DNA from: Dissulfurimicrobium hydrothermale
Lineage (GTDB): Bacteria; Desulfobacterota; Dissulfuribacteria; Dissulfuribacterales; Sh68
Reading direction: 5' to 3'
Assembly (NCBI RefSeq): GCF_022026155.1
Contig: NZ_CP085041.1
Coordinates: 466,306 to 530,305, forward strand
DNA length: 64,000 bases
The notes under the pieces are model-generated. The model was not told the DNA's origin, did not search any database, and saw only the letters and a program-made list of their open reading frames with translations. This document shows positions 1-64,000 of this stretch, in pieces (the stretch's first letter is position 1; each line of letters opens with the position of its first letter). The translations under genes and the position numbers were made by a program.

Positions 1-890
1 CTGGAGTTTCGGGCCGAAGGGTGCAACGTGTGCACTTGCTAACTTATTATAATTATTATACATTTTGTCGCCGCTGTCATCAAATTCCCTGTGCATATAT
101 GAATAGTCTATTACAAGGGCCTCAAGTCTCAGAGAGAGTTTGGGTATGAAATCATTCGTGAGTTCATTTATATCTTTTGAATAGGCCTCTATATGACATG
201 CTGAACACTTGCTCATGGTGCGCGACTGGACACAGCCTGTCCTTTTTTCCATTCTGTGATCAAAACCGAGTTTCAGTTCTGGTATCTGGGGTATATTGAA
301 GACTATGCGGCTGTTCCACTCGGAGCGGGTAACCGAATAGTCATCTCCTGGTCCGTGATCCGTGTAATATACGGCGGCGGCCCCTATTATGCTCTGTCCG
401 GCGGTTATGGCTGTGCCGTCAGGATTTTTCCCGGGGATTGGGCTTGAAAAAGGTAATCCTACAGGGGCGCCTGGCGTGCCTGCCCCTTTAAATATGTGTG
501 CTTCAAGATTTTCCAGTTTGTCATGGTCTAGGCGGTGCATGAATTTGTTGTAGTCGGTCTTGTAAAGGATTATTCGATTAAGCGAGAGATCGCCCCTATA
601 CTCCTGGTCTTCCGAATCTTGATATCTTGCAGAGCCATCCAGGTCAAGATTGCCCCCCTATATTTGAATCTGCCGTTAAGGTCCCAGTTCGAACCTTTAT
701 CATAGATGCTTTGATATTCAGCGGCGCCCTTGGCCCCCTGCTCCTTTCCTTTCAGTTTGTCGTTTAAAGAGCCGCCGACCGTTATTTCACCCTCGATCGG
801 TTTTTCATCATCCGCCAAGACCGGCGTGAAACAGATAAACAAAAGACCGACAGCGATTATCAAGTAAAGATAAACATTACTCATGTTCAT
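1..890 (-). CDS. MtrB/PioB-like outer-membrane beta-barrel, partial and frameshifted
   Basis: Probable outer-membrane barrel of a porin-cytochrome electron conduit. The ATG at 890 follows an AAGGGGG ribosome site and opens a signal peptide ending near VLADDE. The protein continues as a glycine-, tyrosine- and arginine-rich barrel sequence. The frame breaks at a run of six C (653-658, G on the coding strand). Adding one base restores an open frame all the way to the left edge, reading YRGGNLDLDGS and later a CSACH motif (coding bases 193-207), as seen in some MtrB-type proteins. The gene runs off the window, so its length is unknown. It lies 16 bases downstream of the decaheme cytochrome gene, the usual MtrA-MtrB partnership. 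The break may be a sequencing undercall, a phase-variable tract or real decay. The family call rests on overall pattern and context. Confidence 0.7.
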
Positions 891-906
891 GTCCTTATCC
901 CCCTTA

Positions 907-1905
907 TCATCTTGTAAGGCCCTTGCCCTGGCCGGCTACAGATTGTGATGGCATATCGGAGCCGTGGACCCTTGGGTGACACTGCGTGCATTTGGTCATG
1001 AACGATTTTTGGAAGCCGCGATCGGTCGCAGCGATCTGATTTGTTGGATCGCCAGGCACGGTTACGGGGAATTGGCTGTTCGAGGCCCTTGCTGCATGAA
1101 AGTGCGCCTCGTGACACTGCAGACAGAGGAATGGTTCCTGCTGCCTTAAGAGATTGTTGGCTACAGAGCCGTGCGGTTCATGACAAATCAGGCAGTTTTC
1201 CACTACAGGGTCGTGTTCAAAGACGAACGGTCCTTGATATCTTGTATGACACTTTAGACACAGGTCATTTACTCGTTCGTCCGTCCTGAGCATACCCTTT
1301 TCCATATTTTCACCGCCATGCGGGTTATGGCAGTCTGTACATCCCATTTTCCCCTCTTTGATAGGGTGGTGTGATGCAAAGTAGGTCTGTGCGTTTACAT
1401 CTTGATGGCACGACGCACATAATTCCTTCTCATCTTTTATTAAAAAGGATTTTTTTGAATTTGAGTGGATCTTATGGCATGATGTGCAATGGACTCCGTT
1501 TTCTTGGTGGGTTGAGCCTGGCCAGTTCATGCAAGATCCGTTTTGGTGACATGATACACATATCCCTGCGACACCTTCAGGGTTCGAGTCATTCTTGTCT
1601 TTTTTTGGGCCCAATATCTTGGTCGGATCGCCGCCTGACTCGATATGGACTGAACCAGGCCCGTGACAGGATTCGCAGCCTGTCTTGTAGCCGTCAGGCA
1701 CCTCAAAAGAGGCTATCCTCATATGGACGTTTTCTTTCTCGGCTACAAGCCCCTCATGACACCCTCTGCATGTCTCTGTCCCTACATAGACTGCTTCCGG
1801 CACTGGTTTTGGTGTTTTTATTACGGCCGAGCGTTTCTGAAGTCCACCAGTGCAGCCCATGATGAATCCCAACCCTACAACTACAAAAAGGATTTTTTTG
1901 TGCAT
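907..1905 (-). CDS. Decaheme c-type cytochrome lipoprotein, MtrA/DmsE-like
   Basis: Multiheme cytochrome of 332 residues with ten CXXCH sites (CRGCH, CESCH, CVSCH, CTSCH, CASCH, CTDCH, CLKCH, CLICH, CLQCH, CTQCH), the number and size typical of MtrA/DmsE proteins. The N-terminus is a lipoprotein signal with a FIMGC lipobox, so the mature protein is likely anchored by lipid in the envelope. The C-terminal CTQCHPRVHGS segment resembles the end of this family. A strong AGGAGGGAG site precedes the ATG. The next gene encodes an MtrB-like barrel, so the pair probably passes electrons across the outer membrane to or from an extracellular partner. That direction and partner are not shown by the sequence. 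A perfect FNR-type site lies about 250 bases upstream. Confidence 0.88.
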   Translation of the reverse strand: MHKKILFVVVGLGFIMGCTGGLQKRSAVIKTPKPVPEAVYVGTETCRGCHEGLVAEKENVHMRIASFEVPDGYKTGCESCHGPGSVHIESGGDPTKILGPKKDKNDSNPEGVAGICVSCHQNGSCMNWPGSTHQENGVHCTSCHKIHSNSKKSFLIKDEKELCASCHQDVNAQTYFASHHPIKEGKMGCTDCHNPHGGENMEKGMLRTDERVNDLCLKCHTRYQGPFVFEHDPVVENCLICHEPHGSVANNLLRQQEPFLCLQCHEAHFHAARASNSQFPVTVPGDPTNQIAATDRGFQKSFMTKCTQCHPRVHGSDMPSQSVAGQGKGLTR

Positions 1906-2153
1906 CTCTCCCTCCTGATCTGACCCTTTATGGTCAATTTAAATCGATGAGACACGCGACAGCTTGTAATTACCCCCTTCGGTTTATCAGACTTCAAATA
2001 GAGGACTCCCTTTTTTTGATCGGCCAAAAAAATAGATCGTTCCTCCTGGATGTCCCATCGTTTATTGGTGAGATTAATTTACGTAATTTGTTTCTTTTTT
2101 TAACATATTTCAGCAAAAGAATTTTTAAAAAATCGTATTATTAATTTTTTGCC

Positions 2154-2167
2154 TTGATTTTAATCAA
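2154..2167 (-). promoter_or_regulatory. FNR/CRP-type operator upstream of the cytochrome genes
   Basis: TTGATTTTAATCAA is a perfect match to the FNR consensus TTGAT-N4-ATCAA. It lies in an AT-rich 440-base gap between the decaheme gene start (1905) and the tRNA. A TACGAT hexamer on the minus strand (2132-2137) could be a -10 element, putting the site near position -36. The regulator is inferred from the motif only. The rest of 1906-2306 holds no gene that I can support. Confidence 0.6.
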
Positions 2168-2306
2168 TATCAAAGACAAATCTTTTGTTAAGAAAAATTT
2201 CAAAGAATAGATTAATTTCATTTTGTAACAAAATAACTATGTTATGTCACAATTTTATTGTGCAAATGATCAAATGCTATAAAAACGAGATGCCATAAGG
2301 GAAGGG

Positions 2307-2335
2307 TTGCAACGGGCAGGTATTTCAATTATATA
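2307..2335 (+). promoter_or_regulatory. Sigma70-type promoter of tRNA-Arg
   Basis: TTGCAA (2307-2312) and TATATA (2330-2335) are separated by exactly 17 bases. The -10 element ends 11 bases before the first base of the tRNA, a normal spacing for a stable RNA promoter. Confidence 0.7.
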
Positions 2336-2346
2336 TAACCCACTTG

Positions 2347-2423
<77 letters not shown>

Positions 2424-2454
2424 ATGATAACCAAAAAACGTCTGATAACCAAAA

Positions 2455-2486
2455 ACGCCCGACCTATTTAGGGTCGGGCGTTTTTT
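2455..2486 (+). terminator. Rho-independent terminator after tRNA-Arg
   Basis: Stem ACGCCCGACC (2455-2464) pairs with GGTCGGGCGT (2472-2481), and the T run (2481-2486) begins at the last stem base. An A run sits on the 5' side, so it could work in both directions. It lies 31 bases downstream of the tRNA. Confidence 0.9.
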
Positions 2487-2487
2487 A

Positions 2488-2606
2488 AATGATGATCTCG
2501 TAAAAAAGTTATTGACATGAGATGGCTAAGCAAAAATCGTCAATGTAAGGCGCACAGACCTGTACCCCGCAGTTGGACTTTTTGCTATGCCATCAACGAT
2601 GATCTA
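2488..2606 (+). repeat. Intergenic repeat, copy A (shortened)
   Basis: The stretch containing ATGAGATGGCTAAGCAAAAA (2517-2536), followed by TCGTCAATGTAAGGCGC, closely matches the reverse complement of 5315-5472, which reads ATGAGATGGTTAAGTAAAAA at the equivalent place. Both copies end in a CTTTTT...CCATCAAC segment. Copy A lacks about 55 bases that are present in copy B. It is non-coding and lies between the tRNA terminator and the end of the NrfD-like gene. Confidence 0.65.
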
Positions 2607-2633
2607 ATAAATCTTGTCAGCCAAGCCCTTTTG

Positions 2634-3857
2634 TTAGTCGCCAACGCCAGCATTGGTACCTTGTGTCAGACTTGCAGCTTCCATAGCCCTTATTTTATAA
2701 AAGTGTTCCCAAATAAGAAAAGCAGTAATGACAAAAGATATGGCCCCAATAAATATCATATCTTCATGGAGGGATGGGGTGTAGGAGAAATATCTTGGCA
2801 AGTCAACGATATTGTACTGATGGAAAACCGGGATGAGTTGACCTACTACCACAAGGTCGTAAATCATCACAAAAGTGCCGACCAGGCAGACAAGACCTGC
2901 GGCGGCCAAGGCGGTTACATTTTTTGTCCTTGCAGCTGTTATGAGTGCGAGAGGCGCAAGGACCGCCAAGATAACTTCACCTATCCAAAAATTGCCCGCA
3001 TAGCTTCCTTTTAATAAAAGCATCATGGCATCTTGGTTTTCGGTCATGTTGAAGAGTCCTGAATATATCTTCCACCCGACAAAACCAGCCGTCAAAATAA
3101 GGAGTATCACGCTGATCTTTGCAATCATGGAGAGTGCATCTTGCATCCCGGCGTCGATAGGCTGTTTGTCAAGTTTGATGGCGGCCCAGTTGAAGAACAT
3201 GGTTGCGGAACACCCAAGGAGGGTGGCCTGGATGGCGAAATAGAGCGGCATATAGTTTTCGAGCCAAAATTCTCTTGATCCTATAACCGACATGTCTGCC
3301 TTCATGTTTAGATTTGCCGCCAGGCATGCGATGAGTGCCACGAGGCCGAACCTTGCTGCTGCCTTTCGTTTCCCAAGATGCAGCATAGTCAGATCCAGGG
3401 TCAGCAAAACAAAATATATGCTGTAGATGGTGCTTTTCCACCAGATATTTGATTCGGGATGGGGCGATAATACGCCATAAATAGGAACTCTCCAGGGATT
3501 TTCAAGCTCCAGAGAGATACTCATTAGTCCCCCGGCTATAGTTACAATCGCGAGAAAGATCGTCCTCTCAACAATCGGCTGGAATACCCTTATGCCGAAG
3601 ACCTGGCCGAGTGAGGCCACAATACAGAGTCCTGTTGACATGGATGCAAAGAATACATACGATGCTATGAGAAGTCCCCATGGGACCTCTCTTGTCGTGT
3701 TGAAGGTCTCACCATGTCCTAGTACCAGGGCATGAATCCCAAAAGATATGCCTATGGTGCTGAGGATTGCAAAACATGCGAGGAGGATGAGGTGCAAGGT
3801 GGATACTGTGTGGGCAGCGGCGTCGGTGTCTATGATTGCAGATCCGGGTTTTGTCAT
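2634..3857 (-). CDS. NrfD/PsrC-family integral membrane quinone-interacting subunit
   Basis: Membrane protein of 407 residues with about ten hydrophobic segments, of the NrfD/PsrC type that exchanges electrons between the quinone pool and an iron-sulfur partner in polysulfide, sulfite, nitrite or tetrathionate reductases. An AAAGGAG site precedes the ATG. NrfD genes normally sit beside a four-cluster ferredoxin and often a molybdopterin or multiheme subunit. No such partner is next to it here: downstream is a repeat and the tRNA, and upstream is the end of an IS256-type element starting 138 bases away. The substrate therefore cannot be assigned. The AT-rich 3858-3994 segment is the likely promoter region. 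Confidence 0.82.
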   Translation of the reverse strand: MTKPGSAIIDTDAAAHTVSTLHLILLACFAILSTIGISFGIHALVLGHGETFNTTREVPWGLLIASYVFFASMSTGLCIVASLGQVFGIRVFQPIVERTIFLAIVTIAGGLMSISLELENPWRVPIYGVLSPHPESNIWWKSTIYSIYFVLLTLDLTMLHLGKRKAAARFGLVALIACLAANLNMKADMSVIGSREFWLENYMPLYFAIQATLLGCSATMFFNWAAIKLDKQPIDAGMQDALSMIAKISVILLILTAGFVGWKIYSGLFNMTENQDAMMLLLKGSYAGNFWIGEVILAVLAPLALITAARTKNVTALAAAGLVCLVGTFVMIYDLVVVGQLIPVFHQYNIVDLPRYFSYTPSLHEDMIFIGAISFVITAFLIWEHFYKIRAMEAASLTQGTNAGVGD

Positions 3858-3994
3858 CGAAGTGCTCCTTTCCTTATAAGATTGAAAGTTTTGTTATATG
3901 ATAATAATTAGTTTACAATTTAAAAGTATCATATTTTTTAGTTATAAAATCAATTTGTAAAGAATAGAGGATGTTAAAGTGTTAAAAAAGAGGG

Positions 3995-5303
3995 TGTAAA
4001 ATAATTTGTGTAAATGGCCATTCAGGGGTATGTCGATATCCCACCCTTTAAAAGGAGATCATTATGGCCATTGAAAAAGAACTGTTGGATCGTCTGTTTG
4101 TCGGCTACGACTGTAAAAGACCCGAAGAGCTGATCGGGGAAAACGGGTTGCTCAAGCAACTGACCAAGGCCCTTCTGGAAAGGGCGCTGCAGGCGGAAAT
4201 GGCTGTCCATCTGGGACACGAGAAACATGGTGCAATAGCCGTCAAAGGCGGAAATGCCCGTAATGGCAAATCCGTCAAGACCATCAAGGGTGAGTTTGGC
4301 AAGCTGCCGATCGATGTCCCTCGTGACCGCGACAGCAGCTTTGATCCGGTGATCATTCCGAAGGGGCAAACCCGCTTTTCCGGTTTTGATGACAAGATTA
4401 TTTCACTCTACACCCGGGGTATGACCACCAGGGAGATTCAGGGGCATCTGGAGGATATCTATGGTGTTGATGTCTCTCCCAGCCTGATTTCAGCGGTCAC
4501 TGACGCTGTTGCCGATGAGGTTAAAATCTGGCAGAATCGCCCTCTGGACACTGTTTACCCGATCATCTATAGGGACGCGATAATGGACATGTTATGAACA
4601 AGGCGGTCTATCTGGCTATCGGTATCACCATGGATGGGGTCAAGGATGTCCTGGGGATGTGGGTTGCGGAAAACGAAGGCGCCAAGTTCTGGTTGCAGGT
4701 AGTGACAGAGTTGAGAAATCGTGGGGTACAGGATATCTTTATTGCCTGTGTGGATGGCCTGAAGGGTTTCCCCGAGGCCATTGAGACGGTCTTTCCTCGC
4801 ACCCGGATACAGCTCTGCATTGTCCATATGGTGCGCAATTCCCTGAGATATGTCTCATGGAGACAGCGCAAAGAGGTAGCTGCGGACCTCAAGACCATCT
4901 ACCAGGCGACAACCGCCGAGCAGTCTGAGATGAATCTTACGGCCTTTGAGGAAAAATGGGATAAAACGCATCCGTCCATCGGCCAATCCTGGCGCAGGAA
5001 CTGGGAGCGCATTATCCCTTTTTTGCCTATCCGCCGGAGATACGCAAGGTGATATACACGACTAACGCTATAGAATCATTGAACATGTCGCTGCGCAAAG
5101 TTACTAAGAACCGGGGTTCGTTCCCCAATGACGAGGCTATGCTCAAACTGCTTTATCTGGCGCTGAACAATATCGCCAGGAAATGGACTATGCCAATCAG
5201 AGACTGGAAGGCCGCATTGAACCGCTTTTCCATCTTATTTGGTGACAGAATGCCTGCTTATTGAATATGAAAAAACAAGACCGTTTACACAAAATTATTT
5301 ACA
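3995..5303. mobile_element. IS256-family insertion sequence, degenerate
   Basis: The element is bounded by imperfect 23-base terminal inverted repeats: left 3995-4017 (TGTAAAATAATTTGTGTAAA then TGG) and right 5281-5303, whose reverse complement matches at 19 of 23 positions. It encloses one Mutator/IS256-type transposase region broken into three frames. I see no clear target-site duplication just outside the repeats. With a shifted transposase it is unlikely to move by itself. It lies upstream of the NrfD-like gene and next to copy B of the intergenic repeat. Confidence 0.85.
4064..5264 (+). pseudogene. IS256-family (Mutator-type) transposase, two frame disruptions
   Basis: Three consecutive open stretches (4064-4597, 4594-5052, 5049-5264) together spell an IS256-type transposase of about 400 residues. 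An AAAGGAG site precedes the ATG. The first ends YPIIYRDAIMDML with the first catalytic aspartate. The second starts at NKAVYLAIG and carries the second aspartate in CVDGLKGFP. The third carries the terminal glutamate in [10 protein letters not shown]. At the first junction roughly 20-30 bases of the family sequence appear to be missing. At the second, a run of six T (5019-5024) is one base short of the frame reading [12 protein letters not shown]. The family is not known for programmed frameshifting at these points, so decay is the simplest reading. Confidence 0.88.
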
Positions 5304-5309
5304 GGCCCT

Positions 5310-5472
5310 AATTAATTGTTGATGGTGTTGTAAAAAGTTGTCAACTGCTGCGTTGTGCTGCATCCTTTGTCACTGCGGCGTGCAGGAGGTATGCCGCATT
5401 TCTCAGGATCTGCGCACCTTGCATTTACGATTTTTACTTAACCATCTCATATAATGACTTTTAGAGATCATT
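5310..5472 (-). repeat. Intergenic repeat, copy B (MITE-like, palindromic ends)
   Basis: Inverted relative to copy A at 2488-2606. Its two ends are imperfect inverted repeats of each other: GATGGTGTTGTAAAAAG near 5321 and, on the other strand, GATGGTTAAGTAAAAA near 5445. The centre contains GCGGCATACCTCCTGC and AACGCAGCAG, which resembles the core of the repeat between rbcL and prk (38061-38196). No coding potential was recognised. It accounts for most of the 279-base gap between the IS and the next gene. Confidence 0.6.
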
Positions 5473-5582
5473 AATTATTTATTGGTTCTTTTTTTGTTGC
5501 TTTTTGTCTTGATGTCTACCTGTTGCGGCATGGACGTAGGGAGGTAAATGGTCTTTATGTCTGGCTTGCGAAATCGATGCCG

Positions 5583-6317
5583 CTACTTTGCATAGTGCTT
5601 ATAAAAAAATATATGCCATACATCTGTGTCTGGTGGCGGTGCCTTAAAGACCAGACGCCCCCTTTTTGTAGGGTGGTCTATCTCCAATCTGAAGGCATGG
5701 AGCGCAATTGAGCCGTCAGGAAGGGGTTCTGCCGCCCCATATTTTATGTCTCCCAGGATGGGGCAACCCATGTGGGCGCATTGCGCCCTCAACTGGTGCG
5801 GGCGTCCTGTATCAGGTATCAGTTCCAGGAGATAGAGCCCGCCTTTTTCTTCAACAGTCCTCCACAAGGTGCGGGCTGGTCTTGCCAAGGGGTCGCTGAA
5901 GTCCTTCGGGAAGACCTGAACGAGGTTTCGGGTGTGATCTTTTTTGAGCATGTGTTCGAGCACCCCACTTCGGGCAGGGGGGATAGCCCTGGTGAGTGCA
6001 AGATATGTCTTGCGGATTGTGTGCATGCGCATCTGTTCCGAGAGACGCGATGCCGCCTTCGAGGTCTTTGCAAAACATACAAGCCCTGATACCGGGCGGT
6101 CGATGCGGTGTATCACACCAAGAAAGCAATTTCCAGGTTTGGACCCACTCTTTTTGATATAGCTTTTTGCCCAGTCCAGCAACGACGGATCGCCAGTTGA
6201 ATCAGGCACGGTCAGGAGGCGCGCCGGTTTTGACAGCACAAGGAGGTGGTTGTCCTCATATATGATTTTTACTCCGGTCTTTTGTTGTAATGTCATACCA
6301 TTGATGATATTAATCAC
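5583..6317 (-). CDS. RluA-family RNA pseudouridine synthase
   Basis: A 244-residue enzyme of the RluA/RluC/RluD family, which isomerises uridine to pseudouridine in rRNA or tRNA. The catalytic-aspartate motif appears as HRIDRPVSG (family HRLDRPVSG). Later family segments such as DTGRPHQLRAQ and GDIKYG are present. The N-terminal S4 domain of RluC/RluD is absent, so this is the short form. The target base cannot be read from sequence. The GTG at 6317 follows an AAGGTGG site. A downstream ATG at 6296 has no such site. It is divergent from the O-antigen ligase gene, with 34 bases between them. Confidence 0.88.
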   Translation of the reverse strand: MINIINGMTLQQKTGVKIIYEDNHLLVLSKPARLLTVPDSTGDPSLLDWAKSYIKKSGSKPGNCFLGVIHRIDRPVSGLVCFAKTSKAASRLSEQMRMHTIRKTYLALTRAIPPARSGVLEHMLKKDHTRNLVQVFPKDFSDPLARPARTLWRTVEEKGGLYLLELIPDTGRPHQLRAQCAHMGCPILGDIKYGAAEPLPDGSIALHAFRLEIDHPTKRGRLVFKAPPPDTDVWHIFFYKHYAK

Positions 6318-6351
6318 ATGACCACCTTAAAACAAAAATGGAACACTCTCA

Positions 6352-8463
6352 ATGAAGGCCAGACATAAGCTGCCCAAGTCGATCCCATTGAAAGCAAATA
6401 CTGTAAAGCCCCTTTTTCTGGAGAGGTACGCCCTTTTTGGTCTTTTTATCCTGGCCATCCTGCCGTTTCTCTTTTTCTCAAGATCTGTAAGCTGCACCTT
6501 CTACATCAGCAAATCAGCGATCTTCACCTGGGCATGGCTGATCTTTGGTATCCCATCCCTCTGGCTGTTAAGGGACGGTCGTGCGTTTGACAGATTAAAG
6601 ACGCCCTTTTCCCTTTCAGTCTTGATTTTTGCCACGATGCTGGTCTTGTCCACTGTTTTTTCCATTACGCCACTTGTATCCCTTTTCGGCGTGTATGAAA
6701 GGCAATTGGGGCTCATGACGCAGATACAGGCCCTCGGCATGACATTTTTGACCATCATTATATTAAATGATGAAAAGAAGATATATCTGTTTGCCGATCT
6801 GCTTATTTTAGCAGGCGCCATAAACGCCGTAGTCGCAATCTTTCAATTTTTCGGCCTGGACTTTACCGGGTTTGATATCCCGTTGGGTACCCACGCCTAT
6901 GGTCTTCAGGGTCAACCCGATCTCTTTGGTTCAGTAATGATGTTTACCATATTTCTCAATTTTGGCAGACTTTTTTCCAGTGTGAGCCCTGTCAGGCGTC
7001 TGGCGTTCGGGGTTGCGCTGCTCGTGCAGACCGCAGGCATCCTTTTCAGCCTGACAAGGGGCGCCTGGATAGGCTATCTGTCCGGCTTGTTGGTTTTTAT
7101 CGTTATATTATTGAGTTTTTCAGACAGGGGGCGCAGAAAACACCACCTGAAATTTATTCTAATCGGTTTGGCGCTTTTGCTGATTATAAGTGCCGGGGCC
7201 GTATCGGTCTTCAGCGATTTTTTTGTCCCGAGGATCATGGGGCTGCTGCAAATCAAAGGGACAGCCGCAACCCGCCTGATATTGTGGCAGGAGACATTGA
7301 GATTTATATGGGACAACACCATTAATGGAAAGGTCTTCGGTGTCGGCCTGGAGTCGTTTCGGAGGGCCTTCATGCCCTTTAAGCCGCTGCACCTATCCCA
7401 GCTTGAGCCCAACGTAAACTATGACGACCCCCACAACAATTATCTTGGGATACTGGCAAAGATGGGCATAGCGGGGTTTTTGGCCTGGACCGCCATCTGG
7501 TTTCTTGCCGCAAGGTCCATCTTCAGGCTGTTCAAACAAGACCTTTTCAATGACGAGCGCGTGTTTTTGGCAGGGCTTACCGTCGGTCTCCTTGCCTATG
7601 CCGTTAACACGCTGACCATCTTTGACACCGTTGTGTCTATGACGCTGTTTTATGTCTTCCTGGGCCTTATCGTTTCATTGAATAACATTGTTGCAGCCAG
7701 GGAAGATGTGCATAACGTTGCCGTTATCGAAGGAAAGGCCGGTACACCCTGGCCGTTCTTTGTCATTGTCCTTGTGATGTCTGTCCTAGTGGTTGTAAAT
7801 GGCATATATTATTTCAAGGCATGGGCTGCCGATAATAATTTTCTTTATGGCCTTGGAAACATCAAGTATTATGAGGCGAACCAGAACGCCATGGCGCCTC
7901 CGGCCAGGCTTCAATTTCTGGAAACGACGCTTGCCCGCATGAATGCGGCGATGGCGCAAAATCCGATTGAATCCCATTATGCCGTCTATTATGCCCTTGC
8001 ATCCAGCTATTATTATGACGTCTTGAGGCAGCAAAATTCCGATGCCGCCAAATATCAGTTAAACAAGGGGATAAAGCGGCTCCTTGTCTATAAAGACGTG
8101 ACCTGGGAGCCTGAAAACTTCTATATAGCCTTGGCTGACGCGTATAACAAGCTGAACGACTTAGACAGCGCTGTCAAATATCTAAAGACAGGGGTTGATG
8201 ATTGGGACCATCAGAATTTTTACATGAGATACAATCTGGCGATTATACTTGTAAGGCGGGCGGATCAAAGGGCGGCTGATGGGGATGCCGCAGGTGCGAT
8301 GGCTGACCTCCACGAGGCCCTGAACCAGCTCAATAGAGGTAAGGCTGTAATCGCCCGGAGCGATGAGTTCAGACATGTCTATGGTCAGATGCTTGAGCTG
8401 GAGAAAAAGATCAGTGACAGATTGGTTGATATCAGGCGGCCGGGTTTGCCGTCCAGCCATTGA
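6352..8463 (+). CDS. O-antigen ligase/polymerase family membrane protein with C-terminal helical repeats
   Basis: A 703-residue polytopic membrane protein of the Wzy_C (O-antigen ligase, WaaL-like) type. Many hydrophobic segments cover residues of roughly 20-490. The family loop carries TRGAWIGYLSG and the periplasmic HNNYLGILAKMG motif, both typical of ligases that join polymer from undecaprenyl pyrophosphate to lipid A core or to glycoprotein. After about residue 500 a soluble helical region with TPR-like character follows. Ligase or polymerase cannot be separated by sequence alone. Core heptose and dTDP-sugar genes elsewhere in the window fit a lipopolysaccharide role. No strong ribosome site is visible. 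Confidence 0.82.
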   Translation: MKARHKLPKSIPLKANTVKPLFLERYALFGLFILAILPFLFFSRSVSCTFYISKSAIFTWAWLIFGIPSLWLLRDGRAFDRLKTPFSLSVLIFATMLVLSTVFSITPLVSLFGVYERQLGLMTQIQALGMTFLTIIILNDEKKIYLFADLLILAGAINAVVAIFQFFGLDFTGFDIPLGTHAYGLQGQPDLFGSVMMFTIFLNFGRLFSSVSPVRRLAFGVALLVQTAGILFSLTRGAWIGYLSGLLVFIVILLSFSDRGRRKHHLKFILIGLALLLIISAGAVSVFSDFFVPRIMGLLQIKGTAATRLILWQETLRFIWDNTINGKVFGVGLESFRRAFMPFKPLHLSQLEPNVNYDDPHNNYLGILAKMGIAGFLAWTAIWFLAARSIFRLFKQDLFNDERVFLAGLTVGLLAYAVNTLTIFDTVVSMTLFYVFLGLIVSLNNIVAAREDVHNVAVIEGKAGTPWPFFVIVLVMSVLVVVNGIYYFKAWAADNNFLYGLGNIKYYEANQNAMAPPARLQFLETTLARMNAAMAQNPIESHYAVYYALASSYYYDVLRQQNSDAAKYQLNKGIKRLLVYKDVTWEPENFYIALADAYNKLNDLDSAVKYLKTGVDDWDHQNFYMRYNLAIILVRRADQRAADGDAAGAMADLHEALNQLNRGKAVIARSDEFRHVYGQMLELEKKISDRLVDIRRPGLPSSH

Positions 8464-8531
8464 TGACCCCTTGAAGCCATCGATCAGACCCGAAGCTGAG
8501 CGGGAGAATATTTTTGAGACAGGAGGTTGCC

Positions 8532-9287
8532 ATGTGCAGATCGGCGCAATATAAAATTCATCCCATCGTAATGGGGACAAAGGTATTTGATAAGGGCATG
8601 ATGACCTATCAATACGGATACGGCGAGCCTTACACTATCCCCATATATTGCTGGTATCTGGAGGGCGGCGATAGGAATATACTGATAGACACGGGAGAGA
8701 TGAGTCCATTGCAATCCGAGGGCAGGGAAAGGGCCGTGGGTGGAAAGATTTACAGGTTTGAGGAGGGGTTGGGCCGATGGGGGCTGTCGCCCGAGGATAT
8801 AGATATTGTCATACATACGCATCTACATAATGATCATTGTGAAAATGATTATAAATGTACTAATGCTACATTCTATGTACATGCAAAAGAAATGGAACGC
8901 ATACACAACCCACATCCGCTCGATTTTCGATATAATGAAGAGTTCATATTGGATATCGAAAAGAACGGCCAGATAAAGACAATAACCCAGGATACGGAGG
9001 TCGTGCCAGGCATCCGTGTCATTCATACGCCGGCACATACCGATGGGGGTTTGACGGTAATGGTTGATACTGCCCGCGGCAAGGCGGTGATAACCGGATT
9101 TTGTCTGATAATGGAGAACTTCTATCCACCAGCAAAGATAAAGGCAATGGAGATGGAGGTCATCCCGCCCGGGACGCATGTCAATGTATATGAGGCCTAT
9201 GACATCGTCTTGAGGGTGCGGGACATGGCGGACATCTTGTTACCGCTTCACGAGCCTCGGTTTGCTTCGATTGATACGATACCATGA
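8532..9287 (+). CDS. Metallo-beta-lactamase-fold hydrolase, N-acyl homoserine lactonase-like
   Basis: A 251-residue MBL-fold protein. The metal motif reads HTHLHNDH, the second histidine is in HTPAHTDGG and a later one in LPLHEPRF. The overall layout resembles the lactonase (AiiA/AttM) branch. The segment that usually supplies the bridging aspartate reads AVITGFCLIMENF, so that residue is not obvious. The ATG at 8532 is chosen because AGGAGG lies just before it. An upstream in-frame start at 8514 would overlap that site. The substrate is unknown: lactone, thioester and other esters are all possible. It is convergent with the chelatase-like gene. Confidence 0.75.
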   Translation: MCRSAQYKIHPIVMGTKVFDKGMMTYQYGYGEPYTIPIYCWYLEGGDRNILIDTGEMSPLQSEGRERAVGGKIYRFEEGLGRWGLSPEDIDIVIHTHLHNDHCENDYKCTNATFYVHAKEMERIHNPHPLDFRYNEEFILDIEKNGQIKTITQDTEVVPGIRVIHTPAHTDGGLTVMVDTARGKAVITGFCLIMENFYPPAKIKAMEMEVIPPGTHVNVYEAYDIVLRVRDMADILLPLHEPRFASIDTIP

Positions 9288-9311
9288 TGTATTTAACTTG
9301 TACGTAAAGAG

Positions 9312-9360
9312 AGGGGCCGGGGCGAGATGAGAGTTAAGGAGGGCTGGCGCCTCGGCCCTT
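9312..9360. terminator. Possible bidirectional terminator between convergent genes
   Basis: AGGGGCCGGGGCG (9312-9324) can pair with CGCCTCGGCCCTT (9348-9360) with G-U pairs, enclosing a 23-base loop. It lies between the convergent ends of the hydrolase (9287) and the chelatase-like gene (9376). There is only a weak T run, so termination strength is uncertain. Confidence 0.45.
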
Positions 9361-9375
9361 TGGAACGAACGATGG

Positions 9376-10808
9376 TTATAAGGAGGCTGAAACGACATCA
9401 AACAGCATGTCAGGAGGGGTTGTCATGAGTTTAAGAAGGAGTTCTTCTTTTAATCTTTTCAGCCTGGCTCCTTCTTCTCTTGTGATTTTGCCTGCCTGCG
9501 CCTTGTTTTTTAATTCAAAAAATTCATCTCCACCAAAGATATCTTTTTTTGTCCGTACCGTTATAAATCTGCCGGTTGCCCTGTCAATAAAAGAGAATGT
9601 AGGGGTAATCTCTGTCATGCCTCTGTAGGATTGTCCTATATAGGCTACGTTGTCAACACCGGCAAGCCAGTCAAACAGCTCTTTGTGTTCCGCCTCCGGC
9701 GGGAACATCGATACAACAAACAGGTCGCTCGGGTTCACCACGGTATCCCCCCATAATTTGGCAAGGCCGTAGCTGGCCGCGCGCCATGCCATAATCCGGC
9801 CAGGGCATATTTCACCTGAAATCTCATAGACCCTGTCCAGGGAAAACTCAACAATTCTCCCGTTTTTCAATATCAATGGTGGCATCCAGAGGCTATTCGC
9901 TGCCCTATAGACCACCATCTTTGTCAAGGCCTTTTTGTCAAAGGTAATGAGGGATCGTTTGCCTTTCTCCGGGTAGCGATACATGTTTTCAACAGGTTTG
10001 AGGATCGATGGTATCTTGCTCCCGGTAAAATAGCCCTCACTCAGCATCACAGGTATCACATACGGTATCTTACCCTCGTTAAATATGGCGTGATAAACAA
10101 CATCGCCAAGCTGAGGATCAGCCTTTTCGAAGAGATAGCCATGCCTTATGTCATCTCTTTCAAAACCCCATCCCTGGGCGCTTAGCGTCCTGTATAAGCG
10201 CCCCTCCAGGGAATTTGTTGCCCGCTCCCAGCCTTCCATACCTTCAGGGGTATCGCTTCCATGCATTGCTAAAATAGCGGTCTTTCGAGAAAATATATTT
10301 GTAAAACCAGTGGTTGCGTCCAACATTGCCACAATCTGTCCGGCCAGGGTCTCAACCAGGAATGGGTTGTCGTCAATAGCCCGCGTGAGCTCAACTTCAC
10401 CGGCGGGATCGGCCTTTACAAGGTTTTCTCCACCTGGAGGGGTGTCCTTTAAACCGAGTATATATCTTATCTCTTCGATATGATTGGAATAAGAGGAGAT
10501 AAACAAGGGCACCGCTATGATACGGTTTACGCCCCGGCTGTTTAGTTCATCCACCGCCCCTGGGATGTCGGGTTTTGTGGCCTCCAGATAACCAAGGGCC
10601 ACCGGGCATGAAAACCTCTTCTTTAATTCTTCCGCCAGCGCTGAAACAGGGCCTGTCCATGTGGGATCGTCTGTCCCATGTGCTATAACAAGTATCCCGG
10701 GGCCCCTTTCAGTCTCCGCTCTTGCTGCAACAACAAAAGGAATAAAAATGGATAAAGCAATGGTCAGAATAAGACTGAATATTCTGGTTTTTTTAGAAGA
10801 CCTGTCAT
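9376..10808 (-). CDS. Exported CbiX-like chelatase with FmdE-like C-terminal domain (frameshift near the start)
   Basis: The first part is a CbiX/CbiK-type tetrapyrrole metal chelatase domain: ILVIAHGTDD, then PLFISSYSNHIEEI, the two conserved histidines. A second ferrochelatase-like half follows from AILAMHGSD. The last 170 or so residues contain SGEICPGRIMAWRA and resemble the FmdE domain of formylmethanofuran dehydrogenase. A strong GAGGAGG site precedes the ATG at 10808, but that frame stops after 14 codons. Adding one base to the seven-A run (10788-10794) joins it to the chelatase through a classic signal peptide ending VVAARA, so the protein is likely periplasmic. Without it, only a GTG at 10602 is available and the first histidine is lost. 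Substrate and function are inferred. A periplasmic cobaltochelatase is known in Desulfovibrio. Confidence 0.68.
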
Positions 10809-10919
10809 GGCTTAGACCTCCTCTTATTATTTTATTAAGTCGAAGACAGGGGCCCCTGAAATCCCCTCCCCTGTGGGTGAAAAAATGAATTCTTCGAGGC
10901 CCCTTGGGATCAAACGTCC

Positions 10920-11300
10920 TTAGTCACCATGTTGCCCTGCATGCGCCTCTTCGGTAGGTGCCGACAGGGGTGGGCCGAGCCTGTCTTCTCTGATCGCCTG
11001 CAAGACGTCCTTTATACCTATGCGTGGACCTTGATATATCTTGACCCCCTTTTTGTTGAGAAGCTCAAAGGGTTTTGGCCCGATAAGGTCGGTTACAAGG
11101 GCGTTTACCCCGGAATCGACAAGGATCTCCGCCGCCTTTACCCCGCGCCCTGTGGTCAGGGCCCGAGCCTGGTTTTCCCTTGCGCCCAAGACACCCGTGG
11201 CGGTGTCATAGACGAGAAAGTGGGTTGCTGTTGCAAAATGACGGGAAAAGACCGCGCCTTCATCCATGCCCATGGCCGTGATCGCTATCTTACCATTCAT
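10920..11300 (-). CDS. NifX/NafY-type dinitrogenase iron-molybdenum cofactor domain protein
   Basis: A 126-residue protein of the small NifX/NifB-C-terminal (iron-molybdenum cofactor binding) fold: MNGKIAITAMG, then SRHFATATHFLVYD and a VDALVTD-like segment reading VNALVTDLIGPKPFELL. Such proteins bind iron-sulfur or molybdenum clusters. Many exist outside nitrogen fixation, and no nif genes are nearby. The ATG at 11300 is chosen because AGGAG precedes it by a good distance. A longer frame upstream overlaps another small reading frame. The C-terminus is rich in histidine, alanine and glycine (EEAHAGQHGD). Neighbours include a chelatase-like protein and iron uptake genes, so a metal role is plausible. 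Confidence 0.8.
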   Translation of the reverse strand: MNGKIAITAMGMDEGAVFSRHFATATHFLVYDTATGVLGARENQARALTTGRGVKAAEILVDSGVNALVTDLIGPKPFELLNKKGVKIYQGPRIGIKDVLQAIREDRLGPPLSAPTEEAHAGQHGD

Positions 11301-11331
11301 GACGTTTCTCCTTTTATTTATCGGGTCTCTT

Positions 11332-11463
11332 TTAATCCAATTGAGACAGTATGTCCTTTTTATCCGTTTTGTTTCCTTCTCCGGCCGGCAAGTACACAAT
11401 TGCGCCTGCAATTTCTGCAGACAGCCGGCCTGGCCAAGCGTTTTGGTTTTTATGGCAATACAT
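11332..11463 (-). CDS. Possible small protein, 43 residues
   Basis: The frame opens with ATG at 11463 after a strong AAGGGGGG ribosome site and reads MYCHKNQNAWPGRLSAEIAG, then 23 more residues, ending KDILSQLD before TAA. It fills the gap between the porin gene and the NifX-like gene on the same strand, and its stop is 31 bases before the NifX-like start. I recognise no family. The strong ribosome site and the lack of overlap with a better gene are the evidence. It may instead be a leader. Confidence 0.45.
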   Translation of the reverse strand: MYCHKNQNAWPGRLSAEIAGAIVYLPAGEGNKTDKKDILSQLD

Positions 11464-11494
11464 ATCTACCCCCCTTTTTTTAATAAAAGACAGC

Positions 11495-12853
11495 CTAAAA
11501 CTTTACGCCGGTCTCAACAGCGAACATGTATTTGTCGTCCTGCAGCCTGCCCTTGTCGTCTGAAAAGCCGTTGTCGGCATGGACGTAGGAGAGTTCGCCC
11601 CTTAAAAATACATTGCATGTGAGGTTGTAGGTGGGGGTGAATGTGACCGCATAGACGTCCTCCGCATCTGGGCTGTCAAGGTATATCCTGCTCTCCCCCT
11701 GATGGATATACTCAAGGCGGAGCGGGAATGAGAGCCTTTCAAGGGATGGGACTATGTAGAGGCTGGCGCCGATGGATGAGTCGTCCTTGAAGTATTTGTC
11801 CACCCTGCTGCTCCACCTCCAGTAGTCTCCGTTTACTGCCAGATACAGGCTTTTGAGGCCGTACAGGTCATCTATGGTATGGTCAATAACAATGCCCGTA
11901 AGGTGCCTGAGATCGTTCAGGTGGTAGTGGTATAGGCTCAGCCCCAGGCCGTTTACAGAGCCGTTTACGCCTACCTCCCACGAGCTTGAATCCTGTGCGC
12001 CGAGGCCCATTGGCTCGCCGTATTCATTGAGATAGACATCGTCCGTGCGGTATTCGTCATCATCGAGCCTGTGCTTGAACATCGCGCCGCAGAGCTTCAG
12101 GTCTTCGCCAAAGGCATATGTCACCCTTGCGCCCATTGCATTATAGGGCTGCTGGGAGGCAAGCGCCCCTACAGTGACGTTTGGATTTTGAAAGGTATAG
12201 GTGCTCCCATAGCCTGAGTTGGGTTTTAAGAGACCTGTCTCTACGGAAAGGCCCTCCAGAGACCTTATGGGCTTCAGGTTTATCGAGGCGTATTCAATGC
12301 GGAAGTCCGGGGTCGTGTCATTGGGTGCATCAAAGACAGACGGGGTCGTAACGCCTCCAAGTCCGACGTTAAAACCAAGAAGCCCCCCTTCCATCTCGGA
12401 CGAGAGGTCCAAAAGGAGGTTTGACAGGACGAAGTTGCTGCTCTTGTTACCTGGCCCCTCGTTTGTTGTAGAGAACCAGCCGCCGCTCACACCGCCTGTG
12501 ATATTGAGGTTGTCCAGGTATGGGCTGACCAGCTTTACAATCTTTTTCTTTTCCCCTTCTTTCTCGGCGGCCCCTTCTTTTTCTCTGAGCTCTTCCTTTA
12601 CCGTCTCCTGCCCCTCGCCCGCATCCTTTGCAGCAAGCCTTTCCTCAAGCTCCTGGACCCTTGTCTTCAAGGCGTCGAGGTCCTTTACCTTGGCCCTCAG
12701 CTCTTCAAGTTCTTTTCGTATTTCCTTGTCTTCAGTGTCCGCGCATACTATCCCGGCGGGCAAAAAGGTTAATAAAAACAGGATGGCTGTTATAAAAATC
12801 CATGCGCCCTCTCCTCCAAAACCATGCCTGAACAGATTTAAATTCCGTCCCAT
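11495..12853 (-). CDS. Outer-membrane porin-like beta-barrel with N-terminal coiled coil
   Basis: The 452-residue protein has a signal peptide (ILFLLTFLPAGIVCAD), then a coiled coil of about 60 residues rich in E, K and L (ELEELRAKVKDLDALKTRVQ), then a barrel with alternating aromatic and small residues, ending in phenylalanine (FAVETGVKF) as outer-membrane proteins do. It resembles the beta-barrel porin-2 (OmpL-like) group found in Desulfobacterota. The coiled coil probably spans the periplasm towards peptidoglycan, as in OmpA/S-layer-type porins. The ATG at 12853 is chosen for its GAGGAGG site. A longer frame starting upstream lacks one. The transported substrate is unknown. Confidence 0.75.
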   Translation of the reverse strand: MGRNLNLFRHGFGGEGAWIFITAILFLLTFLPAGIVCADTEDKEIRKELEELRAKVKDLDALKTRVQELEERLAAKDAGEGQETVKEELREKEGAAEKEGEKKKIVKLVSPYLDNLNITGGVSGGWFSTTNEGPGNKSSNFVLSNLLLDLSSEMEGGLLGFNVGLGGVTTPSVFDAPNDTTPDFRIEYASINLKPIRSLEGLSVETGLLKPNSGYGSTYTFQNPNVTVGALASQQPYNAMGARVTYAFGEDLKLCGAMFKHRLDDDEYRTDDVYLNEYGEPMGLGAQDSSSWEVGVNGSVNGLGLSLYHYHLNDLRHLTGIVIDHTIDDLYGLKSLYLAVNGDYWRWSSRVDKYFKDDSSIGASLYIVPSLERLSFPLRLEYIHQGESRIYLDSPDAEDVYAVTFTPTYNLTCNVFLRGELSYVHADNGFSDDKGRLQDDKYMFAVETGVKF

Positions 12854-12966
12854 TTTAATTGGCCTCCTCTTAAATAGTATTTTTATAAAAAAAAGTAACA
12901 CGAATATAGCCCAATCAACCGCCAAGAGCAACCCCCGGGATCGGCAATGGATGATGTATCTCTGCT

Positions 12967-13260
12967 TTATAATCGAGGCGCCCCTGTCAGTTTTTCAAAA
13001 CACCTTCTGAGGGTGCAGACGCCGGACGAATGATACCTGAATACAGGTATATCCTTGCCTTTTATCATATCCCTCGCCTCATTTTTGGCCTTGTGCGATA
13101 TCTTGTTTGTAAAGATGACCAGGGCGTCCACGCCCTTGATCTTGGAACCCAGCCCGGTCTCAGATTTTGTAAACACCTTGAGGTTTATGCCGAATCTCTC
13201 GGCCTCGTTTTTGTATTGTCTCTCAAGCCTGTCCATGCCTCCTATCAGCGCTACGCACAT
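12967..13260 (-). CDS. DUF2325-family protein
   Basis: A 97-residue protein beginning MCVALIGGMDRLERQY and ending in a KDIPVFRYHSSGV-type segment, matching the DUF2325 family, a small Rossmann-like fold of unknown function. It carries two cysteines near the end (GVCTLRRCFEKL). It follows the HD-GYP gene by 13 bases on the same strand, so the two are probably co-transcribed. Confidence 0.75.
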   Translation of the reverse strand: MCVALIGGMDRLERQYKNEAERFGINLKVFTKSETGLGSKIKGVDALVIFTNKISHKAKNEARDMIKGKDIPVFRYHSSGVCTLRRCFEKLTGAPRL

Positions 13261-13273
13261 AAAGCCTCACTCT

Positions 13274-13875
13274 CTAGTGGTCTGTAAGCGTAAAACCCCG
13301 AATCCAACCTATAACCTTGTCTTTTATTGCAAGGAGTGCCGCTGTGCATATAGGGTCCAGCTGGCTCCCGGAGAGCAGTGCGATCTCATCGAACGCCTTC
13401 TCCGGCGACATTGCCTTTCTATACGGCCTGTCTTGTATCATTGCCGAAAAGGTGTCGGCTACAGAGAGGATCCTGGCCCCGATCGGGATTTCGTTGCCCC
13501 TCAGGCCGGCTGGATAACCACCTCCGTCATATCTTTTGTGGTGGTGAAGCACCATGTCTTTGATGCCCCCTTTTTCTTTGAAACAACTCACCGCACCTAT
13601 GATGGCGGCCCCTGTTTCAGGGTGTCTTTTTATGTATTGCCACTCCTCTTCGGTCAATCTCTCTTTTTTAGAGAGGATATGGTCAGGGACCCCAATCTTG
13701 CCGATGTCTGCAGGTGGCCTGCTATGTGGATCACATCGGCTTGCTGGGCTGTAAAACCTATCTTTAAGGCTATCATGTACCCTATCACCGCTACATGCTG
13801 CGAATGGTCATAGGTATGTCTGTCTTTAGCGTCTATGGCGTTTCCAAGCGCCTCGGCGAATTGATGTAGACTCAC
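13274..13875 (-). pseudogene. HD-GYP domain protein, frameshifted at the HD dyad
   Basis: Two overlapping frames (13654-13875 and 13274-13657) form one HD-GYP domain of about 200 residues, a fold that hydrolyses cyclic di-GMP. The N-terminal part has TYDHSQHVAVIGY. The C-terminal part has EEEWQYIKRHPETGA, HHKRYDGGGYP (the GYP motif) and ARILSVADTFSAM. Between them the reading GHL-(H)DIGKIGVPD needs one extra base near 13717, exactly where the catalytic histidine codon should be. This is not a homopolymer. As sequenced, the product would lack the HD metal site. The only start is a GTG at 13875, just after a TGA and a stem-loop. The protein has no sensor domain. Confidence 0.75.
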
Positions 13876-13876
13876 T

Positions 13877-13902
13877 CAGGCCCTGGTAACGCTAAGGGCC
13901 TG
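13877..13902. terminator. Stem-loop between feoB and the HD-GYP gene
   Basis: CAGGCCCT (13877-13884) and AGGGCCTG (13895-13902) form a perfect 8-base stem with a 10-base loop. It lies downstream of feoB and directly before the GTG of the HD-GYP gene. There is no T run, so it may attenuate, or hide the ribosome site, rather than terminate. Confidence 0.4.
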
Positions 13903-13957
13903 CGCCCCGATATCTAATTCACCCCAGTCTTCACACCACAACATTGTCCGTCCCCCT

Positions 13958-16072
13958 TCACGATATGAACAACCTTCCGCCCCAATAGACGATGAAAGAG
14001 ACGACCCAGGCCAGGGCCAGCTCATAACCGATCATAAACAGCGGCCAGCGCCAGGAGTTTGTCTCGCGCCTTACGACCGCCACCGCGGCCATGCACGGGA
14101 CATAGGTCAGCACGAACACCATCAGGGTGTAGGCGACCAGCGGGCTGTAAAACGGGTCTTTTTGAAGCGCCGTCTTGAGATCGTCCGCGCCCTCCTCTCC
14201 TGCGCCTACGCTGTAAAGGGTTCCGAGGGTGGCCACCACCACCTCCTTCGCGCCAAAGCCTGCAAACAGCGCCGTGCCTATCTTCCAATCGCCTAGACCT
14301 ATGGGCTGCAGGAAAAAGGCGACCGCGTGCCCGATCCGGCCTGCAAGGCTCTGCTCAAGCTTCTTTTCAGCGAGCTCGTTTTCAAGGGCCCTGGTTTCGT
14401 TTTTGTCATGGGCCGCCTCGATCATGGTCTTATAGGTCTCCTCAAGCTGGGGATTTGCAGGGAAGCTTGAGAGAAACCACATCACTATCGATATGGCGAG
14501 GATGATGGTCCCAGCCTTTTTTATGTACAGCCATGCCCTCTCACACATGTGGATCAATACCCCCTTGAGCGTGGGCATACGGTAGGGCGGAAGCTCCATC
14601 ACAAACGGCGTGGCCGCGCCGGGCAGGAGATATTTCTTGAATATCTTCGCCATGGCTATCGCAAGGACAACGCCGAGGACATAGATGGAAAAGATGACGT
14701 GACCTGCGACATGCGGGGCGAAAAACGCCCCGGCGAGGAGCGTATAGACTGGAAGCCTTGCGCTGCAGCTCATGAGCGGGTTCACGAGGATGGTCACGAT
14801 GCGGTCACGCTCGTTTTCAATGGTGCGGGTACCCATGATGGCAGGGATGTTGCAGCCGAAACCGATGAGCATAGGGATGAAGCTCTTGCCGTGCAGGCCG
14901 ATCCTGTGCATCAGACGGTCCATGATGAAGGCCACCCTGGCCATGTAGCCTGAGTCCTCAAGTACGGCAATGGCAAGAAACAGCATGAGGACGTTCGGGA
15001 CAAAGACCAGCACGCCGCCTGCGCCTGCAATGACGCCGTCGGTTATAAGGGATCTCAGATACCCTTCGGGCAGGATTGCGCCCACAAGGGTGGAAAGCCA
15101 ATTGAACCCGCCTTCGATCCACTCCCCGGGCGGCCCGCCAAGGGTGAATGTGAGCTGAAAGACGAGCCACAGGAGCCCCAGAAAGATCGGGATCCCGAGC
15201 ACGCGGTTTGTAAGCACCGCATCTATCCTGTCGGATATCGTATGGCGTATCTCGATGGTGGAGCGCACCGCCTCGCGGCATGCGCCAGAGATGAAGCCAT
15301 ACCTTTGGCCGGCGATGGCGGTCTCTGGGTGCTCTCCTGTCAATTTTTCAATACGCGCCGCGCCTTCCCTGACTATCCTGTCTAACTCAGGGGATCCGAC
15401 CTTCTTTTGCACGTTTTTGTCGTTTTCCAAGAGTTTTACGGCCAGCCACCTTGCACCGTATCTACCTGCAACCCCCTGGAGCGCAGGGTCCTTTTCGATG
15501 AGCGTCTGTATCCTCTCGATCTCCCCCTCGATCTCGGGCCCATAGTCCACGACCTTGTCGCGCCTGGGTCCTTTTGAGCCGGCCATGGATACGGCCACGT
15601 CCAAAAGCTGTTCTATCCCCGCCCCTTTATTGCCGATTGTCTGGACGATAGGGGCGTCAAGGAGCCTTGAGAGCCTTTCAATATCAAATTCATACCCGCG
15701 CTCCCTGGCTATGTCGCTCATGTTGAAGGCCAGGACAAGCGGAGCGCCAAGCTCCATGATCTCCACGGCAAGATAGAGATTTCTCTCCAGATTGGAGGCG
15801 TCGATTATATCCACCACCACATCCGGCCGTTCATCAATTATCGCGTCCCTGGCCACCACCTCATCCTCTGAATAGGCCGTAAGGCTGTAGGTACCCGGGA
15901 GGTCGATGACCTTGATCTCATGACCACCATGCCGGCAAAGACCTTCTTTACGCTCAACGGTCACGCCCGGATAGTTTCCGACATGCTGCCTAGCGCCCGT
16001 CAGGTTGTTAAAAATGGTAGTCTTTCCTGAATTTGGATTGCCCGCAAGGGCTACTGTAATCTTCGGTCCCAT
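13958..16072 (-). CDS. feoB: Ferrous iron transport protein B
   Basis: A 704-residue inner-membrane Fe(II) transporter. The N-terminal GTPase domain shows GNPNSGKTTIFNNLTG (G1), the switch segment GNYPGVTVERKEG, DLPGTYSLTAYS (G3) and FNMSD (G4). Two Gate-type membrane halves follow, with IGFGCNIPAIMGTR and SCSARLPVYTLLAG, the cysteines of which are conserved in FeoB. Length is close to the family norm. The last gene of a regulator-feoA-feoB operon, 89 bases after feoA. Regulation by the DtxR-type protein encoded first in the operon is likely. Confidence 0.97.
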   Translation of the reverse strand: MGPKITVALAGNPNSGKTTIFNNLTGARQHVGNYPGVTVERKEGLCRHGGHEIKVIDLPGTYSLTAYSEDEVVARDAIIDERPDVVVDIIDASNLERNLYLAVEIMELGAPLVLAFNMSDIARERGYEFDIERLSRLLDAPIVQTIGNKGAGIEQLLDVAVSMAGSKGPRRDKVVDYGPEIEGEIERIQTLIEKDPALQGVAGRYGARWLAVKLLENDKNVQKKVGSPELDRIVREGAARIEKLTGEHPETAIAGQRYGFISGACREAVRSTIEIRHTISDRIDAVLTNRVLGIPIFLGLLWLVFQLTFTLGGPPGEWIEGGFNWLSTLVGAILPEGYLRSLITDGVIAGAGGVLVFVPNVLMLFLAIAVLEDSGYMARVAFIMDRLMHRIGLHGKSFIPMLIGFGCNIPAIMGTRTIENERDRIVTILVNPLMSCSARLPVYTLLAGAFFAPHVAGHVIFSIYVLGVVLAIAMAKIFKKYLLPGAATPFVMELPPYRMPTLKGVLIHMCERAWLYIKKAGTIILAISIVMWFLSSFPANPQLEETYKTMIEAAHDKNETRALENELAEKKLEQSLAGRIGHAVAFFLQPIGLGDWKIGTALFAGFGAKEVVVATLGTLYSVGAGEEGADDLKTALQKDPFYSPLVAYTLMVFVLTYVPCMAAVAVVRRETNSWRWPLFMIGYELALAWVVSFIVYWGGRLFIS

Positions 16073-16161
16073 TCTTTATCCCTCACCCCATTTTTTTGAC
16101 TGGTTTTTTATTTAGGTATGGCATAAAATTTTAGTTTTAACGAAACAAAGGTACAAAAAAA

Positions 16162-16377
16162 TTATCTAACTATAATCTTCTGTGCCATCCCGCGGCCCAG
16201 CATCAACCTAGATCCATTAAGTCCTATTACTACCGGCCCATCCGCGAGGTTTTGTATCATCTCGATCTCGACACCCGGTATGAGTCCGAGGACCGACAAC
16301 CGACTTCTTAGCTCGCAGCCGGCCTTGACCCCTAAGAGTCGCACCCTTTTGCCATTTTCAACCATTGCAAGCGACAT
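16162..16377 (-). CDS. feoA: Ferrous iron transport protein A
   Basis: A 71-residue SH3-like protein of the FeoA family, which associates with FeoB at the inner face of the membrane. Family features include a LSVLGLIPGVEIEM segment and the closing LGRGMAQKIIV. An AGGAAAG site precedes the ATG. It sits between the DtxR-type gene and feoB on the same strand. The regulator carries its own second FeoA-like domain. Confidence 0.92.
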   Translation of the reverse strand: MSLAMVENGKRVRLLGVKAGCELRSRLSVLGLIPGVEIEMIQNLADGPVVIGLNGSRLMLGRGMAQKIIVR

Positions 16378-16406
16378 GACGATCTTTCCTCCATTTTTAC
16401 TTATTC

Positions 16407-17168
16407 TTATTCGATCAATTCCACTTCTATCGATTCCGCGTCGTCTTTACGAAGGGAGAGGTGGTATCCCTTGACCTTGACGTCCACCGGATCGCCCAGC
16501 GGGGCAACGCGTTCGACCTCTACCAGAGAGCCAGGGGTTATTCCCATTGCCGCAATCCGTTTGTTTGTCTCACCACGGCCCCTGATCTTTATGACCCTGC
16601 CTTTCTGGCCAGGTTTCAATGCCTTTAGATTGGTATTGGCCATCGATTTTTTACCCCCTTGTTGTATATGTTTTTTTACAGCCTCCAGGGTCGTGGAGAT
16701 ACACTCTTCACAGTTTTCGTGGGAGCGGCCCTGGTCGCAGTAATAGCCAAATCCGGCAAGCCATTTTGTCCCTCCCCTGGGGCATGTCTCAACAAACTCT
16801 ATAAACTGGCTCAGCCGTTCCAGGATGACCTTTGGGATCGCGTGTTCCATCTGGCAGGCGGTTTTGTCGGCGATCCCATAGTCCACTGCCAAGACGTTTA
16901 CAAAGAAGTCCCGCAGGACTTCATGGCGTCGTACTATATCCTTTGCGACGGCCTTGCCGCTCTGGGTGAGCGTGACCAGGTCATGTGGGGCATAGTTGAT
17001 CAGCCCCTTGTCTGCCAGGGCACGAAGTGCACCAGTAACGGATGAGTTGCCGACCTTGAGCCGTCTGGCGATGTCTTTGGGTCTGGCCGCCTGTTTTTCT
17101 GTAATGATGTGAAAAATGCCTTCCAGATAGTCTTCAAGGCTTGCGGTCAAGGTGTCTGCGGCGATCAT
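16407..17168 (-). CDS. DtxR/IdeR/MntR-family metal-dependent repressor with C-terminal FeoA domain
   Basis: A 253-residue regulator. Residues of roughly 8-70 form the winged helix (ARPKDIARRLKVGNSSVTG). About 75-145 form the metal-binding dimerisation domain with ACQMEHAIP, matching the ligand motif of DtxR. From about 180 a FeoA/SH3-like domain follows (LKPGQKGRVIKIRGRG), as in IdeR-type proteins. Between them is a cysteine-rich stretch: TCPRGG, GYYC, NCEEC. These four cysteines could bind zinc or an iron-sulfur cluster, which is inference. It heads the feoA-feoB operon and has a good promoter, so it probably regulates iron uptake and itself. Confidence 0.88.
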   Translation of the reverse strand: MIAADTLTASLEDYLEGIFHIITEKQAARPKDIARRLKVGNSSVTGALRALADKGLINYAPHDLVTLTQSGKAVAKDIVRRHEVLRDFFVNVLAVDYGIADKTACQMEHAIPKVILERLSQFIEFVETCPRGGTKWLAGFGYYCDQGRSHENCEECISTTLEAVKKHIQQGGKKSMANTNLKALKPGQKGRVIKIRGRGETNKRIAAMGITPGSLVEVERVAPLGDPVDVKVKGYHLSLRKDDAESIEVELIE

Positions 17169-17201
17169 AAATTACCCCATTAAAATTTTCTTTTGCCTGA
17201 A

Positions 17202-17230
17202 AATATACGCTTTGCCGAATATTTTGTCAA
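17202..17230 (-). promoter_or_regulatory. Sigma70-type promoter of the dtxR-feoA-feoB operon
   Basis: On the minus strand TTGACA (17225-17230) and TATATT (17202-17207) are separated by 17 bases, close to consensus. It lies 34 bases before the regulator start codon. I see no clear DtxR-box palindrome over it. Confidence 0.75.
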
Positions 17231-17256
17231 AGGATTTTCAACTGGACCCCCTGCAG

Positions 17257-19257
17257 CTATCCGGTAAGCCCTTTCAGTCCCTTGATCTCGTCCCTTATCC
17301 TGGCCGCGCGTTCAAAATCAAGGGCCTTGGCCGCAGCCTTCATCTCTTTTTCAAGGGCCTTTATTCTTGCTTCAAGATTGATCCCGCCGTCGATGCATCC
17401 AAAGACCCCATCCTTTGTAAGATCGGTATTTCTCCGTTCATATTCATACATTGAGGATAGAGCGTCCCTTGCCGTTTTGCTTATGGTGAGCGGGGTGATG
17501 CCGTGGGTCTTATTGTACTCCATCTGGCGTCTCCGCCTCCTATGCGTTTCTGACATGGCCCTTTTCATGGATTCCGTGACCTTGTCGGCATAGAGGATCA
17601 CCATGCCTTCACTGTTCCTCGACGCCCTGCCAGCGGTCTGGATTAGCGAGCGTTCGGAGCGTAGAAACCCTTCTTTATCCGCATCGAGCACCGCCACAAG
17701 GGAGACCTCTGGGATGTCAAGGCCTTCTCTCAAGAGGTTTATTCCGACAAGCACATCAAAGTCTCCACGCCTTAGACTTTGGATGAGGCGCGCCCTCTCG
17801 ACAGTCTTTATGTCTGAATGCAGGTACTCGACCCTTACTCCGACCGATGCATAATATTCGGTCAGGTCCTCGGCCATTCGTTTTGTGAGGGTGGTGACGA
17901 GCACCCTTTCATTCCGCTCAACCCTCTTCCTGATCTCGTAGAGCAGGTCGTCTACCTGGGTGCTGGCAGGTCTTACTTCCATTATAGGGTCCAGAAGACC
18001 GGTGGGTCTTATGATCTGTTCGACGACGTGCAGGCCTGCCTTCCCCAGCTCATAGGGCCCAGGAGTGGCCGAGACATATATGACTTGGCCTATCGCCTTT
18101 TCGAATTCATCGAAGCGAAGAGGCCTGTTGTCGAGGGCGGAAGGGAGCCTGAAGCCGAACTCCACCAATGTCTCCTTTCTCGATCTGTCGCCGGCGTACA
18201 TGCCGCCGATTTGCGGTATGGTTATATGGCTTTCGTCTATAAAGACCAGAAAATCTCTGGGGAAATATTCGATGAGCGTCGGGGGTGGAACACCCGGCGC
18301 CCGGCCTGAAAGGTGCCTTGAATAGTTCTCTATCCCGTGGCACCAACCTAGCTCTTGAAGCATCTCGAGGTCCAGATTTGTACGCTGCTCCAGGCGTTGG
18401 GCCTCGACGAGTCTGCCCTTGGATTCAAAGAACATGAGCCGTTCTTCAAGCTCGGCCTTTATGCCGAGTATCGCCTGTTTAAGCCCGCCTTCAGTAGTGA
18501 CATAATGGCTCGACGGGTAGATGACCGTGTCTCTCAAGGCGCCGATGGTCTTGCCTGTGAGGGAATCTATGAGACTTAAGGCCTCGATTTCATCCCCGAA
18601 GAGTTCAACCCTTACGGCACGTTCTTCTTCGTGGGCAGGGAATATGTCGATTATGTCGCCCCTTACCCTGAACGTACCCCGGTGAAAGTCCACCTCATTT
18701 CGTTCATAGAGCATGGCGACGAGTCTTTCGATGATGTATTCCCGCGGTCGGTTATCGCCTATACGGAGGTATAGCTGCATCTTTTCATATTCCTCAGGGG
18801 GGCCGAGGCCGTAGATGCAGGAGACGCTTGCGACTATAATGACGTCCCGCCTGGTAAGGAGCGAGCGTGTGGCGCTGTGCCTGAGCCTGTCTATGAAGTC
18901 GTTTATGGCCGAGTCCTTTTCAATATAAGTATCGGATTGTGGGATATAGGCCTCGGGTTGATAGTAATCGTAGTAGCTTACAAAATATTCAACCGCATTT
19001 TCCGGGAACATGGCCTTGAATTCACCGAACAATTGGGCAGCCAGGGTCTTGTTTGGGGCGATCACCAGGGCCGGTCTTTGCATCGAGGCGATCACATTCG
19101 CCATAGTGAAGGTCTTGCCCGATCCGGTTACGCCAAGGAGCACCTGATGCTTACACCCCCTTTTGAGGCCGTCAACGAGGTGCTTTATGGCCTCAGGTTG
19201 GTCTCCGCACGGCTGAAAGGGCGATTGTATTTTAAAAGGACGTATTTTTTCTGGCAT
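17257..19257 (-). CDS. uvrB: Excinuclease ABC subunit B
   Basis: A 666-residue nucleotide excision repair helicase that verifies damage after loading by UvrA and recruits UvrC. Motifs: Walker A GVTGSGKT near residue 43, the beta-hairpin [19 protein letters not shown] (motif II), [26 protein letters not shown] and GRASRN. The C-terminal UVR domain ([24 protein letters not shown]) contacts UvrC. Normal length. It is divergent from gltX over an 80-base gap that contains a palindrome. Confidence 0.97.
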
Positions 19258-19266
19258 TAAAATCCC

Positions 19267-19295
19267 TTGTAGTCTTTAAAAGATAAGACTACTAT
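19267..19295 (+). promoter_or_regulatory. gltX promoter with embedded perfect palindrome
   Basis: TTGTAG (19267-19272) and TACTAT (19290-19295) are 17 bases apart and could drive gltX. GTAGTCTT (19269-19276) and AAGACTAC (19285-19292) form a perfect 8-base inverted repeat with an 8-base centre, overlapping both elements. It lies 12 bases upstream of the divergent uvrB start. It could be an operator for either gene. The regulator is not recognised. Confidence 0.5.
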
Positions 19296-19337
19296 TTTAA
19301 TCTTTTAAGCCAGAAGATGAAACCATAGGGGAAGGTC

Positions 19338-20840
19338 ATGTCTGAAAGAACAAAAAGGGTTCGCGTCAGGTTTGCGCCGAGTCCGACAGGATATCTCCAC
19401 ATAGGGGGTGCAAGAACGGCTATCTACAATTGGATTTTCGCCAGAAAGCACAAGGGGGATTTTATTTTGCGTATAGAAGACACTGACGCCGAGCGTTCGA
19501 CTGCGGAATCCATCGAGGGCATATTGGACGGGCTTAGGTGGCTCGGGATCGACTGGGATGAGGGTCCGTATTTTCAGTCAGCCAACATAGATGCGCACAA
19601 GAAGGCCGCGATGAGGTTGATTGAGCTTGGTCATGCCTACAGGTGTTTCTGTACCAAAGAAGAGCTTGATACAAAGCGCGAGACGGCGAAGGCATTAAAA
19701 CAACCCTACAAATACGACCGCACATGCAGGGATTTAAGTCCTGCGAAGGCGGCTGAAATGGAGGCAAGGGGTATTCCGTACGTTGTCCGTTTCAAGACGC
19801 CCGATTCGGAAGACACTCTTGTTTTCAACGATCTTGTCTATGGCCCGATAGAAAAACACTATGATGATATAGAAGACTTTGTTATCCTGCGTTCTGATGG
19901 ATCTCCGCTCTATCTTCTTTCAAATGCAGTGGATGACATGAACGACGGGATTACGCATGTCATAAGGGGGCAGGACGGGCTTGCCAATACCCCGAGGCAG
20001 ATACTCATATACAAGGCCCTTGGTATGCAGCCCCCTGAATTTGCCCACATGCCACTGACCCTTGACCTCAGAAAACAAAAGATCTCAAAACGTACGCACG
20101 GCGAGGTGGTGTCAGTGCAGTTTTATAGAGAACATGGCTTTCTTCCCTGGGCGCTTGTAAATTTCCTGGTGCTCCTCGGCTGGCATACACCTGACGACAG
20201 GGAGATATTTACAAGAGAGGAGCTTATCGAGGCGTTTTCCCTTGAGGGGGTGAGCAGGGCAAATTCGATATTCAATTACCGTCCAGGCGATCCGAAATTC
20301 TTTACTGACCCGAAGGCCATCTCGATAAACGCCCATTATATAAGAACGATGCCCATAGAAGACCTGGCTGGATATGTAAAGGAGGAGCTCAAGGCCACAG
20401 GGTGTTTTGATCCCGAATATGATGGACCGAAGAGGCACTGGTTTCTTGAGACGCTGGATCTTATAAGGGCTCGCTATCATACACTGAAAGACTTCGCGAC
20501 CCTTGGCAGGGCCTATTTTTCCGATGAGTTTAGTGTAGACGAGAAGGCGTTTGCAAAAAATATCCTCAAACATCCTGATCTTAGAGAGTGGCTCCCCGTG
20601 CTTGCGGAGAGGCTTTCTGCAATTCCAATCTGGGATCAGGTTGCAACCGAGGCCGCGATAAGGGGATTCATAGATGAGACCGGCGCTAGTTCAGGCGTCA
20701 TAATAAATGCGGTACGTACGGTTGTAACAGGCCAGTCAGTGGGTCCGGGTCTCTTTGACTGTCTTGTCGCCATTGGGAGGGAGCGGGTTGTAAAACGCCT
20801 AAAAAACGCCCCTTTATTGATTGACAATCACCTTGATTAA
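19338..20840 (+). CDS. gltX: Glutamate-tRNA ligase
   Basis: A 500-residue class I aminoacyl-tRNA synthetase that charges tRNA-Glu (or tRNA-Glx in organisms lacking GlnRS). The N-terminal signature is PSPTGYLHIGGARTA (HIGH-type motif), and the second signature is KISKRTHG (KMSKS-type). The C-terminal anticodon-binding region is complete. Ribosome site AGGGGAAGG precedes ATG 19338. The stop overlaps the start of the next gene by one base, suggesting co-transcription. Confidence 0.96.
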   Translation: MSERTKRVRVRFAPSPTGYLHIGGARTAIYNWIFARKHKGDFILRIEDTDAERSTAESIEGILDGLRWLGIDWDEGPYFQSANIDAHKKAAMRLIELGHAYRCFCTKEELDTKRETAKALKQPYKYDRTCRDLSPAKAAEMEARGIPYVVRFKTPDSEDTLVFNDLVYGPIEKHYDDIEDFVILRSDGSPLYLLSNAVDDMNDGITHVIRGQDGLANTPRQILIYKALGMQPPEFAHMPLTLDLRKQKISKRTHGEVVSVQFYREHGFLPWALVNFLVLLGWHTPDDREIFTREELIEAFSLEGVSRANSIFNYRPGDPKFFTDPKAISINAHYIRTMPIEDLAGYVKEELKATGCFDPEYDGPKRHWFLETLDLIRARYHTLKDFATLGRAYFSDEFSVDEKAFAKNILKHPDLREWLPVLAERLSAIPIWDQVATEAAIRGFIDETGASSGVIINAVRTVVTGQSVGPGLFDCLVAIGRERVVKRLKNAPLLIDNHLD

Positions 20841-21241
20841 TGACTATTGTAAAATATGAAGATGATAAAATAGTCGAAGGTGCCGTTATGGGTTATGCCA
20901 TACCATTAAAGATATATGAGCAGCTCGAAGAAAAGCTGGGCAAAGAGGCTGCGGGCGTTATAACCAAGGCACTGGAGGAGTCCATTAAAAAGGCCTTTGA
21001 AGAGGCGGAGGAGAGACAGCAGACAGTTATCTCGGAAAATCTCAAGAAGGAACTCGCCACAAAGTACGATTTAGCCCTTTTAAAAAAGGATATAGAAAAG
21101 TTAGAGATAGATTTAAGGAAAGAGATAGAGCTGGTCAGAAAAGACATGAAGATCATGACCGTGATTATTGTGGCCGTTATGGTGGTTTTGAACCAGAATT
21201 CCCTTGAGTTTATCGCAAGGCTTCTGGGGTTGTTGAAATGA
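20840..21241 (+). CDS. Small coiled-coil protein with C-terminal membrane helix
   Basis: A 133-residue protein of unrecognised function. Residues of about 25-105 are highly charged and heptad-like (EELEKK-type runs such as LLKKDIEKLEIDLRKEIELV). The end is a single hydrophobic helix (IMTVIIVAVMVVLNQ), giving a tail-anchored layout. It resembles coiled-coil proteins of the DUF1640 type in general form only. The start at 20840 overlaps the gltX stop. Internal in-frame ATGs also exist. It is followed by a Uma2-type gene. Confidence 0.6.
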   Translation: MTIVKYEDDKIVEGAVMGYAIPLKIYEQLEEKLGKEAAGVITKALEESIKKAFEEAEERQQTVISENLKKELATKYDLALLKKDIEKLEIDLRKEIELVRKDMKIMTVIIVAVMVVLNQNSLEFIARLLGLLK

Positions 21242-21270
21242 GACAATCATCAAAAAGGGGCGGCTAATCC

Positions 21271-21801
21271 ATGCAGACAGCCATTGACTTGCGCTACACA
21301 CTTGAAGACTGGCGGAACTGGGAAGGCTCATGGGAGCTCATCCAAGGGTTCCCCATTGCCATGTCTCCTTCTCCAACACCAGTGCATCAGTATGTTGCCA
21401 CCAAAATAATCCGTTATTTGGATGAACAGCTCGAGACCTGCGAGGCCAAATGCTATGTGCTTCAGGACCTGGACTGGATTATCAGTAGTGATACGGTGGT
21501 CAGGCCGGATGTAATGGTGGTATGTGATGACATTCAAAACACCATTACCAGGCCGCCGGAGGTTATCTTTGAGATCGTTTCTGAAAAAAACGCCTCCACA
21601 GATGAGAGATATAAATTTGAACTTTATCAAAAAGAAGGCGTCAGGTATTATGTATTGTGTTATCCAGCCTTGAAAAAGGCAAAGGTTTACAGATGGAGAA
21701 ACGGCAAATACATAAAAGAAGGGGACTTCAGAGAAGAAATCTTCAGGTTTGAGACATCTTGCAGCCTGTCTCTGGAGTTCAAGAAAATCTGGTTCAAATA
21801 A
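21271..21801 (+). CDS. Uma2-family (DUF820) putative restriction-like endonuclease
   Basis: A 176-residue protein of the Uma2/DUF820 family, which has a PD-(D/E)XK nuclease-like fold. Landmarks are the early WELIQGFPIAMSPSP segment, HQYVATKI, VVRPDVMVVCDD (the catalytic aspartate position) and VIFEIVSEKNASTDERYKFELYQ-type central motif, followed by YYVLCYP. A cellular role for the family is not established. These genes are common in cyanobacteria and in other bacteria with many mobile elements. It lies 29 bases after the coiled-coil gene. Confidence 0.82.
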   Translation: MQTAIDLRYTLEDWRNWEGSWELIQGFPIAMSPSPTPVHQYVATKIIRYLDEQLETCEAKCYVLQDLDWIISSDTVVRPDVMVVCDDIQNTITRPPEVIFEIVSEKNASTDERYKFELYQKEGVRYYVLCYPALKKAKVYRWRNGKYIKEGDFREEIFRFETSCSLSLEFKKIWFK

Positions 21802-21980
21802 CATTGGTATAAAATTTGCATATTCTAAAATTGCAGGACATTTGCAATAAAACAGTAAAATTGAGGTTAAAAAGGAAAGCCAGCCATAGCTGCCAATCTG
21901 GGCGCCAAGGTGGTTATGGAGATGCTTGAGTGGCGCAACCGGCCTTCAGATAAAAGCAAAACAAAATCAAGGAGGCAAAA

Positions 21981-22682
21981 ATGAAAGAGGTAAGGGTGGC
22001 AAAAGAGGCAAGTGGCAAAGGGCTCTTGAAAGGGCAAGGTGGTTTTACACTGGTGGAGCTGGCGATAGTGTTGGTGATAATTGGGATCATTTTAGGAGCG
22101 GTAATCAAGGGGCAGGACCTGATTCAAGGTGCCAGGGCGAAGAAATTGATAACCTCTTTAAAGTCGTGGGAGATGCTTACGTGGGCCTATATGGACAGGA
22201 TGGGTTATTTTCCGGGCGATGCAGACAACAAAGATGGGCTTATTGGAGATGATGCGGCAGAGCAAACGACTGCAGGGTCTGCAATAGGCACGCTTGCAGC
22301 AACGGGCACCATGCAGAATATCCCGCCGAATCCAGTGCAATTGGGCAGTTCGAACTATTATATTTATATAGGCTATGACAGTGGCACAAATAAAAACTGT
22401 ATGGTCATATGCGCCAATGCAGCGTGTACTGCTACGTTCACCAATGATGACCTGGCTATAATCCAGGCCGTTGATACAGCCATCGACGGCACTGCGGACG
22501 CAGGACTTGGTAGATTCAGGGGGGCCACTGCTGTAACCCTTGCAGGTACAGGCCCAGTCAACAACATACAGGCCGGCGCGGTTACTGCTGTAACTGCCGT
22601 AAATTCAACCACCGCCGGTAGCTCAACGCCGTGGGCCACAACCGATGTGGCGGCGGTTTATATGTTTGATAAGCCTTATTAA
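21981..22682 (+). CDS. Type IV pilin-like protein (pseudopilin) 1
   Basis: A 233-residue protein with a prepilin N-terminus: a 22-residue basic leader, then G/FTLVELAIVLVIIGIIL, with glutamate at position 5 of the mature form. A prepilin peptidase would cleave before phenylalanine. The conserved MGYFPGDADNKDG motif follows the helix. The C-terminal region is rich in alanine, threonine and glycine. An AAGGAGG site precedes ATG 21981. No assembly ATPase or secretin is nearby. It is a tandem paralogue of the next gene. Upstream, 21802-21980 holds no supported gene. Confidence 0.85.
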   Translation: MKEVRVAKEASGKGLLKGQGGFTLVELAIVLVIIGIILGAVIKGQDLIQGARAKKLITSLKSWEMLTWAYMDRMGYFPGDADNKDGLIGDDAAEQTTAGSAIGTLAATGTMQNIPPNPVQLGSSNYYIYIGYDSGTNKNCMVICANAACTATFTNDDLAIIQAVDTAIDGTADAGLGRFRGATAVTLAGTGPVNNIQAGAVTAVTAVNSTTAGSSTPWATTDVAAVYMFDKPY

Positions 22683-22874
22683 TGTTGACTGAATATCCTC
22701 GAAGGCGTCCAGCGCGATCCCTCTGATTGCTTGTTATTATGTGTTCACGTCCTTGCGGATGGAAGGGGCGTGGCGGGTGTACGATCGTATTCGGCGTGGA
22801 TACTGCCGGCGCCGGTTGGGGTTGGTGCTAATTAAATTAATGAGTGTCCACTATACAAAGAGAGGGGATCTATT

Positions 22875-23501
22875 ATGAGTCTATATCATCGAGGGCAGAG
22901 GGGGTTTACACTGGTGGAGATGGCTATAGTGTTGGTGATCATTGGGATCATACTGGCCGCTGTTTTGAAGGGTGGCGAGCTGATCGGCAATGCGAAAATT
23001 AAGAGGTTTTATAATGAGCAAAGAGAGATATTCGCCGCCCTTTATACGTATTATGATAAATATGGGTATTTCCCGGGCGATGATCCTGCAGCCAGCGGCA
23101 GATGGCCAGGTGTTACGGTTACAAATGGGAATGGGAACGGCCTGATTGCGGTTGGCGCTGCATCCACTGCGCCAAACTTTGCTTGTTCAGGCACAGGTAC
23201 TGAGCAGTGCGACCTTTGGCAGGAGTTGAGGGCGGCTGATATCTTGACGGGTTCCGGTTTTACCAACCCGACCCATCCCTATGGTGGGGCAATAGCTGTT
23301 TCGTATTATACCATGCCGGCGATTGCAGGTGGTACGGCATTGACTGCCCACTGGATACATTTTCAAAACGTCCCCTATGATGTCTGTCAGGCTATTGACA
23401 GGTTGTATGATGACGGCAATGCAGGCAAGGGAGCCATAAGGGGGACGGCCGATTATATGGCCGCGACAAACGGCGTATATCAATTGAGCTTTAAGTTCTG
23501 A
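22875..23501 (+). CDS. Type IV pilin-like protein (pseudopilin) 2
   Basis: A 208-residue prepilin with a short leader, then G/FTLVEMAIVLVIIGIIL, glutamate 5 and the YGYFPGDDPAAS motif shared with the preceding paralogue. Two cysteines (FACSGTGTEQCDLWQEL) could form a disulfide loop. An AGAGGGG site precedes ATG 22875. Its stop is close to the end of the convergent rfbA gene, with an inverted repeat between them. The 192-base gap between the two pilin genes (22683-22874) shows no gene. Confidence 0.85.
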   Translation: MSLYHRGQRGFTLVEMAIVLVIIGIILAAVLKGGELIGNAKIKRFYNEQREIFAALYTYYDKYGYFPGDDPAASGRWPGVTVTNGNGNGLIAVGAASTAPNFACSGTGTEQCDLWQELRAADILTGSGFTNPTHPYGGAIAVSYYTMPAIAGGTALTAHWIHFQNVPYDVCQAIDRLYDDGNAGKGAIRGTADYMAATNGVYQLSFKF

Positions 23502-23506
23502 TTGTG

Positions 23507-23538
23507 TGGCGCAAGGTCACATAACCGCCCTTGCGCCA
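23507..23538. terminator. Perfect inverted repeat at a convergent gene junction
   Basis: TGGCGCAAGG (23507-23516) and CCTTGCGCCA (23529-23538) form a perfect 10-base stem with a 12-base loop. It overlaps the last codons of rfbA and follows the pilin stop by 5 bases. There is no T run, so a termination role is uncertain. Confidence 0.5.
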
Positions 23539-24394
23539 TCCAATAGCCCGACAAGATATTGCCCGTAGCCGTTTTTGAGCATCGGCTGGGCAAGGGCCTC
23601 AAGCTCGCGCTTGCCTATGTATCCCATGCGGAATGCGATCTCCTCCGGACACGAGACCTTGAGCCCTTGGCGTTTTTCGATGGTCTGGATAAACAAAGAC
23701 GCCTCAAGCAGGGATTCATGTGTGCCCGTGTCTAGCCATGCCATGCCCCTGCCCATGACGACTACGTCCAGTTCCCCTTTTTCGAGGTAGGCCTTATTGA
23801 TGTCGGTTATCTCGAGCTCGCCCCTTGCCGACGGCCTTATGGCCTTTGCGATGTCGGTCACCTTGCCGTCATAAAAATAGAGGCCGGTGACGGCATAGCG
23901 CGACCTCGGGATCTTTGGTTTTTCTTCGATATTTATGACCCTGCCGCTCTTGTCGAATTCCACTACGCCGTAACGCTCAGGGTCTTTTACTGGGTAGGCA
24001 AATATGCTCGCACCGGTTTGTTTTTGTGAGGCCTTTTTGAGCAATGCCTGTAGGTCGTGGCCGTAAAAGATGTTGTCGCCGAGCATTAGTGCGCAGCTTT
24101 TGTTTTCAATGAATTTCTCCCCAATTATGAACGCCTGGGCGATACCCTCGGGCCTTTGTTGTACACCATAAGAAATGTTGATTCCCCACTGGTTGCCGTT
24201 TCCAAGGAGTTGCTCAAAGCGCGGGGTGTCGGCAGGGGTCGAGATCACAAGGATGTCCCTGATACCTGCGAGCATTAGGGTGCTGAGCGGATAATATATC
24301 ATCGGCTTGTCATAGACGGGGAGGAGCTGCTTTGAGACCGCGATCGTTGATGGATAAAGCCTTGTGCCTGAACCACCCGCGAGGATGATCCCTT

Positions 24395-24407
<13 letters not shown>
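23517..24407 (-). CDS. rfbA: Glucose-1-phosphate thymidylyltransferase
   Basis: A 296-residue nucleotidyltransferase making dTDP-glucose from dTTP and glucose-1-phosphate, the first step to dTDP-rhamnose and related sugars. The N-terminal signature [13 protein letters not shown], the [12 protein letters not shown] segment, GDNIFYG and the closing half all match RfbA/RmlA. Length is normal. It overlaps the end of rfbB by 13 bases, so the two form an operon. rfbC and rfbD are not next to it in this window. Confidence 0.95.
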
Positions 24408-25468
<1,061 letters not shown>

Positions 25469-25530
25469 AATAACGCCTTTATGATTCCTAATTTATCTTT
25501 AAGGGAAGTTCTAAAAATCCATATTTTGTC

Positions 25531-25550
25531 ATTCCTGCGCAAGCAGGAAT
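25531..25550. repeat. REP-like hairpin (CATTCCTGC-type)
   Basis: ATTCCTGC and GCAGGAAT form a perfect 8-base stem closed by a GCAA loop, inside the context GTCATTCCTGCGCAAGCAGG. This belongs to the widespread class of extragenic repeats whose minus-strand translation reads DSCLRRNDK. A spurious frame through 25465-25650 is explained by it. Confidence 0.75.
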
Positions 25551-25925
25551 CCAGCAAAAACAACAAGATAGATTCCCCATCCCTGGTCAGGTCAGGGACA
25601 AACTTCGTGCCCCTTCTTTCTGGGTATGCCTTTTTATACACTGTAAGCACCGACAGGACAACCAGCTGGTCAAAAATTTCAGCTATGCCGGTTGATTCAG
25701 GTCAGGCCTGGCAAAACCGTATGATATATGTGTCAATTACGTCCAAGTTGTACCCCTGTCCGCTTTCTCTTTGGGCCATTTATGGCACAGGCGTATTCTC
25801 ATGTCCCTCCGTACTATGTTTGCAATAACTTATTGAAATAAATAGTTATTTGTTGTTGGTCTCAGTGTCTGACCGATTTGGCCTGATTCTTGGTTCTCTT
25901 CTCTGGAATAAAAACGAATAAAAAA

Positions 25926-25944
25926 CGGCTGAAGGAACCAGCCG
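25926..25944 (+). promoter_or_regulatory. Hairpin in the tkt leader
   Basis: CGGCTG (25926-25931) and CAGCCG (25939-25944) form a 6-base stem, with an A run before it and GGTTTCTTT after it. It ends 36 bases before the tkt start. It could be a weak terminator, an attenuator or a stabilising 5' structure. Confidence 0.4.
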
Positions 25945-25980
25945 GGTTTCTTTACACCATGGTTTTGAAAAGGGGGAATC

Positions 25981-27993
25981 ATGTCTTTGTCTACACGAAA
26001 AAAGATGGCGAATGCCATCAGAGTGCTCAGTATGGACGCCATCGAAAAGGCAAAATCGGGCCACCCGGGTACGCCCCTTGGTATGGCCGATATTGCCGAG
26101 GTGCTATGGAACGACTTTATGCGGCACAACCCGGCCAATCCCGGCTGGTTCAACAGGGACCGGTTTATCCTTTCAAACGGCCACGGTTCCATGCTGCTTT
26201 ACAGCCTCCTTCATCTGTCAGGTTACGACCTGACTATAGAAGATATCAAACAGTTCAGGCGTCTGCATTCAAAGACCCCAGGCCACCCCGAGCATGGTCT
26301 GACTCCGGGTGTGGAAACGACCACCGGCCCCCTGGGCCAGGGGCTTGCCAATGCTGTGGGCATGGCGCTGGCAGAGAAGATGCTCGCGGCCCGGTTCAAC
26401 CGGGATGGTTTCAACTTAGTTGACCACTTCACCTATGTGTTTGCCGGTGACGGATGTCTGATGGAAGGCATCTCCCACGAATGCTGTTCCCTTGCCGGCA
26501 CCCTCGGCCTGGGAAAACTCATCCTTTTTTACGATGACAACGGTATATCCATCGACGGCCCGGTGGACGCCTGGTTTTCCGATGACACCCCGAAGAGGTT
26601 TGAGGCCTATGGCTGGCATGTCGTCCGGGATGTGGACGGCCACAATCCGGACGCCATCAAAAGGGCCATTATCGAGGCGCGCGCCCAGACCCTGAAGCCC
26701 AGCATCATCTGCTGCAGGACTGTAATCGGCTGTGGCGCGCCCAATGCCTGCGGCAAGGCAAGCTGCCACGGCGCTCCTCTCGGCCAGGACGAAATCGCGG
26801 CGGCGCGGGAGAGGCTTGCCTGGCCCTATGAACCCTTTGTGATTCCCGAAGACATTTACGCCGGTTGGGACGCCAGAGAAAAGGGTGCGCGAATGGAGCA
26901 ACAGTGGAATGAGATGCTTGCCGCCTACCGGAAGAGCTATCCGGAACTGGCCTTGGAATTTGAAAGAAGGATCGCCGGCAAGCTGCCGGAATCATTTTCC
27001 GGCCAGGCCGTAGAATTTATAAAAGATATTGAAGCAGCCGGCAGGGATATGGCCACCCGCAAGGCCTCCCAGGAGGCCATAGGGAGATATGCGTCATATC
27101 TCCCTGAACTTGTTGGCGGGTCGGCTGACCTTACCAGTTCAAATCTCACCAACTGGTCGGGCACCAGGCCGGTCCGGCCTGCTTCTGATTTTGACGGCAA
27201 CTATGTGCATTACGGGGTCAGGGAATTTGCCATGGCCGCCATGATGAACGGCATGGCCCTGCACGGCGGCTTCATCCCCTATGGAGGTACCTTCCTGGTG
27301 TTTTCCGATTACGCACGAAACGCCATGCGCATGTCAGCCCTGATGAAACTCCGGGTCATCTATGTGCTTACCCATGATTCCATCGGTACGGGCGAGGACG
27401 GGCCGACCCATCAGCCTGTTGAACATATTGCCAGTCTGCGTCTGATTTCCGGCATGAGCCTCTGGCGTCCGGCGGATGCAGTGGAGACCGCGGTGGCCTG
27501 GCAGGCGGCCATTGAAAATGAAAACGGGCCAACCTGTCTGATCCTCTCCCGCCAGACGCTGCCGCACATCGAGCGGCAGCCGGAACAGATGGAAAATATA
27601 GCAAGGGGCGCCTATGTGCTGAGAGACTGCCAGGGAAGACCTGAGGCGATCATCATTGCCACCGGCTCGGAGGTGGGGCTCGCCCTTGCGGCGGCCCTGG
27701 AGCTTGACAGGATGGGACACCCCATCCGGGTGGTGTCCATGCCGTCAGTGGACCGTTTTGAGGCCCAGGACAGCGAATACCGGAAGGCGGTACTGCCTTC
27801 TGATGTTGCCCGCAGGGTGGTGGTAGAGGCCGGCCACACCGGGTGTTGGCACAGGTATGCGGGCAGCAGGGGCCGGGTTATAGGGATAGACAGCTTCGGG
27901 AAGTCCGGCCCGGGCAATGAGCTGTTCAAACATTTTGGTTTTGAGGTGCAGCCGATAGTGGATACCGTGCTCAAGGTAATACAAGGGATTTAA
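25981..27993 (+). CDS. tkt: Transketolase
   Basis: A 670-residue thiamine-diphosphate enzyme moving two-carbon units between sugar phosphates, essential for regenerating ribulose-5-phosphate in the Calvin cycle. Motifs: [33 protein letters not shown], the ThDP-binding [12 protein letters not shown], and later [14 protein letters not shown] and [19 protein letters not shown]. The AGGGGGA site precedes ATG 25981. The stop overlaps the pyruvate kinase start by one base. First gene of the carbon-fixation run, and its DNA is richer in G+C than the rfb genes before it. Confidence 0.97.
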
Positions 27994-29423
27994 TGGGAGC
28001 CGGGATGAGAAGGACCAAGATCGTTGCCACCCTGGGGCCGGCAACAGACCCTCCCGGTGTTCTGAAAGAGATGATCGTCGCGGGGGTGGACGTGGTCCGC
28101 CTGAATTTTTCGCACGGCACGGGCCATGACCACCGCCGACGGGCCGAGGAGGTTCGCCGGATTGCCGCAGAACTGGGGCGGGAAGTGGGGATCATGGCGG
28201 ATATCCCCGGCGCCAAGATTCGTATTACCAGATTTGCTGATGGTCAGGTGGACATTGCCGAGTCAGACGTCTTTGTCCTTGACCCGGAAATCCCGCCTGG
28301 GGCAGGGACCAGGGCTGGGGTTGGCATAAACTACCACAATCTTGCCGCAGATGTAGCGCCTGGGGATACCCTGCTGCTGGATGACGGCCGCATTGTTCTA
28401 CAGGTGGAGAAGATAGAGCAGAAAAAAATTTTCTGCCGGGTGCTGGAAGGCGGAACGCTTTCCGGCAACAAGGGTGTCAACCGTCTGGGAGGAGGGTTGA
28501 CGTCACACGCCCTCGGGACCAGGACCCGCCATGACATGGAAAAGGCCGTGGCCCTGGATGCGGACTACGTGGCGGTTTCGTTTCCAAAATGCGGGCAGGA
28601 TATTATCCGGGCCAGAAAATCTCTGAACGACATGGGTTTTACCGGGGGCATCGTCGCCAAAATTGAATGTAGTGAGGCCCTCTACGCCCTGGATGAGATT
28701 ATAAAAGCGGCTGACGTTGTCATGATCGCCCGTGGCGACCTGGGTGTAGAGATCGGCGAGGCCGGACTGCCGGCGGTACAGAAGCAGATCATCAGACAGA
28801 CAAGATGCCTGAACCGGGTGGTGATCACCGCTACCCAGATGATGGAGTCCATGATTGAAAACCCCATACCCACCAGGGCCGAGGTCTTTGATGTGGCCAA
28901 CGCGGTACTGGACGGTACCGATGCGGTCATGCTCTCGGCCGAGACCGCTGTCGGCCGGTTTCCGGTCAAGACAGTGCGCCACATGGCCCAGATCTGCATG
29001 GAGGCGGAAAAGCAGGATGTGGCCAGGACCTCCCGTCACCGGATTGACACCCGGTTTTCCCACATTGACGAGACCTTGGCCATGTCCGTCATGTACGCCG
29101 CCAATCACCTGGAGGTAAAGGCCATATCGGTGCTGACCGAGTCTGGCAAGACGCCCATGCTGATGTCGCGGATTAGTTCAGGGGTTTCGATCTACGCCCT
29201 TGCCCGTCACGAGAAGACCCTGCGGCGGATGACCCTCTTCAGGGGTGTGTACCCGGTACCTTTTGATATCACATCCGTCAGCGCCCCGGAACAACATGCC
29301 GAGGCAGCAGCCAGGCTTGTCCGGATGGGCGCCGCAATGGAGGGGGATATCGTCATCACCGCCTGCGGCGACCTTCCCGGCAAGGGGGGCGGCACAAATT
29401 CGATGAAGATCGTCAAGGTGTAA
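27993..29423 (+). CDS. pyk: Pyruvate kinase
   Basis: A 476-residue enzyme converting phosphoenolpyruvate and ADP to pyruvate and [16 protein letters not shown] opens the barrel, and the active-site segment [10 protein letters not shown], then [22 protein letters not shown] and [10 protein letters not shown] are present. Length is normal for the form without an extra C-terminal phosphotransferase domain. The start overlaps the tkt stop. A second ATG at 28005 is also possible. Its place inside a Calvin cluster suggests that fixed carbon is drained towards pyruvate at the same locus. Confidence 0.95.
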
Positions 29424-29488
29424 TGAGCCGTCCCGCGCCGGGCCGACACGGGACGAGGGGGAAAACAAAAAAACAAAAGGAGGATATT

Positions 29489-30553
29489 ATGGCATTTATT
29501 TCTCTCCGGCAACTCCTGGATCATGCTGCTGAGCACGGTTATGGGGTTCCCGCTTTTAACGTCAACAACATGGAACAGGTGCGCGCCATCATGGAGGCGG
29601 CGCACGAGACCGGCAGTCCGGTAATTGTGCAGAGTTCCGCCGGGGCGCGCAGGTACGCCGGGGCTGTTTTTCTGCGGCATTTGATTCTGGCCGCCGTTGA
29701 GGAGTGGCCCCATATCCCGGTCTGTCTCCATCAGGACCACGGGGCCTCACCGGCCGTTTGTGTGCAGTCCATCCAGTCGGGATTTACCTCGGTTATGATG
29801 GACGGCTCCCTCCTGGAAGATGCGAAAACCCCATCCACCTATGAATACAATGTCGCGGTCACCAGCAAAGTCGTGGAAATGGCCCATGGGTGCGGCGTGT
29901 CTGTGGAGGGTGAACTTGGCGTGCTGGGTTCGCTTGAGACCGCCCTGGCCGGCAAGGAGGATGGTGTTGGCGCGGATGGGGTTCTCGCCAGGGAGCAGAT
30001 GCTCACCGACCCGGAACAGGCAGCGGACTTTGTGAAAAAAACCAAAGTGGACGCCCTGGCCATCGCCATCGGTACCAGCCATGGGGCCTACAAGTTCTCG
30101 AGACCGCCTTCCGGCGATATCCTGGCCATTGACAGGATAAAGGAGATACATGCCAGGATACCGGATACCCACTTGGTCATGCACGGTTCTTCCAGCGTGC
30201 CCCAGGAGTGGCTGATGATCATCAACGAATATGGCGGGGATATTGGTGAGACCTACGGGGTACCGGTGGAAGAGATCCAGGAGGGCATCCGGCACGGGGT
30301 GCGCAAGGTCAATATCGACACAGACCTCCGCCTGGCGTCCACCGGTGCGGTCAGACGTCACCTGGCAGAAAATCCAAAGAATTTTGACCCAAGAAAATTC
30401 CTGCAGGCCGCCACCGAGGCCATGAAGGATATCTGCCGGCAGCGTTTCGAGGCCTTTGGCTCGGCAGGCCAGGCGGAAAAAATAAGACCGCTTGCCCTGG
30501 ATGTCATGGCAGAGCGCTATGCCGCTGGCGCCCTAGACCCGGAGGTTGATTGA
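29489..30553 (+). CDS. fba: Class II fructose-1,6-/sedoheptulose-1,7-bisphosphate aldolase, Calvin-cycle subtype
   Basis: A 354-residue zinc-dependent aldolase of the class IIB Calvin subtype, which also commonly handles sedoheptulose bisphosphate. Evidence: [13 protein letters not shown] near the start, CLHQDHGAS with zinc-binding histidine, [41 protein letters not shown] and [16 protein letters not shown] 29489 is preceded by AAAGGAGG. A longer in-frame start at 29423 would add a low-complexity lysine-rich tail and lacks support. It overlaps the epimerase by its upstream ribosome site. Confidence 0.95.
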
Positions 30554-30554
30554 G

Positions 30555-31214
30555 ATGCCGGTGCTCTCTCCTTCGCTCCTTTCGGCGGATTTCGGTTGCC
30601 TGGCCCGGGAGCTCGCCGCCCTTGAAGAGGCCGGTCTTTCCTGGGTGCACTGGGATGTGATGGATGGCATGTTTGTGCCCAATATCACCATTGGCCCGGC
30701 CGTGATTGCCAGTTGCCGGAAAGACAGCAACCTGTTTTTTGACGTGCATCTCATGGTCGAACGGCCCGGTCGGTTCATCGGGCAGTTCGTGGATGCCGGC
30801 GCCGACCTCATCTGCGTCCATGCCGAGGCGGAGACGCATCTTGAACGAACGGTCAGCGAGATAGCCAGGCTTGGGGCGCGGTCTGCCGTGGCCCTGAACC
30901 CGCACACGCCTCTAGCTATGGTGGAATACCTCCTGCCCCAGCTTTATATGGTGCTGGTCATGGGCGTCAATCCTGGTTTCGGCGGCCAGAAGTTCATCCC
31001 TTTCTGCCTTGAAAAGACCAGGCGGCTGAAGGAAATGATCATCGCCCAGGATGCGGCAACCCTGATAGAGATAGATGGCGGCGTGACCCTTGAAAATGCA
31101 TCCTCTCTGTCTGCGGCCGGCGCCGACATCCTGGTTTCGGGCTCGGCATTTTTTGCCTTTCCTCCCTACCGGCAGCGTCATGAGGCCTTTATGGCCGCCG
31201 TGGCAAAACAATAG
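30555..31214 (+). CDS. rpe: Ribulose-phosphate 3-epimerase
   Basis: A 219-residue TIM-barrel enzyme interconverting xylulose-5-phosphate and ribulose-5-phosphate, needed to feed phosphoribulokinase. Motifs: LSPSLLSADFGCL, WDVMDGMFVPNITIGP (metal-binding histidine/aspartate region), DVHLMVERP, VMGVNPGFGGQKFIP and EIDGGVTLENA. ATG 30555 is preferred for its GGAGG site, although TTG 30546 would also be in frame. It ends in two successive TAG codons. It is the last gene before a cobalamin riboswitch that starts a new regulatory unit. Confidence 0.95.
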   Translation: MPVLSPSLLSADFGCLARELAALEEAGLSWVHWDVMDGMFVPNITIGPAVIASCRKDSNLFFDVHLMVERPGRFIGQFVDAGADLICVHAEAETHLERTVSEIARLGARSAVALNPHTPLAMVEYLLPQLYMVLVMGVNPGFGGQKFIPFCLEKTRRLKEMIIAQDAATLIEIDGGVTLENASSLSAAGADILVSGSAFFAFPPYRQRHEAFMAAVAKQ

Positions 31215-31309
31215 TAGAACGCGAAGGCGAATGAGCAGTGACGAGACAGTACATTATAATAAATACGTCGAGGAGCCGCGCAGCGAAGCCGACAAAGTTA
31301 TAATTTGGA

Positions 31310-31500
31310 ATTGGAATACACATGCGGGAAACGGAAGACGGTGAGAGTCCGTCGCAGACGCGCTGCTGTGATCGGGTCTGACAGCATGGCTGCATCCACT
31401 GGGAAAGCCCGGGAAGGATGGGGCCGAGCAAGAGGTGCTGTCACCAGGGGGCATGCCCTGGCCCGTAAGCCAGAAGACGCCCTGCCTGTGTTTGCCTGTT
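31310..31500 (+). promoter_or_regulatory. Cobalamin (AdoCbl) riboswitch
   Basis: The conserved blocks appear in order: GCGGGAA, GGTGAGAGTCC (31340-31350), CGCTGCTGTGATCGGG, CCACTGGGAA (31397-31406), and the B12-box-type segment AAGCCAGAAGACGCCCTGCC (31467-31486). The spacing fits the adenosylcobalamin class. It lies 210 bases upstream of metE, the cobalamin-independent methionine synthase, which is classically switched off when cobalamin is plentiful. The segment 31215-31309 shows no gene. Confidence 0.93.
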
Positions 31501-31534
31501 GAGGACCTCGCGCCTGGGTCCAGGAGGATAACTG

Positions 31535-31669
31535 ATGATATGCCGCCACAGCCTTTTTTCAGGTCGATCATGGCCTGTGCTGCGTCTTGTTCTCTCCTGT
31601 TCCCTCCGCGATTTTCCTCTTCATGATCTAACAAAAAAGCATCGCCAGGCAGTTATGTTGATGTTTTAG
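31535..31669 (+). CDS. Possible leader ORF after the cobalamin riboswitch, 44 residues
   Basis: A strong CAGGAGG site (31521-31527) stands 7 bases before ATG 31535. The frame reads MICRHSLFSGRSWPVLRLVL, then 24 residues, ending VMLMF before TAG. No family is recognised, and the arginine/leucine/serine-rich sequence is not persuasive as a folded protein. It may be a leader peptide, a decayed gene once controlled by the riboswitch, or chance. Confidence 0.35.
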   Translation: MICRHSLFSGRSWPVLRLVLSCSLRDFPLHDLTKKHRQAVMLMF

Positions 31670-31709
31670 TAGCACGTTTTTTAAAAATGTGTTAAAAAAG
31701 GAGGCAGTT

Positions 31710-33989
31710 ATGCTGACACATAACCTGGGGTTTCCGAGAATAGGACGCAACAGGGAACTGAAATGGGCCCTTGAGGGGTTCTGGCAGGGCCGGATCTCGA
31801 AGAGACAGCTTCTGGATACCGCCAGAGAAATCCGGCTTGAGAACTGGCGAATACAGAAAGATGCAGGCATTGACCTGGTGCCGGTCGGAGATTTTTCCCT
31901 TTACGACCACATCCTGGACATGACAGCGACACTTGGTGCGGTTCCGGAACGGTTCGGATTTGAAGGCAACGAGGTTGATCTGGATACCTACTTCCGCATG
32001 GCCCGGGCAGAGGACGAATCTGGTCCTGCTGCCATGGAGATGACCAAGTGGTTTGACACCAACTACCACTACATTGTCCCTGAATTTTGGCCGGGGCAGG
32101 TCTTCCGTCTTTCGTCCTCCCGGCTGTTCCGGCAGGTGCAGGAGGCCCGCCAGTCAGGGGTGCAGCCAAAACCGGTACTCCCCGGACCCTTTACCTATAT
32201 TTACCTTGGCAAGGGCATGGAACCGGGTTTTGACCGCTGGGAGCACCTGGACGAGATTGTCGGGGCATACTGCAAAGTTCTGGCAGGGCTTGGCAAGGAG
32301 TGCCAATATATCCAGATGGACGAGCCGATACTTGTCCTTGATCTTGACCGGAAGATGCTTGAACGGATGATCAACGCCTACGACCGCCTGGCAAAGGCGG
32401 CAGGTAACGCCAAGATCATGATCGCCACCTATTTCGGGGAGATCGCACATCCGGCTACAGCGATTAAGATCCCGGTCGCTGCCTTCCACCTTGATCTTGC
32501 CCAGTCCCCGGGCCAGCTCGGCGCGGTGTTGGAAAACCTGCCGGACCACACGGCCCTCTCCATGGGCGTGGTGAATGGCCGCAACATCTGGCGGGTGGAC
32601 ATGGACTGGGCCATCGACTTGGTGTGCCAGGCTGGCAAGGTCCTGGGCCAAGACAGGATCATGGTCGCCCCCTCCTGCTCGCTCCTGCATGTGCCGATGG
32701 ATATTGCCGGAGAAAATGGTCTTGATCCTGAAATCAGAACCTGGTTGGCCTTTGCCAGGGAAAAATGTTTTGAGGTCGCGGCCATTGCTGATGCGGCTTC
32801 CGGCGGGCAGCCTGACGCTCTCATCGAAAACCGGAAAATCCTGGCGGCCCGCAGGGCATGCACGCGCAGGATGGATCCCGGTGTCAGGGACAGGCTGGCA
32901 TCAATCTCCGAGCAGATGTTTACGCGTAGCTCCCCTTTCCCTGAGCGGAAAAAGGCGCAGTCCGCGCTTCTCGACCTGCCTATCCTGCCGACTACAACCA
33001 TTGGTTCGTTCCCGCAGACAGGGGAAATCAGGGCCATACGCAAGAGATACCGCCAAGGTGAGGCAGACCGCGAAGAATATGTCCAAAGCATGAAAGAATA
33101 CATTGAATTCGCCGTGCAGCAGCAGGAGAAGGCGGGGCTTGATGTACTGGTGCACGGCGAGCCAGAACGAAACGATATGGTGGAGTATTTCGCGACAAAG
33201 CTTGACGGGTTCTGTCTTACGGAAAATGGCTGGGTGCAGAGCTATGGTTCCCGTTGCGTGAAACCCCCGATTATCTATGGTGATGTCTCCCGGCCGCATC
33301 CCATGACCATTTTGTGGTCAACCTTTGCCCAGTCCCTTACGAAAAAACCCATGAAGGCAATGCTCACCGGGCCGGTGACCATCCTGCGCTGGAGCTTTGT
33401 CAGGGATGATCAGCCGCAGCGGGATACCTGCTTCCAACTGGCCCTTGCCATCCGGGATGAGGTATAGGACCTGGAACAGGCCGGCATGAAAATCATCCAG
33501 ATCGACGAACCCGCGCTCAGGGAAGGACTGCCTCTCAGACAGAGAGACCGGCAGCAATACCTTGACTGGGCCGTGGCCGCCTTCCGGCTTGCTACCAGCG
33601 GGGTCAGGGACCAAACCCAGATTCACACCCACATGTGCTACTGCGAGTTCAACGATATCATGGACGCCATCGCCAGGATGGATGCCGATGTCATCAGCAT
33701 GGAGGCAAGCCGCAGCAGGATGACGCTGCTTGATACCTTCCGTGACTTCCACTATCCAAACGATATAGGTCCGGGCATAATCGACGTCCACAGTCCGAGG
33801 GTGCCGGCCATTGACGAACTGACCGACCTCCTACGCCTTGCCCTGGAGGGTATTCCCCCGGAAAAGCTCTGGGTAAACCCTGACTGCGGCCTGAAAACCA
33901 GGACCTGGCCCGAGGTGGAGGCCATGCTCAGGAACATGGTAGCTGCGGCCAGACAATTGAGAAACGAGCTGGGGAGCCGGAAAAGGTGA
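31710..33989 (+). pseudogene. metE: Cobalamin-independent methionine synthase with in-frame amber codon
   Basis: MetE transfers a methyl group from 5-methyltetrahydropteroyl-triglutamate to homocysteine. The reading frame spans 759 positions plus the stop, the usual full length, starting MLTHNLGFPRIGRNRELKW at ATG 31710 after AAGGAGG. Codon 586 is TAG (33465-33467), between AIRDEV and [18 protein letters not shown], a well conserved stretch. All zinc ligands lie downstream of it ([18 protein letters not shown]), so a truncated product would be inactive. The frame after the TAG is intact and well conserved, which suggests a recent mutation, a base-calling error or readthrough. A ribosome restarting at 33486 would give only a C-terminal fragment. 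The final TGA overlaps the regulator start. Confidence 0.85.
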
Positions 33990-35407
33990 GTTTGCTCTCC
34001 AATCCTCAAAAAACCAGCGAAGATGCCTTTTCGGTCGGGCCCTCCATGAGACTGCTGGTCGTCGGACCGGGAAGGCAGTGTGCAACCCTGCTTGAGACCC
34101 TTTCAAATATCCAGGGCTGCATGCTTGTTGGCCTTCTGGATATTGACGCCGACCCGTCAAGCCTTGAACTGGCCAGGAGGCTTGATATTTCCCTCTGGAA
34201 CGAATGCGCTCAGCTCAGGCGCTTACCACCGCCCGACATCGTACTCTTTGTTGATCAGGGACAGAAAGACTGCCTTGCCACATTTGGCTCTGAAGGGACG
34301 ACCATCCTGCATGGCACCGCTGTCCGGTTGGTCCAGCTTCTTGTCAGGGAGTGCCAGCGTATCTGGGATTTTGAAACAAAATACAAGGTCACCAAGAGGG
34401 AGTATGATCTCTATATCCAGCAGGGAGGGCCTATTATCGGCAAGTCACGGCAGATCGAAATGGTCAGGGAGATGATCGCCCAGGTGGCGCCGACGCCCAC
34501 CACCGTGCTGCTGCTCGGAGAGACCGGCACCGGCAAGGACCTGGTGGCCAGGAGTATCCACCAGGCCAGTCATCTGCAGGACCAGCCGTTCATCACAGTA
34601 AACTGCACCGCCCTCACCTCCACCCTGATTGAAAGCGAGCTCTTCGGCTATGTGAAAGGCGCCTTTACCGGCGCTGAAAAAGACTGCAAGGGGTTGTTGG
34701 AAGAGGCCCACAACGGGACCGTCTTTCTGGATGAGATCGGCGACATGAAGATGGAACTGCAGGCCAAGATGCTCCGGTTTCTGCAGACAGGAGAGATCAG
34801 GCCGGTCGGCTCGTCGCTCACAAAGAGGGTAAAAGTGCGCGTGATTGCCGCCACCAACAGGAACCTGGAAGAGGCCATCAAGCAGGGCGATTTCCGGCAG
34901 GATCTCTTTTACCGGCTCAATACCTTCACCATCGTCCTTCCCAGCCTCCGCCACAGGACCGAGGACATCCCCTACCTCGCCTACCAATTCCTCACCAAGG
35001 CGGAACACAGGCTCAACAAAAAGATTAATGGGATCTCGGATGAGGCCCTGGAAGTGCTCATGAATTATGACTGGCCGGGCAATGTGCGGGAGCTTGAAAA
35101 CGTTATCGAACGGGCGGTTATTGTCTGTACAGACGGGATTATCAACCCCGGACACCTGGCGATTCCCATCCCCCAGTCCATGAAAAACCATCCGCCGGCT
35201 GGAGGCGAAGGAAAACTTCCAAAATTAAAGACATCGCGCGACCGGTTCCTTGCCGATTACGAAAGGCAGGAGATACTCCATTACCTGAAAAAGGCAGAGG
35301 GAAACGTAAGCCAGGCCTCAAGACTCTCAGGTATCCCGAGGCGCACATTGTACCGCCTCATAAAAAAGCACGGGATCACACGTCCTGTGCCAGATCAGAC
35401 ACGTTGA
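33986..35407 (+). CDS. Sigma54-dependent transcriptional activator with N-terminal Rossmann-like domain
   Basis: A 473-residue enhancer-binding protein. Residues of about 21-110 look like a nucleotide-binding Rossmann fold: [12 protein letters not shown] with a GxG turn at 27-29, then an acidic residue after the second strand (GLLDID). This replaces the usual receiver or PAS domain. The AAA+ core has Walker [11 protein letters not shown] (near 178-185), the sigma54-contacting GAFTGA loop (225-230), Walker [19 protein letters not shown] and [13 protein letters not shown]. The C-terminus is a Fis-type helix-turn-helix ([21 protein letters not shown]). GTG 33986 overlaps the metE stop. ATG 34047 is an alternative. 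A sigma54-type promoter lies directly downstream, before the FBPase gene. That it senses NAD(H) or another nucleotide is inference. Confidence 0.9.
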
Positions 35408-35429
35408 GACCTCCGCCCTTCCTGCCGGA

Positions 35430-35447
35430 TGTGCCGGAGAAGGCACA
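35430..35447. promoter_or_regulatory. Candidate enhancer site for the sigma54 activator
   Basis: TGTGCC-GGAGAA-GGCACA is a perfect 6-base inverted repeat with a 6-base centre. It lies about 100 bases upstream of the -24 element at 35545, the usual distance for an enhancer of a sigma54 promoter, and 23 bases after the activator stop. It lacks a T run, so it is less like a terminator. Confidence 0.45.
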
Positions 35448-35544
35448 GACAAACCCCGCCGTTCTGCCGGCCCGTCTGCTAATTGCACCAATAATATATT
35501 GAAATCATAGTCTTTTTATAACAAGCCCGCTTGCAGTAGTCCTG

Positions 35545-35560
35545 TGGCACGGTAGTTGTA
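35545..35560 (+). promoter_or_regulatory. Sigma54-type -24/-12 promoter before glpX-rbcL-prk
   Basis: TGGCACGGTAGTTGTA matches the sigma54 consensus TGGCACG-N4-TTGCA with a single change (C to T in the -12 element) and the correct spacing. It is downstream of the gene for a sigma54 activator and 130 bases upstream of the FBPase start. An AT-rich stretch at 35487-35506 between enhancer candidate and promoter could bind IHF (weak match). Confidence 0.7.
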
Positions 35561-35690
35561 TTTCTAACTTGACCAGCACGGCTGCAAACACCTTGGCAGT
35601 AATCAGCCCCGACGAATGATGAATATCACCACGGACACAGGGCTTCATCCAAGGAAATTTTCTACAACCCGTTACATGGAGGTCCCATAC

Positions 35691-36677
35691 ATGAAGGAAA
35701 CACCGCAACATAATCTTGGCATTGACCTGGGGCGGGTTACAGAGGCCGCGGCCCTGACAGCTGCCCGCTGGATGGGAAAAGGCGACAAGGAAAAGGGCGA
35801 CAAGGCCGCGGTAGACGCCATGCGGATCAGCTTTGACTCCGTGGATATCCGTGGGGTGGTGGTCATTGGCGAAGGAGAGAAGGACAAGGCGCCCATGCTC
35901 TTCAATGGTGAGCAGGTAGGCTCCGGCCGGGGGCCGGAAATGGACGTGGCCGTGGACCCGGTGGAGGGGACGAGGCTGCTTGCCTATGGCCGTCCCAATG
36001 CCATCTCGGTGGTGGCCGCGGCCCCCAGGGGCAGCATGTATGACCCAGGGCCGGCCTTTTACATGAAAAAGCTGGTCGCCCCGGCCGAGGCCAGGGGAAA
36101 ACTGGACATCAAGGCCCCTGTGGCCGACAACCTGAAAAGGGTGGCACAGGCCCTTGGCAAGGATGTTGATGACCTTGTGGTGTTTGTCCTGGACAAGGAG
36201 CGGCACAGGAAGCTTGTCCAGGAGATCAGGGCTGCGGGGGCCCGTATCCAGCTCCACACCGACGGCGACGTGGCCGGGGCGCTCATGGCCGTGATGCCGG
36301 GCACCGGCGTTGACCTGATGATGGGCACTGGCGGGACCCCCGAGGGGGTGCTTGCTGCCACGGCCATCAGGATCATGGGGGGAGAGATGCAGGGCATGCT
36401 TGATCCCCAGTCGGATGCGGAGAAAAAGGCGGTACTGTCGGCCGGATACCGGCTTGAACAGGTATTGACTACCGAGGAACTCATCAGGGGCGATGACGTG
36501 TTCTTTGCCGCCACAGGGATCACCGGCGGCAGCTTTCTCAGGGGGGTGGAATTTACCGGCAAGGGCGCCAGGACGTTTTCCATGGTCATGAGGGGACTCA
36601 CTGGCACCATCCGGTACATAGAGGCCCATCACAACCTTGAGACGCTCATGCGAATAAGCGCCATCAAATATGACTGA
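35691..36677 (+). CDS. glpX: Class II fructose-1,6-bisphosphatase (GlpX type), possibly also sedoheptulose-1,7-bisphosphatase
   Basis: A 328-residue phosphatase of the GlpX family. In cyanobacteria and other autotrophs such enzymes dephosphorylate both fructose and sedoheptulose bisphosphates. Evidence: LGRVTEAAALTAARWMGKGD, VVVIGEGEKDKAPML (metal ligands), VDPVEGTRLLAYG and the GTGGTPEGVLAA segment. ATG 35691 is chosen because GGAGGT precedes it and the family starts just before this point. A longer frame from 35616 lies between promoter and start. It is the first gene under the sigma54-type promoter, upstream of RubisCO. Confidence 0.93.
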   Translation: MKETPQHNLGIDLGRVTEAAALTAARWMGKGDKEKGDKAAVDAMRISFDSVDIRGVVVIGEGEKDKAPMLFNGEQVGSGRGPEMDVAVDPVEGTRLLAYGRPNAISVVAAAPRGSMYDPGPAFYMKKLVAPAEARGKLDIKAPVADNLKRVAQALGKDVDDLVVFVLDKERHRKLVQEIRAAGARIQLHTDGDVAGALMAVMPGTGVDLMMGTGGTPEGVLAATAIRIMGGEMQGMLDPQSDAEKKAVLSAGYRLEQVLTTEELIRGDDVFFAATGITGGSFLRGVEFTGKGARTFSMVMRGLTGTIRYIEAHHNLETLMRISAIKYD

Positions 36678-36736
36678 GATTCCAGAAGGATGGGGTTTCT
36701 AAACAATTATTTTCAACTCAAAAAAAGGAGAAAAAC

Positions 36737-38050
36737 ATGGGCACAATCACAGCGGAAAAAGGCGTAAAACCATACGCGGACGCCTACTACAAGCCGGATA
36801 TGGAGCCAGGCGACGACTATATTCTGGTCGCCTTCAAGATAAGGCCCAGGAAGGACGTGGATATCATCGAGGCTGCATCGGCCGCATGCGCAGAGTCTTC
36901 CACCGGCACCTGGACCGAGATAGATCGAGAGATCTCCGGACGGCTGCCAAGTTATGTGTACCGGGTGGAGGGGGATATGGCCTATGTGGCCTATCATCCG
37001 GACCTGGTAGAAAAGGGCAGTCTCTCCAATATCTTGAGCAGCCTGGCCGGCAATATCTTCGGCATGAAGGCGGTTGACGGTATCCGCATCGAGGACATGC
37101 GTTTTCCCAAAGAGATCGTCAAGTCCTTTCCCGGCCCGGTCCAGGGCATTCAGGGTGTACGGGAACTCCTCGGCGTCTATGACCGGCCGCTGACCGGCTC
37201 CACCATCAAACCTAAGTTGGGACTTACCGCCAAGGAACACGCAAAACGATGCTACGAAACCCTCAGAGGCGGCCTTGACACCGTCAAGGACGATGAAAAC
37301 CTGGGCAGCCAGGGTTTCAATCCCTTTGATGACCGGGTGAGATACACCCTTGAGATGGTCCGGAAAGCCGAGGCCGAGACCGGGGAAAGGAAGGGGTACT
37401 GGTGCAACGTGACCGCCGGCGACACGGAAGAGATGCTGCGCCGGGCGGCCCTGGTCAAAGAACATGGCGGCCGGTTCGTGATGATTGACTTTGTGGTGGC
37501 GGGTTTCACTGCAGTAGCCTCCCTGCGAAAGGAAATTGAGCGGATGGGAGGACTCGCCCTGCACGGCCACCGGGCCATGCACGCCGCCTATGACCGGGTT
37601 CCATACCATGGCGTGGATTACAGGGTGATCTCCAAGTGGGCCAGGATGATAGGACTGGATCACATCCACATGGGGACCGGGGTTGGCAAGCTCGAGGGCA
37701 CCAGGACCGAGCTTGCAGAACGGCTTGAGATCCTCAGAGAACGGAACAGCAAGGTGGTGAACGGCATGCGGTTCATGCAGCCCTGGGAAGACCTGAAACC
37801 CGTATTTCCAGTGGCGTCAGGGGGGCTTCATCCAGGGCATGTGCCAATACTTTTTGACATCTTCGGCAAGGACGCCATCTGGGCCTTTGGCGGTGGCGTC
37901 CACGGACATCCACGCGGAAGCCAGGCTGGGGCCGCCGCTGTCCGTGAAGCTGTTGAAGGGGTCGTGGCCGGCAAGTCGTTGGATCAGATCGCGCGACAGA
38001 GCCGGGAACTCAGAGAGGCCCTTGCGATCTGGGCTGAAGTGAAATTTTAA
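36737..38050 (+). CDS. rbcL: RubisCO large subunit, form III-like
   Basis: A 437-residue enzyme carboxylating ribulose-1,5-bisphosphate. All catalytic residues are visible: E53 and W59 in ESSTGTWTE, N106, K158/K160 in TIKPKLG, the carbamylated lysine K184 with D186 and E187 in KDDEN, H278 and R279 in HGHRAMHA, H311, loop-6 K318 in GKLEG, S361 in ASGGLH and the phosphate-binding GGG near 385. This argues against a form IV RubisCO-like protein. The length, the SQGFNPFDDRV segment and the lack of a small-subunit gene favour form III (or a form III relative) over form I. Clade placement needs a tree. ATG 36737 follows AAAGGAG. Encoded with a phosphoribulokinase, so its substrate is probably made in a Calvin-type cycle. 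Confidence 0.93.
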   Translation: MGTITAEKGVKPYADAYYKPDMEPGDDYILVAFKIRPRKDVDIIEAASAACAESSTGTWTEIDREISGRLPSYVYRVEGDMAYVAYHPDLVEKGSLSNILSSLAGNIFGMKAVDGIRIEDMRFPKEIVKSFPGPVQGIQGVRELLGVYDRPLTGSTIKPKLGLTAKEHAKRCYETLRGGLDTVKDDENLGSQGFNPFDDRVRYTLEMVRKAEAETGERKGYWCNVTAGDTEEMLRRAALVKEHGGRFVMIDFVVAGFTAVASLRKEIERMGGLALHGHRAMHAAYDRVPYHGVDYRVISKWARMIGLDHIHMGTGVGKLEGTRTELAERLEILRERNSKVVNGMRFMQPWEDLKPVFPVASGGLHPGHVPILFDIFGKDAIWAFGGGVHGHPRGSQAGAAAVREAVEGVVAGKSLDQIARQSRELREALAIWAEVKF

Positions 38051-38060
38051 CCACAGGGAA

Positions 38061-38196
38061 CCTGCTGCAAAACGAGAAGTTCGGCCTCAGGCAAGGCGCG
38101 AGGAAGGTGAAAAGGCGGGGCATACTCCCTGTATGTGAGCATTTTCCGCCGACGAGTAACGCAGCATCAAGCCGAAATCCGAAGTTGTGCAGTAGG
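38061..38196. repeat. Palindromic intergenic repeat, copy C, between rbcL and prk
   Basis: The ends CCTGCTGCAAAAC (38061-38073) and, on the other strand, CCTACTGCACAAC (38184-38196) are near-identical inverted repeats, and the arms continue to pair imperfectly (TTCGGCCT/TTCGGCTT). The centre is a perfect small hairpin, CATAC-TCCCT-GTATG (38121-38135). The centre resembles copy B near 5390 (GCATACCTCCTG) and both share AACGCAG. It fills nearly the whole gap between RubisCO and phosphoribulokinase. Confidence 0.7.
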
Positions 38197-38204
38197 TTTA
38201 CAGG

Positions 38205-39143
38205 ATGAGGAAGATCATGGGAAACAATCGCCCAATACTGTTGGGGGTAGTCGGAGACAGCGGCACCGGCAAAACCACCTTTACCAAGGGAATTGAAGAC
38301 ACACTCGGGCCGGACCGGGTAACCGTTATCTGCATAGACGACTATCACAGATACAACAGGGTCCAGCGCAAGGAAAAGGGGATATCGGCCCTGCACCCGG
38401 AGTGCAACTATATCGACATCATGGAACAGCACCTGTACTGTCTGCGCCGGGGAGAGCCGATACTGAAGCCGGTTTACAATCATTCCACGGGGTGTTTCGA
38501 TCCTCCCGAGTATATCAAACCAAAGGAGTTTGTCATCATTGAGGGGTTGCTCGGTTTTTATACCCGGAGGATGCGGGATGTCTTTGACGTGAAGTTGTAC
38601 CTGGACCCCGAGAAGGGCCTGCGGGTGGACTGGAAGATAGCCCGGGACACCCAGAAACGAGGATATACCCGGGACGATGTGATCGAATCCTTGAAAAGAC
38701 GGGAGGAGGTTTCAAAAAGATACATTCGTCCACAACGGGTGTACGCGGACATTGTGGTTTCTTTTTACCGTCCCAAGGGACTTGAAAAAGAGACCGGCAG
38801 CGGGCTCAACGTGCAGTTGATCCTGCGTCCAACCATCAGGCATCCTGATTTATCCCGGTTTATTGATTCAGGACTCATCCAGGAGCCATGCTGCATATCC
38901 GCAACCCTTGGCAGGGATGACGGTCTGCCGGTGGATATTATTAACATAACCCAGGATATTGCCCATAAAACCACTAGACGGGTCATGAAAATTGTCTGGG
39001 ATCACCTACCCGGCATTGCCATGCCGAAAACCTATATTGGCAAATACCACGATGGGAATGAGGTCAAGATCAGCAATCCCCTGGCCATTGCGCAGCTCAT
39101 TGCCAGTTATCACCTGATGAATATGAAACTTGAAGAACGGTAA
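38205..39143 (+). CDS. prk: Phosphoribulokinase
   Basis: A 312-residue kinase making ribulose-1,5-bisphosphate from ribulose-5-phosphate and ATP. It has the P-loop GVVGDSGTGKTTFTKGI, the VICIDDYHRYNRVQRKEKG motif, NYIDIMEQH, KPVYNHSTGCFDPPEYI and FVIIEGLLGFY. These match the cyanobacterial/archaeal branch of PRK rather than the proteobacterial branch, which is judged by motif layout. ATG 38205 has a poor ribosome site. ATG 38217 is an alternative. It is separated from rbcL only by a palindromic repeat. GAPDH follows after 18 bases. Confidence 0.92.
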   Translation: MRKIMGNNRPILLGVVGDSGTGKTTFTKGIEDTLGPDRVTVICIDDYHRYNRVQRKEKGISALHPECNYIDIMEQHLYCLRRGEPILKPVYNHSTGCFDPPEYIKPKEFVIIEGLLGFYTRRMRDVFDVKLYLDPEKGLRVDWKIARDTQKRGYTRDDVIESLKRREEVSKRYIRPQRVYADIVVSFYRPKGLEKETGSGLNVQLILRPTIRHPDLSRFIDSGLIQEPCCISATLGRDDGLPVDIINITQDIAHKTTRRVMKIVWDHLPGIAMPKTYIGKYHDGNEVKISNPLAIAQLIASYHLMNMKLEER

Positions 39144-39161
39144 CTTCACAGGAGGACAGTC

Positions 39162-40421
39162 ATGATAAGCATTGAGAATGAAAGGCGCCCAATAAAACTT
39201 GGTATCAACGGCCTTGGCAGGATAGGCAAACTGAGCCTCTGGAATCAGGTGGCTGAGCGGGCGTTTTCCGAGATCGTGGTGAACATAGGTAGACAGGTTG
39301 GACAGGGACTTCAAGACATAGCCGCCTCGATTGAGCGTGACAGTACGTATGGCAGGCTCGGTAATTATATCTATGGATTCAAGGGTGGCAGGCTTATAGA
39401 GAATCTCAATGAAGAAAAGGGGACTATGACCATAGACGGCATGCCGGTTACGATCCTGCGGGAGAATCGGAATCCGAAGGATATAAACTGGGCCCAGCAC
39501 GGCGTGCGTCTTGTGTTGGACTCCACAGGGGTATTCACCGATCCGACTACACCTGCTGAACACCCTAAGGGCGCCTTGAGGGGGCATCTTGAGGCAGGGG
39601 CCTCAAAGGTCGTGCTCTCCGCCCCGTTCAAGATAAAAGACAAGGCGTTGCCTATGCCAGAGGACGCCGTAACTACGGTCATGGGTATCAACGAGGACGA
39701 TTATATACCCAGCAAACACGTGCTCATATCAGCCGCATCGTGTACAACTACATGCCTTTCCTATATGGTGAAGCCCCTTCTGGATCATTTCGGCGCAAGC
39801 CGCATATTGTCTGCATCAATGGTAACCGTTCACGCCGCAACAGGCAGCCAGGTGGTGCTTGACAGGCTCCCTACCGCCGGTTCGAAGGATTTGAGAAAGC
39901 ATAGGAGCATCATGAACAACATCATACTCACCACCACTGGTGCGGCAAAGGCCTTGGCCCTTGTGTTGCCTGAGATGAAGAAGATAGGTTTCATCGCCGA
40001 GTCTGTGCGTATACCAACGCCTACCGGCTCTATTGTGATACTGGTCTTGAGCATTCAGGACGAGAGCGTGGAAAACCCCATAAAGCGCGACGTCATAAAC
40101 AATATCTATAAAGAGGCGGCCGATGGGCCGATGAAGGGAAGACTCATATACACAGAGGAACAGGATGTCTCGTCGGACATAGTAGGCGCCCCGCGTGCCG
40201 CAGCCATAATCGAGGGCGCTGAGACGCACACCCGTACCGCTGTGATCGAGGTGGACCCGAGGCTTGCATGTAAGGGAATAGGTGGTGCCGGGATCACTTG
40301 CACATCGATCCAGATCCCTGTAACCCAGGCGGTCATTTATGCCTGGTATGACAATGAACTCGGCAGTTATACCTATATGCTCGGGGAGAGGTTGGCGTCT
40401 GTGGCTGATTCGATACTGTAA
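39162..40421 (+). CDS. gap: Glyceraldehyde-3-phosphate dehydrogenase
   Basis: A 419-residue GAPDH, longer than the common 330-340 residue form. NAD-binding start [27 protein letters not shown], the catalytic cysteine in [14 protein letters not shown] and the phosphate-binding ATGSQVVLD are visible. The family's SNASCTTNC is altered, but the cysteine stays. Extra residues lie near the N-terminus and in the [13 protein letters not shown] region. AGGAGG precedes ATG 39162. Base composition returns to the local ATA-rich style at this gene. It is transcribed with pgk and probably with prk. Confidence 0.92.
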
Positions 40422-40470
40422 TGGGCGGGTCTTGGGAAAGGGTTATGGGTCCTTAAAAGGGGATGTGGTC

Positions 40471-41679
40471 ATGATAAGATATATAGATGAGATGGTGTTG
40501 AAGGATAAACGGGTGCTCATGCGGGTGGACTTCAATGTGCCGCTCGACGACTCCGGTGAAATAACCGACGACAGCCGTATAAGGGCAGCGCTGCCAGGTA
40601 TCCGTTTCGCCCTTGAATCAGGGGCAAGGCTGATACTCTGTTCGCACCTTGGAAGACCTAAGGGCGAGAGGATAGAAAAGTACAGCCTCAGGCCGGTTGC
40701 AAAGAGGCTCGGCGGGCTTTTGGATATGGATGTGCCCCTTGCCCCTGACTGCATCGGCCCTGATGTCGAAAAGGCAGTGCAGGGGCTCAAGGACGGGGGT
40801 GTCCTGATGCTTGAAAACCTTAGATTCCACCCGGGTGAGACCAAAAATGACCCTGACTTTGCAAAGGCCCTTGCCGCCCTTGCCGATGTCTATATAAACG
40901 ATGCATTTGCCGTGTCGCACAGGGCGCATGCGTCGGTTGCAGGGGTGACTGAATTTGTAACGTCCTGTGCGGCTGGGTTTTTGCTTAAAAAAGAGCTTGC
41001 CTATTTTAAAAAGGCGCTTGAAGAGCCGGTGCGGCCGCTTGTGGCCATCCTTGGCGGTGCCAAGGTGTCGAATAAGCTCGGCGCCATAGAGAATATCATC
41101 AAGAAGGTGGACAGGCTCATTATAGGCGGGGCCATGGCAAACACCTTTCTCCTCGCTATGGGTTTCAGGATAGGCTCGTCACTCATTGAGGCGTCCCTGG
41201 TTAAGACTGCAGGGGAGATTGTGAAACATGCAAGGGAGAAGGACGTCAAGTTCTATCTGCCCGTGGACTTTGTCATAGCCGAAGAGATGAAGAAAGATGC
41301 AGTCACAAAGATAGTCACCGCACAGGAGATACCCCCTGGCTGGATGGCCCTTGACATAGGCCCTGCCACTGTAAGGCTCTTCCGTGAGGCTGTTGATGAC
41401 GCCAGGACCATCGTATGGAACGGCCCGATGGGCGCATTTGAGTTCGATTCCTTTGCGATGGGCACCATGTCGTTAGCCCGGGCCATAGGGGAGTGCCATG
41501 CGCTCAGTATAGTTGGCGGCGGCGATACAGATGCCGCCATCCACAAGGCCAAGGAAGAGGGCAATATCTCCTATATGTCCACCGGTGGTGGGGCCTTTCT
41601 GGAGCTGCTGGAGGGTAAGGAACTGCCAGGGATAGTGGCGTTACATTATTGCCGTACAGTTAACGCTATGCGGTCCTAA
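40471..41679 (+). CDS. pgk: Phosphoglycerate kinase
   Basis: A 402-residue enzyme interconverting 3-phosphoglycerate and 1,3-bisphosphoglycerate. [61 protein letters not shown] and the C-terminal [10 protein letters not shown] and [10 protein letters not shown] motifs are present. ATG 40471 is chosen over an upstream in-frame start at 40339, which would overlap gap and precede the family start. Its stop overlaps the convergent hldD stop by 4 bases, so no terminator fits between them. Confidence 0.96.
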
Positions 41680-42647
41680 AATCCGAAGTACTTATTTTTC
41701 AAAAGATAGTTTTTAACATAATCAGTTACGCCGTCTTCCAAGGTAGTTATGGGATTTGAGTAACCGGCCCTTTTTATCTTTTCGAGTCTTGCCTCGGTAA
41801 AGTATTGATATTTTCCCGCAAGATGCTCAGGAAGGTCGATATATTCGATATTTACAGGCCTGTCCAGGGCGTTGAATATCGCGGTCACCAAGTCGTTCCA
41901 TGTGCGCGCCCTGCCCGAACCCACGTTGAACAGCCCATTTTTTTCTTTTTTATCGAGAAAGAACAAGGTCATATCAACGGCGTCTTTAACGTAAATAAAA
42001 TCGCGCATCTGCTCACCGTCTTTGTAGTGCGGATTCCTCGATTTGAATAGCTTCACCCTCCCCGTATCCATGATCTGTTCGAATGCCTTATGGACCACGC
42101 TGCGCATATCTCCTTTGTGATATTCATTAGGGCCGAACACATTGAAATATTTCAAACCGACGATCCTGCCTATGACCCCTTTCTTAACAGCCCAGATATC
42201 AAAGAGGTTTTTAGAATAGCCATACATATTGAGAGGGCGCAGAAGACGGCACAGGTCTTCGCTGTCGTCAAAGCCAAGGGAGCCATCGCCGTATGTGGCA
42301 GCGGAAGAGGCGTAGATAAATCTGATATCCCTTTCAAGGCAGTATTGTGCAAGTTTTTTTGTATATTCATAGTTGTTTCGGAGTAGGTGGTCGGCGTCTT
42401 TTTCTGTTGTGGATGAGTTTGCCCCCATATGGATAACGGATCTGGCGTCAAAGTTCAGCCCGGCCTTGATTTTGTCTATAAATTCGTCTTTATTTATAAA
42501 ATCGTAATAGTTCAGCCCGACAAGATTCTTCCATTTTTCGTCATGGCCAAGCTCATCGACAATAATAACCCTGTCTTCTCCAAGGGTGTTCAATCTCCAG
42601 ACTATCGAGCTGCCTATAAAACCCGCGCCCCCGGTTACAAGTATCAA
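41676..42647 (-). CDS. hldD: ADP-L-glycero-D-manno-heptose 6-epimerase
   Basis: A 323-residue NADP-type short-chain dehydrogenase converting ADP-D-glycero- to ADP-L-glycero-manno-heptose, the last step of heptose precursor synthesis. Evidence: [28 protein letters not shown], catalytic YGYSK and [17 protein letters not shown], typical of HldD. The start is a TTG at 42647 directly after GAGGAGG, overlapping the stop of a tiny upstream frame. It ends the long minus-strand run. Confidence 0.94.
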
Positions 42648-42727
42648 ATCAGATCCTCCTCAAGATATCTTGCGGCATCCTTTTTAGGGTTTGTCTTCCA
42701 ATATGTGGTATTAAAGCCTTTCATCAT
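42644..42727 (-). CDS. Possible 27-residue ORF coupled to hldD
   Basis: It reads MMKGFNTTYWKTNPKKDAAR, then YLEEDLI, ending in a TGA that overlaps the hldD TTG start. A GGGTGG segment stands 8-13 bases before it. The frame also stays open further upstream, into rlmB. The sequence is protein-like, but no family is recognised. It may only couple translation to hldD. Confidence 0.35.
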   Translation of the reverse strand: MMKGFNTTYWKTNPKKDAARYLEEDLI

Positions 42728-42747
42728 GATGATATCCACCCCTGATC

Positions 42748-43515
42748 CTAGGATTTTGTCGGCCCCCTTCTCTGCCTCGTCACCTCGTATAAAAATACGC
42801 TTGCAGCCGATGCTGCATTGAGGGATCCTATCCCAGGATGCTGCGGTATAGAGGCGGTGATGTCGCAGGTCTTTTTGATCAACCAACGAATCCCTTCACC
42901 CTCTGCCCCGACTACAAGGCATATAGGCCCGGAAAGATCGACGTCCCAGACGACGGTCTCCGCCTCGGGGCTCAGCCCTACCACCCAAAGCCCCATGCCT
43001 TTGAGTGCGGCTAGCGCCCTTGCCAGGTTTGAGACCTCGCAGACCCTTATATGCGCAACCGCCCCAGACGATGCCTTGATAACCACGCCGTTTATCTCGG
43101 GGCAACTCCTTGACGGGACAATGACCGCCTGTGCCCCGAACGCCACGCATGAGCGTATGATCGCCCCCAGATTCTGGGGATCCGTTATCTGATCACATGC
43201 AACAAGAAGCGGCGTATGATCGCCCACGTGTCTAGGGAGCTCAGCAAGGTCTATCGGCCATATAGGCATGACTCGCGCCGTAACGCCCTGGTGTACAGCG
43301 CCCGGCGCTATAGTTTGTTTGTTAAAGTCTCGTACGCCTATAGGTTTTATACCGCATTCCAGGGCCAGAGTCAGGAGTTTACGCTGCCAGGGTCTGTTCC
43401 CGAACGATGGCAGCACGCATATCTCCCTTACAGCATCCGGGCATGTCTTTAAAAACTCCATTACAGGGTGTATGCCCCAGATCGTTACAGGCGCTCGGCC
43501 TTGAGATGTCTCCAT
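42748..43515 (-). CDS. rlmB: SpoU/TrmH-family 23S rRNA (guanosine-2'-O-)-methyltransferase RlmB
   Basis: A 255-residue SPOUT methyltransferase. The N-terminal substrate-binding domain begins WGIHPVMEFLK. The knotted catalytic domain has DQITDPQNLGAIIRSC, CLVVGAEGEGI and SLNAASAASVFLYE, the three SpoU motifs. The target is inferred from RlmB similarity to be a guanosine of 23S rRNA. It follows gmk by 22 bases in the minus-strand run. Confidence 0.9.
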   Translation of the reverse strand: METSQGRAPVTIWGIHPVMEFLKTCPDAVREICVLPSFGNRPWQRKLLTLALECGIKPIGVRDFNKQTIAPGAVHQGVTARVMPIWPIDLAELPRHVGDHTPLLVACDQITDPQNLGAIIRSCVAFGAQAVIVPSRSCPEINGVVIKASSGAVAHIRVCEVSNLARALAALKGMGLWVVGLSPEAETVVWDVDLSGPICLVVGAEGEGIRWLIKKTCDITASIPQHPGIGSLNAASAASVFLYEVTRQRRGPTKS

Positions 43516-43537
43516 TTATTCCCTTTGCGGCGATCTT

Positions 43538-44167
43538 TCAGACATTACGGCCGCATTGTACACCCAAGGACCCGGCAAGCCCGGCCCTTTCGAGGACCCT
43601 CTTTGTCCTACAGCGTCTGGCAAGGATTATGGCCTTTAACTCTTCAAGGGCGGTCTCAAGCTCATTGTTTACCACTGAAAATTCGTATTCTGTTACCGCA
43701 TCCAATTCAACAGCGGCATTTTTGAGCCTGAGCTCGAGCCATTCACTGTCTTCACTCCCGCGGGCATAAAGGCGCCTCTCCAGTTCTCTCCATGACGGCG
43801 GTAAGATGAAGATGAATACGGCATCCGGAAAGGTCCTTCGAATCTGTCTGGCCCCCTGCACGTCTACATCAAGGAGGACGTCCGCACCCTCTTTGAGCCG
43901 TTCGAACACCTGCGATCTCGATGTGCCGTAAAGGTTCCCGTGCACCTCGGCCCATTCCAGGAACCCGCCATCCTTTTCTATGGCCTCAAAGCGCTCTCTT
44001 GAGACAAAAAAATAGTCCCTTCCGTCTATCTCCCCTGGTCTTGGTCGCCTTGTGGTATGGGAGATCGAAAAGCAGAGCCTTTTATCGTCTGCCAGCAGTC
44101 TCCTGCAGAGCGTAGTTTTACCCGCCCCCGAAGGTGCCGAGATGACAAAGATGTCCCCCTGCTCCAT
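43538..44167 (-). CDS. gmk: Guanylate kinase
   Basis: A 209-residue kinase turning GMP into GDP. P-loop SAPSGAGKTTLCRRL, SHTTRRPRPGEIDGRDYFFV, FLEWAEVHGNLYGTS and DVDVQGARQIR are all typical. It comes after yicC and remA, a conserved arrangement in many bacteria. Confidence 0.96.
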   Translation of the reverse strand: MEQGDIFVISAPSGAGKTTLCRRLLADDKRLCFSISHTTRRPRPGEIDGRDYFFVSRERFEAIEKDGGFLEWAEVHGNLYGTSRSQVFERLKEGADVLLDVDVQGARQIRRTFPDAVFIFILPPSWRELERRLYARGSEDSEWLELRLKNAAVELDAVTEYEFSVVNNELETALEELKAIILARRCRTKRVLERAGLAGSLGVQCGRNV

Positions 44168-44173
44168 CCGACG

Positions 44174-44476
44174 CTATTCTGCCGGGGGGAGATCTTTCTC
44201 CCCTTTCTTCTCATCGATCTTTGTAAGTAAATCCGCTGCAAGCCTCTGGGCGATGGTCTCGGCCTGAATCGCCGAGAGGATCACGTGATTACTGTCAGTT
44301 ACAATTATGGATCTCGTCCTCCGCCCCTGGGTTGCATCTATTAGTTTGTCGTTGTTTTTGGCCTCTTCCCGCAGGCGTTTGATAGGTGCCGAAACCGGAT
44401 TTACTATGGCCACCACCCTCTCGGCCACTATGGAGTTTCCGAATCCGATGTTCAAGAGTTTAAATTTGCAACTCAT
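44174..44476 (-). CDS. RemA-like regulatory protein (DUF370)
   Basis: A 100-residue protein. [40 protein letters not shown] and [20 protein letters not shown] match the DUF370/RemA family. RemA of Bacillus is a DNA-binding activator of matrix genes, while in Gram-negative bacteria the role is unknown. ATG 44476 is chosen because AGGGAAGGA precedes it. A longer frame adds residues absent from the family. It lies between yicC and gmk, which is the conserved setting. Confidence 0.88.
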
Positions 44477-44597
44477 TCCGTCCTTCCCTTCTAGTTTTTT
44501 TAAAGGCATTAAATTTATATCTTTACCAGCCTGCAGTAAACTGTTTTGGCGCTGGTATTGATGACATCCACTTAAAATTTTTGAATTTTAAACTCTT

Positions 44598-45494
44598 TTA
44601 AACAATATTTTGAACCTGCTCCCTGATTTTTTCAAGGGCGCCTTTTATCTCAACGCATATGTGAGAGATGGTCGAATCTGCCGACTTGACCGCCATGGTG
44701 TTGATTTCCCTGAACAGCTCCTGGAGCAGGAAGTCAAGCCGCCTTCCTATCGGACCGTTTTCGGAGAGCAGTTTCTTGAATTGCCCTATGTGGCTTTCGG
44801 CCCTCACCAGTTCTTCTGTTATATCGAGACGGTCCGCAAGGACAGCAAGTTCCTGTGCCAGCTTCGATTCATCCACCGGCACATCCTTCAAAATGGCCTT
44901 GATCCTTTCGGACATGGCCCTTTGTGCCTCGACAAGGTGCGTTGAGGCGCGCTTTGATATCTCGTTCAGTTGTGCCTCTATATATTCGATCCTTGTTGTC
45001 ATATCCTTTTGAAGTGCGGATCCTTCTCCCAGCGCCATATCTTCAGCCTCGTCCAAGAGACGTTCAAGCGCCGGGCCCATGAGCTGCCACATATTCTCAG
45101 GGTCTTCTTCCTTGTCCTTGATAATAATAATGCCCGGCAGGGCCTTCAGCAGCAGCGGCAGATCGACAACGCCCTCCAGCCCAAGTTCCTGCTTGAGCCT
45201 GAGTGCTGCTTCTATGTAGGTCCTTGCAAGAGCTGTATCGGGTTCAAATGATGCGATCCCTGGACTCGTCAGGCCATTGGTTCGGCCTGAAGCCTGGATG
45301 TTGAGCTCGATCCTGCCGCGCTGTAGCCTCCCTTGGATGAGTTTTCGTATCCTATCTTCAAGGGGCGAGGCCCATCTGGGGGCCCTTATGACCAGGTCGC
45401 AGTATCTGCTGTTTATCGATTTAAGTTCCATGACGAGGGCGAGCTCTCCTTCTGAAACCTCTACCCTTGAAAATGTAGTCATGCTTCTTGGCAT
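44598..45494 (-). CDS. yicC: YicC-family endoribonuclease-like protein
   Basis: A 298-residue protein of the YicC/YloC family, recently shown in other bacteria to include metal-dependent RNases. The start PRSMTTFSRVEV parallels the family start RSMTGFGR. The central INSRYCDLVIRAPR and the C-terminal FLLQELFREINTMAVKSAD (DUF1732) are conserved. It overlaps the hldE-type kinase gene by 16 bases and is followed by remA and gmk. Confidence 0.92.
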   Translation of the reverse strand: MPRSMTTFSRVEVSEGELALVMELKSINSRYCDLVIRAPRWASPLEDRIRKLIQGRLQRGRIELNIQASGRTNGLTSPGIASFEPDTALARTYIEAALRLKQELGLEGVVDLPLLLKALPGIIIIKDKEEDPENMWQLMGPALERLLDEAEDMALGEGSALQKDMTTRIEYIEAQLNEISKRASTHLVEAQRAMSERIKAILKDVPVDESKLAQELAVLADRLDITEELVRAESHIGQFKKLLSENGPIGRRLDFLLQELFREINTMAVKSADSTISHICVEIKGALEKIREQVQNIV

Positions 45495-46477
45495 ATCTTT
45501 TCCTTGAGCTCTTCTCGAGTCAAGACCGCCGTTCCAGCCTTGCCTACGACGATCCCTGCTGCGATATTGGCCAGGCAGGCGGCCTCTTCTAGGGCAAGCC
45601 CGCTTGCAAGCCCAAGCGCAAGTGTTGCTATGACGGTATCTCCTGCGCCTGTAACATCAAAGACCTCCTGGGCCATGGTCGGGATTGTAAAGAGTCCGTC
45701 GTCTCCTTGCCAAAGCGCCATACCTTGTGGCCCCATTGTAATTAGCACGGCCTCTGTTTCAAGCCTTTGTCGGATCGTCCGGGCCGCTTCTTTAAGCGTC
45801 GCCTCATCGTTTATTTTTACGCCGGCCAGGTCTTCAGCCTCTTTTTTGTTCGGAGTTATGAGGTTTACATTCCTGTATAGATGTCGGTTTTTTGGTTTGG
45901 GGTCAACAAGGATGGGGATGTTCCTTTCTTTCGCCAGATCTTTGAGACCCCTCATCAGACCATCTGTGACCGTGCCTTTTGCATAATCCGAGACCACGAT
46001 GGATGAGATACCATCTTTTAGATTGTGGACAGCGGCGAGCATAGGCTCGATACATTCAGCCCCTATGGGCGCCCTTTGTTCCTTGTCCACCCTAACGACC
46101 TGCTGCCCCCTTGCTATTATCCTGGTCTTTACCGTGGTCGGGCGCCCGTCTTTTACCACAGCGGAGGTGTCTATGCCTTGCCCTTGGGCCATATCTTTTA
46201 TAGAACCCCCCATTGGGTCGTTGCCGATTACCCCACCCAAGGCCACCTCCGCGCCCATAGACCTCAAGTTGTTTGCTACATTTGCGGCCCCGCCGAGCGT
46301 TATCGTCTCTCCGCTTACCTCGATTATTGGGACAGGGGCCTCAGGGGATATGCGGAAGACCTCGCCCCAAACGAACTGATCAAGCATGAGATCGCCTATC
46401 ACCAATATACGTGCCTGCTCGAAGGCCTCCACGGCCACAAGGAGCCTAGTTCTGTCTGTCATCTGATCTTTAATCAT
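45479..46477 (-). CDS. hldE: D-glycero-beta-D-manno-heptose-7-phosphate kinase (RfaE domain I)
   Basis: A 332-residue PfkB-type sugar kinase. ILVIGDLMLDQFVWGEV, LGGAANVANNLRSMGA, and the GAGDTVIATLALGLASG motif with catalytic aspartate identify the first domain of RfaE/HldE. The second, adenylyltransferase, domain is absent, so the organism needs a separate HldC/RfaE2, not seen here. It overlaps both trm112-type and yicC neighbours by a few bases. It adds the 1-phosphate that GmhB later acts beside. Confidence 0.92.
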   Translation of the reverse strand: MIKDQMTDRTRLLVAVEAFEQARILVIGDLMLDQFVWGEVFRISPEAPVPIIEVSGETITLGGAANVANNLRSMGAEVALGGVIGNDPMGGSIKDMAQGQGIDTSAVVKDGRPTTVKTRIIARGQQVVRVDKEQRAPIGAECIEPMLAAVHNLKDGISSIVVSDYAKGTVTDGLMRGLKDLAKERNIPILVDPKPKNRHLYRNVNLITPNKKEAEDLAGVKINDEATLKEAARTIRQRLETEAVLITMGPQGMALWQGDDGLFTIPTMAQEVFDVTGAGDTVIATLALGLASGLALEEAACLANIAAGIVVGKAGTAVLTREELKEKICQEA

Positions 46478-46674
46478 CTGTCTCCAAGCGGCCTAGCCTC
46501 GTCTATTAACATCACAGGGATGCCGTCTCTGATCTCATAGATGAGCCTGCATCTATCGCAGATAAGTCCCTTTTTGTCATCCGAGAGCCTGATATCCCCT
46601 TTACATTTTGGACAGGCCAGCAGTTCCAACAGTTGATGATTTAGATTTACAGACTGATCCATCTTAATCTCCAT
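46474..46674 (-). CDS. Trm112-family zinc-ribbon protein
   Basis: A 66-residue protein with LLELLACPKCKGDI and ICDRCRLIYEIRDGIPVML, the two CxxC pairs and closing motif of Trm112-like proteins. In eukaryotes Trm112 activates methyltransferases. In bacteria the role is unclear, and such genes often lie among lipopolysaccharide genes, as here between waaC and the heptose kinase. Confidence 0.88.
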   Translation of the reverse strand: MEIKMDQSVNLNHQLLELLACPKCKGDIRLSDDKKGLICDRCRLIYEIRDGIPVMLIDEARPLGDR

Positions 46675-46687
46675 ATATACAGTTTGT

Positions 46688-47740
46688 CTATGCCCGGGCA
46701 GTGTTTTCTTTTACTGCCTTTAATACGGCGGCGATGACATCAGAGGATTTTATACCTGTCATGCAAACAGGATCCTGGCACATGCGTTTGAAGCATGGGC
46801 TGCATCCAGTCTCCAGCCTCAGGACTTGGTGTCTTTTTCCAAAAGGCCCTGTCCTCCATGGCGCCGTCGGACCGAAGAGTGCTACGACAGGGGTGCCGAC
46901 GGCAGCCGCAAGGTGCATAGGGCCTGTATCGGTGCTTACTACTACGCTGGTGCGTTCGAACAGGGCCGCAAGCATCTTCAAATCCGTCCTGCCAGTAAGA
47001 TCAATAATGCCCTTTCCAGCAAGCGATACGATCTCCCCTGCAAGCCCTTTGTCGCCAGCCCCGCCTGCTATTACAGGCATAAGACCCAATCTGTCTATGC
47101 AGTAGCCGGCGACTTCGCTGAAACCTCTGCTCGTCCAGCGCTTGGAGGTCCATGCCGCCCCTGGAATCAGGCATATGAGAGGCCCTTTCGAGATCCCAAG
47201 GTCCCTTAACAGCTGATCGAGCCTGGCCCTGTCTTTGTCGTCAAGACCCGTCGGGAACTCCGGCTTATCGGTTTTTGCCCCGAGATGGGCTGCAAGCCTT
47301 AGATATCTCGTTACCGCATGTTCATTTGGATCATAGGCCGGGAGTCGCTTATTCAAGAAGATCGAGCTCAATTCTCTACCACCTGAAAAGCCTATCTTTA
47401 CCTTTCCTCTTGAAAAAAGGGTTACAAAACCGCTTTTGAAGAGTCCTTGAAGGTCCACGACAAAGTCGTAATCCCTGAGCCTGAGACGTCTTAAAAAGGT
47501 CGCGGCCTTGTATAGAAACTTAGGCCAATCAGCAGGGTTTGATGCCAGCTCCCCCAATCCCTTCCGTGGGAATACTATGAGTTCGTCGAGCATGGGGTGT
47601 GCGTCAAGGAGGCCTGAAGCCGCCTCCCCGACCACCCAGCCTATATGCGCATCGGAGAATGTCATCCTGAGGGCTGCAAGGACTGGGAGGCTCTGGACCA
47701 CATCGCCGATAGCGCTCAGCTTTATGATCAAGATCCGCAT
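46688..47740 (-). CDS. waaC: Lipopolysaccharide heptosyltransferase I
   Basis: A 350-residue GT-B glycosyltransferase (family 9) that adds the first heptose to Kdo of lipid A. It has ILIIKLSAIGDVVQSLPV at the start, GAAWTSKRW in the donor domain, and TDTGPMHLAAAVGTPVVALF, the donor-binding loop. Assignment as I rather than II or III is by similarity and gene order. It overlaps gmhB by 13 bases. Confidence 0.88.
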   Translation of the reverse strand: MRILIIKLSAIGDVVQSLPVLAALRMTFSDAHIGWVVGEAASGLLDAHPMLDELIVFPRKGLGELASNPADWPKFLYKAATFLRRLRLRDYDFVVDLQGLFKSGFVTLFSRGKVKIGFSGGRELSSIFLNKRLPAYDPNEHAVTRYLRLAAHLGAKTDKPEFPTGLDDKDRARLDQLLRDLGISKGPLICLIPGAAWTSKRWTSRGFSEVAGYCIDRLGLMPVIAGGAGDKGLAGEIVSLAGKGIIDLTGRTDLKMLAALFERTSVVVSTDTGPMHLAAAVGTPVVALFGPTAPWRTGPFGKRHQVLRLETGCSPCFKRMCQDPVCMTGIKSSDVIAAVLKAVKENTARA

Positions 47741-48324
47741 ATGAATTTACTGGCGTCAAGGATGTCTGCAGCGATATACACGATATTCTTTTTGTCTTGT
47801 CTTGCAAGGCGCTTCAAGGTCTCCAGCCCGAAGCCGGTAAGTACCAGCACCGCCTTTGCACCGGAGTTCCATGCAAGCTCCATATCTCGGATACTGTCTC
47901 CTACCACAAAAGACTCGGAGATGTCTACATCAAGGTCGTTGCTTGCCGCTTCGATCATACCTGTAAGGGGTTTTCGACAATTACATTGGATGTTATAGCG
48001 CCCCACGCCCTCCGACGGGTGATGAGGGCAATAATACCACCCATCCACCCTGGCCCCTGATCTCAGGAGTCTTCTTGCAATCTCTTCATGGATCGCCTTG
48101 ACATCTTTCTCTTCAAAGAGGCCTCTCGCAACACCTGATTGGTTTGTGATCACTGCCACCGCATAGCCCTTTCCGTTGAGCATAGCTATGGCCTCGGCGG
48201 CCGTGTCTATAAGGACGAGTTCCTCCGGGCGGCCCAAGTAGCCCATTTCTATATTGATGGTACCGTCTCTGTCCAAAAATACCGCCTTGCGTCTAGTCTT
48301 CATTGGTTCAAAGCCATCTTTCAC
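47728..48324 (-). CDS. gmhB: D-glycero-beta-D-manno-heptose-1,7-bisphosphate 7-phosphatase
   Basis: A 198-residue HAD-superfamily phosphatase. The nucleophile motif is VFLDRDGTINIEMGYLG, and NQSGVARGLFEE follows. The zinc-binding CPHHP...CNCRKP set and GDSIRDMELAWNSGA are characteristic of GmhB. An internal ATG at 48303 fits the family start equally well. It overlaps waaF upstream and waaC downstream. Confidence 0.93.
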   Translation of the reverse strand: MKDGFEPMKTRRKAVFLDRDGTINIEMGYLGRPEELVLIDTAAEAIAMLNGKGYAVAVITNQSGVARGLFEEKDVKAIHEEIARRLLRSGARVDGWYYCPHHPSEGVGRYNIQCNCRKPLTGMIEAASNDLDVDISESFVVGDSIRDMELAWNSGAKAVLVLTGFGLETLKRLARQDKKNIVYIAADILDASKFICGS

Positions 48325-49348
48325 AGGCCTTTAAGACCTCTTCTACGCCGATGCCCAACATACATTCGAATCCGTTCGGGCACGTGCGCTTCAGGCATGG
48401 GCCGCAGGGCAGGATGCGACTGACGACAATGGCTTTTTCAGTCCACGGACCGGTAGTTGTCGGATTAGTCGAGCCGAAAAGGGCCACAAGCGGGGTGCCA
48501 AGCGCTGCGGCGACGTGCATAAGGCCTGAGTCATTCGTAACCAGGAGACGAAGCCTATTTATGATACCCATTGCCTCGACAAGACTGGTCCGGCCAGCCA
48601 GGTTGCAGGCCCTTTTGCCTATGCCTGCACATATCTCTTTGGCCAAGGTATTTTCACCTTCCGTCCCAAGGACGACTATGCAGCACTCGCTGTGCCTTTT
48701 TGTAAGCGTCTTGCCGAGTTCGATAAAGCGCCCGCTGGGCCAGCGTTTTGCCGGGCCATATGCCGCGCCGGGATTAAATCCTATCAGCATGTCTTTTTCA
48801 ATACCAACTGAAGAAAGGATACGCCCCGCCCCATCCTCTCCTTCTTTGGGGACGTCCAGGACGAGCCTGGGCTTTTCAGGTGCCGTTTTTTTCTCAAGCC
48901 CCATCTTTTTTATCAAGTGATCCACAAGGCCGAGATAATAATAGACCTCGTGTCTGGTTTGTTTGTCGCCAGGCACCGTTGCGCCGTGTGTGAGGAGTAT
49001 GGACCTTCCGTCTGTATTATAGCCGATGCGTACAGGTACCCCTGCCAGAAAAGGTATGAGCGCCGATTCGAACGAATTGGGAAAGACGACGGCAATATCG
49101 AATTGTTCGGCCCTTATGCGCCATGCAAGCCGAAACGGCCTTATTAGCGGATCTGCAAGGCTTTTTCTGTCGGCGACTATAACTTCGTCTACGTCTGGGT
49201 GTCCTGTAAAGACTGACGCCTGCGCCGGTCTTGCCAACACCTTTATCTTTGCATCCGGGTAGAGCCCAGCCAGCGCAGTGATGGCAGGAGTGGTCATGAC
49301 GGCGTCGCCGATCCAGTTGGTGGATAAAACAAGTACTTTCAGCGTCAC
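48308..49348 (-). CDS. waaF: Lipopolysaccharide heptosyltransferase II
   Basis: A 346-residue GT9 enzyme adding the second heptose. KVLVLSTNWIGDAVMTTPA, GFNPGAAYGPAKRWP and NDSGLMHVAAALGTPLVALF match WaaF. It starts one base after the ssb stop region and overlaps gmhB by 17 bases, within the lipopolysaccharide core block. Confidence 0.92.
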   Translation of the reverse strand: MTLKVLVLSTNWIGDAVMTTPAITALAGLYPDAKIKVLARPAQASVFTGHPDVDEVIVADRKSLADPLIRPFRLAWRIRAEQFDIAVVFPNSFESALIPFLAGVPVRIGYNTDGRSILLTHGATVPGDKQTRHEVYYYLGLVDHLIKKMGLEKKTAPEKPRLVLDVPKEGEDGAGRILSSVGIEKDMLIGFNPGAAYGPAKRWPSGRFIELGKTLTKRHSECCIVVLGTEGENTLAKEICAGIGKRACNLAGRTSLVEAMGIINRLRLLVTNDSGLMHVAAALGTPLVALFGSTNPTTTGPWTEKAIVVSRILPCGPCLKRTCPNGFECMLGIGVEEVLKACERWL

Positions 49349-49750
49349 TTAAAACGGTACGTCGTCTTCAATTGGCGGGGGGGTCTCAAGACCTTCTGTT
49401 TCACCGCCAAGACGTTCCTTTTTGGAATCCAGCATTTGGATATCCTGGGCCTGTATCTCGGTTACATATCTTTTTATGCCGTCTTTATCTTCCCAGGAAC
49501 GGGTCCTTATCTGCCCTTCAACATAAATTAGGCTACCTTTATTAAGATATCGTTCACAGATCTCGGCAAGCCTTCTCCATGCGATCACCCTATGCCAGTC
49601 CGTCTCCTCTTCCCACTGCTCCCCTTTTTTAACAGCCCTGTTAGTGGCCAGGCGCAGATTGGCGACCGGGGTGCCGTCCTGGGTGTAGCGTATCTCGGGA
49701 TCTGCGCCAAGCCTACCTATAAGCATTACCTTGTTTAGTCCTCTGGCCAT
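49349..49750 (-). CDS. ssb: Single-stranded DNA-binding protein
   Basis: A 133-residue OB-fold protein beginning ARGLNKVMLIGRLGADPEIR with WHRVIAWRRLAEICERYLNKG, and ending in the acidic tail PIEDDVPF that recruits partner proteins. The linker is short. It is encoded inside the lipopolysaccharide/nucleotide run. Confidence 0.95.
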   Translation of the reverse strand: MARGLNKVMLIGRLGADPEIRYTQDGTPVANLRLATNRAVKKGEQWEEETDWHRVIAWRRLAEICERYLNKGSLIYVEGQIRTRSWEDKDGIKRYVTEIQAQDIQMLDSKKERLGGETEGLETPPPIEDDVPF

Positions 49751-49780
49751 TGATGTCCACCTTTATTTTAGTTTTCGGTG

Positions 49781-50806
49781 TTATACCGAAAACTTGAATT
49801 GACCCTTGCCAAGGAGGTCGTGGAGATGCACTATTCCGGCAAGACATCCCTCCCTATCCACAACCGGCAGTACGGTAATCAGGTGCTGCTCCATGAGCGT
49901 TATGGCCTCGGCCGCCTGCGCCTCAGGGCGGATACTCTTAGGTCTTTTGGTCATGATTTCTTCTATGGATCCCTTTGTCAATCCGCCTGATTTTACAATG
50001 AAACGTCTGAGATCACCGTCCGTAAGTATGCCCAGGAGACAGCCCCCGTCGCCCAGCACCAGGACTGCACCAAGCCCCTTGGCGTCCATTTCGTTTAGGG
50101 CCGTAGGGATGTCTGTGCCTATGTGTACTGCAGGTATCGCATCACCTCTCAGCATCACTTCCTCCACCCTTACCTTCAATATTTCTCCGAGAGAGCCGCC
50201 CGGATGGTTGCGTCTAAAGTCCTTTTCATTGAATTTGCGCATGTTCAGAAGGACCACCGCAAGGGCATCCCCAATTGCAAGGGCTGCTGTCGTGCTGGCT
50301 GTCGGGGCAAGACCCAGCGTGCAGGCCTCACGTTCTACCCCTGTATCTATCACAACTAGGCTAAGTCTTGCCAGCGTTGAATTCAATCCGCCCGTAAGGG
50401 CGATTACTGGGATGCCCCTTTTTTTGAACACCATGATCAGGGCATTCAGTTCCTGCGTCTCCCCACTATTTGAAAGGGCGATTATCACATCATCCTGGCC
50501 TACCATGCCCAAGTCGCCATGGAGGGCCTCCACGGGGTGGAGAAAGATAGATGGAGTCCCTGTGCTCGCAAGGGTTGCGGCTATCTTGCGGCCCACAAGC
50601 CCGCTCTTGCCGATCCCTGTCACCACGACCCTGCCGGTAGCCTTAAAGATGAGGTCTGCCGCCTTTACAAAGCTATCTCCAAGATGCCCTTGGACGCGCT
50701 TAAGACCTTGGATCTCAACCTCTATGGCATCCTTTGCCTCTTTTAATATCGCATCCGCATCCCTTTCGGGCGGGGTCCGGTATGTCTTCTTGTCTTCCTC
50801 AGTCAT
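49781..50806 (-). CDS. kdsD: Arabinose-5-phosphate isomerase
   Basis: A 341-residue enzyme converting ribulose-5-phosphate to arabinose-5-phosphate, the first step towards Kdo. The SIS domain shows VVTGIGKSGLVGRKIAATLAS and LSNSGETQELNAL. Two CBS domains occupy the C-terminal third (MLRGDAIPAVH and MTKRPKSI). It overlaps purF by 4 bases. Other Kdo genes are outside this window. Confidence 0.94.
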   Translation of the reverse strand: MTEEDKKTYRTPPERDADAILKEAKDAIEVEIQGLKRVQGHLGDSFVKAADLIFKATGRVVVTGIGKSGLVGRKIAATLASTGTPSIFLHPVEALHGDLGMVGQDDVIIALSNSGETQELNALIMVFKKRGIPVIALTGGLNSTLARLSLVVIDTGVEREACTLGLAPTASTTAALAIGDALAVVLLNMRKFNEKDFRRNHPGGSLGEILKVRVEEVMLRGDAIPAVHIGTDIPTALNEMDAKGLGAVLVLGDGGCLLGILTDGDLRRFIVKSGGLTKGSIEEIMTKRPKSIRPEAQAAEAITLMEQHLITVLPVVDREGCLAGIVHLHDLLGKGQFKFSV

Positions 50807-52224
50807 TGTTCGAGCTGGAATTTACCCTTGTAATCGTCAACAGGGACGGGATAGTGGCCGTTGAAACAGGCCAGACAAAAACGGTTCGGGTCCCCCCCGG
50901 CAGATTTCAGCATGGCATCGATGCTCAGGTAGTGAAGCCTATCGAGCTCCAAAAATCGCCTTATTTCCTCTACCGAGTGGTTTTCTGCAATGAGTTCGCC
51001 GCTTGTTGAGAAGTCGATCCCATAGTAACATGGAAATCTGATCGGCGGACAGCTAACGAGCATGGTTATCTCCTTTGCCCCGGCCTCCCTTATCGCCCTT
51101 ATCCTGGTCAGGCTTGTCGTGCCTCTGACTATCGAGTCTTCCATGATTATGACGCGTCTGCCATAGATCATCTCCTTTACAGGGTTGAGCTTGACCCTTA
51201 CGCCGAAGTCTCTCATGGATTGGCTCGGTTGGATGAAGGTCCTGTCCACATAGTGGTTCCTGATGACGGCAAGCTCAAGCGGTATCTTGGCTGCCTGCGC
51301 ATATCCTACCGCCGCATAGTTTCCTGAGTCAGGAAAAGGCATGACGAAATCGGCCTTGACATCCACCTCTTTTGCCAATGCCGCACCGAGAGTCTTCCTA
51401 AAGCTGTAGACGTTTTGACCGAAAATGTAGCTGTCAGGTCTGGCAAAATAGATGAATTCAAAGATGCAGTGGGCACGTTTATGGGATTCGATCCCTTTGA
51501 ACGACCTCAGGCCATTTGCATCTATAATCACTACCTCGCCAGGCGCCACATCCCTTATGTATTCCGCCTGGATCAGGTCAAGGGCGCAGGTCTCGGATGA
51601 AAGCACGTAGGCTTTGCCCAGTCTTCCGATGCAAAGTGGACGAAAGCCGAACGGGTCGCGAAGGCCTATGATGCTGTCCTCGGTCCCTATGACGACGGAA
51701 TAGGCCCCTCTTACCGCGCCCATCATGGATGTTATCGCATTTTCAAGCCCCTTGATCCCAGCCCTGGCCAAGAGATGCACCATTACCTCGCTGTCCATTG
51801 TGGTTTGGAAGATCGAGCCTCTGGCCTCAAGCTCATGCCGAATTGCCCCTGCATTTACGATGTTTCCGTTGTGCGCGAGCGCCAGGGCGCAGCCGGAGTG
51901 CCTAATGCAAAAGGGTTGGGCATTTTGGAGTATGGATGAGCCTGTAGTTGAATATCTCACATGGCCTATTGCCAGATGCCCTTTCAGCTCCTTGAGCCTT
52001 GCCTCGTTGAATACCTCGCTTACAAGGCCCATTGCCTTGAATTCCCTGACGTTTTTGCCGTCTGAACTGATAATGCCGGCGCTTTCCTGCCCCCTGTGCT
52101 GCAGGGCATATAGACCGAAATATGCAAGCTTTGCGGCCTCCGGGTGCCCATAGATGCCGAAGACGCCGCACTCTTCACGGATTTTAGGCCAAGGCCGAGG
52201 GATTGAGATCATATTAATGTCCAT
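50803..52224 (-). CDS. purF: Amidophosphoribosyltransferase
   Basis: A 473-residue enzyme for the first committed step of purine synthesis. The propeptide ends before [10 protein letters not shown], with the catalytic cysteine exposed after processing. [27 protein letters not shown] and [13 protein letters not shown] (PRPP site) are present. Cysteines in [14 protein letters not shown] and [10 protein letters not shown] match the [4Fe-4S] type known from Bacillus. It overlaps carB by 11 bases. Confidence 0.96.
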
Positions 52225-55200
52225 ATTTTTTGTAGTATTCTTGAAGGGGTTTGACCTTCATATCCTCCGACTTCAATGAAGCAATGGCCTCGGCGGCCGC
52301 CCTCGCACCTTGGACAGTTGTAAAATACGGGATTTCATACTCAAGGGCCGTTCTTCTTATGTAATAGGAATCGGATCTGGTCTTCTTGCCGCTCGGGGTA
52401 TTGATGACCAGGTCGATCTTGCGGTTTTTCATCAGGTCTATAACATTCGGTCGCCCCTCGGATATCTTGAACACCGTCTCATTTTTTAGTCCATTTTCTC
52501 TAAGAAAGAGCGATGTGCCTTCGGTTGCGACGATGTCAAAGCCCATCTCCTTGAGCTTTCTTGCAACAGGAAGTATGGCCGCCCTGTCGCCGGTCTTTAT
52601 GCTGAAAAAGACCGTACCACTTATGGGTAGATTGAGTCCGGCTGCAATCTGGCTTTTTGCAAAGGCCATCCCGAAGCCTTGGTCGATTCCCATGACCTCA
52701 CCGGTGGATTTCATCTCCGGGCCCAGGATAATGTCCACGCCAGGAAACCGCCTGAACGGGAAGACCGATTCCTTGACGGCCACATGTTTTATCGGTACGT
52801 CTTTTGTAAGACCGAGCTCCCTCAATGTCTTTCCGATCATGACCTTGGTTGCAAGTTTGGCAAACGGAATTCCTGTGGCCTTGCTTACAAAAGGTACAGT
52901 CCTTGAGGCCCTTGGGTTTACTTCAAGCACATAGAGCCTGCCATCTTTTACTGCATACTGGACGTTCATCAGGCCCACAACATTCAACTCTCTGGCCATG
53001 GCCTTGGTCGCCGAACATATCTCGTCTATTAGCGCGCATGAGAGGGTCCGCGGCGGGAGGACGCAGGCGGAGTCGCCTGAGTGTATTCCGGCTTCTTCTA
53101 TGTGTTCCATGATCCCGCCTATTACAGTTGTCTCGCCGTCGGATATAGTGTCTACGTCTATCTCGGTCGCATCCTGGAGGAATTTGTCAATCAGTACGGG
53201 TCGTCCCTCAGAGACATAAACCGCTTCGGCCATAAACGATTTGAGGCCTAATTCGTCATAGACTATGCGCATGGCCCTTCCGCCAAGGACATAGGACGGT
53301 CTTACAACTATCGGATACCCGATCTCCCGTGCAGCCAGGATGGCCTCTTCGAGCGAGTAGGCCGTCCTATTTTCGGGTTGGATGAGCCCGAGCTTACGTA
53401 GCATGTTTTGAAAGCTCTTCCTGTCCTCGGCCATGTCAATGCTTTCAGGACTGGTTCCAAGTATCCTAACCCCAGCGCTTGCCAAGGGAAGGGCGAGATT
53501 CAGCGGGGTCTGTCCGCCGAATTGGACGATGACGCCCATCGGCCTCTCTATTTCAATTATGTGCAGTACGTCTTCAAGTGTAAGCGGTTCGAAATAGAGC
53601 TTGTCTGACGTGTCGTAGTCCGTCGAGACGGTCTCCGGGTTTGAATTTACCATGATGCTCTCGATACCTTCTTCTTTTAAGGCGAATGCCGCATGGACAC
53701 AACAGTAGTCGAATTCTATGCCCTGGCCGATCCTGTTAGGTCCGCCCCCAAGGATCATGACCTTCCGCCCTGTGCCTGGTCTGGCCTCGTCTTCCGTCTC
53801 ATAAGTGGAATAAAAATAAGGGGTATGTGCCTCGAATTCGGCTGCGCAGGTATCAACCAGTTTATAGACCGGCCTTACACCGTTTTGCCTCCTGAGCTCC
53901 CTTACCTCGTCTTGTGTGAGCCCTGCAGCCCATGCGATCTGGACGTCTGAGAAGCCCTCTCTTTTATAGTGGAGTAGGTTGTCTTTGAGCGTTTCTCTTG
54001 TCTCGAGACAGAGGCGTTCACCTTCTTCTTTTATCATAGCTATCTGGTGCAGAAACCAGGGGTCTATGCCTGTAAGTCTATGGATTTCGCCGATATCAAA
54101 CCCCATGGACATGGCAAGTGGAATATAGAATATGCGTTCCGAGTTCGGGGTCCTTAGCCTCTTGATCACAGCCTCTTTATCAGGCATTCCACTGAAACGT
54201 TGCCATGGATCACGCCCGTCAAGGCCTAGGCCGAAGCGTCCAATCTCAAGGGATCTCAGACCTTTTTGAAGGGCCTCTCGGAATGTCCGCCCTATGGCCA
54301 TAGTCTCGCCGACGCTCTTCATTGAAGTGGTGAGTATGTCTTCGGCCTCTGGGAATTTTTCAAATGTCCAGCGTGGTATCTTCACTACGCAATAATCAAT
54401 CGTCGGCTCAAAGGAGGCCATCGTTTCTTTTGTGATATCGTTTGGGATCTCATCGAGCGTATAGCCTACGGCAAGCTTTGCCGCTATCTTTGCTATCGGA
54501 AAACCTGTGGCCTTGGACGCAAGGGCGCTTGAGCGTGAGACCCGGGGGTTCATCTCGACCACCACCATCTCACCATTTTGGGGGTTTATGGCAAACTGGA
54601 TATTGGATCCGCCCGTTTCGACCCCTATCTCTCGTATGATAGCGAGGGAGGCGTCTCGCATGACCTGATATTCCCTGTCGCTCAGGGTCTGTGCAGGGGC
54701 CACAGTGATGCTGTCCCCGGTATGGACACCCATAGGGTCGAGGTTTTCTATGCTGCAGACTATTACAACATTATCCCTTGCATCGCGCATGACCTCAAGC
54801 TCAAACTCCTTCCATCCGATAACAGACTCTTCGAGCATGACTTCATGGATCATGCTTAGATCCAGCCCGTGGGAGCATATGTCTTCAAGGTCTTCAGGAT
54901 TATATGCGATGCCGCCGCCTGTACCGCCAAGCGTGAAGCTTGGACGCACGATTAGCGGAAAACCAATTTCCCTTGCAGCAAGCATTACCTCGTCCATTGA
55001 GCGGACTATGGCGCTTTTGGGTATTCTGAGGCCTATTCTGGTCATGGCATCCCTGAAGAGTTCCCTATCTTCGGCCTTGTGGATCACTTCGCGGGACGCC
55101 CCTATCATCTCGACCTGGAGGTGTTCGAGCACCCCCATGTCTGCCAAACGCACAGCCGTGTTCAGGCCGGTCTGCCCGCCGAGTGTCGGGAGTATGGCCT

Positions 55201-55450
55201 GGGGTCTTTCTTTCTCAAGGATCTTTTCAAGCACGGCAGGGGTGATGGGCTCGACATATGTCTTGTCCGCTACGTCGGGATCAGTCATGATTGTAGCCGG
55301 GTTTGAGTTCACAAGCACTACCTCGAAACCCTCTTCCCTTAGGGCCTTGCAGGCTTGGGTTCCGGAATAGTCAAATTCACAGGCCTGACCTATGATAATA
55401 GGTCCGGAACCGATGATCAGTATCTTTTTTATGTCCGTTCTCTTTGGCAT
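52214..55450 (-). CDS. carB: Carbamoyl-phosphate synthase large subunit
   Basis: A 1078-residue enzyme using ammonia from CarA, bicarbonate and two ATP. Two homologous ATP-grasp halves each begin with a [17 protein letters not shown]- or [17 protein letters not shown]-type motif. The C-terminal MGS-like allosteric domain starts near [11 protein letters not shown]. It overlaps carA by 22 bases and purF by 11, indicating one operon for pyrimidine and purine entry. Confidence 0.98.
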
Positions 55451-56571
55451 TGTCTCATCATCTCTGTAAAGCGATCGAAGAGGTATTCGGCATCATGGGG
55501 CCCTGGTGCGTTTTCTGGGTGATATTGTACTGAAAACATAGGGAATTTTTTGTGCCTCATACCTTCTACGGTATGATCGTTCAGATTTATGTGTGTTATC
55601 TCAATTTCGGGTGGGAGCGACTTGTCGTCCACTGAAAAACCATGATTCTGAGATGTAATCTCTATCTTACCGGTTTCAAGATCTTTGACAGGCTGATTTG
55701 CACCCCTATGGCCGAATTTCAATTTGAACGTCCTGCCACCGACGGCAAGCCCCAGTATCTGGTGTCCAAGACATATACCAAAAATTGGGCGTCTGCCGAT
55801 GATCCCCTTTACAGTCTCTACGATCCCGCAAAGAGCGGCAGGGTCTCCCGGACCGTTAGAGAGGAAGACCCCGTCAGGTTCCACTGATAGGAGTTCATCT
55901 TTTGAGGCGGTGCATGGAAACACCACGCACTCGCAGCCTCGTTTTTCAAGGAGCCTCAACTGATTGTATTTAAGACCACAGTCCAGGACTACTACCCGGA
56001 GATCCCTTGATTTTGTCTTGCATATATTCTGCAGGGTATGCGCATTTAGAGTTGTTATTTTATCGTCTTTCCATATGTATGGCGTCCGGCAGGTCACCTC
56101 TTTTACAAGATCGCGGCCCACAAGCCCTGGCGACGACCTCGCCTTTGCTGTCAGCGAGCCTGGATCAAGGTCTTTGGTGGAGATCGCGGCCTTCATGGCC
56201 CCTTTAAGGCGGATGTGTCTGGTGAGTGCCCTGGTGTCAACCTGCTCGATGCCCAATTTGTTATGAACCATGAGATATCGTCTGAGACTCATGTCCGCCC
56301 GCCAGTTGCTGTAGGCCTCTTCGTATTCCCTGACTACAAGGGCCTCTGCGTGGATGTCGCAGGACTCGATATCCCTGTTGTTTGTTCCGTAGTTGCCTAT
56401 GAGTGGGTAGGTCATTGTGACGATCTGCCCTTTGTATGATGGGTCTGTCAATATCTCCTGATAACCCGTCATGCTGGTATTGAAGACCATCTCGCCATAG
56501 ACCTCACCATGGCCCGTGAACGACCGTCCTTCAAATATCCTCCCGTCTTCAAGGGCTATAAGCGCCTTCAT
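55429..56571 (-). CDS. carA: Carbamoyl-phosphate synthase small subunit
   Basis: A 380-residue glutamine amidotransferase. The N-terminal domain has [11 protein letters not shown]-type sequence (here [18 protein letters not shown]) and [14 protein letters not shown]. The class I amidotransferase domain has [10 protein letters not shown], the catalytic cysteine in FGICLGHQI and the histidine/glutamate in [11 protein letters not shown]. It is followed by carB. Confidence 0.97.
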
Positions 56572-56602
56572 GTCTGTGTCCTTCTTGCGGTGTTTGTCAA
56601 CA

Positions 56603-57706
56603 TCAGTCAGGATCTCCGGCTATGAATTTCTGTACGCGTTGAAAGGCCTCGTCGTCCGTCATCTGCATCGGCGGATGTTTCATAAAATATGCGCATGGTG
56701 CGAGGAGCGCCCCCCCTATTCCCCTTTCGAGGGCAAGTTTGCAGCAACGTATCGCATCTATAACGATGCCGGCCGAATTCGGGGAGTCTTCGACCGAGAG
56801 CCTAAGCTCAAGATCCATGGGGACGTTTCCGAAGAGCCTGCCTTCCATGCGGATGAAGGCAATCTTGTTGTCCTTCTGCCAAGGCACATAATCGCTTGGG
56901 CCGATATGTATGTTTTCATCGGCAAGCGGTTCATCGAGCATGGCTTGCACCGCGTCGGTCTTCGAGAGTTTTTTGGAGGCCAGACGCTTGCGGTTTAGCA
57001 TGTTTAAGAAATCCGTATTTCCGCCGGTATTGAGCTGATATGTCTTGTCGAGGTGCACCCCCCTTTTTTTGAACAAGTTTGTAAGCACCCTGTGGACGAT
57101 CGTCGCTCCAATCTGAGATTTTATGTCATCCCCTATGATGGGGAGTCCTTTTTCTCTGAAACGTCCTTCCCACTCCGGATCGCTCGAAATGAAGACCGGT
57201 ATGTTGTTTATGAACGCCGTCCCTGCCTCTAATGCGCAACTGGCATAAAAACGCGTTGCCTCTTCAGAGCCTACGGGCAGGTAGTTGAGGAGTATTTCCG
57301 CACCCGAATCCTTCAGGATCTTTATTACGTTATCCTCGTCGGCCTCTGGGCCATCCGCCAATACGAAGGTCTGGTCTTCAGGATAGTCGGACATGTGTGT
57401 GGAAAAACCGTCAAGCACCCTTCCCTTTATCACCTTGACCCCTGTCTTTGGTATATTGTTGAAAAATATCTTGGTGCAGTTTGGTCTTGCAAAGATCGCC
57501 TCGGAGACGTCGCGACCGACCTTTCTTTTGTCAATATCGAAGGCCGCAACCACCTCTATGTCTCCAGGTCTGTAACCGCCGATATCCCAGTGCATAAGGC
57601 CGATGGCCTCATCGCCCCGATCCTTCTTGTGATAATAATTGATACCTTGCCATAGAGAAGAAAAACAGTTGCCGACTCCGACTACAGCAACCCTGATCTT
57701 TCCCAT
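56603..57706 (-). CDS. ino1: Myo-inositol-1-phosphate synthase
   Basis: A 367-residue NAD-dependent enzyme making inositol-1-phosphate from glucose-6-phosphate, of the short archaeal/actinobacterial type. VAVVGVGNCFSSLWQGINYY opens the Rossmann fold, and IIGDDIKSQIGATIVHR plus LNTGGNTDFLNMLNR are signature segments. ATG 57706 follows AAGGAG. A longer frame to 57757 lacks support. The product could feed inositol phospholipids or compatible solutes such as di-inositol phosphate, though the sequence does not tell which. Confidence 0.93.
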   Translation of the reverse strand: MGKIRVAVVGVGNCFSSLWQGINYYHKKDRGDEAIGLMHWDIGGYRPGDIEVVAAFDIDKRKVGRDVSEAIFARPNCTKIFFNNIPKTGVKVIKGRVLDGFSTHMSDYPEDQTFVLADGPEADEDNVIKILKDSGAEILLNYLPVGSEEATRFYASCALEAGTAFINNIPVFISSDPEWEGRFREKGLPIIGDDIKSQIGATIVHRVLTNLFKKRGVHLDKTYQLNTGGNTDFLNMLNRKRLASKKLSKTDAVQAMLDEPLADENIHIGPSDYVPWQKDNKIAFIRMEGRLFGNVPMDLELRLSVEDSPNSAGIVIDAIRCCKLALERGIGGALLAPCAYFMKHPPMQMTDDEAFQRVQKFIAGDPD

Positions 57707-57746
57707 CTCAAAATCTCTCCTTGTCCCTTTAAATGGTGGTGGCCAT

Positions 57747-57962
57747 TCAGGCCTCAATGGCCTCTTCTTCGACCTCGATCTCCAGTTCGAAAAAACTTTT
57801 CCCGCAGTCGTAGCATTTTACGTCAATGATGTTTTTGGAGCCAAGCGAGACATATATTTCATCGCAGCCACATTCGCATGGACCGGCAACAGACTCATTT
57901 ATTATTTGGTCTATTGACGGGCGAGCCGCTATGGGTATATCGGGATCGTATTCTATTTTCAC
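57747..57962 (-). CDS. Small four-cysteine protein of unknown function
   Basis: A 71-residue acidic protein whose middle reads GPCECGCDEIYVSLGS, then VKCYDCGKSFFELE. Two cysteine pairs suggest a zinc ribbon. AGGAGGTC precedes the ATG and it lies 40 bases upstream of ino1, as the first gene of the long minus-strand run. No family is recognised. Confidence 0.7.
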   Translation of the reverse strand: MKIEYDPDIPIAARPSIDQIINESVAGPCECGCDEIYVSLGSKNIIDVKCYDCGKSFFELEIEVEEEAIEA

Positions 57963-58042
57963 ATGAGACCTCCTGAAAATTACGCAATATGTCCGGTTTT
58001 GTCTGTGAGGTGAGATCCATATTGACGTATTTTGATGGCGAT

Positions 58043-58071
58043 ATCATAACAATGAAAAATAAGAGTTGCAA
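58043..58071 (-). promoter_or_regulatory. Sigma70-type promoter of the long minus-strand gene run
   Basis: On the minus strand TTGCAA (58066-58071) and TATGAT (58043-58048) are 17 bases apart. It lies 80 bases before the first gene of the run (57962). The spacing is ideal and the region is AT-rich. Confidence 0.65.
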
Positions 58072-58151
58072 AGGCTTTTTGCCCCGGGGTATCTTGATTT
58101 AATTGATTTTTTAGATGAATTTGTTGAAGATGATAAAAATGGAGGTGGATT

Positions 58152-58775
58152 GTGAATGTCTTTGACAAGATTGCATCGAATTGGGACGAAGAGCCTGCAA
58201 GGGTCGCCTTGGCGCATGGCGTTGCATCGGCGATCGCAGAAAACGTCCCGCTAAATAACAGCATGAAGGCCCTTGAATACGGCTGCGGTACAGGGCTTGT
58301 GACACTTGAAATCGCCAGGCGGGTACGTGAGGTGCTGGCGGCCGACGCCTCAGAAGGGATGCTATCCGTGCTTAAGGAGAAGATCGCAAGGTTCGGCGTA
58401 AAAAACATATTTCCCCTGTTCACAGATCTTACTAAGACAGGGCCGCTTGACGGCGGATTCGACCTTATTTATACAAGCATGACACTCCATCACATCCTTG
58501 ATTTTGCAGGTATGCTGAAGACCTTCCGCTGTATGCTCATGCCGGGTGGATTCATGGCCATAGCCGACCTGGATCTTGAAGACGGTTCCTTCCATAGGAA
58601 TGGGGCGCCGGTCCCTGCTCATAATGGCTTTGATAGAAGTGAGATATTGACGATCATGGGGTCTCTCGGCCTCAAGGATTTGAAGGCGGTGACTGCGCAC
58701 GAGATGCGGAGGGCCGCTCCTGATGGAAGCGTCCGCGTGTATCCGGTGTTTCTTATAGTCGGTGTGCTTGCATGA
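58152..58775 (+). CDS. Class I SAM-dependent methyltransferase
   Basis: A 207-residue protein with the SAM-binding ALEYGCGTGLVTLEIARR motif, VLAADASEGML and FDLIYTSMTLHHI, typical of the UbiE/type 11 methyltransferase group. The C-terminal half mentions no clear substrate domain. GTG 58152 follows GGAGG. It is a stand-alone gene, divergent from the zinc-ribbon gene and convergent with oppF. The substrate is unknown. Confidence 0.85.
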   Translation: MNVFDKIASNWDEEPARVALAHGVASAIAENVPLNNSMKALEYGCGTGLVTLEIARRVREVLAADASEGMLSVLKEKIARFGVKNIFPLFTDLTKTGPLDGGFDLIYTSMTLHHILDFAGMLKTFRCMLMPGGFMAIADLDLEDGSFHRNGAPVPAHNGFDRSEILTIMGSLGLKDLKAVTAHEMRRAAPDGSVRVYPVFLIVGVLA

Positions 58776-58828
58776 GAAGATTTTAGGTATCCGGGTGTTA
58801 CAGCCACCCAGACGCGGCCTGTTTACGC

Positions 58829-59863
58829 TTAGGGTCTTGCCGCTGCATGACATCTTATAAAGTGATTCGAGCCAGCCTCCACCCATTCAGGCGGGGTTTT
58901 TGCGCATGCCCAGGCTGAAAGCGGACATCTCGCATAAAATCGGCATGCGCTGATATCCCGCACATCTTTTGATGGAGAAGGCTGCGATTCCGCTGCGGTG
59001 TTTTCCGTCATTTGATTATTTATCTTCCGCCTCGGATCCGGAAGGGGGACGGATTTGATGAGATAATCTGTATATGGATGGTGTGGGATGCCTCGGTAAG
59101 GCGGCCTTTCTTTGGCGTCTGGTACGGCGCCTATTTCCAAAAAGGCGTCTTTCGGCATGACCTCTACTATAACCCCCTTATACATAACCGCGATCCTGTG
59201 ACTTATAAATTGCACCACCGGCAGGTCGTGAGAGATGAAAAGATAGGAGAGCCCGCGTCTTTGCTGGAGGTCGAGGAGGAGATTGATGATCTGGGCCTGT
59301 ATCGACATATCAAGGGCGGATGTGGGTTCATCGGCCACTATGAGCCTTGGGTTGGTGGCCAAGGCCCTTGCGAGGCCTATCCTTTGACGCTGGCCGCCGC
59401 TGAATTCGTGAGGATACAGGTCCATTGCCGATGCATCGAGCCCGACCTCTTCGAGGAGCCCTGCCACCTTTTCTGTAAGTTCTTTTCCTTTAAAGAGCCT
59501 ATGTATCTTTAAGGGTTCACTAAGGGTATTAAAGACCGTTTTTTTGGGATTGAGCGATGAAAACGGGTCCTGGAAGACCATTTGGGCCTGCCTTCTGAAC
59601 TCTTTGAGCCTTGTGGAATCAAGTCTATCTATGTCATTGCCGCAAAAAATAATCTTGCCGCGTGTAGGCCTTTCAAGCCCAAGTATGAGCCTTGCAAGGG
59701 TAGATTTGCCGCAGCCGCTCTCTCCCACAAGCCCTAGTATTTCACCCTCGCTGACAGAGAGATCGACCCTGTCTACAGCCTGCAAAACGCCTTTCCCTGC
59801 ATCAAAGAGCCCCTGTCTGATCCTATATTCTTTTGTAACGTCTATCAGTTCAAGGAGCGTCAT
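58829..59863 (-). CDS. Oligopeptide/dipeptide ABC transporter ATP-binding protein, OppF/DppF type
   Basis: A 344-residue ATPase with Walker A GLVGESGCGKSTLARLILG, signature FSGGQRQRIGLARALA, Walker B LIVADEPTSALD and the C-terminal oligopeptide-transporter tail that includes the usual cysteine pattern (ISACRFYARCPL, then CAKTPPE). ATG 59863 follows AGGGGG. Permease, binding-protein and OppD genes are not adjacent: upstream is gpmI and downstream a convergent methyltransferase. Confidence 0.93.
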   Translation of the reverse strand: MTLLELIDVTKEYRIRQGLFDAGKGVLQAVDRVDLSVSEGEILGLVGESGCGKSTLARLILGLERPTRGKIIFCGNDIDRLDSTRLKEFRRQAQMVFQDPFSSLNPKKTVFNTLSEPLKIHRLFKGKELTEKVAGLLEEVGLDASAMDLYPHEFSGGQRQRIGLARALATNPRLIVADEPTSALDMSIQAQIINLLLDLQQRRGLSYLFISHDLPVVQFISHRIAVMYKGVIVEVMPKDAFLEIGAVPDAKERPPYRGIPHHPYTDYLIKSVPLPDPRRKINNQMTENTAAESQPSPSKDVRDISACRFYARCPLSAWACAKTPPEWVEAGSNHFIRCHAAARP

Positions 59864-59870
59864 TATCCCC

Positions 59871-61412
59871 CTATTCAAAGAGTATTTTGCCTGTCATGGC
59901 GTCCGGCAAAGGAAGGCCCATTATTGTAAGGGCCGTTGGGGCCACGTCGGCCAATATCCCTCTTGACAGCCTTGCACCTCTTCTTCTGCTGTCTATCATG
60001 TAAAACGGCACAGGGTTTGTTGTGTGCGTGGTTGACGGTCCGCCGTCAGGGGCGAGCATCACCTCTACATTCCCGTGGTCAGCGGTTATCAGCGCCGCGC
60101 CGTCTTTTTTTGTCCAGACATCGGTTAGTTCACCTACGCACCTATCCACTACTTCGCATGCAGTGACAGCCGCCTGCAAGACGCCAGTGTGCCCCACCAT
60201 GTCGCCGTTTGCAAAGTTTACGACGATTAATGCATAGTCATTCTCTGTTATTCGCTTAATGAGCTCGTCCTTTATCTTGAAGGCACTCATCTCCGGCTTT
60301 AAGTCATATGTTGCGACCTCACGCGGGGACGGAATGAGCACCCGCTCTTCAAGATGGAACGGCGTCTCCTCGCCGCCGTTGAAGAAATATGTGACATGGG
60401 CGTATTTTTCCGTCTCTGCGATCCTGAGTTGTTTGAGCCCTGCCGCTGCCACCTCTTCGCCTAGGATGTGGGAGAGGTGTTGCGGCGGGAAGGCCACAGG
60501 GGAGTTGAATCCTTCGTCGTAAAGGGTCATTGTTACAAAGGAAATCAACGGCCTGTCGCTGATGTTGAATTCGGAAAAGCCTGGCTCAATAAACGCCCTG
60601 GTGAGTTGTCTGGCCCTGTCCGCCCTGAAATTGAAGAAGATGACCCCATCGCCTCGGCCTATTCTGGGCGTCATTTCACCCCTTTCATCTTCAAGGACGA
60701 CAGGCCTTATAAATTCATCTGTCTCGCCCATGGCATACGCCGTTTCGATCGCGGCCACAGGGTCCTTTGCCCTTCGGCCTTCTCCCTTTACAAGTGCCTT
60801 GTAAGCCGCCTCCACCCGTTCCCATCTCTTGTCTCTGTCCATTGCGTAGTAACGGCCTATTATGGTGGCTATCTTGCCCGAGCCTAGTCGGTCCATCTCG
60901 GCCACAAGCTCCCTCATATAGCCGGCTCCACTTGACGGCAGGGTATCTCTGCCGTCAAGGAAGGCGTGGACACAGACCTTGGCGAGGCCACGGTCTCGCG
61001 CCATCTTGAGGAGTGCAAACAGATGCCCTATCTGGCTGTGGACTCCGCCGTCTGAAACAAGGCCCATGAGGTGAAGCGTATGGCCGGAGTGCAGGATTTC
61101 ATCCATGATCTTTACAAGCGTTTTATTTTCAAAGAACGATCCATCCCGGATGGTCTTGTCTATACGGGTCAGCTCTTGATATACTATCCTGCCCGCCCCG
61201 AGGTTCAAATGCCCTACCTCCGAGTTCCCCATTTGGCCTGCAGGAAGCCCGACGGCCTCGCCCGATGCCGTGAGGAGGGTAAAGGGGTATTCGTTGTAAA
61301 AGCGGTCAAGATTGGGTGTGTTTGCGAGCCTGACCGCATTGCCCTCTGTATCTTCGCGCCAACCCCAGCCGTCCATTATGATCAGCATGACCGGTCGGAT
61401 GTCGTTTTTCAT
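59871..61412 (-). CDS. gpmI: 2,3-bisphosphoglycerate-independent phosphoglycerate mutase
   Basis: A 513-residue manganese enzyme interconverting 3- and 2-phosphoglycerate. MLIIMDGWGWRED opens the phosphatase domain. GNSEVGHLNLGAGR carries the catalytic serine, HAFLDGRDT the insert domain, and TADHGNVEVM plus the closing THTTNPVPFY complete the metal site. ATG 61412 is chosen over a longer frame because the family starts here. It joins carbon from the Calvin genes to phosphoenolpyruvate. Confidence 0.96.
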   Translation of the reverse strand: MKNDIRPVMLIIMDGWGWREDTEGNAVRLANTPNLDRFYNEYPFTLLTASGEAVGLPAGQMGNSEVGHLNLGAGRIVYQELTRIDKTIRDGSFFENKTLVKIMDEILHSGHTLHLMGLVSDGGVHSQIGHLFALLKMARDRGLAKVCVHAFLDGRDTLPSSGAGYMRELVAEMDRLGSGKIATIIGRYYAMDRDKRWERVEAAYKALVKGEGRRAKDPVAAIETAYAMGETDEFIRPVVLEDERGEMTPRIGRGDGVIFFNFRADRARQLTRAFIEPGFSEFNISDRPLISFVTMTLYDEGFNSPVAFPPQHLSHILGEEVAAAGLKQLRIAETEKYAHVTYFFNGGEETPFHLEERVLIPSPREVATYDLKPEMSAFKIKDELIKRITENDYALIVVNFANGDMVGHTGVLQAAVTACEVVDRCVGELTDVWTKKDGAALITADHGNVEVMLAPDGGPSTTHTTNPVPFYMIDSRRRGARLSRGILADVAPTALTIMGLPLPDAMTGKILFE

Positions 61413-61428
61413 GTATGGCCCCTTTTGT

Positions 61429-62412
61429 TTATTTTTTGATATATTGTCTCTTCGCTTGGCTCCAGAGGCCTTCGAGGTCGTAGAAGGCGCGCATCGGTTC
61501 ATAAAAGAGATGTACTACCACCTCGCCGTAGTCCATGAGTATCCACTTAGCCTCCTTTTTGCCCTCTATGTCTAGCGGATGGATGTCTTTTTGCGCGAAG
61601 ACCTCCAGGATATTGTCGGCCATGCCTTGGATATGTCTGGCGGATCGTCCGTGGGCTATGACAAAGAAACTTGTGAAGTCTGAAAGGCCTCTCAGATTCA
61701 GGATCACTACCTCTTCACCCTTGTTGTTTGCCACCTCATTCGCCAGTTCGACGGCCAGCTTCATCGCCTCGTCTCTATAGAGGTCGTTTGCGCTGATATA
61801 TTTGGTCACCTCGTGAGGAAGGAGGAAACGTATAGACCGTCCATTTATCAAAAGTTCCCTCATTTTAGTGCTAGATATCTCGATATGGGTCACTTTTGCG
61901 AGATAAATGCCCTTTCCTTCTGGCAGCATAAACGCCCCGTCTCCGGGGCCGTCCGGCCTCGCGTTTCTGAAGGTCCGGGCTATAATCCGCTTTACCTCCT
62001 CAATCTCACCGTCCTTTCTTCCCATGACGACTATGGAGGTGAATTCGGGTATATGCCAGTATTCCTTCCAGGAGGTTATGGATGCAAATGCGTCGCTGCC
62101 GAGGATGAAATAGAATTCCTTGTCAGGGTGTAGGCCGCTCAATTCCCTCAAGGTGTCGATGGAGTATGATGGCCCGTTTCTTTTTGCCTCTATGTCGAGG
62201 ACCTTGAAATAATCGACGCCATTTACCGCAAGCCTCGTCATGGCAAGTCGATGGTGAAAAGGAGTGATGTCTCCCGTATCTTTGTGAGGTGGGTAAGCTG
62301 TTGGAATGAACCATATTTCGTCAAGACCGAACGCCTCTCGCACCTCCTCCGCAGACCTCAGGTGGCCATAGTGGATGGGGTCGAAGGTCCCCCCGAACAA
62401 TCCTATGTGCAT
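61429..62412 (-). CDS. nadD: Nicotinate-nucleotide adenylyltransferase fused to ribosomal silencing factor RsfS
   Basis: A 327-residue fusion. Residues 1 to about 210 are NadD (GLFGGTFDPIHYGHLRSAEE, IPTAYPPHK, GSDAFASITSW, ISSTKMRELL), which makes nicotinate adenine dinucleotide. Residues of about 215-327 are RsfS (KLAVELANEVANNKGEEVVI, SDFTSFFVIAHGRSARHIQ, WILMDYGEVVVHLF), which blocks subunit joining by binding ribosomal protein L14. In many bacteria the two genes are neighbours. Here they share one frame with no stop or internal start needed. It lies between proA and gpmI. Confidence 0.94.
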   Translation of the reverse strand: MHIGLFGGTFDPIHYGHLRSAEEVREAFGLDEIWFIPTAYPPHKDTGDITPFHHRLAMTRLAVNGVDYFKVLDIEAKRNGPSYSIDTLRELSGLHPDKEFYFILGSDAFASITSWKEYWHIPEFTSIVVMGRKDGEIEEVKRIIARTFRNARPDGPGDGAFMLPEGKGIYLAKVTHIEISSTKMRELLINGRSIRFLLPHEVTKYISANDLYRDEAMKLAVELANEVANNKGEEVVILNLRGLSDFTSFFVIAHGRSARHIQGMADNILEVFAQKDIHPLDIEGKKEAKWILMDYGEVVVHLFYEPMRAFYDLEGLWSQAKRQYIKK

Positions 62413-62439
62413 GTGTTACCCCGCGGGACGGTCTTCAAG

Positions 62440-63699
62440 TCAGATCCTTATCTGGCCGCAGCCGTAGGCTATGAATTTTTGGGTGGTAAGCTCTTCAAGA
62501 CCCATAGGGCCGTAAGCATGGAGCTTCGATGTGCTGATCCCTATCTCTGCACCGAGTCCGAGCTCCCCTCCGTCGTTGAAGCGTGTGGAGGCATTTACCA
62601 GTACGAGTGATGCATCCACCTCGTCAAGAAACCTCCTTGCCCGTTCGTAGTCCTTGGTGATAATGGCCTCCGTGTGGTTCGACCCGTAGCGGGCGATGTA
62701 ATCTAGGGCCTCATCCATGTTATCCACCACCCTTACAGCAAGTATCAGGTCCAGAAACTCTGTCCCCCAGTCTGAGTCAGCGGCAGGCCTGGCATACGGT
62801 ACAAGACTGCATGTGCGTGTGCAGCCTCTGATCTCCACGCCAGCCTTTTTGAAATCCTCTGCCATTGCGGGTAAAAAGGTATCGGCCACGCCTTTATGGA
62901 CAAGCAGGCCCTCCATTGCGTTGCATACGCCCGGCCTCTGGACCTTTGCGTTTAGACATATCTTCCTGGCCATCTCGATGTCCGATGGGTCGTCAACATA
63001 TATATGACAGACGCCTTTGTAGTGTTTGAGCACTGGAATGCGTGAGTTTTCTGTTATAAACCGTATGAGCCCCTCGCCTCCACGTGGAATCACAAGGTCT
63101 ATCTCACCTTCTTTTTTCAGGAGTTCAGTCACGGCCTCTCTATCCGTGGTCGGGACCACCTGCACCGCCCCTTCCGGTGCACTGTTGCCCTTAAGGACCT
63201 CTTTTAATATTGAGGCAAGGGCTAGGTTTGAGTGTATGGCGTCGGAGCCACCGCGCAAGATTATTGCGTTTCCGGACTTGAGACAGAGCCCAGCCGCATC
63301 TATGGTGACATTTGGGCGGGATTCATATATCATGAGGATCACCCCTATCGGTATCCGGACCTTGCCCACCAGTAGGCCGTTCGGCCTCTTCCACATGCCG
63401 GTAACCGCCCCTACCGGGTCGGCAAGGGCCGCTACCTCTTTCAGGCCTCTTATCATGGAGTCGATGACCTTGTCGGAGAGCTTTAGCCTGTCGATGAAGG
63501 CCGTTGAAACCCCCTTTTCTTTTGCCACCTCAAGGTCCTTCGCGTTTTCCTCCTTCAGTTGCCCGCGTCTGTCGTCCAGAAGTCCTGCCGTCTCAAGAAG
63601 GAGTTTATTTTTTGTCGCGGTCGATAGTCTTGCAATTCCACGTGCCGCCTTTCTAGCGTCGGCGGTCATCCTGGCGATCAGGCCTTGTATGTCTTTCAT
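62440..63699 (-). CDS. proA: Gamma-glutamyl phosphate reductase
   Basis: A 419-residue aldehyde-dehydrogenase-type enzyme, the second step of proline synthesis. [46 protein letters not shown] and the catalytic cysteine in [15 protein letters not shown] are present. ATG 63699 follows GGAGGTAACC. A longer frame adds residues absent from the family. It lies 16 bases after proB on the same strand. Confidence 0.97.
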
Positions 63700-63715
63700 G
63701 GTTACCTCCTTGATT

Positions 63716-64000
63716 TCATAATACCACAAGGTTGTCCCTGTGGATCACCTCATCGGTCCCATTTTGTCCGGTTATGCCGCATATCTCTTTGCTCCTGCAC
63801 CCTATGATCTTCAACAGGTCGCCAGAGCCGTAATTGCATATACCGATGGCGATATCTCTCCCCGTCTGATCCCTGCATATTACACAGGCCCCTGCGGCGA
63901 ATCCGCCCTCTACGGCCTCTATCCCTACGGGCAGGAGGCTCTTGCCTTGTTCGAGTATGGCCATGACCGCGCCGTTGTCAAGCCAAATCACGCCTTCCCT
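63716..64000 (-). CDS. proB: Glutamate 5-kinase, C-terminal PUA domain (partial)
   Basis: The right edge cuts this gene. The visible 94 codons encode the PUA domain, including [27 protein letters not shown] and [10 protein letters not shown], with the typical ending. ProB phosphorylates glutamate in the first step of proline synthesis. The kinase domain lies beyond the window. It is followed by proA. Confidence 0.88.

Follow-up and report, generated by a model that had tools for sequence, protein, structure and literature searches.

Does an exported protein that joins a class II chelatase to an FmdE-like domain, and whose gene lies at the end of a ferrous iron transport operon, take part in iron uptake, and how would it handle the iron? 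The question is raised by a gene of Dissulfurimicrobium hydrothermale Sh68, a thermophilic autotrophic sulfur disproportionator whose complete genome has been published (PMC8780430). The stretch analysed, hereafter the window, comprises 64,000 nucleotides and is part of a single contig of 2,025,450 bases. In it, the gene is laid out as follows.

9376-10808, minus strand: gene for the CbiX-CbiX-FmdE fusion; in the assembly its ATG, at 10808, lies in another frame than the 469-codon body (10785 to 9376)
10788-10794, minus strand: A7 run (A_AAA_AAA; T7 on the forward strand) joining the start frame and the main frame; absent from eight relatives
10720-10785, minus strand: hydrophobic, signal-peptide-like segment in the main frame only (helix 2-22 in the AlphaFold model); the relatives' signal peptides are clean and in frame
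10426-10704, minus strand: first CbiX half, residues ~28-120, with His36 (10678-10680), Glu68 (10582-10584) and His102 (10480-10482)
9886-10293, minus strand: second CbiX half, residues ~165-300, with His175 (10261-10263)
9379-9879, minus strand: FmdE-like domain, residues ~303-469, lacking the FHGHxC metal motif (it reads ISGEIC)

The ATG at 10808 has a strong ribosome-binding site (AGAGGAGGT) 7 nt upstream and reads MTGLLKKPEYSVLF followed by a stop (14 codons), and the main frame is open on the minus strand for 469 codons from 10785 to the stop at 9376 and contains no ATG, GTG or TTG before 10602. The reading frames and the ribosome-binding site agreed with the preliminary description both on the coordinates and on a junction of frames at the A7 run. 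The predicted signal peptide, found in the main frame and in the relatives, is here out of frame with the ATG unless the A7 run is bridged; export, which had been proposed earlier, receives support from relatives encoded in Feo operons, which have clean signal peptides and surface anchors. The internal GTG at 10602 was not accepted as the main start, as translation from it would omit both the signal peptide and His36. Conserved programmed -1 frameshifting at A_AAA_AAA was also rejected: the eight relatives have a clean in-frame start and lack the A7 run, which argues against a conserved signal and leaves such frameshifting possible in Sh68 only. No significant hairpin was found downstream of the run (z -0.7).

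Two matches to CbiX (75.1 bits, cut-off 22) and one to FmdE (24.7 bits, cut-off 22.9; C-terminal half of the profile only, positions 68-133) were obtained with Pfam. Modelling with AlphaFold from 20 related sequences gave a mean pLDDT of 90.7 and a pTM of 0.87, and when the model was compared with the PDB using Foldseek the matches included SirB (TM by target 0.72-0.76), ferrochelatases, CfbA and the FmdE structures 2glz (TM 0.66) and 2gvi (TM 0.51). Given that a confident model matches both FmdE structures, the FmdE part is more than a chance similarity. The two-lobed fold together with the CbiX profile places the fusion among the class II chelatases by sequence and predicted fold, and a profile score above cut-off together with the FmdE core fold identifies its last third as FmdE-like, so that the two chelatase-like halves and FmdE-like domain first read from the sequence were borne out both by Pfam and by predicted fold. 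All chelatase matches in Pfam and Foldseek were of class II and none had the CobN/ChlH-type (class I, HmuS-type) fold. The curated nickelochelatase/cobaltochelatase models NF033198 and NF002090 (NCBIfam) gave 61.8 and 57.0 bits for the whole protein and did not reach their cut-off of 120.

The metal ligands of SirB are His10, Glu43 and His76, equivalent to His9, Glu42 and His75 of CfbA (PMC11301274). In a profile alignment to both proteins, His36 and Glu68 of the fusion aligned with SirB His10 and Glu43, and the column of SirB His76/CfbA His75 was occupied by Asn101, with the invariant His102 one position past it. The earlier statement that the chelatase histidines are present thus holds only in part, for His36 (with Glu68), the second histidine being shifted by one position, and given this displacement the chelatase chemistry may be altered or lost. 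His36, Glu68, His102 and His175 were invariant in 15/15 CbiX2 units of the fusion family, and Glu104-Glu105 is conserved beside His102. Two standalone relatives have kept His102 and a second His after it and have Asp at 68; in a third, the histidine sits at the canonical position 101. His175 stands where SirB has Arg134, a position at which a change to His raised nickel-chelatase activity (PMC11301274). Loops rich in His and Glu adjoin the chelatase cleft in three relatives (L026, L028 and L029). The metal site of FmdE consists of FHGHxC and a second Cys (PMC2954224). In the fusion the motif reads ISGEIC and the second Cys is missing, so that only 1/4 ligands is kept, and the site is not conserved across the family; one of three solved FmdE proteins likewise lacks two metal-site ligands (PMC2954224). 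The earlier reading of this domain as probably metal-binding is therefore not supported, the domain not being a canonical metal site, and because the cleft residues are invariant while the FmdE site is not conserved, the chelatase cleft is, judged from sequence conservation, the conserved functional centre of the protein.

The Sh68 operon runs in the order MntR-FeoA, FeoA, FeoB, broken HD, DUF2325, porin, NifX-like and fusion, with the following genes upstream of the fusion.

16407-17168, minus strand: MntR/DtxR-like regulator fused to FeoA, the first gene of the operon
16162-16377, minus strand: FeoA
13958-16072, minus strand: FeoB, ferrous iron transporter
13274-13875, minus strand: gene for an HD-domain protein, interrupted by the loss of one base; intact relatives adjoin the fusion in L023, L027 and L030
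12967-13260, minus strand: DUF2325 protein (PF10087), which recurs beside the fusion
11495-12853, minus strand: BBP2-type outer-membrane porin (PF07642; start uncertain), present in the sister operon too
10920-11300, minus strand: NifX-like protein (Nitro_FeMo-Co, PF02579), 55% identical to the protein preceding the Ammonifex fusion

The NifX-like, porin and Feo neighbours already pointed out were confirmed by Pfam, and the metal-related nature of the neighbourhood is supported and is strengthened by the Feo operons of the relatives. Porins associated with feoAB have been proposed to act in iron uptake in related bacteria (PMC545781). The DUF2325 gene and the broken HD gene of the same operon, as well as the displaced catalytic histidine, were not part of the preliminary description. 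The lesion in the HD gene falls within the HLHDIGKIG motif (CACCTGCA-GACATC) at a non-homopolymer site, through which the sister genus reads. A good sigma-70-like site was found at 17230-17202, just upstream of MntR-FeoA, in a promoter scan whose total count was at chance. No Fur box was found upstream of the operon, and the two overlapping matches, inside another gene, were at chance level. In the sister genus (L084, same family), the closest relative among the genomes compared, the same Feo operon is present, with FeoB 83% identical and without NifX and the fusion; because that operon lacks both genes, they were either gained in the Sh68 lineage or lost in the sister. A gene for an NAD(P)-disulfide oxidoreductase-like protein follows the porin in L084. 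Elsewhere in the window, a transposase-like gene at 4594-5264 (plus strand) is split into two overlapping frames (152 and 71 aa).

A search of 395 genomes of the same phylum gave one further full-length fusion (G077, 30% identity, signal peptide intact); 40 relatives of the Sh68 genome and the 45 remaining genomes of its class yielded none. When 84,980 genomes were scanned with a pattern, seven more fusions, at most 45% identical, came from Bacillota-type genomes and a permuted one from Desulfonema; in the class of Desulfofundulus, 8/113 genomes had the fusion, two of these being further tandem members. The same domain order was counted in P0002, L023-L028 and L030 (n = 8), with L067 and L068 as further tandem members and L029 (Desulfonema) as the permuted one. 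With its frameshift bridged for the signal peptide, the Sh68 protein shows the features that define the family, namely CbiX2 followed by an FmdE-like domain, the four invariant residues and linkage to iron uptake. The architectures were as follows.

Signal peptide-CbiX2-FmdE: Sh68 window and G077
CbiX2-FmdE-FmdE, then SLH repeats: Desulfofundulus and others
CbiX2-FmdE-FmdE, then an LPXTG-like anchor: Syntrophaceticus (anchor 17.2 bits, below the cut-off of 20)
Two tandem CbiX2-FmdE units and a Cu_amine_oxidN1 domain: Desulfotruncus
FmdE-like-ZinT-CbiX2: Desulfonema

A tree of the fusions contained two fully supported groups, one formed by the Sh68 protein and the Feo-linked Bacillota proteins and the other by G077 and the tandem proteins; branches were long, and the tree did not resolve placements inside either group, that of the Sh68 protein included. 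The 2010 structure paper on FmdE names fusions to molybdopterin-binding and UPF0066 domains, not to CbiX (PMC2954224). No description of a CbiX2-FmdE fusion was found in the open-access literature, subscription papers lying outside that scope, and the family in Bacillota and Desulfobacterota is apparently so far undescribed. One of the records (L025, JAIMBK010000007.1) is titled Armatimonadetes; its genome (G428) falls in the class of Desulfofundulus and its protein is close to those of that class, and the record is probably mislabelled. Standalone exported two-half CbiX proteins were seen beside CcsA/ResB cytochrome c assembly genes in L011 (94-1095, minus strand) and L013 (1447-2442, plus strand), and these are possibly an extracytoplasmic heme-handling factor of their own. 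In L010, two adjacent exported FmdE-like genes lack a chelatase domain (1378-2118 and 2158-3090, plus strand), one having the canonical FHGHxC and one not.

The feoB gene adjoins the fusion in 8/12 loci from two phyla (Sh68, Ammonifex, Desulfofundulus, Syntrophaceticus, Desulfonema, the SCADC genome, the HOT.MB2.58 genome and G077), with the L023 locus cut by a contig end. In Ammonifex the order is MntR-FeoA, FeoA, FeoB, DUF2325, NifX, fusion and HD. At a density of two feoB genes in 3 Mb, linkage by chance was put at ~1.3% per locus, or ~0.16 loci expected over 12 compared with the 8 observed; because the loci are interdependent, the formal probability of 5e-13 makes the linkage look stronger than it is. 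The tandem clade (L028, L067 and L068) had no Feo linkage. The L067 fusion adjoins a siderophore-type cluster (salicylate synthase/AMP ligase, thioesterase, AraC regulator and a 2281-residue protein), and the L028 fusion adjoins an FecCD permease and its binding protein. The shared theme of the neighbourhoods is iron uptake, not cobalamin synthesis. In two loci the feoB gene beside the fusion is itself split or shortened (L014, 6075-8582, minus strand; L030, 7742-8625, plus strand).

Among known systems, SirB/CbiX(L) of B. subtilis (5zt7-5zta) shares the two-lobed fold and has His10 and Glu43 at the places of His36 and Glu68, whereas the fusion is exported and carries FmdE, has its second catalytic His off by one and His175 in place of Arg134, and is linked to Feo rather than to siroheme genes. 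The periplasmic cobaltochelatase CbiK of Desulfovibrio vulgaris (2xvx, 2xvz) is an extracytoplasmic class II fold like the fusion (TM ~0.70) but comes from another superfamily branch (14% identity across the fold-based alignment) and has no FmdE domain. FetB/IhtB of Porphyromonas gingivalis (9b86), for which a reverse-ferrochelatase role has been proposed, is a surface or envelope protein with a chelatase fold (TM 0.70); identity over the fold alignment is, however, 10%, and the protein is not reported to have an FmdE domain or linkage to a Feo operon. A precedent for the way of working is given by HmuS/BtuS with FeoAB, in which iron is taken out of heme in an extracytoplasmic step and is then imported by Feo (PMC12583661, PMC6460266): in Bacteroides, iron leaves heme in the periplasm and FeoAB is needed (PMC6460266). 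HmuS, the Bacteroides dechelatase, is unrelated to the fusion (PMC12583661), HmuS/BtuS being membrane-anchored, having a large CobN-type class I fold and not being encoded in the feo operon. FmdE itself (PF02663; 2gvi, 2glz) has the fold of the last third of the fusion, with the Pfam score just above cut-off, but the fusion lacks the FHGHxC and Cys site as well as the zinc finger, is exported and is joined to a chelatase.

Taken with the linkage to feoB, the siderophore genes of L067 and the FecCD permease of L028, the signal peptides, the SLH and LPXTG-type anchors and the metal-recruitment domain ZinT of one member make it fairly likely that the fusion is an extracytoplasmic iron-acquisition factor working with Feo. 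The matches of the model to SirB, ferrochelatases, CbiK 2xvx and FetB, the four invariant residues, the His/Glu-rich loops, the exported CbiX2 relatives beside ResB/CcsA heme-handling genes and the HmuS precedent (PMC12583661) point the same way; the displaced His102, the tandem clade without Feo, the frameshift in the Sh68 copy, the absence of the gene from the sister genus and the lack of an obvious rich heme source for a chemolithoautotroph of a hydrothermal pond count against it. The protein would act outside the cytoplasmic membrane, where the cleft of His36, Glu68, His102 and His175 would either hold an iron tetrapyrrole (heme or one of its breakdown products) and allow Fe(II) to leave, or hold Fe(II) itself; the iron would be imported by FeoB from the same operon, and in this Gram-negative host the operon porin would pass iron or substrate across the outer membrane. 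The narrower reading, in which iron is released from a tetrapyrrole, is the most likely form of such handling but can be put forward only tentatively; its nearest functional precedents are the Bacteroides system and FetB/IhtB. The degenerate FmdE-like domain would probably be a dimerisation, ligand-binding or docking module and not a catalytic metal site.

On a rival account, the protein would be an extracytoplasmic Fe(II) chaperone or buffer that has kept the metal residues and lost the tetrapyrrole chemistry, capturing Fe(II) in competition with sulfide and handing it to FeoB, and the displaced His102 with Glu104-Glu105 alongside, the His/Glu-rich loops and the ZinT domain would fit this role, as would the way of life of several hosts, which are sulfate or sulfur metabolisers of sulfide-rich habitats. 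A simple metal binder would, however, have no need of the whole conserved two-lobed cleft with His175 facing from the second lobe, and we regard this account as rather unlikely. Extracytoplasmic insertion of Co or Fe into a tetrapyrrole, as by the periplasmic CbiK, appears improbable in spite of the fold match to that enzyme (2xvx/2xvz) and the finding that class II chelatases accept several metals for insertion and discriminate only weakly among them (PMC7689651): the neighbours are genes of iron uptake and not of cobalamin or heme synthesis, another CbiX-type chelatase gene is present elsewhere in the Sh68 genome, and metal-free sirohydrochlorin or porphyrin is not expected outside the membrane. 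Release of tetrapyrrole iron would fit the Feo context better than insertion.

Whatever the family does elsewhere, the Sh68 copy could be a pseudogene that a genuine one-base lesion in the signal peptide has deprived of export and so of its function, a serious possibility that falls a little short of probable. The textbook ribosome-binding site and ATG sit in the wrong frame, the main frame offers no other start before 10602, and the HD gene of the same operon is also broken, at a site where no homopolymer is present. The assembly was made from 50x Illumina and Nanopore reads, with 51 pseudogenes annotated (PMC8780430), which makes an error in the homopolymer less likely than it would be in a genome assembled only from long reads, and the frameshift may be a true lesion. 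On the other hand, the body of the gene has no further stop or frameshift and has kept every family-invariant residue, A_AAA_AAA, being correctly placed in register, is a slippery heptamer for a -1 shift that could allow some product, and an assembly error is possible. Given that the gene is interrupted as assembled, this copy is possibly non-functional; its function may have been lost, or its expression may need slippage at the A7 run.

Class II chelatases and FmdE were already known; what is apparently new is their occurrence in an exported fusion linked to Feo. Anaerobes import ferrous iron mainly through Feo, and little is known of the delivery of iron to this importer at the outer face of the membrane. 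An extracytoplasmic chelatase-fold partner that is physically linked to feoAB in two phyla is a direct candidate for such delivery. At the strength of a tentative proposal, these proteins would lie at the surface or in the periplasm, strip the metal from heme or related tetrapyrroles outside the cell and provide Fe(II) to the adjacent FeoB, an anaerobic route to tetrapyrrole iron, unrelated to HmuS, in environmental, often sulfide-exposed bacteria. If this is true, the idea of a dechelatase working together with Feo, drawn from gut Bacteroidota, would apply to environmental bacteria as well, with an enzyme of unrelated fold.
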